Below are positions 1 to 38,978 of a stretch of DNA of 38,978 bases, piece by piece. Under the pieces are notes generated by a model that worked only from the letters and a program-made list of their open reading frames with translations, searched no databases and was not told where the DNA came from. The stretch is from an uncultured Clostridia bacterium (GTDB lineage: Bacteria > Bacillota > Clostridia > UBA1381). The stretch covers positions 1-38,978 of the forward strand of contig CATJNN010000145.1 of the NCBI GenBank assembly GCA_949742185.1. The letters are read 5' to 3'. A program made the position numbers and the translations under genes. Within the stretch, counting starts at the first letter, position 1. Every line of letters starts with the position of its first letter.

Positions 1-1
1 A

Positions 2-121
2 ACTGGAAACAAGATATACATATACAGGATATGCGACGTAAACGGAGACGGAGAGATAACCGAGGCCGACGCTCAGGCTATTTCGGAGAGAGCGGATATT
101 CCGTTGCCTGTATGGTATTAA
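2..121 (+). CDS. C-terminal fragment of a dockerin-like (EF-hand type) protein, 5' end outside window
   Basis: Open frame from window edge: TGNKIYIYRICDVNGDGEITEADAQAISERADIPLPVWY*; DVNGDGEITEADA is a dockerin/EF-hand calcium-loop signature. Confidence 0.6.
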   Translation, partial: TGNKIYIYRICDVNGDGEITEADAQAISERADIPLPVWY

Positions 122-167
122 CGGGAAGAGACAAAAAAGAAAAGAGAAAAAACAGAAGATAAATACA

Positions 168-193
168 GACACCCTCGAATATATGAGGGTGTC
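168..193. terminator. Stem-loop between convergent genes, likely terminator
   Basis: gacaccctc (168-176) / gagggtgtc (185-193), 9-bp perfect stem between a + strand gene end and a - strand gene end. Confidence 0.5.
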
Positions 194-206
194 TTGCTGT
201 TTAGGA

Positions 207-920
207 TTATTCTGACTTGTTATTGAATACGCCTATTCGGTCTAATATAACGAGTATACGCAGCATTTCTATGCTTAAATCAAGACTGCTGCCGCTGCCC
301 GTTATAATACCTTCATCAACAAGTTTTTGAACTACGGGGCGCGCCCACTCGGGAACTTCGCCGACTGTATTATAGCGTTTGTCAAGAGTATCAACAAGTC
401 GGTTAACGGAATCATATAAATTTCCAAGACTTGCATCAATATCGCTAACCTTAGCGTGCAGACGTGTTACGGTTTCATCAATATATCCTACTTTTTCTTT
501 TAATCTGTCGAATTCTTCCATATTGATATCCTCACTTTCCGGCATATGCCAATCTATTGGAACTTCAAAATGCGGTAGGTCGGGGGTGGACCAGGTTCCG
601 CCCCATATAATGCCCAGTTGTTTTGCGACTGCGCCGCATTTTTTTAATATTGTTTTGTTATATAAATCGCTTCCGTGAACGGCAATATCCCAAGCTCTGC
701 GGCTTGTGTGCCGGCTGCTGCGCGTCCATGTGACAATATTGCCCGGACGTGTTCTGCCCAGACTGTACAAATAATTTTGACGCTCCTGACTGCGATATGT
801 TTCAGTTATAAAAATGTAGTATCCGGCGTTTTCGCAGGCTGTCATAAATAGCATGCAAGCTTTTTGCGCGGTGGGCGTCAGTTCTGATATTTCGCGGATT
901 GTTGTTGTAACGTCAGCCAT
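207..920 (-). CDS. M15-family peptidoglycan peptidase (phage endolysin-like, L-Ala-D-Glu / D-Ala-D-Ala type)
   Basis: ETYRSQERQNYLYSLGRTRPGNIVTWTRSSRHTSRRAWDIAV...PDLPHFEVP fits M15 zinc peptidase motifs; start placed at MADVTT (ATG 918-920) behind GGAAGTGAG rather than the ORF-track start at 944. Confidence 0.82.
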   Translation of the reverse strand: MADVTTTIREISELTPTAQKACMLFMTACENAGYYIFITETYRSQERQNYLYSLGRTRPGNIVTWTRSSRHTSRRAWDIAVHGSDLYNKTILKKCGAVAKQLGIIWGGTWSTPDLPHFEVPIDWHMPESEDINMEEFDRLKEKVGYIDETVTRLHAKVSDIDASLGNLYDSVNRLVDTLDKRYNTVGEVPEWARPVVQKLVDEGIITGSGSSLDLSIEMLRILVILDRIGVFNNKSE

Positions 921-1296
921 TTTTCTCACTTCCTTTAATTCCAATTATTCTTGACAGGAATGAGGGCATATCCACTCCAATCTCTGATAAATTTTCAAGT
1001 ACAGATATAAGCTCTGTATAAATATAATATGACTGCACGCTGTTAAAGATGACATGATTAATGTCGGAAAACAGCAGGCTTAATCCGTAGCTGAGCAGTA
1101 CAACAAGAATAATTGCCGCTTTTTTAAAACCTCCGTCTCTAAGCTTAGATGAAGATAGTTTTCTGTCTTCTCTATATGCTTTAATAATACCTGTTATAAA
1201 ATCCACAACAATACCTGCGACAAGCGCATATGTAAGCAGATTTGTGTTGAGTGTAAAACCATTAAATAAATTCTGTAATGTTTGTAGTTCTTCCAT
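913..1296 (-). CDS. Phage holin (toxin secretion/phage lysis holin, Phage_holin_4 type)
   Basis: ALVAGIVVDFITGIIKAYREDRKLSSSKLRDGGFKKAAIILVVLLSYGLSLLF; overlaps the endolysin start. Confidence 0.85.
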   Translation of the reverse strand: MEELQTLQNLFNGFTLNTNLLTYALVAGIVVDFITGIIKAYREDRKLSSSKLRDGGFKKAAIILVVLLSYGLSLLFSDINHVIFNSVQSYYIYTELISVLENLSEIGVDMPSFLSRIIGIKGSEKNG

Positions 1297-1305
1297 TTTT
1301 TCACC

Positions 1306-2376
1306 TCATATTATCGTTATAGTACATGTTGCCGTCGTGTCAATGCAGTTTTTGTCGTTAGTTGCAATAACGACGCGGTATGTGCCAGCTTCAATAGGCG
1401 GCTCAGTTGTTGAAGAGTTTGTTTTTTGATTTATGTATGTCACCGTATGAACAAGCTTCGCCGGAGTTATTGTGTAAACAGCCTCATGCGGAAGCCCGTC
1501 GTAACTAACAGAAAAACTTTCCGCATTTATGACAGGAGTTGCTCGGACTATTCCAAACATTGACGGGGAGACAGAGCTTTGTCTGTAACGTTTATTAAGC
1601 ATGATAATATTCACTCTGCACAGCTGTATATTGGTTATTTCAGAAACGTTGTCAGAACCGAGAGTAACGCGGTAGTCAATGTCTTCAATAAGCTCGGGTG
1701 ATAAATCGACTGGTTTTATAATCGGCTTATGAGGCTCTCCGTCATAAACGACATACGGATTAAGAAGCTTGAAATTAACGCTTTGTTCTTTTACGGGAAG
1801 ACGAAGTTCTTTCTCAGTTATATTGCCGTTGCTGTCGGCCGCTTGAAATTTTATTCTGTATGTTGCCGCTTTAGCAGACGTATCCGCCATACCTGATATG
1901 GTTCCGTTTTTGCTGAGTGTAAAGTATGAGGGGAGCTGATTGCGGCTACTTTCTGAGATTGTTACGGTATACGGAGGTTTTCCGCCGGATATTTCCAAAG
2001 AAACTAAATAAGGAACGTCTCTTTCTGCTTCAGGTAATTTGGAGGTTACAATATTTAGTTCTTTTGATTCAACTAAACGTATTTTATCAGCATAATCGTC
2101 AAACGGAGTATGATTGGGAATATCAATGCCTCCTTCAGCTATGGCTTGGCGTATTTGTTCTTTGATTTCCAGACAAAACGCTGTTTTTTGTTCGGTTGTT
2201 CCGTATGACGGATATTCTGATATGTTGCCGAAATCAATATTTTCCTGATAAATGCTGCGTATACCGTTCGGGTATGAGGAATAGCCTCCTGAAATTATGC
2301 CGCCCATTTCAGTGATTGCCAGATTTATGTCTTCAAAACAGCGAATCATAAAATTCAGTTTTTCGCATATTGTCAT
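1306..2376 (-). CDS. Phage-tail-associated/fibre-like protein with Ig-like (He_PIG-like and MBG/YDG-like) domains
   Basis: ISGGKPPYTVTISESSRNQLPSYFTLSKNGTISGMADTSAKAATYRIKFQAADSNG is a putative-Ig pattern; two VVYDGEPHKPI / VSYDGLPHEAVYT repeats; sits between tail protein and holin. Confidence 0.6.
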   Translation of the reverse strand: MTICEKLNFMIRCFEDINLAITEMGGIISGGYSSYPNGIRSIYQENIDFGNISEYPSYGTTEQKTAFCLEIKEQIRQAIAEGGIDIPNHTPFDDYADKIRLVESKELNIVTSKLPEAERDVPYLVSLEISGGKPPYTVTISESSRNQLPSYFTLSKNGTISGMADTSAKAATYRIKFQAADSNGNITEKELRLPVKEQSVNFKLLNPYVVYDGEPHKPIIKPVDLSPELIEDIDYRVTLGSDNVSEITNIQLCRVNIIMLNKRYRQSSVSPSMFGIVRATPVINAESFSVSYDGLPHEAVYTITPAKLVHTVTYINQKTNSSTTEPPIEAGTYRVVIATNDKNCIDTTATCTITII

Positions 2377-3437
2377 TCTGTCACCCCGTTTATTTCATCA
2401 AGCATATTATCTATTGTGCCAACAGTATTTTTGAGAGTTTCAAGCTCTGTTCTGATATCAGAGACGTCTTTGTCTGATGAAGCAAGCTTTGTCCATTCAT
2501 AAGCAGATGTGCCGCCGGTTAGATTTATCGTGCGTATATACATGCTGTCGTTCGGTTTATCGGTATAGCCTTTTGGTATAAAAATTTGAATTACGCCGTC
2601 AACTTGGGGCAGCGCCAGCAAAGCGCCGGATTTTTCTCCGTCGGGATAATTTAAAGATGCGTTTCCGCCGTACACAGAATACGCGCCTGCCTCAGTTATA
2701 CTGTTTAAATTGCTTTCATTATCGGGCTGGGACGATTTTTTAAAAAATGCTTCATTAAATTCTGCGCGAAGCGCGTTTATTTCATTATCAATCGTTTCGT
2801 CGAAGTTTTTGTTTGCCAGTTCATTTATTGCTTCTACAAGATTTTTTTTATTGCTTGTAGACAAACGATAAATAGAGCCTATCTGGTCTTGAAGGTTGTC
2901 GTAGAGCTTTTGTCTCACTGATTTTTCAGAAGAGACTCTTTCGTTGACTGAGTTTATTTTTATCTCTAATTGCAGATCTGTTTCAGCGCGTTTCGATTGC
3001 TCGTCAGCTAAATCTGTTTTTGTTTTTTCGGCGAGAGTTTTCAGCTTTTCAACTGCGGTTGTGGTTGTTCCGAGCTTGTTGACGATGTCTGTGTATACCT
3101 CGGGAGTTGCTTCCGGAGGAGTGACTCCGGCTATAAGTCCGCTGCTGTCAACAGGAACGGTTATCTCGTTTGTATTGAGAAGATTTCCGGCAAATACGAA
3201 AACAAGAAACCCACCGTCGGCTATAACTTCATGAGGTACAAGACATTCATTTTCATTAAGAAGGACGTGGTATATTTTTTCTCGGTCGGGCGTTGAGAAA
3301 ACAGCGGTTTTCATAAGACCGCACCATTCGCCTGAAAAATAAAAATGAGCTTTGAGATAATTTCTGCTCCCCTCAACGATGTAAGGGTCGCTTTTTATAG
3401 ACAGCTTCTGACTGTCGACATAAAATTTAATTTTCAA
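2373..3437 (-). CDS. Phage baseplate/tail fibre protein with knob-like C-terminal domain
   Basis: ITEAGAYSVYGGNASLNYPDGEKSGALLALPQVDGVIQIFIPKGYTDKPNDSMYIRTINLTGGTSAYEWTKLAS resembles tail-fibre/pyocin-knob domains; preceded by coiled-coil; 4-bp overlap with downstream gene; RBS aaggaggaa. Confidence 0.65.
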   Translation of the reverse strand: MKIKFYVDSQKLSIKSDPYIVEGSRNYLKAHFYFSGEWCGLMKTAVFSTPDREKIYHVLLNENECLVPHEVIADGGFLVFVFAGNLLNTNEITVPVDSSGLIAGVTPPEATPEVYTDIVNKLGTTTTAVEKLKTLAEKTKTDLADEQSKRAETDLQLEIKINSVNERVSSEKSVRQKLYDNLQDQIGSIYRLSTSNKKNLVEAINELANKNFDETIDNEINALRAEFNEAFFKKSSQPDNESNLNSITEAGAYSVYGGNASLNYPDGEKSGALLALPQVDGVIQIFIPKGYTDKPNDSMYIRTINLTGGTSAYEWTKLASSDKDVSDIRTELETLKNTVGTIDNMLDEINGVTE

Positions 3438-3609
3438 AAAAATTCCTCCTTGTTAAAATCTATCGGGTACGGTATTATCGTAGCATTTGCAGTTAAATTG
3501 TTTTCGCATTGTTTTTGCAATATGAATAAATAGAAAAAAAACAGAAATAATAAAAACGTAATTAAAAATTACAGGTATAAAAAGATATTGAAGTTTAGGA
3601 GGCGTTATT

Positions 3610-3780
3610 ATGGATAACTGCAAAGCAAACCAGAGTATTAAATGTAACGTGACACAATGTGTAAATCACTGCACAACAAAGGATTACTGCGCGCTTGACT
3701 GCATTACGGTCGGAACGCACGAATCAAATCCTACAGTTGACCAGTGCACAGACTGCATGAGCTTTGAAGCAAAGAAATAA
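3610..3780 (+). CDS. DUF1540-family Cys-rich miniprotein (56 aa)
   Basis: MDNCKANQSIKCNVTQCVNHCTTKDYCALDCITVGTHESNPTVDQCTDCMSFEAKK*; RBS taggagg; below ORF-track length cutoff. Confidence 0.8.
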   Translation: MDNCKANQSIKCNVTQCVNHCTTKDYCALDCITVGTHESNPTVDQCTDCMSFEAKK

Positions 3781-3803
3781 GACCTGACGTCTTTGTGCAG
3801 TAA

Positions 3804-3840
3804 AACAAGAGGAGCGGTAAGATGCCGCTCCTCTTGTTTA
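3804..3840 (+). terminator. Rho-independent terminator
   Basis: aacaagaggagcgg-taagatg-ccgctcctcttgttt. Confidence 0.85.
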
Positions 3841-3898
3841 ATATTAAGCGTGCCTGCGGAGCAGGTGAAATAATTGGAACTTAATAATTAAACTTGTT

Positions 3899-4879
3899 TT
3901 ATTCACATTTCTTTAATCGTTTGTCCTTTTTAAAAGCTGATTTTGAAGGATTTCCCTCGGCGCGATATATTTCTGGCTTCGATAAATTTACATATGACGA
4001 CCAGACGGTGTCTATTAAATCGTCTTTTTTATACTGACATAGAAATCCCATTTTTCCGGACAGCAGGTTTTCGCAGAAATAATTTTCCGGTTGATAATCA
4101 TTTTTAAAAATTAATTTAAGAGTGTCGTATCTTTTATGAGAATAAATGACGTCTGTTATGCTAGTTTGATATGACGTCATTGGGTTTGATGTAAAGTGAT
4201 TTGTGCAGTACACTGCTCCGTCTCTAAATAATTCGGTTACATTTATGCTTTTACAGTTGCATTCCATCAAAGCGATATGACCCGATTTGTCTGCAAAAAC
4301 CAGATTTTGAGAAGAGCCTATTGGTATATTTCTTACGGCTTGCACTGCTTCGGCAGTATTTGCACAGTTCTCAAGCGCATACCGCACCAGCATACCGGCG
4401 TTCAGTCCGGGAGCGGAAACGGTGGGATATACAAAGGTCAGCCCTGCGGCAAGTCCGCATTCGTTAACGCCGTCTTCAATTTGCGACCACGCTGTCGTAT
4501 TCCCGATAAATTTATATTTTCCATCAAAATTGTAATATGCGCTGTCGCATAATTTTTTTATATCTCTCGAAAAATCGCTGTTTCTTCCAAAAAACACTTT
4601 TCCGTTTTTTGCAAATGCGAAGCATGAACAAGCGTTATCATGCGTGCAGGAATACATTGATAACAGAAATTGTGCGATTATCATAAAATCCACGCCCATA
4701 CCGTCCGCAGTTCCGCGTATTTCATCAAGAATTTGCGGATAGTGTTTTTCGTAAACGGTAACACATTTTTCTGCGTATTCCGGATTGCCCGGCGGGATTT
4801 GCGCTCCTGTTTTGCGAAGAATACCACCGTAGCGCATACCTGCGCTGTAGTGAGAGCCTTTCCACCTTGAATGATACAA
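3899..4879 (-). CDS. C45-family autoproteolytic acyltransferase/hydrolase (Ntn-hydrolase, choloylglycine hydrolase-like)
   Basis: CSCFAFAKNGKVFFGRNSDF, NECGLAAGLTFV, GSSQNLVFADKSGHIALMECN motifs; probable TTG start behind aaggagg. Confidence 0.78.
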   Translation of the reverse strand: MYHSRWKGSHYSAGMRYGGILRKTGAQIPPGNPEYAEKCVTVYEKHYPQILDEIRGTADGMGVDFMIIAQFLLSMYSCTHDNACSCFAFAKNGKVFFGRNSDFSRDIKKLCDSAYYNFDGKYKFIGNTTAWSQIEDGVNECGLAAGLTFVYPTVSAPGLNAGMLVRYALENCANTAEAVQAVRNIPIGSSQNLVFADKSGHIALMECNCKSINVTELFRDGAVYCTNHFTSNPMTSYQTSITDVIYSHKRYDTLKLIFKNDYQPENYFCENLLSGKMGFLCQYKKDDLIDTVWSSYVNLSKPEIYRAEGNPSKSAFKKDKRLKKCE

Positions 4880-4924
4880 TAAAATTCCTCCTTAATAAAA
4901 ATTAATAATAACGTTATTGCAGGA

Positions 4925-4953
4925 AGTATAATGAAATAAAAAATTTTTGTCAA
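4925..4953 (-). promoter_or_regulatory. Sigma-A-type promoter for the C45 hydrolase gene
   Basis: On - strand TTGACA-17 nt-TATACT. Confidence 0.75.
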
Positions 4954-5042
4954 GACAGACTTAAAGGTAAAATGTGCATAAAAAAAGCGGGATATCTTTT
5001 TAAAGTTTGTACAAAATTTTCTAACTAAATGTTGCAAAAAAC

Positions 5043-5071
5043 TTGCAAAACCGCTTAAAATCATATATAAT
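5043..5071 (+). promoter_or_regulatory. Sigma-A-type promoter of S10 operon
   Basis: TTGCAA-17 nt-TATAAT, ~375 nt upstream of rpsJ. Confidence 0.75.
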
Positions 5072-5077
5072 GGTAAT

Positions 5078-5453
5078 GTTGTGACACTTAGCAAACGATG
5101 ATGCGGGAGGTTGCGGACAATACGTCCGGTTTTTCCGCGGAGAACGTCCGATTCATGAAACCGGGCTGCAGGTCACGCCGCACTGCGGGATACTTGGGGG
5201 ACAGTTATGTCCGTCGCCGGTATTTCGCTGTCAGTGATGGCGTTATGACTTTGTAAAGCACCCGGAACGCTTAGGCATTTCGGGTTTTTTGTTTGTTAAA
5301 GCCGCCGCGGGCGGTTTTAGGGTGTAGGCGAAACACCCGGCAGTGTGTACAGCTTCAGAGACGCCGCAAATTGGATTAAAAAGCAATCTTTTAGATTCGT
5401 TGCGTGCTTTTTAAACGCGGTTGTCGTCTATTTTTGAACAAGGAGGGAAAAGT
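5078..5453 (+). ncRNA. Structured 5' leader of rpsJ/S10 operon
   Basis: Several hairpins (CGGAC-AATAC-GTCCG 5114-5128; GGACA-GTTA-TGTCC 5199-5212), internal terminator 5261-5290 and a second 10-bp stem 5376-5414 before the rpsJ RBS. Confidence 0.6.
5261..5290 (+). terminator. Internal terminator/attenuator in S10 leader
   Basis: cccggaa-cgcttaggca-ttcggg(t) stem with one G-U pair followed by TTTTTT. Confidence 0.65.
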
Positions 5454-5768
5454 ATGGCAGCAAACCAGAAAATCAGAATCAAGCTGAAGGCTTACGACCA
5501 CGCAGTCTTAGACCAGTCGGCTGAAAAAATTGTTGAGATTGCCAAGAGAACGGGCGCGAAGGTTTCAGGACCTATCCCGCTTCCGACAGACAAGGAAATC
5601 ATCACGATTTTGAGAGCGGTTCATAAGTATAAGGACTCCAGAGAACAGTTCGAAAGACGAACTCACAAGAGACTTATCGACATAGTTGTTCCTGGCGCAA
5701 AGACGATGGACGCTCTTGTAAAAATTGATTTGCCCGCAGGCGTTGATATTACAGTAACGCAGAAATAA
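5454..5768 (+). CDS. rpsJ: 30S ribosomal protein S10
   Basis: [45 protein letters not shown]; start at 5454 behind aggaggg. Confidence 0.97.
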
Positions 5769-5859
5769 ACATAAGCGGGTTGCAGTAATCTTCGGATTAT
5801 GATGCAGGTGCATGTTCGCCAAAGCTGCGAACCAATAACCGTAAATAGGAGGAAAGAAA

Positions 5860-6489
5860 ATGGAAAAAGCAATTTTAGGAACAAAAATCGGCATGACGCA
5901 GATTTTTGACGAAGACGGAAAAGTCGTTCCGGTGACTGTTGTTCAGTCTGGTCCCTGTGTTGTAACGCAGAAAAAGACGATGGAAACAGACGGCTATGAA
6001 GCTGTTCAGGTCGGTTACGGAGAGGTCAGAGAGAAAAGCCTCAACAAGCCGCAGAAAGGTCATTTCGCAAAGGCAAACACTGCCGTTAAAAAGTATTTGA
6101 GAGAATTCAGACTCAATGATTGCTCAGCTTACAATGTAGGCGATGAGATTAAAGCTGATATTTTCGCCGCCGGAGATAAAATAGATGTAACCGGCATCAG
6201 CAAGGGTCACGGTTTCGCGGGCCCGATGAAAAGATGGGGAATGCACAGAGGTCCAATGTCTCATGGCTCCAAGAGTCACAGAGTATCCGGTTCAATGGGT
6301 ATGTGTTCATATCCGGGCCGTGTTATGAAGGGCAAAAAGCTTCCGGGTCACATGGGCGTTGTGAGAGTAACGGTGCAGAACCTTGAAGTTGTTAAAGTAG
6401 ACGCAGAGCAGAATTTGATTCTGGTAAAGGGCGCGGTTCCGGGAAATAAAGGCGGACTCGTTACTATCAGAAACAGCGTAAAAGCATAA
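5860..6489 (+). CDS. rplC: 50S ribosomal protein L3
   Basis: [28 protein letters not shown]; operon position. Confidence 0.98.
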
Positions 6490-6519
6490 ATAAGGCTTTA
6501 ACGGAAAGGAGGAAGACTT

Positions 6520-7143
6520 ATGCCAAAAGTGGCTTTATATAATATGGAAGGCGCGCAGGTTGGTGATATTGAATTAAACGACAGCATCTTCGGCGCGGAA
6601 GTAAATAAAGCGGTTATGCATCAGGTGGTTGTGAATTACCTTGCGAACCAGAGACAGGGTACGCAGAGCACAAAGACGCGCACAGAGGTACGCGGCGGCG
6701 GAATTAAGCCGTGGAGACAAAAAGGCACAGGCCGCGCGAGACAGGGAAGCATTCGCGCTCCCCAATGGACAGGCGGCGGCGTTGCGCTCGGACCAAAGCC
6801 GAGAGATTATCGCTTCAGCGTAAATAAAAAAGTAAGACGTTTAGCTCTTAAATCAGCGCTGTCTGCAAAAGCAGCCGACAATGGTATCATTGTTGTCGAC
6901 GGTTTGAAGATGGACGAGATTAAGACTGCCGTGATGGCAAAGCTGCTTAAAAATTTGGGCGCTGACTCAAAGACGCTTGTTGTAACGGCGCAGAATGATA
7001 CAAATGTTTATAAGTCAGCAAGAAATATAAAGGGTGTTGAGGTTACTTATGCCGACACACTTAACACATACGCGGTTCTCAAAAACGACAAATTTGTTGT
7101 TTCAAAGGACGCAATCGCGAGAATTGAGGAGGTGCTTGCATAA
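6520..7143 (+). CDS. rplD: 50S ribosomal protein L4
   Basis: [37 protein letters not shown]. Confidence 0.98.
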
Positions 7144-7448
7144 TGAAATTCGCACACGATATCATAAGAAAACCAATCATCTCCGAACGCAGTATGCAGC
7201 CGTATTTCGACAAAGAGGGCAACGAAATTAAAAAATATTCTTTCGTTGTTTCAAAGGACGCAAACAAGGTTGAAATTAAAAAAGCGGTTGAGGAAATTTT
7301 CGGCGTTGAGGTTGCAAAGGTAAACACAATGCATGTTTTGGGCAAGGTTAAGCGCATGGGCAGAAATGAAGGCAGACGCGCTTCATGGAAGAAAGCCATT
7401 GTAACTTTGGCTCAGGGCAGTAAAGCAATCGAATTTTTTGAAATGTAA
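7143..7448 (+). CDS. rplW: 50S ribosomal protein L23
   Basis: IIRKPIISERSM...YSFVVSKDANKVEIKKAVEEIFGVEVAKVNTM. Confidence 0.97.
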   Translation: MKFAHDIIRKPIISERSMQPYFDKEGNEIKKYSFVVSKDANKVEIKKAVEEIFGVEVAKVNTMHVLGKVKRMGRNEGRRASWKKAIVTLAQGSKAIEFFEM

Positions 7449-7484
7449 TTTCCTATTAATATAGAAAAGGAGTGAAACAGGATA

Positions 7485-8318
7485 ATGGCTATAAGAAAGT
7501 ATAATCCTACTTCTCCTGCCAGAAGATTTATGACGGTGTCTGACTTCGCTGAAGTCACAAAAAAGACTCCCGAGCGTTCGCTTTTAGATTCGCTTAAAAA
7601 GAATGCGGGCAGGAACTCATATGGCAGAATTACCGTTCGTCACAGAGGCGGCGGAAACAGAAGAAAATACAGACTGATTGATTTTAAGAGAAATAAGGAC
7701 GGAATGCCCGCAACGGTTATCGGTATTGAATATGATCCGAACCGCTCGGCAAATATTGCGCTTCTGCAATACGAGGACGGCACAAAGTCTTATATAATAG
7801 CTCCTCTCGGAGTAACGGACGGCGATGTTCTTATGTCCGGCGAAGGCGCGGACATCAAGCCGGGCAATGCATTGTTTATAAAAGACATCCCTGTGGGTAC
7901 GCTTATTCATAATATTGAGCTTTATCCGGGCAAGGGCGGTCAGCTCGTAAGAAGCGCGGGTAACAGCGCTCAGCTTATGGCTAAAGAGGGCAAATATGCT
8001 CAGGTAAGACTTCCCTCGGGCGAGGTTCGTATGATTAGAATGGACTGCAAAGCTACGGTGGGCGAAGTTGGAAACCAGCAGCACGAGAATATCTCAATCG
8101 GTAAGGCGGGAAGAAAGCGTCACATGGGCTGGAGACCTACAGTCCGCGGTGTTGTTATGAACCCGAACGACCATCCGCACGGCGGTGGTGAAGGTAAATC
8201 TCCAATCGGACGCGCAGCGCCTGTAACGCCTTGGGGTAAACCGGCTCTTGGTCTTAAAACAAGAAAGAAAAAGAACAGAACCGACAAGTTTATCGTTAAG
8301 AGAAGAAATTCCAAATAA
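7485..8318 (+). CDS. rplB: 50S ribosomal protein L2
   Basis: [17 protein letters not shown]...[20 protein letters not shown]. Confidence 0.98.
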
Positions 8319-8358
8319 TTGTTTTATATAAGCATACTCGAAAGGAGGAGTATACAAT

Positions 8359-8631
8359 ATGGGCAGATCACTTAAAAAGGGACCTTTTGTCGAAGAGCGT
8401 CTTATGAAAAGAATTGACGCTATGAACGCTGCCAATGAGAAGAAGGTAGTTAAAACATGGTCAAGAGCGTCCACGATTTTCCCGGAAATGGTTGGTCACA
8501 CAATCGCTGTTCATGACGGCAGAAAGCATGTGCCGGTATTCATAAGCGAGGACATGGTAGGACACAGACTCGGTGAGTTTGCGCCGACAAGAACCTTTAA
8601 GGGTCACGTTGGAGCGAAAACATCCAGATAA
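8359..8631 (+). CDS. rpsS: 30S ribosomal protein S19
   Basis: [19 protein letters not shown]...[16 protein letters not shown]. Confidence 0.98.
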
Positions 8632-8667
8632 TATACGGATATCAGTTTGAAAGGAGGCAATCCATAG

Positions 8668-9003
8668 ATGGAAGCACGTGCAGTATTAAAATATGCCCGC
8701 ATTTCACCGAGAAAGGTGAAGATTGTGCTTGATTTAATAAGAAACAAGCCGGTTGGATATGCGATGGGCGTTATAAAGAATACGCCGAAAGCGGCAAGCG
8801 AATATCTTGAAAAGCTGCTTAAGTCGGCAGTGGCAAACGCGCAGAATAATCATGATATGGATGTAGATAAATTATATGTTGCCGAATGTTATGCATCGCA
8901 GGGACCGACGCTTAAGCGTATTCAGCCCCACGCTCAGGGCAGAGCATTCAAGATTTTGAAAAGAACAAGCCATATCACTTTAGTGTTAAAGGAAAAAGAA
9001 TAA
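8668..9003 (+). CDS. rplV: 50S ribosomal protein L22
   Basis: ARISPRKVKIVLDLIRNKPV...GRAFKILKRTSHITLVL. Confidence 0.97.
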   Translation: MEARAVLKYARISPRKVKIVLDLIRNKPVGYAMGVIKNTPKAASEYLEKLLKSAVANAQNNHDMDVDKLYVAECYASQGPTLKRIQPHAQGRAFKILKRTSHITLVLKEKE

Positions 9004-9024
9004 TCCGAAAAGGAGGTTAAGCAA

Positions 9025-9741
9025 ATGGGACAAAAGGTTAATCCACATGGACTTCGTGTCGGCATAATCAAGGACTGGGATTCCAAATGGTTTGCGAATG
9101 CTCATGATTTCGGAGATATGCTGGTCGAGGATTATAACATTAGAAAATTTGTTAAAAAGCAGTGCTTTGACGCAGGTATTGCGCGTATAGGCATTGAAAG
9201 AAAAAATGATAAAGTTTATATAACAATCCATTCCGCAAAGCCGGGTATCATAATCGGCAGACAGGGAAGCGAGATTGATAAGCTTAAGGCTCAGATTGAG
9301 AAGATGACAAACGCAAGCGTTAACATCAATATCATGGAAGTTAAGCAGCCGGACGTAAACGCTCAGCTCGTTGCTGAAAATATTGCGGCTCAGCTTGAAA
9401 AGAGAATTTCATTCCGCCGCGCTATGAAGCAGGTTATGGGCAGAGCGATGAAGATGGGCGTTAAGGGTATTAAAACTTCAGTTGCAGGCCGCGTGGGCGG
9501 AGCTGAAATTGCAAGAACCGAGACGTATCACGAGGGAACAATTCCGCTTCAGACGCTTCGTGCAGATATTGATTACGGTGTTGCGGAAGCGCACACAACA
9601 TATGGTATCGTAGGCGTTAAGGTTTGGATATACAAAGGCGAAGTTTTCCATGAAAACAGAAACGCGGGAAGAGGAGAAAGACGCGAACGCCGCGAAAGAC
9701 GCGACAATCGTGATAACCGCCAGGCGAAAGGAGGCAGATAA
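9025..9741 (+). CDS. rpsC: 30S ribosomal protein S3
   Basis: [26 protein letters not shown] domain [10 protein letters not shown]. Confidence 0.98.
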
Positions 9742-9743
9742 TC

Positions 9744-10166
9744 ATGTTATTGCCTAAAAGAGTTAAATACAGACGCGTAATGCGCGGCAGAATGAAGGGT
9801 AAGGCAACACGCGGCAACGTGGTAAGCTATGGCGAGTATGGTTTGCAGGCTACGGAGCCGGCATGGATTACGTCAAGACAGATTGAGGCTGCCCGTATTG
9901 CTATGACAAGATATACACGCAGAGGCGGTCAGGTTTGGATTAAAATATTCCCTGATAAACCTGTTACGCAGAAGCCTGCTGAAACTCGAATGGGTTCAGG
10001 TAAAGGTTCTCCCGAATATTGGGTAGCGGTTGTAAAACCGGGCAGAGTTATGTTTGAAATCGGCGGCGTATCCGAAGAAGTTGCGCGCGAGGCTCTTCGT
10101 CTTGCTATGCACAAGCTGCCGGTAAAGTGCAAATTCGTAAAACGTGAAGCAGAGGATGGTGAATAA
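9744..10166 (+). CDS. rplP: 50S ribosomal protein L16
   Basis: [25 protein letters not shown]...[20 protein letters not shown]. Confidence 0.98.
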
Positions 10167-10168
10167 TA

Positions 10169-10372
10169 ATGAAGATAAATGAGCTCAGAGAATTATCTCA
10201 GGCTGAGTTGGAGGAAAAATTGTCAGAGTGCAAGCAGGAGCTCTTCAACTTAAGATTTCAAAACGCTATCAACCAGCTCGATAATCCGAAGAGAATTGGT
10301 GACGTTAAGAAAACTATCGCTCGTATTAAAACCATCATTCATGAAAGAGAATTACAAGGTTCTGCAATTTAA
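10169..10372 (+). CDS. rpmC: 50S ribosomal protein L29
   Basis: [33 protein letters not shown]. Confidence 0.97.
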
Positions 10373-10418
10373 TGATTGATAAAACGTCGATATTAGTCAG
10401 GAAGGGAGGCACTTAATC

Positions 10419-10679
10419 GTGGCTGAAGAAAGAAATAGCCGAAAGGTTAAAATCGGTAAGGTTGTCAGCAACAAAATGGACAAGACAATCGTTGTTGCAA
10501 TCGAATATAGCGTAAAGCATCCGCTTTATGGCAAGGTAATGAAAAGAACTTATAAATTGAAAGCGCATGACGAAAATAACGTGTGCTCAATCGGAGATAA
10601 AGTGAAAGTAATGGAAACAAGACCGCTTTCTAAAGACAAAAGATGGAGACTTGTTGAGGTTGTTGAGAAAGTAAAATAA
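10419..10679 (+). CDS. rpsQ: 30S ribosomal protein S17
   Basis: KVGK-like [41 protein letters not shown]. Confidence 0.97.
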
Positions 10680-10708
10680 TTTGTTTTCGTTAGGAAGGAG
10701 GAAAAAGC

Positions 10709-11077
10709 ATGATACAGCAGCAAACACTTTTAAAAGTAGCTGATAACACAGGCGCAAAGGAAGTTATGTGTATTCGTGTCATGGGCGGTTCCAAGAAAAG
10801 ATATGCCCAGGTAGGCGACGAAATCATCTGCAGCGTCAAAAAGGCAACGCCGGGCGGCGTTGTTAAAAAGGGTGACGTTGTTAAGGCAGTGGTTGTCAGA
10901 GCAGTTAAGCAGACAAGACGCTCAGATGGTTCTTATATAAGATTTGATGAAAACGCGGCGGTAATCGTAAGAGATGATAAAAATCCGAGAGGTACGCGTA
11001 TCTTCGGGCCTGTAGCAAGAGAGCTCAGAGATAAAGAGTACATGAAAATTTTATCATTGGCTCCGGAAGTGTTATAA
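10709..11077 (+). CDS. rplN: 50S ribosomal protein L14
   Basis: [28 protein letters not shown]. Confidence 0.98.
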
Positions 11078-11092
11078 TTAGGAGGTGTAACA

Positions 11093-11416
11093 ATGAAAAA
11101 AATGCATGTAAAACGCGGCGATACTGTGGAAGTATTGTCAGGCAAAGATAAAGGCAAGCAGGGCAAGGTTATAACGGTGTTTCCTAAAGCGGGACGAGTT
11201 ATCGTAGAAGGCGTTGCCATTGCAAAGAAGCACCAGAAAGCGCGCGCGCAGGGGCAGGAAAGCGGAATTATCCATATGGAAGCTCCGATTGACGCGTCGA
11301 ACGTACTTCGCGTTTGCCCGAAATGCAAAAAGGGTGTTCGCACAGGCATAAATATTCTTGACGGCGGCGCAAAGGTTAGATATTGCAAAAAATGCGGAGA
11401 AACATTTAACGACTAA
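11093..11416 (+). CDS. rplX: 50S ribosomal protein L24, zinc-ribbon-bearing form
   Basis: KRGDTVEVLSGKDKGKQGKVI; C-terminal CPKC...CKKC. Confidence 0.97.
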   Translation: MKKMHVKRGDTVEVLSGKDKGKQGKVITVFPKAGRVIVEGVAIAKKHQKARAQGQESGIIHMEAPIDASNVLRVCPKCKKGVRTGINILDGGAKVRYCKKCGETFND

Positions 11417-11442
11417 TTTTCGAGAGGAGGTAAATTGACATA

Positions 11443-11982
11443 ATGGCACGATTGAAAGAGAAATATAAAGCGGAAATTGCTCCGGCAATGATGCAAAAAT
11501 TCAGTTATAAAAGCCCTATGCAGATTCCGAAGCTTGAGAAGATCGTAATTAACATAGGTATGGGAGAAGCGAGAGATAATCCTAAGGCTATTGAAAACGC
11601 CTGCGGCGATCTTGCTATAATCACAGGTCAGAAGCCGATTATAACAAAGGCGAGAAAATCTGTCGCTAACTTTAAGGTTAGAGAGGGTATGAACATTGGC
11701 TGCAAGGTTACGCTCAGAGCTGAAAAGATGTATGAGTTTTTGGATAAGCTGTTTAATGTTGCGCTCCCACGCGTACGTGACTTCCGAGGGATAAACGCGA
11801 ACTCGTTTGACGGTCGCGGCAACTATTCTTTAGGTATAAAAGAACAGCTCATATTTCCGGAAATTGATTACGATAAGATTGATAAAATCAGAGGTATGGA
11901 CATTATCATTGTTACAACAGCGCACACAGACGAAGAAGCGCGTGAACTGCTGTCATTGATGGGCGCTCCGTTCAAATCGTAG
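11443..11982 (+). CDS. rplE: 50S ribosomal protein L5
   Basis: [43 protein letters not shown]. Confidence 0.98.
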
Positions 11983-12007
11983 TTCGGAAAAGGAGGAATA
12001 ATTAGTC

Positions 12008-12193
12008 ATGGCAAAGAAATCAATGAAAATAAAGCAGCAGAGAAAGCCGAAGCACAGCACGCAGGCATATTCAAGATGCAAAATCTGCGGCAGACCGCAC
12101 GCGTATCTGAGAAAATTCGGCATATGCCGTATCTGCTTCAGAGAGCTGGCTTACAAGGGACAAATTCCCGGAGTAAGAAAGGCGAGCTGGTAA
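12008..12193 (+). CDS. rpsN: 30S ribosomal protein S14 type Z
   Basis: 61 aa with CKIC...CRIC zinc motif and [17 protein letters not shown]. Confidence 0.98.
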
Positions 12194-12237
12194 TATATAA
12201 TCAAATCGTTTCAAATACCGGAAGGAGGTAAAAGTAA

Positions 12238-12636
12238 ATGCAAATAACTGATCCAATAGCAGATATGCTCACTCGTATAAGAAATGCAAATTCTGCAAGA
12301 CATGAAACAGTTGACATTCCGGCTTCAAACATGAAAAAGGCAATAGCCGAAATTTTAAATGAAGAAGGATATATAAAGAGTTATCAGGTAATTGAAGATA
12401 ACAAGCAGGGCGTAATCCGCGTTGCTTTAAAATATGGACCAAGCAAGGAAAAGGTTATAAGCGGAATTAAGAGAATCTCCAAGCCCGGACTCAGAATTTA
12501 TGCGGGCGCTTGCGACGTACCGAAAGTTCTTAACGGTCTTGGTATTGCTATTATCTCAACGTCGAAGGGCGTTATGACAGATAAGAAAGCAAGACAGGAA
12601 AATATCGGCGGCGAGGTTTTGGCATACGTATGGTAA
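12238..12636 (+). CDS. rpsH: 30S ribosomal protein S8
   Basis: [36 protein letters not shown]. Confidence 0.98.
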
Positions 12637-12670
12637 AAGCTTCGTAAAAAAACAAGGAGGTGTCAAATAA

Positions 12671-13219
12671 ATGTCGAGAATTGGTAGAATGCCAATCACT
12701 GTTCCCTCAGGCGTTGATGTGAAAATCGGCGAGGGAAATGAAGTGACGGTAAAGGGTCCTAAAGGCACATTATCAAGAAAGCTTCACAGTGACATGATTT
12801 TGAAATTAGAAAACGGCGTTTTGACGGTAGAACGTCCGTCGGAAGATAAAATGCATAAATCCCTGCATGGACTGACACGCACTCTGCTTAACAATATGGT
12901 TATCGGAGTAACAGACGGCTTCCAGAAAGAGCTTGAAATAAACGGTGTTGGTTACAGAGCGCAGATGCAGGGCAAAAAGCTTGTGCTCGGTCTTGGATAT
13001 TCACATCCGGTAGAGTATGAGGCGGTAGAGGGAATAACCATTGAGGTTCCTTCGCCTAATCAGATTATCGTTAAGGGCGCAAGCAAGGAGCTTGTTGGCG
13101 AAACAGCAGCGAAAATCAGAGAATACAGACTGCCTGAGCCATATAAGGGCAAAGGTATTAAATACGTCGATGAACATATCAGGCGTAAAGAAGGTAAAGC
13201 AGGCGCTAAGAAGAAATAA
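12671..13219 (+). CDS. rplF: 50S ribosomal protein L6
   Basis: [17 protein letters not shown]...[24 protein letters not shown]. Confidence 0.98.
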
Positions 13220-13237
13220 TGAAAGGAGAGTTCTGAT

Positions 13238-13597
13238 ATGATAAAGAAAGAAAACAGTAACGTGGCAAGACTGCGTCGTCATAAGAGAGTAAGAAAGAAC
13301 ATCTCCGGCACTGCAGAGCAGCCCCGTCTGGACGTGTTCAGAAGCCTTAACCACATATACGCGCAGATTATCGACGACACAAAGGGCGTAACGCTCGCAG
13401 CGGCGTCAAGTCTTGAAAAAGGCTTTGAAGGCAGCGGTGGAAATTGCGAAGGCGCTAAAAAAGTCGGCGAGATGATTGCTAAAAAGGCTCTTGAAAAGGG
13501 CATAAAAACAGTGGTGTTCGACAGAGGCGGATATATATATCACGGAAGAGTTGCTGCTTTGGCAGACGGTGCCAGAGAGGGCGGATTAGATTTCTAA
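13238..13597 (+). CDS. rplR: 50S ribosomal protein L18
   Basis: [29 protein letters not shown]...[26 protein letters not shown]. Confidence 0.97.
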
Positions 13598-13615
13598 GAA
13601 AAGGAGGTAGGTCTT

Positions 13616-14119
13616 GTGGCTGAAAAAATAGATGCGCAAGCGCTTGATATTCAGGAAAAGGTTGTCAGCATTAACCGTGTTGCAAAGGTTGTAAAAGGCG
13701 GTAGAACAATGCGTTTTTCTGCACTTGTGGTTGTAGGCGACGGCAACGGCAGAGTTGGATGCGGCAGCGGAAAGGCGGCTGAAATTCCCGAGGCTATAAG
13801 AAAGGGTATTGAAGACGCTAAGAAAAATATGATTACAGTTCCTATGGTAGGCACGACAATTCCTCATGAAGTAACCGGGGAATTCGGCGCGGGAAGAGTG
13901 CTTTTGAAGCCTGCCGCTCAGGGTACCGGCGTTATCGCCGGCGGTGCGGCGCGTGCTGTTCTCGAGCTTGCGGGAATTAAGGATATAAGAACAAAATGTC
14001 TTCGTTCCAACAATCAGAGAAATGTTGTAAACGCTACGATGGCAGGTCTTGCAAGCCTTAAGCAGGCGGAGGAAGTTGCGAAGCTCCGCGGCATAACGGT
14101 AGACCAGCTTCGTGGTTAA
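13616..14119 (+). CDS. rpsE: 30S ribosomal protein S5
   Basis: [36 protein letters not shown] start. Confidence 0.98.
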
Positions 14120-14133
14120 GGAGGTAGCACAGC

Positions 14134-14313
14134 ATGGCAAAGTTGAAAATAAAATTAGTTAAAAGCACAATCGGCAGAAAGAAAAATCAAATCGCTACCG
14201 TTGAAGCTCTTGGACTGAAAAGAATAAGACACGTTGTAGAGCACAACGACACACCTCAGATAAGAGGCATGATAAACAGAGTTTCTCATCTTGTTGAAGT
14301 TGAGGAGAACTAA
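14134..14313 (+). CDS. rpmD: 50S ribosomal protein L30 (59 aa; missing from ORF track)
   Basis: [62 protein letters not shown] aaggaggt. Confidence 0.97.
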
Positions 14314-14342
14314 CAGCGATTAATTAAGAAGGAGGTGCAGAT

Positions 14343-14783
14343 ATGAGATTGGACGAGTTACAGCCCGCTGAAGGCTCCAAGTTCAAAGCTAAAAGAGTTG
14401 GACGCGGAATCGGTTCAGGTACGGGAAAAACATCCGGCAAGGGTCATAAAGGTCAGAACGCCCGTTCAGGCGGAGGCGTGAGACCGGGATTTGAAGGCGG
14501 TCAGATGCCGCTTTACAGACGTTTGCCGAAACGTGGTTTTAAAAATATATTTGCAAAGCAGTATGTAGCAGTAAATGTGGAGCAGTTAGAAAAATTTGAA
14601 GACGGAACAACTGTAACACCGGAGTTGCTTAAGGAAGTAGGAGTTGTAAGCAAAACGCTCGACGGAATAAAAATTCTCGGCAGAGGCGAGCTCACAAAGA
14701 ATCTGACAGTACAGGCTGCAAAATTCACACAGTCGGCGGCTGAAAAAATAGAAAAGGCAGGCGGAAAGGCTGAGGTGATGTAA
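14343..14783 (+). CDS. rplO: 50S ribosomal protein L15
   Basis: [47 protein letters not shown]. Confidence 0.98.
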
Positions 14784-14784
14784 A

Positions 14785-16131
14785 GTGTTTCAGACAATAA
14801 AGAACGCATGGAAAATTCCAGATTTAAGACGTCGGATGCTTTTCACACTATTGATGCTTATAATATTCCGTTTTGGCGCGCATGTTCCGGTGCCGTTTTT
14901 GAGCGCGGACGCGATGCAGCAGTTTTTGTCGGGCGGCGGAGCAGATTTGTTTTCGCTGTTTGACGTATTCACGGGCGGCGCGTTTTCAAACGCGACCGTT
15001 ATGGCGATGGGTGTGTCGCCGTATATTAATGCATCCATTATTATTCAGCTTTTAACCGTTGCCATTCCGGCGTTGGAACGTTTGGCAAAGGAAGGGCTTG
15101 AAGGCAGAAAGAAAATCAATAAGATTACAAGATACCTTGGCGTGGCTCTGGCGTTTATACAGGGCGCGGGACTTTATGTAACGCTTCATAATATGAATGT
15201 TCAGACGGTTGCGCAGGGCGGCGCGGCAATAATGACGGAAATGTCGGCTATGACATTCTTTGTTATAACGCTGTCGTTTACGGCAGGTACTGCGTTCATA
15301 GTATGGCTGGGTGAAATTATTACAGAAAAAGGACTTGGCAACGGCGTCTCAATGATTATCTTCGCTGGTATCATTTCAAGAATACCAACGGCTGGCGTTG
15401 CGTTGTACAGACAGTTCCTTCAGCCCAGTATTACAATGAAAGGGCTTATAATTGTATTGGCGATATTAGCTGTCGCTATTGCGGCAATAGCATTTGTTGT
15501 GCTCTTTAACACAGCGGAGCGTCGCATTCCGGTTCAGTATGCAAAAAGGGTTGTCGGCAGAAAGATGTACGGCGGACAGTCCACAAACATTCCGATTAAG
15601 GTTGTTATGGGCGGCGTTATGCCGATTATCTTCGCGTCAAGTATAATGGCGTTCCCTGCAACAATCGTAAGATTGGTTTCGGCGGGAAATATGCCGGCTG
15701 AGACAAGCATAGGCGGTATAATACTTGGTATGCTTCAGGCGAACTTCGGTCCGTCATGGACAGATATTGTATACGGCGTGTTATACTTCCTGCTCATCAT
15801 ATTCTTCACATATTTCTATTCGGCAATTCAGTTTAATCCAATAGAGATAGCGAACAATATTAAAAAGAGCGGCGGTTATATCCCCGGTATTCGTCCGGGC
15901 AAGCCGACGAGCGACTTTATAAACAGAGTATCATCAAGACTTAATCTTATAGGCGCTATATTCCTTGGCATCATTGCGGTACTTCCGATTGTAATCGGAG
16001 CGGTATTCGGAATAAGCGGTATCTATATAGGCGGTACGTCGCTTCTGATTATGGAGGGCGTTGCACTCGAGACGGTTCAGCAGATTGAGTCTCAGATGGT
16101 AACGCGTCATTATAAAGGATTTTTAGGTTAA
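14785..16131 (+). CDS. secY: Preprotein translocase subunit SecY
   Basis: FTLLMLIIFRFGAHVPVPFLSADAM...GLGNGVSMIIFAGI; GTG start. Confidence 0.98.
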   Translation: MFQTIKNAWKIPDLRRRMLFTLLMLIIFRFGAHVPVPFLSADAMQQFLSGGGADLFSLFDVFTGGAFSNATVMAMGVSPYINASIIIQLLTVAIPALERLAKEGLEGRKKINKITRYLGVALAFIQGAGLYVTLHNMNVQTVAQGGAAIMTEMSAMTFFVITLSFTAGTAFIVWLGEIITEKGLGNGVSMIIFAGIISRIPTAGVALYRQFLQPSITMKGLIIVLAILAVAIAAIAFVVLFNTAERRIPVQYAKRVVGRKMYGGQSTNIPIKVVMGGVMPIIFASSIMAFPATIVRLVSAGNMPAETSIGGIILGMLQANFGPSWTDIVYGVLYFLLIIFFTYFYSAIQFNPIEIANNIKKSGGYIPGIRPGKPTSDFINRVSSRLNLIGAIFLGIIAVLPIVIGAVFGISGIYIGGTSLLIMEGVALETVQQIESQMVTRHYKGFLG

Positions 16132-16179
16132 AAGGGTAGACATTATGTCTATGAGGAAAGCGAAAGGTGGCGTTTTTCC

Positions 16180-16824
16180 GTGAAATTAATTTTGTTAGGA
16201 CCGCCGGGAGCGGGCAAGGGTACGCAGGCTGAGATATTGTCAGAAAAGCTTAATGTTAAGACTATTTCAACAGGAGTTATGCTCCGCACGGCGATTAAAG
16301 AAAAAACAGAGCTTGGCGAAACGGCAAGCCGTTATATAAACGACGGCAAGCTGGTGCCTGATGATGTAATGGTTGGTATTGTTAAGGAACGCTTATCGCA
16401 GAAGGACTGCAAAAACGGTTTTATTCTCGATGGTTTTCCGCGCACAATCGCACAGGCTGACGCTCTTGCCGACGCCGGAATTGACATTGACAAGGTGCTT
16501 TTAATTGACGTTTCAGATGAGACAGTAATTAAACGCTTATCTGGCAGACGCGAATGCAGCGGCTGCGGAACGCCGTATCATGTTGATTTTAATCCGTCTG
16601 AAAAAGACGGAGTGTGCGACAAATGCGGTGGTGAGCTTATATGCCGAAAGGATGATAATGAGGAGACGATTAAAAATCGTTTAAGCATTTATCATGAGCA
16701 GACCGAGCCGATTAAAGCATACTATGAAAAGTTGGGCAAACTTGTTGCTGCCAAAGGCAGAGAAGAGCTTAAGGACACAACACAAGAGGTATTCGCCGCT
16801 CTTGGTATTGGAGAGACAAAATGA
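16180..16824 (+). CDS. adk: Adenylate kinase, zinc-LID form
   Basis: MKLILLGPPGAGKGTQAEIL; CSGCGTPYH...CDKCGGEL; GTG start. Confidence 0.97.
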   Translation: MKLILLGPPGAGKGTQAEILSEKLNVKTISTGVMLRTAIKEKTELGETASRYINDGKLVPDDVMVGIVKERLSQKDCKNGFILDGFPRTIAQADALADAGIDIDKVLLIDVSDETVIKRLSGRRECSGCGTPYHVDFNPSEKDGVCDKCGGELICRKDDNEETIKNRLSIYHEQTEPIKAYYEKLGKLVAAKGREELKDTTQEVFAALGIGETK

Positions 16825-17567
16825 TTACCATCAAATCAAAGTCGGAGATTGAGAGAATGCGCGTGGCATGCAAAATAACGGGCGACGCTTTAAAACATAT
16901 TGAAAAGCATATAAAGCCTGGTATTACAACAGCGCAGCTCGATAAAATTGCATATGATTTTATTATATCAAAAGGGGCAAAACCGAATTTTCTCAATTAC
17001 GGCGGTTTTCCTGGAAGCATATGCGCATCGGTAAATGATGAGGTTGTGCATGGTATTCCGTCAAAAAAGCGCGTGCTTAAAGAGGGCGATATCATCAGCA
17101 TTGATATGGGAGCGGTGATAGACGGATATAACGGAGATGCGGCGCGCACATATCCTGTGGGAAAGATTTCCGATGAGGCGGCGCGGTTGATTGAAGTTAC
17201 AAAGCAGAGCTTTTTTGAGGGTATTAAGCATGCAACGCATGGCGCCAAGCTCGGTGACCTGTCCTTCGCAATACAAAAGTGTGTTGAGGACAATGGTTAT
17301 TCCGTAGTTCGCGATTTGGTAGGACACGGCATAGGCAGAAAGCTACATGAAGATCCCAGCGTTCCTAACTTTGGACGCGCGGGGCACGGGGTGAAGCTTG
17401 CCGCCGGCATGACGCTTGCGGTTGAGCCGATGGTGAATGAAGGCGGCTATGAAGTGCTTTCTCTTGAGGACGACTGGACAGTTGTCACAGCAGACGGTTC
17501 GCTTGCCGCCCATTATGAAAACACCATTTTAATTACAAAAGGTGAATGTGAGATATTGACGCTTTAA
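16821..17567 (+). CDS. map: Type I methionine aminopeptidase
   Basis: IKSKSEIERMRVACKITGDALKHIEKHIKPG...GHGIGRKLHEDPSVPNFG. Confidence 0.97.
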   Translation: MITIKSKSEIERMRVACKITGDALKHIEKHIKPGITTAQLDKIAYDFIISKGAKPNFLNYGGFPGSICASVNDEVVHGIPSKKRVLKEGDIISIDMGAVIDGYNGDAARTYPVGKISDEAARLIEVTKQSFFEGIKHATHGAKLGDLSFAIQKCVEDNGYSVVRDLVGHGIGRKLHEDPSVPNFGRAGHGVKLAAGMTLAVEPMVNEGGYEVLSLEDDWTVVTADGSLAAHYENTILITKGECEILTL

Positions 17568-17581
17568 TAGGAGTGAGCATT

Positions 17582-17860
17582 TTGGAAATTGATCTTGGAA
17601 GTGTTGTGTGTTCCAAGGCAGGGCGGGACAAGGGAAAGTTTTTCTTTGTCGTGGCTCTTGAACAGGAATATGCGTATTTGGTCGACGGCGACACACGCAA
17701 GGCCGACCGCCCCAAGAAGAAAAAACTCAAGCATTTGCAAAAGACAAATTATATTTCGGATTTTATTTCCGAAAAACTTCGGACCATTGGCAAAGTGACC
17801 AATTCCGAGGTGCGAAAGGCATTAGCGGAATACAGCGAAAGGCAAGGCGCAGTTGTATAA
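17582..17860 (+). CDS. KOW-domain RNA-binding protein (L14e-like)
   Basis: LGSVVCSKAGRDKGKFFFVVALEQEYAYLVDGDTRKADRPKKKKLKHL; position between map and infA; TTG start at 17582 proposed from aggag spacing (ORF track gives 17573). Confidence 0.85.
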   Translation: MEIDLGSVVCSKAGRDKGKFFFVVALEQEYAYLVDGDTRKADRPKKKKLKHLQKTNYISDFISEKLRTIGKVTNSEVRKALAEYSERQGAVV

Positions 17861-17913
17861 AGACGCTTATATAAATGTTGCAAAAACGGTATAGAGCAAA
17901 GGGAGGTATTTCT

Positions 17914-18132
17914 TTGGCTAAGGACGATGTTTTAGAGCTGGAAGGCACAGTTGTTGAGGCTCTGCCGAACGCACAGTTCCAGGTTGAACTGGAAAACGGA
18001 CACAAGGTTTTAGCGCATATTTCAGGCAAGCTGAGAATGAATTATATAAAAATACTGCCGGGGGATAAGGTGACGCTTGAAATGTCGCCGTATGATTTGT
18101 CCCGCGGAAGAATAACATGGCGTTCCAAATAA
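17914..18132 (+). CDS. infA: Translation initiation factor IF-1
   Basis: [55 protein letters not shown] start at 17914 behind gggaggt. Confidence 0.96.
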
Positions 18133-18162
18133 TTTGACGATTAGTACGGAGGAGGTAAAAGC

Positions 18163-18276
18163 ATGAAAGTACGTCCGTCAGTAAAGCCTATGTGCGAAAA
18201 GTGCAAGGTTATTAAAAGAAAAGGTAAAATCATGGTGATTTGCGAAAATCCTAAGCATAAACAAAGACAAGGCTAA
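18163..18276 (+). CDS. rpmJ: 50S ribosomal protein L36 (37 aa; missing from ORF track)
   Basis: [40 protein letters not shown] ggaggt. Confidence 0.98.
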
Positions 18277-18322
18277 AAAGCAATATTTGCTTATGACTTG
18301 TTCAAGTGAAAAAATCGTTAAT

Positions 18323-18445
18323 CCGCACAGATAAGTGCGGCGGCGTTCAAAAGGGCGGGAGTCCGTCCAACAAAAGATATTTTGAACGCACGCGCGCCGC
18401 GCCCTGTACGGATAGACCACAAAAATCAGGAGGTGCAGAAAAAGC
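18323..18445 (+). ncRNA. Structured intercistronic RNA element upstream of rpsM (candidate alpha-operon regulatory leader)
   Basis: Hairpins CCGCAC/GTGCGG (18323-18340), 10-bp stem GCGTTCAAAA (18343-18352)/TTTTGAACGC (18380-18389) enclosing GGGCGG-GAGT-CCGTCC (18353-18368). Confidence 0.6.
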
Positions 18446-18814
18446 ATGGCAAGAATAGCAGGTGTCGACTTACCAAGAGATAAAAGAGTTGAAGTAGGTC
18501 TTACTTATATATACGGTATAGGTATCAGCAGCTCGCGCAAGCTCTTGAAACAAAACAATATAAATCCAGACACAAGAGTTAAGGATTTAACTGAAGAAGA
18601 AGTAAATAAACTCAGAGAGGCTATTGACGCGGCATATACTGTAGAAGGCGACCTTCGCCGTCAGATAGCGCTTGATATCAAGCGTCTTATGGAAATTGGC
18701 TGCTACCGCGGTATCAGACATAGAAAGGGTCTGCCGGTTAGAGGCCAGAACACAAAAAATAACGCGAGAACCCGCAAGGGGCCGGCGAAAACAATCGCAG
18801 GTAAAAAGAAGTAA
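18446..18814 (+). CDS. rpsM: 30S ribosomal protein S13
   Basis: [26 protein letters not shown]. Confidence 0.98.
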
Positions 18815-18830
18815 AGGAGGGACAGTCTAA

Positions 18831-19229
18831 ATGGCTAAAGCAGCAAAAAGAACAACACGCACAAAGCGTCGTGTTAAGAAAAATATTGAAAAGGGCGCAG
18901 CTCATATTCGCGCTACTTTTAACAACACAATCGTTACAATCACAGACACAGCGGGCAACGCTCTGTCATGGGCAAGCGCAGGCGGACTGGGCTTCCGCGG
19001 CTCCAAAAAGAGCACTCCGTTCGCGGCTCAGTCGGCTGCTGAAACAGCGGCAAAAGCGGCAATGGAGCATGGTCTGAAAACAGTAGAAGTTTACGTTAAG
19101 GGTCCGGGCGCCGGTCGTGAAGCGGCAATTCGCGCATTGCAGGCGGCAGGTCTTGACGTTACAATGATTAAAGACGTAACTCCTATTCCGCACAACGGTT
19201 GCAGACCGCCTAAGAGAAGAAGAGTTTGA
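18831..19229 (+). CDS. rpsK: 30S ribosomal protein S11
   Basis: [44 protein letters not shown]. Confidence 0.98.
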
Positions 19230-19260
19230 TTTATAATATATGAGATAAGGAGGAACACGA

Positions 19261-19854
19261 ATGGCTAGAAATATGCAGCCTGTGCTGAAGAGATGCAAAA
19301 CGCTTGGTATTGAGCCGGCGGCTATGGGTATTCATAAAACATCAACAAGAAACCCGAAGCAGGGCAGAAGAAAGCAGAGCGAATACGGATTGCAGCTTAA
19401 TGAAAAGCAGAAAGTAAAATTCATTTACGGCGTGCTTGAAAAACAGTTCAGAAAATATTATGTAATGGCTACAAAAAGACAAGGCATCACGGGTGAAATG
19501 CTTCTTCAAATTTTGGAGTCGCGCCTTGATAATGTAGTATACCGTATGGGACTTGCCGGCACACGTCGTCAGGCAAGACAAATAGTATCCCACGGGCATA
19601 TCACAATAAACGGCAAAAAGGTAAACATTCCGTCTTACCTTGTTAAGCCGGGCGAAGTGATTTCAGTAAAAGACAAGAGCAAAAGCTCTGATATGATGAA
19701 ATCTATCGTTGAAACGAATGAGTCCAGAGTTGTACCGAAATGGCTTGACATGAACAAGGAGTCTATGACTGCTAAGGTTGTTGCGTTAGCGGACAGAGAC
19801 GATATTGATTACGAGGTTGAGGAACACTTAATCGTTGAGTTGTACTCTAAGTAA
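19261..19854 (+). CDS. rpsD: 30S ribosomal protein S4
   Basis: [41 protein letters not shown]. Confidence 0.98.
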
Positions 19855-19921
19855 TTAATACTTGTTGCCCTCGGTAAGTGGATAAAGATACATGATGTTA
19901 TTTTAAGGAGGGTTCGTTTAA

Positions 19922-20866
19922 ATGATAGAGATGGAAAAGCCCAATATAGAATGCACGCAAATGACCGACGATTACGGAGTGTTCACAGTATCGCCTCTTG
20001 AGCGCGGTTATGCTATAACGCTTGGCAACTCCCTGCGCAGGATTTTATTATCCTCGCTTCCGGGAGCGGCGGCAACTTCTGTTAAAATTGAAGGCGTGCA
20101 GCATGAGTTTTCAACAGTCCCGGGAGTTAAGGAAGATGTAACCGAGCTTATTTTAAATATTAAAAAGCTTGCGCTAAAGCTTTACTCCGATGCTCCTAAA
20201 ACAATTTATATTGAAGCAAAGGGCGAGGGAGAAATTAAGGCCGGAGATATTAAGTGCGACGCTGATGTGGAAATATGCAATCCTGATTTGCACATAGCAA
20301 CGCTTAATGAAGATGCGCGTTTATATATGGAAATAACCGTGTCAAGAGGCCGCGGATATGTTTCTGCTGAAACAAACAAGCAGAATATACAGCCTATTAT
20401 CGGCGTAATACCGATTGACTCTATATATACGCCTGTTAAATCCGTGAACTACACTGTTGAGACAACGCGCGTTGGTCAGTATACCGACCGCGAAATGCTG
20501 ACGGTTGAAGTGAACACAAATAAAACGATTAAGCCCGACGAGGCAATAAGTCTTGCGGCTAAAATTATGAACGATTTGCTTGCGCTCTTTGTAGATCTTT
20601 CAGACGATGCGAAGAATACTGAAATCATTGTTGAGAAAGAAGAAACGAAGAAAGAAAAAGTCCTCGAAATGACAATAGAGGAGCTTGATTTGTCAGTGCG
20701 CTCATACAACTGTTTGAAGCGCGCGGGAATTAATACCGTTGAGGATTTGACAAACAAGACGGAAGAGGACATGATTAAGGTTAGAAACCTTGGCAGAAAA
20801 TCGCTTGAAGAAGTTATAAACAAATTGAACAATTTAGGTCTTTATCTGAAAAAAGAGGAGGACTAA
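19922..20866 (+). CDS. rpoA: DNA-directed RNA polymerase subunit alpha
   Basis: [40 protein letters not shown]-terminal [23 protein letters not shown]. Confidence 0.98.
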
Positions 20867-20881
20867 AAAGGAGGGAATACA

Positions 20882-21226
20882 ATGCCTGGAACAAGAAAGC
20901 TTAATCTTCCTACCGACCAGAGAAGAGCGCTTTTACGCGGTCTCGTAACGAACTTTTTGGAAAACGGTAAAATAGAAACAACTGTTACAAGAGCTAAAGA
21001 AACGAGAAGCATGGCGGAAAAGATGATTACTCTTGGCAAGCAGAACACGCTTCATTCCCGCCGTCAGGCGCTCGCATACATCACAAAAGAAGATGTTGTA
21101 ACGAAGCTGTTTGAAGAAATCGCGCCAAAGTATGCTGAAAGAAACGGCGGATATACAAGAATTGTGCAGACAGGTCCGCGCCGCGGCGATTCTGCGCCTA
21201 TGGCAATACTGGAGCTTGTTGATTAA
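20882..21226 (+). CDS. rplQ: 50S ribosomal protein L17
   Basis: [38 protein letters not shown]. Confidence 0.98.
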
Positions 21227-21238
21227 TAATGAGAAACA

Positions 21239-21272
21239 CTTAAAAAGGACGGCAATACGCCGTCCTTTTTAA
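21239..21272 (+). terminator. Terminator at end of ribosomal supercluster
   Basis: ttaaaaaggacggc-aatac-gccgtcctttttaa. Confidence 0.9.
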
Positions 21273-21365
21273 GTTTGTTTAAAACAACTTGCAGATTTTT
21301 ACTATACCCGTTCAATTCAGCAAAACCAAGATGTGTTTTAAGAAAAGCAGAGCACATTTTGATTA

Positions 21366-23003
21366 TTATTTCTTAACAATAGATTCTGCAAGCTTGAGCG
21401 CGTCATCAATATTTTCACATATGTAATTTGCTCCGACCTCATCATAGAATCCTGATTTTTTAAATACTGACATTGGCTGTTCGTTAACATGGGAGAAAAT
21501 AGGTATAACTTTCTTTTTTCGGCATTTAGAAAGAAACAATTCCAGCTTATGAATTGCGGTAGCGTCTATAGCAGGAACACCGCTCATACGAATGATGATA
21601 ACCTGCGCATTTTTATAAAGATACATGCCGGCAAGTTTATCAGCCGCGCCGAAGAACATGGGACCGCTTATCTCATATACAAACACTCCCTTGGGTACAT
21701 CGCGCAAATGTTCGGCGTTTCCTCCGTCCTCAGCGTATTTCCAGCCGTGAACGTCGGTAACGTCTGCCATTCTTGTCATAAACAGAATAGCCGCAAGCAC
21801 AATGCCAATACCAATCGCAAAAACAAGGTCGAATGCAACGGTCAGCACAAATGTTGTAAGGAGAACGAAGACGTCGCTTTTCGGAGATGATTTAACAAGA
21901 TGTATGAAAGTTCGCCATTCGCTCATATTATACGCTACAACAAACAATATAGCGGCAATAGCTGGCATGGGTATCAAAGAAGCATATGGCATTAACAATA
22001 GTAAAATAAGCAAAAGGACAACAGCATGAACCATACCCGAGATAGGGGTGCGTCCGCCGTTTTTCACGTTCGCCGCTGTTCTTGCTATAGCTCCCGTTGC
22101 GGGAATGCCTCCGAAAAGCGCTGAAACAATATTTCCTGCGCCCTGCGCCACAAGTTCCATATTTGAGTTGTGCTTATCGCCAATCATTCCGTCCGATACA
22201 ACGCACGAAAGCAGAGATTCAATAGCTGCGAGTATCGCTATTGTGAAAGCGTCCGGCAAAACTGCGCGTATAGTTGAGAAAGAAAATGCAGGCGTCACAA
22301 ATTTGGGAAATCCCGCTGAGATTGTGTATAGGTCGCCGATTGTGTTAACGTTCATATGTAGAAGCTTAACAAGAGCCGCGCTCACAACAACCGCAATCAA
22401 AGACGGCGGCACGCGTTTAAATATTTTCGGCGTTATAACAAGAATTGCGATTGACACAAGGCCTATTATAAGGGCTTGGTAATTAAATGTTGAAAAAGAG
22501 TGAAAGACTTCTCCGAGCTTTTCCATTGTTTCAACAGGTGAATTTGTGAAAGTAAGTCCGAAAAAATCTTTTAGCTGACCAATAACGATTGTGATTGCTA
22601 TACCGGATGTGAAGCCTGTCGTTATGGTGTGCGGTATGAATTTAATCATTTTCCCGAAGCGGCACACACCGAATATGATTAGAATAATACCCGCCATAAT
22701 CGTAGCGGTCATAAGTCCGCTCATGCCGTTTTTAGCGGCTATACCGGCAACGATCGTGGCGAATGCCGCCGTAGGTCCTGAAATCTGCACGCGGCTTCCG
22801 CCTAAAAGCGCAATTACAAAACCGGCTGTGATAGCCGTATACAATCCCTGTTCCGGCTGAACGCCGGAGGCGAGCGCTAAGGCTATGGAAAGCGGCAGCG
22901 CAATAATAGCCACAATAATTCCTGCTATAATATCTTTTACAAGCTGTTCTTTAGAATATTTTTTCATGCAGGAAAGAAGTTTTGGTTTAAGTCCTTCGTC
23001 CAT
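21366..23003 (-). CDS. SulP family anion transporter with C-terminal STAS domain
   Basis: DIIAGIIVAIIALPLSIALALASGVQPEQGLYTAITAGFVIALLGGSRVQISGPTAAF; STAS PAIDATAIHKLELFLSKCRKK. Confidence 0.93.
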   Translation of the reverse strand: MDEGLKPKLLSCMKKYSKEQLVKDIIAGIIVAIIALPLSIALALASGVQPEQGLYTAITAGFVIALLGGSRVQISGPTAAFATIVAGIAAKNGMSGLMTATIMAGIILIIFGVCRFGKMIKFIPHTITTGFTSGIAITIVIGQLKDFFGLTFTNSPVETMEKLGEVFHSFSTFNYQALIIGLVSIAILVITPKIFKRVPPSLIAVVVSAALVKLLHMNVNTIGDLYTISAGFPKFVTPAFSFSTIRAVLPDAFTIAILAAIESLLSCVVSDGMIGDKHNSNMELVAQGAGNIVSALFGGIPATGAIARTAANVKNGGRTPISGMVHAVVLLLILLLLMPYASLIPMPAIAAILFVVAYNMSEWRTFIHLVKSSPKSDVFVLLTTFVLTVAFDLVFAIGIGIVLAAILFMTRMADVTDVHGWKYAEDGGNAEHLRDVPKGVFVYEISGPMFFGAADKLAGMYLYKNAQVIIIRMSGVPAIDATAIHKLELFLSKCRKKKVIPIFSHVNEQPMSVFKKSGFYDEVGANYICENIDDALKLAESIVKK

Positions 23004-23063
23004 AGTATCCCCCGATTTAATTAATATTTACTGATAATACTTCCCTCAGTATTTAATACAATT

Positions 23064-23558
23064 CTACACATTACCATCGTCACTGTCAAGCGAACTCGTC
23101 GGTGTCTTTTTCTTTTTCCTCAGCTCTTTAAAGAACGCTTTGATAAGCTCCGAGCATTCCTTTTCCATAATACCGCCTGCAACGTCTACTGTGTGGCAAA
23201 ACATATTAGGCTCAAATAAGTTTGCGACAGAGCCCGCGCAGCCTGTTTTAGAATCGTATGCTCCGAAATATACGCGTTCAATCCGAGCGTGAGTAATCGC
23301 TCCCGCGCACATTGCGCAAGGCTCCAGCGTGACATACATCTCGCACCGCGGAAGACGCCATCCGCCGAGCCTGCGGCAGGCTTTATCAATAGCGATAACC
23401 TCTGCGTGCATAAGCGCGTTTTTTTTAGTTTCACGTTTATTATATCCTCGCGCAATAATTTTCCCGTCCTGCACAATCACTGCTCCAATCGGTGTTTCTC
23501 CTATATCGTATGCCTTTTTTGCCTGACGGAGAGCCTCCCGCATAAATTTATTATCCAT
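23064..23558 (-). CDS. tadA: tRNA-specific adenosine deaminase
   Basis: MREALRQAKKAYDIGETPIGAVIV; HAEVIAIDKACRRLGGWRL; PCAMCAGAI; start reassigned to MDNKF behind aaaggag. Confidence 0.93.
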   Translation of the reverse strand: MDNKFMREALRQAKKAYDIGETPIGAVIVQDGKIIARGYNKRETKKNALMHAEVIAIDKACRRLGGWRLPRCEMYVTLEPCAMCAGAITHARIERVYFGAYDSKTGCAGSVANLFEPNMFCHTVDVAGGIMEKECSELIKAFFKELRKKKKTPTSSLDSDDGNV

Positions 23559-23640
23559 AGTTGCTCCTTTATATAAAAACGGTAACATTTAATTAAATAT
23601 TATATAATTATTATGTTACTTTGTCAATCTGCTATAAACA

Positions 23641-23669
23641 TTGACATTTTTGCTGATTTATTGTAAAAT
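23641..23669 (+). promoter_or_regulatory. Sigma-A-type promoter of agrA-agrC
   Basis: TTGACA-17 nt-TAAAAT. Confidence 0.75.
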
Positions 23670-23722
23670 AATGTACAAATTAAGAGAATATTCTAAAATT
23701 ATGCTGGAAGAGAGATATTTAT

Positions 23723-24442
23723 ATGAAACTAAAGATAGCAATATGCGATGATAACGAGCAGATTCTAAACGAGGAATATAATATGCTTGAATTTATTTTG
23801 AAAGAGAGGTGCATTGAAGGGGTAGTTCATAAGTTTAGCGAGCCTGAGGAGCTGTTAAAATCAACGGAGATATATGACATTGTTGTTCTTGATGTTGAGA
23901 TGGGGAGGCTGAACGGCATTGAAACTGCCGATATGCTGAAAAAAGCAAATAAAGAGTGTATTATATTTTTTGTCACCAACTACGAGTCATATATTGACGA
24001 GGCTTTTAATAAGCATCCGTTCCGATTCTGGACAAAGCCGCTGGATAAACGAAGGCTGGACTACGGAGTGGAATGTGCTCTTAAAGAAATTAACGCTCGG
24101 ATTCCGCGTATAAATGTTCATATAGATAACACAAACCTGGATGTACCGGCTGGGAATATTATATATATTTATATGGAAAACAGACGGCTTCATTTAATAA
24201 CGGACAAAGGAGATATGGTAACGCGGGATACAATAAAAAGTATTGGCGAACAGCTAAAGGATATTGGCTGTTTTGGCAAGACGAGCCGCGGATATTACGT
24301 TAACTTTAATTATGTAACAGAATATGACCGCGAATACGTTTATTGCGAATATCAGCAGAAAAAATATAAGGTTGATATATCAAGACGTAAATACAATGAT
24401 TTTAATATTTCGTTTAAGAAATGGTTAGGAGGAGCAAAATGA
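23723..24442 (+). CDS. agrA: LytTR-family response regulator (AgrA-type)
   Basis: IAICDDNEQILNEEYNMLE, VVLDVEMGRLNGIETADML receiver; C-terminal LytTR-like IYIYMENRRLHLITDKGDMVTRDTIKSIGEQL. Confidence 0.85.
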   Translation: MKLKIAICDDNEQILNEEYNMLEFILKERCIEGVVHKFSEPEELLKSTEIYDIVVLDVEMGRLNGIETADMLKKANKECIIFFVTNYESYIDEAFNKHPFRFWTKPLDKRRLDYGVECALKEINARIPRINVHIDNTNLDVPAGNIIYIYMENRRLHLITDKGDMVTRDTIKSIGEQLKDIGCFGKTSRGYYVNFNYVTEYDREYVYCEYQQKKYKVDISRRKYNDFNISFKKWLGGAK

Positions 24443-25731
24443 GAATAGATTTAGGAATTATATTGGGAGTAGTATTAGCGTGTATATTTTTTATTTATTA
24501 CGCAGACACGTTGTTTTACAGAAAAATAAATAAGGTGGCGTGTTATTGTATTATAGGTGCTTTTTATGTTGCGCATCTATTTATTTGTGCATTTGGAAAC
24601 TTGCCTGTTAATGTTATTACACTTTTCTTAATGACGTTTTTATGTTTTATTTGTTGTTATCATATAGATTTAAAAAATGCATTATTACAGAGTTTTGTAA
24701 TTGTATTATTAGCAGATTTAAGTGAATTAATAATAGCTTTTATACCACATTTAAATATTTCACCAGTTAATACTAATTTTATAAATGCTACACAATCTTT
24801 GATCTTAACATTAACAAGCAAATCTTTATATCTTATAGGAATTATGATTGTAAGTAAATTGTTTGGTAAATATAAGAGTTTGTGTGGAACGCCATCGACT
24901 GTTTTAATTTTGGTGCCAATATTAACTATATGTTCTCTTTTTCTTATGTTGCAAATAAATATAACATCAAATTTATTATCAGGAATATGTTTATTATTAA
25001 TTTTAATAAATGTAGTATTATTGATTATTAATAAAAGAATGATTAATAAAGATTTAGAAATTGCTGAACTTAAAGCAGAAACTGCAAAAGAACATTTTCG
25101 TTTGGAGGAATATTTAATGTTAAAAGAAAAATATGAAGGTATGAATGTATTTCATCATGATTTTAAAGAGCATATGATTACGATAAATGCTTTAATAGAA
25201 AATAATATTGAGAAAGCAAAAGAATACATAAAAGCTATTTGTAAAGAAGAGGCGAAAGTACATTATGTTAAATATACCAATAATGATATGCTTAATATTG
25301 TACTCACAAAAAAGAAAGAAGACTGTTCAGATAGTGGAATAGAGTTTATAATCGACCCTATACAAGTGGATATGTCATTTTTGAGCGATATTGATACTGT
25401 ATCTTTGTTTTCAAATTTAATAAATAATGCTATTGAAGCTTGTAATGAGTGTGAAGAAAAAAAGATATTTTTAAATATAAGCGCTGCAAATAAAAATTTT
25501 ATTACCATGAAAATAGAAAATACTGTAGATAAAAAGCCGCTCGTTATAGATGGAAAGCTTCGCACGCATAAGAAAAATAAAGATTTGCACGGCATAGGAA
25601 TGAATAGCATCCGCAGAACTTTAACAAGATACGACGCTTCACTCGACTGGAATTATAATGCCGATAATAAGATATTCAGCGTAACAATAGTTTTGCAGAA
25701 TAATAAAAAAGATACCGCTAACGCAAAATAA
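24439..25731 (+). CDS. agrC: AgrC-type sensor histidine kinase (GHKL ATPase)
   Basis: Multi-TM N-terminus; FHHDFKEHMITINALIE H-box; NLINNAIEAC N-box; HGIGMNSIRR G-box; ATG 24439 overlaps agrA stop. Confidence 0.85.
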   Translation: MRIDLGIILGVVLACIFFIYYADTLFYRKINKVACYCIIGAFYVAHLFICAFGNLPVNVITLFLMTFLCFICCYHIDLKNALLQSFVIVLLADLSELIIAFIPHLNISPVNTNFINATQSLILTLTSKSLYLIGIMIVSKLFGKYKSLCGTPSTVLILVPILTICSLFLMLQINITSNLLSGICLLLILINVVLLIINKRMINKDLEIAELKAETAKEHFRLEEYLMLKEKYEGMNVFHHDFKEHMITINALIENNIEKAKEYIKAICKEEAKVHYVKYTNNDMLNIVLTKKKEDCSDSGIEFIIDPIQVDMSFLSDIDTVSLFSNLINNAIEACNECEEKKIFLNISAANKNFITMKIENTVDKKPLVIDGKLRTHKKNKDLHGIGMNSIRRTLTRYDASLDWNYNADNKIFSVTIVLQNNKKDTANAK

Positions 25732-25752
25732 CGACCATTCAGTCGATTGCTG

Positions 25753-25781
25753 TTTACATTTGAGAGCTTTTCTGTTATATT
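25753..25781 (+). promoter_or_regulatory. Candidate promoter for agrD-agrB
   Basis: TTTACA-17 nt-TATATT, 33 nt upstream of agrD start. Confidence 0.6.
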
Positions 25782-25813
25782 ATTCATGTAAGTTATTAAA
25801 AGGAGGGAACAAA

Positions 25814-25984
25814 ATGTTAAAAGAGTATTCAAAAAAATTCTTTAACAAAAGCATGCGTGTTATTATGTGTGCGATGCCCGCAATTTTAACAGCTTTGCTT
25901 GTATTTCATGCAAATTCAACTGCATGTCTTATAAACGGGCAGCCTGAGCCGCCAAAGGCTCTTAAAAATTATCGTAAATTCTAA
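25814..25984 (+). CDS. agrD: AgrD-like cyclic lactone autoinducer peptide precursor (56 aa)
   Basis: MLKEYSKKFFNKSMRVIMCAMPAILTALLVFHANSTACLINGQPEPPKALKNYRKF: basic/hydrophobic leader, ANSTAC core, QPxPPKALK tail; abuts agrB. Confidence 0.85.
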   Translation: MLKEYSKKFFNKSMRVIMCAMPAILTALLVFHANSTACLINGQPEPPKALKNYRKF

Positions 25985-26560
25985 ATGGATAATATATCCA
26001 GAAGAATTATAAGTTATGCTGTGAGCCATAGTTTTATACGGAAAGAACAATACGAGGAATATGTATATATTCTTACCATGCTCCTGAATGTATTCATCAC
26101 TGATATCACTCTTTTTTTAATCGGTGTTCTTATGAATATGCCATGGGAGTGTGTAGCATTTTGGCTAGTATACATGGTTTTACATAAATATTGCGGTGGG
26201 TTCCATTTCAGCACATCTTTGAAATGTTATCTGTCGTCATGTATTATGTGCCCGGTTGTTCTGCTTTTTATTCGATTCGTTCCGTTAGGTCCAATATGGC
26301 TCTTAGCAATAACTTTAATTTCTGCAATAATACTGCTTATTGTTTCTCCGGTTGAAGCGCAGAATAAACCGCTCGACGGAAAAGAAAAAGTTGTATTTGG
26401 CAGAATAGCAAGAATTTTAACGATAATTACCGTGATTTTATACGGAGTTATGTTATTTGCAAAGCTGTTTGCCGTTGCAAAAATAATATCAGCAGCTATT
26501 GTCTGCGTTATGATTTTTGCTGTGGCGGGCAAATTGTATCTTAAACATTTGCAAAAATGA
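25985..26560 (+). CDS. agrB: Accessory gene regulator B peptide-processing endopeptidase
   Basis: LVYMVLHKYCGGFHFSTSLKCYLSS matches AgrB His/Cys catalytic region; multi-TM; SPVEAQNKPLDGKEK. Confidence 0.92.
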   Translation: MDNISRRIISYAVSHSFIRKEQYEEYVYILTMLLNVFITDITLFLIGVLMNMPWECVAFWLVYMVLHKYCGGFHFSTSLKCYLSSCIMCPVVLLFIRFVPLGPIWLLAITLISAIILLIVSPVEAQNKPLDGKEKVVFGRIARILTIITVILYGVMLFAKLFAVAKIISAAIVCVMIFAVAGKLYLKHLQK

Positions 26561-26620
26561 AAATACAGAGGGGAATCGACCCTCCTCTATATTTTGCTGT
26601 TATAACACAAATTATAACAA

Positions 26621-26653
26621 AAAACTGGCAGGTTTATTCCTGTCAGTTTTTTT
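26621..26653 (+). terminator. Terminator of agr locus
   Basis: aaaactggcagg-tttatt-cctgtcagttttttt (one G-U pair). Confidence 0.82.
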
Positions 26654-26840
26654 GTTAACCGTATTATAAAGCAACAGTTAAGATAATGCGGGATTTAATA
26701 TCCGGCATTATTTTCATTGAATGTTTTGCCGGCAAGCAAAGAAAAAATAAACTGGTTTAATACCCGAATTTGTTTTTATATTATATGCTGGTTTCTTCTT
26801 ACCGTTTGGAATTGTCAGAAAAATATCCCTTTTTATTATT

Positions 26841-27890
26841 CTATTTTAACGTGAATTTATATTCCGTAGTGTGTTTGTATTCCTGTCCCGCTTTTAAAAC
26901 CGGCGACGGAAAATGGCTGTGCGCCATAGCGTTAGGGAAGCACTGCGTTTCCAGACAAAACGCATTATGCGCGCCGTAAATAACTCCATCCTTGCAGACG
27001 CGTCTTGACTCAGCGCAGTTCATTGTATATAACTGTACCGCAGGAGCGTCGGTATACATCATCATGCAGATTCCGGATTCGGCACATGACGCCGCCGCGC
27101 CCAACCGATAACCCGCGCCCTCAATGGCAAAATTATGGTCGTATCCGCCAAACATTTGTATCTGACTGAAATCCGCATTTATATCCTGTCCGATAGGCTT
27201 AGGCGCGCGAAAATCAAACGGCGTACCGCCGACTGAACATACCTCGCCTGTAGGCATACATTCGTTGTTGTTTGGAGTATAGAATCCGCTGTTAATTTGC
27301 AAAATCTGATTGTATATTGTCCCGCTTGCATGTCCTGCAAGGTTAAAATAGCTGTGATTTGTGAGATTTACGAGCGTATCTTTGTCTGACACTGCGCGGT
27401 ACTCTATTTTGAGTGCGTTTTCGGCTGTAAGGCTGTAGGTCATATGTACCGTAAGATTGCCCGGAAAGCCCTCTTCGCCGTCAGGACTTACGAGCGACAG
27501 TTCTAAAGCGGGTTCTTTGTCTGTGCCAGTGGCGTTTGCAGACCAAAGTTTTTTATCAAAACCGATATTGCCGCCGTGCAGACTGTTTTCACCCTCGTTT
27601 ATACCGACTTTGTACTGCGAGCCCCCAAGAGAAAACTCGCCTCTGGCAATACGGTTTGCGTGTCTGCCGATTGCCGCGCCATAGTAGCCGTAATTGTCAA
27701 GATATTCATTGAGAGTGTCGCGTCCGAGCACAATGTCAATGTCATTTCCGTTTTTGTTCCGAACAAAAACATTGCGTATAATGCCGCCGTAATTTGTTAT
27801 GCACGCGCGCAGTCCTAAACTGTTGTCAAGCGTGTACAGCGTAACGTCCGCGCCGTTTATTGCGCCGAAAATTTCTGTTGTAATTCCCAT
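26841..27890 (-). CDS. galM: Aldose 1-epimerase
   Basis: NYGGIIRNVFVRNKNGNDIDIVLG; GRHANRIARGEF; NLTNHSYFNLAG; start reassigned to MGITTE behind gggagg. Confidence 0.92.
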   Translation of the reverse strand: MGITTEIFGAINGADVTLYTLDNSLGLRACITNYGGIIRNVFVRNKNGNDIDIVLGRDTLNEYLDNYGYYGAAIGRHANRIARGEFSLGGSQYKVGINEGENSLHGGNIGFDKKLWSANATGTDKEPALELSLVSPDGEEGFPGNLTVHMTYSLTAENALKIEYRAVSDKDTLVNLTNHSYFNLAGHASGTIYNQILQINSGFYTPNNNECMPTGEVCSVGGTPFDFRAPKPIGQDINADFSQIQMFGGYDHNFAIEGAGYRLGAAASCAESGICMMMYTDAPAVQLYTMNCAESRRVCKDGVIYGAHNAFCLETQCFPNAMAHSHFPSPVLKAGQEYKHTTEYKFTLK

Positions 27891-27948
27891 ATGTATGCCT
27901 CCCTGCTTTTTTTCTATTTTACCATAGAGCGCGTCGGGAAGCAATATG

Positions 27949-28446
27949 CTAAAGCATATAATCCGGAATAAAAGTTTCCCGCATGTTTAAGAATCCTTTA
28001 AAATCCTCTTTTTGTTCTCCGTTTATAGTAAACTTCACAGTGGATATGCCTTCGACAGACGTGACGGAGTTTACAATCTGATACACTGCCAAAACCTCAA
28101 GGTCTCTGCCCTCGAACGGAGCGTTTATCATAGATTCCGATAAATCTACAACAGCAGTTTCATGTTCAACTTTAACGGTTATGCAGTTTTTTTCATTTGG
28201 AATAAGGCGGCGGATTTTCTTGTTTGAGTCGCTTCCCTCAATAAGTTTGTTCACTACCCATTCCGCGCTTTTCTGCGCGCTCATTTTCTTAATTGGCGTT
28301 TCTATAGGAATAAGCCGAAGCATATCGCTGTCGATATAATAAATCTCTACGGTTCTGTTTTCAGCCATAGCGCCCCTGCTTGCGCCGCAGCCGCTGAGCA
28401 TGCACGCGCATAAAAGCAGAATAAACGCTGTTTTTATCTTTTGCAT
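27949..28446 (-). CDS. GerMN-domain lipoprotein
   Basis: MQKIKTAFILLLCACMLSGCGAS lipobox; AEWVVNKLIEG...RLIPNEKN...TAVVDLSESMI...VNSVTSVEGISTVKFTINGE. Confidence 0.82.
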   Translation of the reverse strand: MQKIKTAFILLLCACMLSGCGASRGAMAENRTVEIYYIDSDMLRLIPIETPIKKMSAQKSAEWVVNKLIEGSDSNKKIRRLIPNEKNCITVKVEHETAVVDLSESMINAPFEGRDLEVLAVYQIVNSVTSVEGISTVKFTINGEQKEDFKGFLNMRETFIPDYML

Positions 28447-28502
28447 AAAAAATCCCTCCAAATATATTATACATATATTATATGAAGGGGGGTTGGAAAA
28501 TA

Positions 28503-28757
28503 TTACATATTTTTCTTTGCGTCCTCAAGAGCGCGTGCAAGCTGGTCGGGGCAGGACGTGCCTCGTCCGTTGCAGTCGGTGTTTTTCAGACGGCTTATAA
28601 CCTCGTCAACGTTCATACCCTCGGCAAGCTTTGATATACCGGACGTATTGCCGTTGCAGCCGCGAGTGAAACGAATGTTGCGCACAATATCTCCGTCTAT
28701 GTCAAATTCAATTTTTGCCGAACAAACTCCGTGCGGCGTATAAGCAAATGATTTCAT
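28503..28757 (-). CDS. TSCPD-domain protein
   Basis: MKSFAYTPHGVCSAKIEFDIDGDIVRNIRFTRGCNGNTSGISKLAEGM...CNGRGTSCPDQLARAL. Confidence 0.88.
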   Translation of the reverse strand: MKSFAYTPHGVCSAKIEFDIDGDIVRNIRFTRGCNGNTSGISKLAEGMNVDEVISRLKNTDCNGRGTSCPDQLARALEDAKKNM

Positions 28758-28879
28758 GTTCAACACTCCTAATTAATATGATATATTAATATTATCATAA
28801 AAGATATGATTTTTCAATATAGTTATTGGATTTAATTATCGTTAGATAACGGATATTTTTTGCTGACGTTAAATAGTTA

Positions 28880-28908
28880 TTGAAAACAGCTTTGAATTGA
28901 TATATAAT
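28880..28908 (+). promoter_or_regulatory. Sigma-A-type promoter of SGNH hydrolase gene
   Basis: TTGAAA-17 nt-TATAAT. Confidence 0.7.
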
Positions 28909-28940
28909 AAACCTATGATAAGGAAAAAAGGAGGATATAT

Positions 28941-31130
28941 ATGAAACTAAAAAGAGTATGCGTAATGCTGCTTGCCGCGATTATGATGGGTGCAGGTACA
29001 GGAGCGACGGTATTCGCGGATGAAGAGAAAACAGAACTTTACCATAAGGTGTTTGATTTCGGATATGACAATGCGGAGGATGATTTTGCAGCCGTTACGT
29101 CAACAACAGAGTATACTGAAAAACTTGGTTATGGATTAGAAAGCTTATCTGATATTAAAGAGGGAGGCGAAAAGTTGCCCGAACATCTGGAAATTTTTCG
29201 CCCGTACGACCCTGCAAATATGTATTATGCGGAAAGGGATTATTTAACAACTGAAGCGGAGGAAGGTATAACATTTACCGCCGACGTGCCAGACGGCGAT
29301 TATTGGATAAACGTTATATCAGGCGGAGAAACAGAAACTGGCGTTAACATATACATAAACGGCGGCGAGCGCGTTCGTATGTATACGGTTGAGGCCGGAG
29401 CTGTTTCGGGGCATCAGCAGTCTGTTGTGCCGAAGAATGGAAAAATCACAGTTCAGATTAAGGGAAAAAATACAAAAGTGAATGTAATAGAAGTTACGCA
29501 GATAGCAAGCCGCACGGAGGGTGAGAAACCTATAATATATATTGCGGGAGACTCAACAGCTCAGACCTACGATTGGTCTAAATATTATCCGCAGACAGGC
29601 TGGGGACAGGTTATAGGAGATTATCTTTCAGACAGCGCAATAATTGAAAACCGTGCTATCGGCGGCAGAAGTCTTAAAAGCTACAATAATGACGGAAGAC
29701 TTGACAGTATTCTTACGGAAATGCATCCGGGAGACTATGTGATTATTCAGTTTGGTCATAACGACGGTTCAAGCAAGCCGGAAAGATTTATATCGGTAGA
29801 CGATTTTAAGATTCTTCTGGAGAAAAAATATATAACGGAAATTAAAAAGCGGGGCGGCACGCCGATTATCTTCACGCCAACACCGCATTTTTCTCCAAAT
29901 GATAAAGGAGAGTTTGCGCCTACAATTTTAGATTATTCCGCAGCGGCTGTGGAAATTGGCGAAAAGTGCGGCGCGGTTGTAATTGATATTCAAAAGGCTA
30001 TAGCTGACTATTGGAATGTATGCGGACAGAATAAAGTAAAAACATTTTATTTTATAAACGAACCGCTTGAAAGCGCACAGTATCCTGACGGAACCGACGA
30101 CCATACGCATTTTAAAGAAATAGGTGCGCGTGAAGTAGCGCAGGTTATCGCAAAGGAGCTTATGAAAAATATTCCCGAGCTTAAAGACGCGTTTGTTTTG
30201 GAGCGTAAATCGTCGTTTACCGATACAAAAGGTCACTGGGCGGAGAATATTATAAACAATTTGTATGAGAGCCGATATGTTGAAGGAGTTTCAGACGCAG
30301 AGTTTTCACCCGACGCGCATGTAACGCGCGCCGAGTTTTTGGCCATGTCTATGCGCGCCTGCGGTATTGCAGGACATGGATACAGGGAGGGAGAGTGTCT
30401 TGATGCTCCGTCTGACGCATGGTATAGGTTTTATGTGCAAAGCGCCATTGATAAAGGACTTATCCCGAAAAACATGATTAACGGATATGAAGAAATAAAG
30501 GTAGAAATTCCGGCGGCGGACGATAAACTGGCGAGTGAGAAAATGGTGATAGAAGGTGAGTTTAATGCAGAACAGACGATAACTCGCGAGGAAATGGCGG
30601 CTGTTGTTGTAAATTGCTATGAATATGCATGGACTCAGGCGGGTAATGAAGCGAAGTATTATATTATAAATGGATGTACAAGAATATCAAATGCATTTAA
30701 TGTCAGACCGATATACATTATAAACAGCAAAACAAAATATTTGGAAGCGGAAAATAATAAATTTTGTCCTGTTGAAGAAGATGTATTTTCATGGGACAGA
30801 TTATTTGATATACCTAATAATGGGGAAACAGTAGATTATGGTTTAATCACAGTGGATTATGCATCTGGAATATCGCCGACAGGACCGGTACATTTGGAAT
30901 CCGATGTATTGAGCGGCGATAATATATCCGAATGGGCAAAAGATTATGTTATTAAAGCTATGGCTCTTGATATAATGAACGGATATTATACAGATTTACA
31001 GAATTACCGTGTGCAAAATGCAAACGGAGCGGCGACATACCAGATGAGTACAACAGAATTTGCCCCCAGAGATTTTACAACCCGCGCGCAGGCGGCAAAG
31101 GTTATAAGCGAAATAATCAAAAAGGTTTAA
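28941..31130 (+). CDS. Secreted SGNH/GDSL hydrolase, rhamnogalacturonan acetylesterase-like, with SLH domains
   Basis: Signal peptide; IYIAGDSTAQTYD, RAIGGRSLKSY, IQFGHND, DDHTHF catalytic blocks; SLH repeats FTDTKGHWAENIINNLYESRYVEG and WAKDYVIKAMALDIMNGY. Confidence 0.88.
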   Translation: MKLKRVCVMLLAAIMMGAGTGATVFADEEKTELYHKVFDFGYDNAEDDFAAVTSTTEYTEKLGYGLESLSDIKEGGEKLPEHLEIFRPYDPANMYYAERDYLTTEAEEGITFTADVPDGDYWINVISGGETETGVNIYINGGERVRMYTVEAGAVSGHQQSVVPKNGKITVQIKGKNTKVNVIEVTQIASRTEGEKPIIYIAGDSTAQTYDWSKYYPQTGWGQVIGDYLSDSAIIENRAIGGRSLKSYNNDGRLDSILTEMHPGDYVIIQFGHNDGSSKPERFISVDDFKILLEKKYITEIKKRGGTPIIFTPTPHFSPNDKGEFAPTILDYSAAAVEIGEKCGAVVIDIQKAIADYWNVCGQNKVKTFYFINEPLESAQYPDGTDDHTHFKEIGAREVAQVIAKELMKNIPELKDAFVLERKSSFTDTKGHWAENIINNLYESRYVEGVSDAEFSPDAHVTRAEFLAMSMRACGIAGHGYREGECLDAPSDAWYRFYVQSAIDKGLIPKNMINGYEEIKVEIPAADDKLASEKMVIEGEFNAEQTITREEMAAVVVNCYEYAWTQAGNEAKYYIINGCTRISNAFNVRPIYIINSKTKYLEAENNKFCPVEEDVFSWDRLFDIPNNGETVDYGLITVDYASGISPTGPVHLESDVLSGDNISEWAKDYVIKAMALDIMNGYYTDLQNYRVQNANGAATYQMSTTEFAPRDFTTRAQAAKVISEIIKKV

Positions 31131-31154
31131 GGTAATATAATAGGAAGTGATAAG

Positions 31155-31259
31155 ATGTTTACAAGCAGACAGAAAAAAATAATATGTATAGTTATAGCGG
31201 TGTGTATGATAGTTCCGATTGCTATCGGAGCGGTGTCGATTATAACGTCGATGATGTAA
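31155..31259 (+). CDS. Small single-TM protein (34 aa)
   Basis: MFTSRQKKIICIVIAVCMIVPIAIGAVSIITSMM*; RBS-like aggaagtga. Confidence 0.55.
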   Translation: MFTSRQKKIICIVIAVCMIVPIAIGAVSIITSMM

Positions 31260-31294
31260 CGAGAATGATTTGAAAAACAGTAATGTTTCACTGA

Positions 31295-31342
31295 AAACGA
31301 TAAAATACCGGAGCGGATTGCCGTTCCGGTATTTTATCGTTT
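31295..31342. terminator. Bidirectional terminator between convergent genes
   Basis: aaacgataaaataccgga...tccggtattttatcgttt long stem. Confidence 0.92.
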
Positions 31343-31353
31343 GTTAAAAGAAT

Positions 31354-32106
31354 TTACTGTATCAAATCTTCCATATCATACATACCTGCATTTTGTCCGA
31401 CAAGGAATTTTGCGGCTTTAACCGCTCCGACGGCAAAAACCTCCTTGCTAGCCGCGGAATGTTTAAGCTCAATAACCTCGTCGTTGCCCGCGAAAATTAC
31501 GGTATGATCTCCGACTATAGTGCCGCCGCGTATTGCGTGGATTCCTATCTCCTGTTTTTTGCGTTTGCGGCGGACGCTGTGGCGGTCGTACACATATTCG
31601 GCCGGCGAAGTTAACGTGTCTGAAATTGCATCTGCAATCGCAAGAGCTGTGCCGGAGGGCGCGTCAATTTTCTGATTGTGATGACGTTCTTCAATTTCAA
31701 TATCGAAATTGCCCTCTAAAAGCGCAGTCGCTTTTTTAGCGAGCGATATAAGCAGATTTATACCCAGGCTCATATTTGCGGAGAAAAATAAAGGTATTTG
31801 CTTTGACGCTTTTCTCATTTCCTCTTTTTGTTCCAGCGATAATCCTGTAGTGGCAAGAACAATCGGAAGTCCGCGCTTTTTTGCGTATTCTAAAATTCCT
31901 TCAAAAGCGGACGGGTGCGAAAAATCAATTATAACGTCGGCTTCTCCGTCAAAATCGTCGGGCGAGGTGAAAACAGGGTAATCGTTCGGCATATTGTCAG
32001 CCACATCAAAACCCGCCGCGATTGCCGCGCCGCCGTCCTCGGCGGCAATTCGTGAAATAACCTGCCCCATTTTCCCGTTGCAGCCGTTTAAAATTATTTT
32101 TATCAT
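31354..32106 (-). CDS. dapB: 4-hydroxy-tetrahydrodipicolinate reductase
   Basis: IILNGCNGKMGQVISRIA; EIEERHHNQKIDAPSGTALAIAD. Confidence 0.96.
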   Translation of the reverse strand: MIKIILNGCNGKMGQVISRIAAEDGGAAIAAGFDVADNMPNDYPVFTSPDDFDGEADVIIDFSHPSAFEGILEYAKKRGLPIVLATTGLSLEQKEEMRKASKQIPLFFSANMSLGINLLISLAKKATALLEGNFDIEIEERHHNQKIDAPSGTALAIADAISDTLTSPAEYVYDRHSVRRKRKKQEIGIHAIRGGTIVGDHTVIFAGNDEVIELKHSAASKEVFAVGAVKAAKFLVGQNAGMYDMEDLIQ

Positions 32107-32127
32107 TCGTATCTCTCCCTGATTTTA

Positions 32128-33012
32128 TCAGATTTCCATGCCATAGTAGCGCATGGCGTCTTTTAGCTTTTCGAGGTTTACTTCCTCCATATCGCAAAGC
32201 GGCATACGGAGATTTCCAACGTTATAGCCCAAAAGGCGCATAGCGGTTTTAACAGGAACAGGGTTAACCTCAATAAATAGCTTATTAATCAAATCAAGCA
32301 TAGCAAGCTGTTGACGACGCGCATTTTCGATATTGCCGTCGAAAAATTCCTGACACATATTATGAGTTTCTTCGGGAAGAATGTTCGCCACAACTGAAAT
32401 GACGCCCTTACCCCCTAGAGAAAGAAGAGGCACTACCATGTCGTCGTTGCCCGAATAAATATAAAGCTCGGGAACAAACGCTGCCACTTGAGCCGTGTAT
32501 GCGATATTTCCGCTTGCTTCTTTAATACCGACAATATTATCAAGCTTTGCAAGTTTTTTGAGCGTGTCTATGGAAAATGACATGCCTGTGCGCGATGGTA
32601 CATTATAAAGAATAATCGGGATTTTAACGGCGTTTGCAATTTGAGTGTAGTGCTCGACAAGTCCCTTTTGAGTTGTTTTGTTATAGTACGGCGTGACGAT
32701 TAAAAGTCCGTCTGCGCCAAATTCTTCCGCCGCTTTTGAAAGACGGACGGCGTGAGGCGTGTCGTTTGCGCCGGTGCCCGCTATCACGGGAATACGTCCC
32801 GCTGCTTTTTCCACGGTGAATTTAATTGCCGCCAGATGTTCTTCATCCGGCATAGTGGAAGCTTCGCCGGTTGTTCCGCATATGATTATGGCGTCGGTCT
32901 TTTTCGCAATATGCATTTCAATTAGTTCTTCCAAAACATCATAGTTTGTTTTGTTTCCGTCAAAAGGCGTAACAAGAGCAACGCCGCTTCCGGTAAACGG
33001 TAATGTTTTCAT
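32128..33012 (-). CDS. dapA: 4-hydroxy-tetrahydrodipicolinate synthase
   Basis: GVALVTPFDGNKTNYDVLEELIE; CGTTGEASTM; LYNVPSRTGMS; GIKEASGN. Confidence 0.96.
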   Translation of the reverse strand: MKTLPFTGSGVALVTPFDGNKTNYDVLEELIEMHIAKKTDAIIICGTTGEASTMPDEEHLAAIKFTVEKAAGRIPVIAGTGANDTPHAVRLSKAAEEFGADGLLIVTPYYNKTTQKGLVEHYTQIANAVKIPIILYNVPSRTGMSFSIDTLKKLAKLDNIVGIKEASGNIAYTAQVAAFVPELYIYSGNDDMVVPLLSLGGKGVISVVANILPEETHNMCQEFFDGNIENARRQQLAMLDLINKLFIEVNPVPVKTAMRLLGYNVGNLRMPLCDMEEVNLEKLKDAMRYYGMEI

Positions 33013-33133
33013 ATAAAATCCCCAGCCTTTCCGTCCACTTTTAATAGCATATAAAACCGTCTAATCGCTGTGGACATAGCGAGCAAACTTTCTTATTATT
33101 ATATGTTCGGCGTATTTAATGTATACGGAGGTT

Positions 33134-34216
33134 TTAGTCCATAAAGCCTTTTGCCGTGAGAAGCTCAGCCATAAGCACTGCGCCGCCCGCCGCTCCGCGA
33201 AGTGTGTTGTGCGACATACAAACAAATTTGTAGTCGTACTGAGTATCTTCCCTGAGACGACCTACCGATACGGCCATGCCGCCCTCCAGTTCGCGCGCAG
33301 ACGCAATCTGAGGCTGGTTATCTTCTTCAAAATAGTGCAGGAATTGCTTGGGAGCGTGCGGAAGATTTAGTTTTTGCGGTTCGCCGGCAAATTCTGCCCA
33401 GTCTTTTTTTATTTGTTCTATGGTTGGTTTATCCTTAAAGCTCACAAAAACTGCCGCGGTGTGTCCGTCTGAAACAGGCACTCGCAGACATTGAGTTGTG
33501 ATTGACGGAACGGCCGCGTCAACAATCTTGCCGTCTTCAATGTGTCCCCAGATTTTAAGAGGTTCAATTTCGCTTTTTTCCTCTTCGCCGCCGATAAACG
33601 GAATAAGGTTGTCAACCATCTCCGGCCACGACTGAAATGTTTTTCCTGCTCCTGAAATTGCCTGATATGTTGTTGCTAAAACCTTTGTAACACCGTATTT
33701 CATTAAAGGATGAATCGCGGGAACATAGCTTTGAAGAGAACAATTTGATTTAACGCTTATAAATCCGCGTTTTGTTCCGAGACGTTTTTTCTGAGATTCA
33801 ATGATTTGGGCGTGATCTGCATTGATTTCAGGAATAATCATCGGAACATCCGGCGTGTGGCGGTGAGCTGAATTGTTGGATACTACAGGGCATTCCGCTT
33901 TTGCGTAAGCTTCTTCAAGCGCGCGTATCTCGTCTTTTTTCATGTCAACCGCGCAGAACACAAAATCGACCTGAGACGCGATTTTTTCAATATCTGCGCC
34001 AGCGTCCATAACGACCATATCCTTTACTGAACCGGGAATTTCTTCTTTCATAGCCCATTTCGCGCCGACTGCGTCCTCATATTTTTTTCCGGCGCTGCGG
34101 CTTGAAGCCGCAAGAACTGTGATAGTATACCATGGATGGTTGTGCAGAAGAGTTATAAAACGCTGACCTACCATGCCGGTCGCGCCTATGATACCTACTT
34201 TGTAATTATTTTTCAT
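33134..34216 (-). CDS. asd: Aspartate-semialdehyde dehydrogenase
   Basis: KVGIIGATGMVGQRFITLL; SNCSLQSYVPAIHPL; ISGAGKTFQSWPEM. Confidence 0.95.
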   Translation of the reverse strand: MKNNYKVGIIGATGMVGQRFITLLHNHPWYTITVLAASSRSAGKKYEDAVGAKWAMKEEIPGSVKDMVVMDAGADIEKIASQVDFVFCAVDMKKDEIRALEEAYAKAECPVVSNNSAHRHTPDVPMIIPEINADHAQIIESQKKRLGTKRGFISVKSNCSLQSYVPAIHPLMKYGVTKVLATTYQAISGAGKTFQSWPEMVDNLIPFIGGEEEKSEIEPLKIWGHIEDGKIVDAAVPSITTQCLRVPVSDGHTAAVFVSFKDKPTIEQIKKDWAEFAGEPQKLNLPHAPKQFLHYFEEDNQPQIASARELEGGMAVSVGRLREDTQYDYKFVCMSHNTLRGAAGGAVLMAELLTAKGFMD

Positions 34217-34445
34217 TATAAAATCTCCTTTATATATTTGTCTGAATTGATAAAATATGCTGTGTTTTACCGAAGGCTGATTTTTTAATACTGATTGGTT
34301 ATAAAAACATTTGTTGTAATTAAAAATTCATTTATAAAAAACGATGTATTCAATCGCGCTTCGATTCGTGAAGACATTTATTGAACAAGGTTTTTTGACG
34401 GAGTGTCCTAAATGAAATTTTAATATAGATTAATTGTTTTTGTAA

Positions 34446-34472
34446 TAAAAAAGCAGCCGGAAGCTGCTGCAA
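34446..34472 (-). terminator. Riboswitch expression-platform terminator
   Basis: On - strand gcagcagc-ttcc-ggctgcttttttatt downstream of the aptamer. Confidence 0.82.
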
Positions 34473-34493
34473 AATAAAAAGCCTGTGCTTTAT

Positions 34494-34660
34494 GCAGATA
34501 GCTCCCCATCGTATGATGACAGTGACATGGCTGTTAACCATATCCCCAACAATCCGCGTCTGCGCCCGCGCATCATTTCGGCGTTTTCCCCTTTCTCTCC
34601 GCCTTGCGGCAGCGCAAATGCCTGTACGGAGCTACTTATGAATCACGCGCCTCTATCTGA
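34494..34660 (-). promoter_or_regulatory. Lysine riboswitch (L box) upstream of asd-dapA-dapB
   Basis: On - strand: CAGATAGAGGCGCGTGATTCATAAGTA...GGGGAAAACGCCGAAATG...ATTGTTGGGGATATGG...CACTGTCAT...GGGGAGCTATCTG; P1 CAGATAG/CTATCTG closes the aptamer. Confidence 0.93.
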
Positions 34661-34665
34661 CTACT

Positions 34666-34694
34666 ATATTACATGACAAACGCCTTTTTGTCAA
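34666..34694 (-). promoter_or_regulatory. Promoter of lysine riboswitch/asd operon
   Basis: On - strand TTGACA-17 nt-TAATAT directly upstream of aptamer. Confidence 0.85.
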
Positions 34695-34744
34695 GGATTT
34701 TTGCCGATTTTGTACAAGGATTTTCAAAGAAATAAGGAAAGGAA

Positions 34745-34773
34745 TTGTAAAATTTCATTTTTTATGCTACAAT
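34745..34773 (+). promoter_or_regulatory. Promoter of mscS
   Basis: TTGTAA-17 nt-TACAAT. Confidence 0.65.
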
Positions 34774-34801
34774 GTATAAAAATAAAGGAAGGATTGGGAA
34801 T

Positions 34802-35608
34802 ATGAAAGAGAATATAGAATTTATATCAGGATTTTTAAAATACTCATGGGTACAGGCGGTAATAATTGCGGTGATAGCAATTCTATTTGTGAGAATACTA
34901 AAGGTTATAATTCGCCGAGCCGTTAAAAAAAGCAAATCAACGCGCGCGGAAACACTTGTGCGCGTGCTTGGCAACACTGTAGCGGCCGTGATATATTTTT
35001 TCGCGTTTATGCAGATGCTTCAGATATTTTTTAACGTTACGCCGTCGTCGCTTTTAGCTGCGACCGGAATTGTTGGGGTGGCGTTTGGTTTTGGAGCTCA
35101 GACTTTGGTAAAAGACGTTATAAGCGGATTTTTTCTTTTGCTTGAGGACCAGACTGCGGTTGGAGATCTTGTGACAATCGGCGGCTTCACGGGAACAATA
35201 GAAAAAATCACGCTGCGCACAACGGTTGTTAAAAATGCGGCGGGCGATTTATATACGGTGCCTAACGGCTCAATTTCAGACGTTATTAATCATTCGCGCA
35301 GCGAGCGCACTGTTTTTGTTGAGGTGTCTATCTCATATGAGAGCGATATAAACGCCGCTTTCGAGGCTTTGCGCCATGAAGCGGAGCTTGCCGGAACGGA
35401 AATGGACGAGCTTGCCGGCGCGCCTGAAATTCTCGGAGTAAGTATGCTGGGTGAGTCGGGAGTGAGTATAAAGCTAAGCGCAAAATGCGCGCCGGGTAAT
35501 CAGTTCACGGTAGAAAGAGAGCTTTTAAAGCGTTTTAAATATGCGCTGGATAATTCGGGCATTGAAATTCCGTATAATCATATAGTAATTCAGGAAAAGG
35601 GAAAGTAG
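34802..35608 (+). CDS. MscS-family small-conductance mechanosensitive channel
   Basis: LLAATGIVGVAFGFGAQTLVKDVISGFFLLLEDQTAVGDLVTIGGFTGTIEKITLRTT; start reassigned to MKENIE. Confidence 0.93.
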   Translation: MKENIEFISGFLKYSWVQAVIIAVIAILFVRILKVIIRRAVKKSKSTRAETLVRVLGNTVAAVIYFFAFMQMLQIFFNVTPSSLLAATGIVGVAFGFGAQTLVKDVISGFFLLLEDQTAVGDLVTIGGFTGTIEKITLRTTVVKNAAGDLYTVPNGSISDVINHSRSERTVFVEVSISYESDINAAFEALRHEAELAGTEMDELAGAPEILGVSMLGESGVSIKLSAKCAPGNQFTVERELLKRFKYALDNSGIEIPYNHIVIQEKGK

Positions 35609-35621
35609 TTGCAGAAAGGCT

Positions 35622-37076
35622 GTGAAAACATATATGCATTTGAATGCATGGCTTATTATAGGATATGTTATTAATTTTATACTTATTGTGGCGGTTGTGT
35701 GCTTTCAGCGGCGCGACCCCGTTGTTTCGCTCGCTTGGGTACTGGGATTTACGATATTTCCGATTGTGGGTTTTCTTGTTTTCCTTGTTTTTGGCACCGG
35801 ACTAAAAACACACACCAAACGGAAGTATCATCAGAAGATGGATAATAACCGCGCGCTTACTAAAATATTGCGTACTCAGAAAAAAGCCATATTCGGAGGT
35901 CTTATAGACGAGGTTCCATTCGGCGGCGTTGCAAGATATTTACTGACGGTTAACGATAGTCCGTTTGTTGAAAACAACGATGTTAAAATCTATACGAAAG
36001 CAGAGGAGAAATACCGTGATTTAATTGAGGATATAAAAAATGCCAAAGAAAGTATAAATATGGTTTATTTTATTATACACGACGACCACATAGGAAATAC
36101 AATTATAAACCTGCTCACGCAAAAAGCGCACGAAGGTGTTCAGGTACGGTTTTTATATGACGATTTTGGAAGTCTGCTTACTCCGCACCGCATGTTTAAA
36201 GAATTAAAAAAAGCGGGCGGCAAAGTGGTGCGTTTTTTTCCTGTTAAGCTTAGCTCATATTCAAAGTTTAATCATCGTAATCATCGTAAAATTACGGTTA
36301 TTGACGGGGCAATTGGATATATGGGCGGCATGAATATAGGAGACGAATATATGAGCCGCGGGAGACGAAGCAAAAAGATTCCGAATTGGCGCGATACTCA
36401 CATGCGGATTGTGGGACCGGCGGTGTGCCTCTTGCAGAAATATTTTGCGCTGGACTGGGAGTTTTCAACGGACGAAAAGCTTTCAGACCAGCTTGAACGC
36501 TTTTTTGTAATTCCGCAGAAGCCGTGCGGCGATATTCCTATGCAGATAGGCGCGAGCGGACCTGATTCAGACAGGGAAGAAATAAAATGCACGATGATAA
36601 AAATGCTGAACGACGCAAAAAAATATGTATATATTCAAACTCCGTATTTTGTGCCGGACGCGCCGTTTTTAAACGCGCTCACAATGGCGGCGCAGTCGGG
36701 GGTAGACGTACGCGTTATGCTGCCCGGGGTTCCGGATAAAAAATACGTGTATTATGTGACAACTTCGTATATAGGCGCGCTGTTAAACGCAGGAGTGCGC
36801 GTATATATTTATGACGGTTTTCTGCATTCCAAGACTATGGCGGTGGACGACGCTGTGTGCACAATCGGCACGACTAATATTGATATAAGGAGCTTTTCTT
36901 TGCATTTTGAAATTAACGCTTTTATGTATGGCAGACAAATTACAGAAGAGTGCCGTGAGATTTTTGAGGACGATATAGAAAAATGCGTGGAGATGTCCGA
37001 GGAAAAATATTCAAAGCGTGGTATATGGCAGATAATGAAGGAGGGCTTTTTTCGGCTTTTTTCGCCTATTATGTAA
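35622..37076 (+). CDS. cls: Cardiolipin synthase (PLD superfamily)
   Basis: Two HKD-type motifs: FNHRNHRKITVIDGAIGYMGGMNIGDEY and FLHSKTMAVDDAVCTIGTTNIDIRSFSLHFEIN; N-terminal TM pair. Confidence 0.94.
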   Translation: MKTYMHLNAWLIIGYVINFILIVAVVCFQRRDPVVSLAWVLGFTIFPIVGFLVFLVFGTGLKTHTKRKYHQKMDNNRALTKILRTQKKAIFGGLIDEVPFGGVARYLLTVNDSPFVENNDVKIYTKAEEKYRDLIEDIKNAKESINMVYFIIHDDHIGNTIINLLTQKAHEGVQVRFLYDDFGSLLTPHRMFKELKKAGGKVVRFFPVKLSSYSKFNHRNHRKITVIDGAIGYMGGMNIGDEYMSRGRRSKKIPNWRDTHMRIVGPAVCLLQKYFALDWEFSTDEKLSDQLERFFVIPQKPCGDIPMQIGASGPDSDREEIKCTMIKMLNDAKKYVYIQTPYFVPDAPFLNALTMAAQSGVDVRVMLPGVPDKKYVYYVTTSYIGALLNAGVRVYIYDGFLHSKTMAVDDAVCTIGTTNIDIRSFSLHFEINAFMYGRQITEECREIFEDDIEKCVEMSEEKYSKRGIWQIMKEGFFRLFSPIM

Positions 37077-37161
37077 ATGGGAAACAGCGGTGTTTAATTG
37101 AACCGCACCGACCGGATTTTTATATGCCATACATATTAAGAGGCGGCATATATAATTTGAA

Positions 37162-37208
37162 TTATACGCTCTGTACGCCCGTGATAGAAGGCGTATAAAT
37201 GTTTTTTA
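37162..37208 (+). terminator. Possible terminator after cls
   Basis: ttatacgc...gcgtataa 8-bp stem followed by atgtttttt. Confidence 0.45.
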
Positions 37209-37308
37209 ATTGCGTTTGCGAAGCAAACAGCAAAAAACAGAGGCGCTTTATGCGCCGAAGTATTTTTTAATATTATTGTTCGGCGGGCAGAAAGGTCATG
37301 GAGTTATT

Positions 37309-38667
37309 ATGAATTTGCCGCAGACTTTTAAAATACGTATGAAAAATATGCTAGGACAAGAATACGATGATTTTGAGCGCGCGCTTGAGGAAAAGGATAT
37401 TTTCAGCGGCGTTCGAGTGTTTCGTGCGAAAAACGGAGCGCGGGAGGCTGTGCTTCACGCCGCAGGAGAACTTTCTCCGGTGCCGTGGTGCGGAGCGGGA
37501 TATTATGCGGATAAATCGGTTCTGAGCGGAAAGCACCCGTATCATGCCGCGGGTTTGTTTTATTTTCAGGAGCCGTCGGCAATGGCGGCGGTTGAGGCTT
37601 TAGACATACAAAAGCACGATTATGTGCTTGATCTATGCGCCGCGCCGGGCGGAAAAGCGACTCAGGCGGCGGATTATCTCAGCGGTACGGGACTTTTGGT
37701 TGCTAATGAGATTGACCGCCGACGCTCTTTCGCGCTTGCGGAGAATATTGAGCGGTTTGGAATTACGAATGCGCTTGTTACAAATGAGACGCCTGAGCGG
37801 CTTGCCGAAAGGTTTGAAGGTTTTTTTGATAAAATAATTGTGGACGCTCCGTGTTCGGGAGAGGGAATGTTCCGTAAGGAGCCGCAGGCAGTCAGCCAGT
37901 GGTCGGAGGAATACACGAGGGTGTGCGCTGAACGCGACAAAGAGATTGCAGACTGCGCGGTGCGTATGCTCCGCGCGGGCGGGAAAATGGTGTATTCAAC
38001 CTGCACCTTTGCACCGTGCGAGGACGAGGGGATTGCTGAATATATTTTAAATACATATATGGACATGACGCTTTTGCCGATTTCACATTTATCTATGCTT
38101 TCACCGGGATGCGGAGATTATATCGGTTCGCCGCGCGATTTTTCAGCAGCAAGACGTATTTTTCCCCATAAGCAAAATGGAGAGGGTCATTTTATCGCAC
38201 TGTTTGAAAAATCAGGCGGTGTATGCGGCAGAGAAAAGAAAGATATCAGAGAGTTAAAAACAGATATTCTGCCGTATCGTGAGTTTGAAAAAAATACTTT
38301 AAAAAATATAATCAATGGAAATTTTGTTTTGTTCGGAGACGAATTATACCGTCTGCCGAATGGGATTAACAGCATTGACGGACTGCGCGTTGTTCGAGCG
38401 GGACTGCATATGGGCACATATAAAAAAGGACGTTTTGAGCCGTCTCATGCGCTTGCGCTTGCACTGAGCCCGACCGGCGTTCAGAGATGTCTGGATTTTC
38501 CGCATAACAGTATAGAAATGCAAAAATATATGAGGGGAGAGATATTGCCGTGCGACGCTGTATTAAGCGGATGGACGCTTGTTTCTGCCGACGGTTTCTC
38601 TATAGGCTGGGGAAAAGCGTCGGGCGGAACGCTGAAAAATCATTTTCCAAAATATTTAAGAATTTAG
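37309..38667 (+). CDS. RsmF-like rRNA/tRNA (cytosine-5) methyltransferase, NOL1/NOP2/Sun family
   Basis: QEPSAMAAVEAL, DLCAAPGGKATQAADYL, VDAPCSGEGMFRK, YSTCTFAPCEDEG; start placed at MNLPQTF. Confidence 0.9.
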   Translation: MNLPQTFKIRMKNMLGQEYDDFERALEEKDIFSGVRVFRAKNGAREAVLHAAGELSPVPWCGAGYYADKSVLSGKHPYHAAGLFYFQEPSAMAAVEALDIQKHDYVLDLCAAPGGKATQAADYLSGTGLLVANEIDRRRSFALAENIERFGITNALVTNETPERLAERFEGFFDKIIVDAPCSGEGMFRKEPQAVSQWSEEYTRVCAERDKEIADCAVRMLRAGGKMVYSTCTFAPCEDEGIAEYILNTYMDMTLLPISHLSMLSPGCGDYIGSPRDFSAARRIFPHKQNGEGHFIALFEKSGGVCGREKKDIRELKTDILPYREFEKNTLKNIINGNFVLFGDELYRLPNGINSIDGLRVVRAGLHMGTYKKGRFEPSHALALALSPTGVQRCLDFPHNSIEMQKYMRGEILPCDAVLSGWTLVSADGFSIGWGKASGGTLKNHFPKYLRI

Positions 38668-38677
38668 AGGATTATTT

Positions 38678-38978
38678 ATGCAGATAGGAAATGTCGCTGT
38701 AAAAAACAATATATTTTTAGCGCCTATGGCGGGTGTAACTGATTTGCCCTTTCGGAGTATCTGCCGAAATTACGGATGCGGTTTTTCATATACAGAAATG
38801 GTCAGTTCGCGCGCGCTTCATTACCATGATAAAAAAACCTTGTCGCTTATGGAGACTGGCAAAGACGAAAAGCCGTGCGCAATACAGATTTTCGGCTGCG
38901 AGCCGGAAATTATGTCGGAAGCTGCTCTTATAGCCGCAGAGGCGGGCGCGGATATTATAGATATAAATATGGGGTGTC
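38678..38978 (+). CDS. tRNA-dihydrouridine synthase, 5' part (runs off window)
   Basis: MQIGNVAVKNNIFLAPMAGVTDLPFRSICRNYGCGFSYTEMVSSRALHY...IQIFGCEPEIM...IDINMGC. Confidence 0.92.
   Translation, partial: MQIGNVAVKNNIFLAPMAGVTDLPFRSICRNYGCGFSYTEMVSSRALHYHDKKTLSLMETGKDEKPCAIQIFGCEPEIMSEAALIAAEAGADIIDINMGC

Follow-up and report, generated by a model that had tools for sequence, protein, structure and literature searches.

Several described Agr systems can be set beside the locus analysed here. The agr2 locus of C. difficile R20291 has the gene order agrACDB (PMC3754575). The AIP of C. thermocellum comprises residues S25–F29 of its precursor and ends before Y30, with a conserved proline at position 35, as confirmed by LC-MS/MS (PMC5322536). 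Closure of the ring by serine is established for C. thermocellum, S. pseudintermedius and E. faecalis (PMC5322536, PMC12312760); we found no report of closure by threonine in the literature searched. Ring size and closing atom are nearly fixed in these signals, which are mostly five-residue thiolactones. The natural ring sizes that have been named are five, six and nine residues (PMC4916163), six-residue rings being known (PMC4916163, PMC10301443), and our literature search turned up no natural ring of four residues.

Organization of the locus

The stretch of DNA analysed (38,978 nucleotides, hereafter the window) lies on contig 145 of a 2.27-Mb genome that is assembled in 321 contigs and is 81% complete. 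Four intact and tightly packed agr genes are found on its plus strand in the order A-C-D-B. Gene calls and Pfam domains bear out the complete locus proposed in a preliminary description of this DNA. The same description regarded the order as unusual, a view that does not hold, since C. difficile agr2 already has it (PMC3754575); in its gene order on one strand, the locus matches the agrACDB (C. difficile agr2-type) systems. The preliminary interval began at 23641, which is the start of a promoter −35 element and not of a gene. This agrA promoter (23641–23669, plus strand; read from the sequence) consists of −35 TTGACA (23641–23646), a 17-bp spacer and −10 TAAAAT (23664–23669), and no paired boxes of the kind described below were seen with it.

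agrA (23723–24442, plus strand) encodes a 239-residue LytTR response regulator with Pfam matches to Response_reg (3e-12) and LytTR (1e-10). An alignment shows that its phospho-acceptor D57 and K105 are invariant among the compared members of the clade of 14 systems defined below. The agrA stop codon overlaps the start of agrC (ATGA). agrC (24439–25731, plus strand) encodes a 430-residue membrane histidine kinase with a hydrophobic N-terminal half, as judged by hydropathy, and a GHKL domain (Pfam, 1e-20); H240, N326/N330 and G385-I-G387, which include ATP-site residues, are invariant in the clade alignment. By eye, agrC is apparently more AT-rich over its sensor and linker portion (24500–25500) than the flanking agr genes, and the receptor part of the gene may possibly have been exchanged.

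The agrDB promoter (25753–25781, plus strand; −35 TTTACA at 25753–25758, 17-bp spacer, −10 TATATT at 25776–25781) is followed by a clear Shine-Dalgarno sequence and by agrD (25814–25984, plus strand), which encodes a 56-residue autoinducer precursor. The agrD stop codon adjoins the start of agrB (TAAATG). agrB (25985–26560, plus strand) encodes a 191-residue membrane protease and cyclase of family PF04647 (2.3e-33), in which H74 and C81 are invariant in the clade alignment and match the positions of the known catalytic His/Cys pair. A hairpin with a T run (26623–26654, plus strand; read from the sequence) resembles an intrinsic terminator and marks the 3′ end of the locus. A search detected one AgrB in this genome, and sequence searches found no solved structure related to AgrB or AgrC. 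Judged by their translations, the flanking genes look like housekeeping genes, with a tadA-like deaminase upstream and an aldose-epimerase-like gene downstream.

The locus therefore combines an AgrB that carries the catalytic His and Cys, a membrane histidine kinase AgrC together with a LytTR-type AgrA, and, beside agrB, a short AgrD with the arrangement expected of Agr precursors, a Cys/Ser (here Cys) ahead of a conserved acidic or Gln-Pro tail; in these sequence features it agrees with AgrBDCA-type quorum-sensing systems. AgrD reaches 17.7 bits with TIGR04223, slightly below the curated cut-off of 19 bits. Such a score could indicate a decayed remnant that makes no signal, but the frames are intact, the catalytic residues are kept, and promoter, ribosome site and terminator are present, which makes decay highly improbable. 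We attribute the low score to the shifted core that is common to the clade.

Register of the AgrD core

For the comparison of AgrD sequences, Q denotes the Gln or Glu of the QPxxP tail and Q-1 the residue just before it. We compared 14 related AgrDs, including that of the window, with 107 other clostridial AgrDs, which were mostly TIGR04223 matches and were anchored on [QE]xxxP. In the window, the signal core Cys-Leu-Ile-Asn (25925–25936) is followed by Gly42 (25937–25939), so that Cys occupies Q-5 and Gly occupies Q-1 (25925–25939, plus strand). Asn34, Gly42, Gln43, Pro47 and an RKF-type end are invariant in the clade alignment.

The cores of the clade, written with the residues on either side, are A-CLIN-G (window, followed by QPEPP), A-SLAN-G (L033, followed by QPTPP), C-CIVN-G (L034), A-SSVN-G (L035), A-STMN-G (L036), A-TPIN-G (L037), S-TVMN-G (L038), A-SPFI-G (L039), A-SVAN-G (L105), S-CWGV-G (L040), S-CWFQ-G (L041), S-CWAV-G (L042), T-CWVY-G (L043) and G-CWIN-G (L104). 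Without exception, these 14 have Gly at Q-1 and one of Cys, Ser or Thr at Q-5. Of the 107 controls, 98 have their nucleophile at Q-6 (68 Cys, 26 Ser, 4 Thr). Tyr (66) or His (30) occupies Q-1 in 96 controls, and Gly in a single one. Most controls that lack a Q-6 nucleophile have Cys at Q-7; L192 has Cys at Q-7 and also at Q-5. Neither the AgrD of the window nor that of any other clade member thus has the Q-6 nucleophile and the Tyr/His at Q-1 that mark a conventional clostridial AgrD with a five-residue ring. The variable columns extend from Q-5 to Q-2 in the controls and from Q-4 to Q-2 in the clade, and the constant part starts at Q-1 in both.

Since a Cys, Ser or Thr occupies Q-5 in 14% of the controls, its presence in 14/14 clade members is not due to chance (for independent loci the probability would be about 1e-12, although these loci are related). 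The occurrence of the same architecture in homologous systems at 13 further loci leads to the same conclusion for the window. The preliminary description had singled out this core as unusual and the Gly before Q as odd; the core does differ from ordinary clostridial ones and the Gly is a true peculiarity, but the core is not isolated.

In L087, one of the four controls with Thr at Q-6, a Cys at Q-7 is more likely to close the ring. The other three, L142 (ATFFTSY), L150 (ATNGIGY) and L171 (ATLWFFQ), are ordinary clostridial precursors in which Thr takes the ring-closing position, which suggests that threonine lactones may also be made outside the clade. The only control with Gly at Q-1, L077/L108 (G410), retains its nucleophile at Q-6 (CAWLF-GQEEEP) and its AgrB falls outside the clade; the usual leaving position can therefore hold Gly.

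Ring boundary

Y30 of the C. thermocellum precursor corresponds to Q-1, and the residue preceding Gln therefore leaves with the tail in that system. The AgrD of S. aureus has the same distance between cut and Pro, and its AgrB needs a Glu at the Gln position. If the C. thermocellum rule is applied to the window, the ring would be C-L-I-N and Gly42 would leave; the column variability described above agrees with this boundary. The preliminary description had placed the boundary after CLING, on the assumption that clostridial rings normally lie directly ahead of Q-P-x-x-P. This assumption is incorrect, as Tyr or His intervenes in ordinary AgrDs and the known cut releases the residue before Q (PMC5322536). 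On balance, we favour a complete self-inducing Agr circuit whose signal has a four-residue thiolactone ring, cyclo(Cys-Leu-Ile-Asn).

A five-residue ring, cyclo(Cys-Leu-Ile-Asn-Gly), would arise in the same circuit if the clade AgrB cut one residue later, between Gly42 and Gln43. It would retain the usual ring size, and a moved cut would account for a Gly that became invariant along with the register shift; L133 (CFFIG) and L150 (TNGIG), both ordinary controls, also have a Gly at the end of the ring. This ring requires, however, that the cut has moved with respect to Gln and Pro, which are conserved and whose spacing to the cut is kept in C. thermocellum. The variable block stops ahead of the Gly, and L077 has its Q-1 Gly behind a conventional five-residue core. 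We consider the five-residue ring a serious but less probable alternative.

Returning to the four-residue ring, the controls with a Q-7 nucleophile have an unchanged tail, as if ring size varied against a fixed cut. More tentatively, the clade as a whole may make four-residue macrocyclic autoinducers, below any size that we found reported, in which Cys, Ser and Thr would serve interchangeably as closers to give thiolactones and lactones, including threonine lactones.

N-terminal end of the peptide

The residue at Q-8 is small in all clade AgrDs (13 Ser, one Asn), and so is that at Q-6 (seven Ala, four Ser and one each of Cys, Thr and Gly). Together they resemble the −3/−1 pattern of a signal-peptidase site that ends immediately ahead of the nucleophile. 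Because this S-x-A pattern is directly ahead of Cys in the window, a tail-less product is likelier than the ring with an [ST]A tail suggested initially, and the signal is probably made without a tail. Tail-less AIPs are known from C. thermocellum and Listeria (PMC5322536, PMC4916163).

The same region offers other candidates for ring closure, Thr36 and Ser35, or a linear product, with Cys38 then an ordinary residue of ring or tail. Q-7 is Thr in 11 of the 14 AgrDs and Q-8 is Ser in 13, but at Q-7 L037 has Val and L039 has Ile, and L039 also has Asn at Q-8, whereas Q-5 is Cys, Ser or Thr throughout. A signal-peptidase site would instead account for the small residues found at Q-8 and Q-6. Closure by Thr36 or Ser35 was rejected for this lack of conservation, and we regard this whole group of readings as very unlikely.

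Phylogeny of the clade

In an IQ-TREE tree of 48 AgrBs, all 14 systems form one clade (support 99/97), within which at least five switches of the nucleophile between Cys, Ser and Thr have occurred. The system of the window, with Cys, pairs as sister with L033, which has Ser (support 96/87). Clade members belong to two families in two orders of the class. A core limited to one genus was therefore rejected, and so was a one-off core, given 13 relatives in the same register. The family to which this genome belongs also has Agr loci in the order A-C-B-D with conventional cores, as well as further A-C-D-B loci. A scan of contigs with AgrB alone yielded one relative.

By profile score, the nearest other AgrBs are those of L081, L083, L084, L090, L095, L126 and L133, and their AgrDs are conventional. 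These seven likewise carry Asn at Q-9, at the same distance from Gln as in the clade, which indicates that the nucleophile has moved one place nearer the fixed AgrB recognition tail and makes a deletion within the ring needless. Either a slide of the register or a set of compensating changes would give this pattern.

Viral copies were considered and rejected: the AgrD profile matched 75 viral-contig stretches by pattern and none by tblastn. Separately, distant relatives of AgrB (29% and 26% identity) are encoded in MT836496.1 and MT835721.1, two phage records of human faecal origin that lack annotation.

Paired boxes at the agrD promoter

Two AgrA-type boxes precede the agrDB promoter of the window (25714–25744, plus strand), ACCGCTAACGC at 25714–25724, within the 3′ end of agrC, and ACCATTCAGTC at 25734–25744. 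They are 20 bp apart, and the second begins 19 bp ahead of the −35 element. This geometry is clade-wide: with elements picked by eye, all 14 loci have two boxes, spaced by 20–22 bp, ahead of the agrD promoter, the second starting 19 bp upstream of the −35 element in 13 and 21 bp in one. The boxes begin with ACC (ACA in two). The L036 box ACCGTTTAG fits the LytTR-site consensus.

The two copies are alike within a locus and divergent between loci (combined shuffle test, p about 1e-9). The copies of the window are only weakly alike, the most degenerate of the clade, and by themselves fail to beat shuffles. By our own reckoning, the pair is centred near −60, where the AgrA direct repeats of S. aureus P2/P3 are also located (PMC4227749). 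Independently, we searched 11 clade genomes with the pattern ACC-N17-ACC-N16-TTKAC-N18-TANNAT, allowing one mismatch, and obtained 27 matches versus three for the reversed pattern. The paired boxes are very probably AgrA sites for autoinduction. agrDB appears to be a self-induced unit, with agrA-agrC on its own box-less promoter.

In the genome of the window, the pattern has two matches, the agrD site and a site on contig 274 (1204–1271, minus strand; G000, L219) whose two boxes, both ACCACTCAG, are spaced by 20 bp. The latter promoter is situated about 80 bp ahead of the ATG of a 359-residue protein, which begins with a signal-peptide-like segment and matches no Pfam family. It is a likely target of this Agr system.

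A second box promoter was observed 10–90 bp downstream of agrB in seven of the 14 loci (L104, L034, L041, L042, L040, L035 and L036) and is absent in the window. Where the contig continues, several of these promoters are followed by a leader of 300–600 nt and then a secreted protein. The L042 and L040 leaders fold far better than shuffles (z of −8.1 and −5.5), and an Rfam search of the leaders gave no match reaching the gathering score. The arrangement is possibly RNAIII-like, the resemblance to P3-RNAIII being one of position only.

Proposed mechanism and significance

In the mechanism that we propose, AgrB would cut AgrD and close the ring between the newly formed C terminus and the Cys38 side chain, and the peptide would be exported, trimmed and accumulate extracellularly. 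In dense populations the peptide would activate AgrC, which would phosphorylate AgrA. AgrA bound to the two boxes upstream of the agrD promoter would then increase agrDB transcription in a positive feedback, and may also act at one other promoter in the genome, upstream of the Pfam-less secreted protein.

The gene order was already known; as read from the sequences, what is unusual is a signal architecture common to a whole clade, shifted by one residue towards the tail. A clade in which the closer is shifted and close relatives exchange Cys, Ser and Thr amounts to a natural experiment in how AgrB cuts and closes its substrate and how AgrC reads the product. Threonine-closed autoinducers, if real, would add a class of which the searched literature gave no example. 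Additionally, the paired AgrA boxes offer a route to listing density-controlled genes in such uncultured gut bacteria.

Comparison with known systems

C. difficile agr2 shares with this locus four genes in A-C-D-B order, a LytTR-type AgrA and one presumed transcript or self-activated unit; unlike here, the accessible part of its report describes no paired-box promoter between agrC and agrD (PMC3754575). The C. thermocellum system Clo1313_2818 (PMC5322536) has an AgrD-type precursor, a tail-less ring and a Ser lactone of the kind predicted for several clade members, but differs in its five-residue ring, Q-6 nucleophile, Tyr at Q-1 and lack of neighbouring agr genes. The six-residue ring R6T0 of C. 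acetobutylicum (PMC10301443, PMC4916163) is, like the ring favoured here, of a natural size other than five; it is one residue larger, not smaller, and the genes are organized in agrBD and agrCA operons. S. aureus agrBDCA likewise has AgrA direct repeats ahead of the signal-gene promoter, centred near −60 (PMC4227749), but differs in gene order, in its tailed five-residue ring, in RNAIII and in having agrA and agrC inside the self-induced operon.
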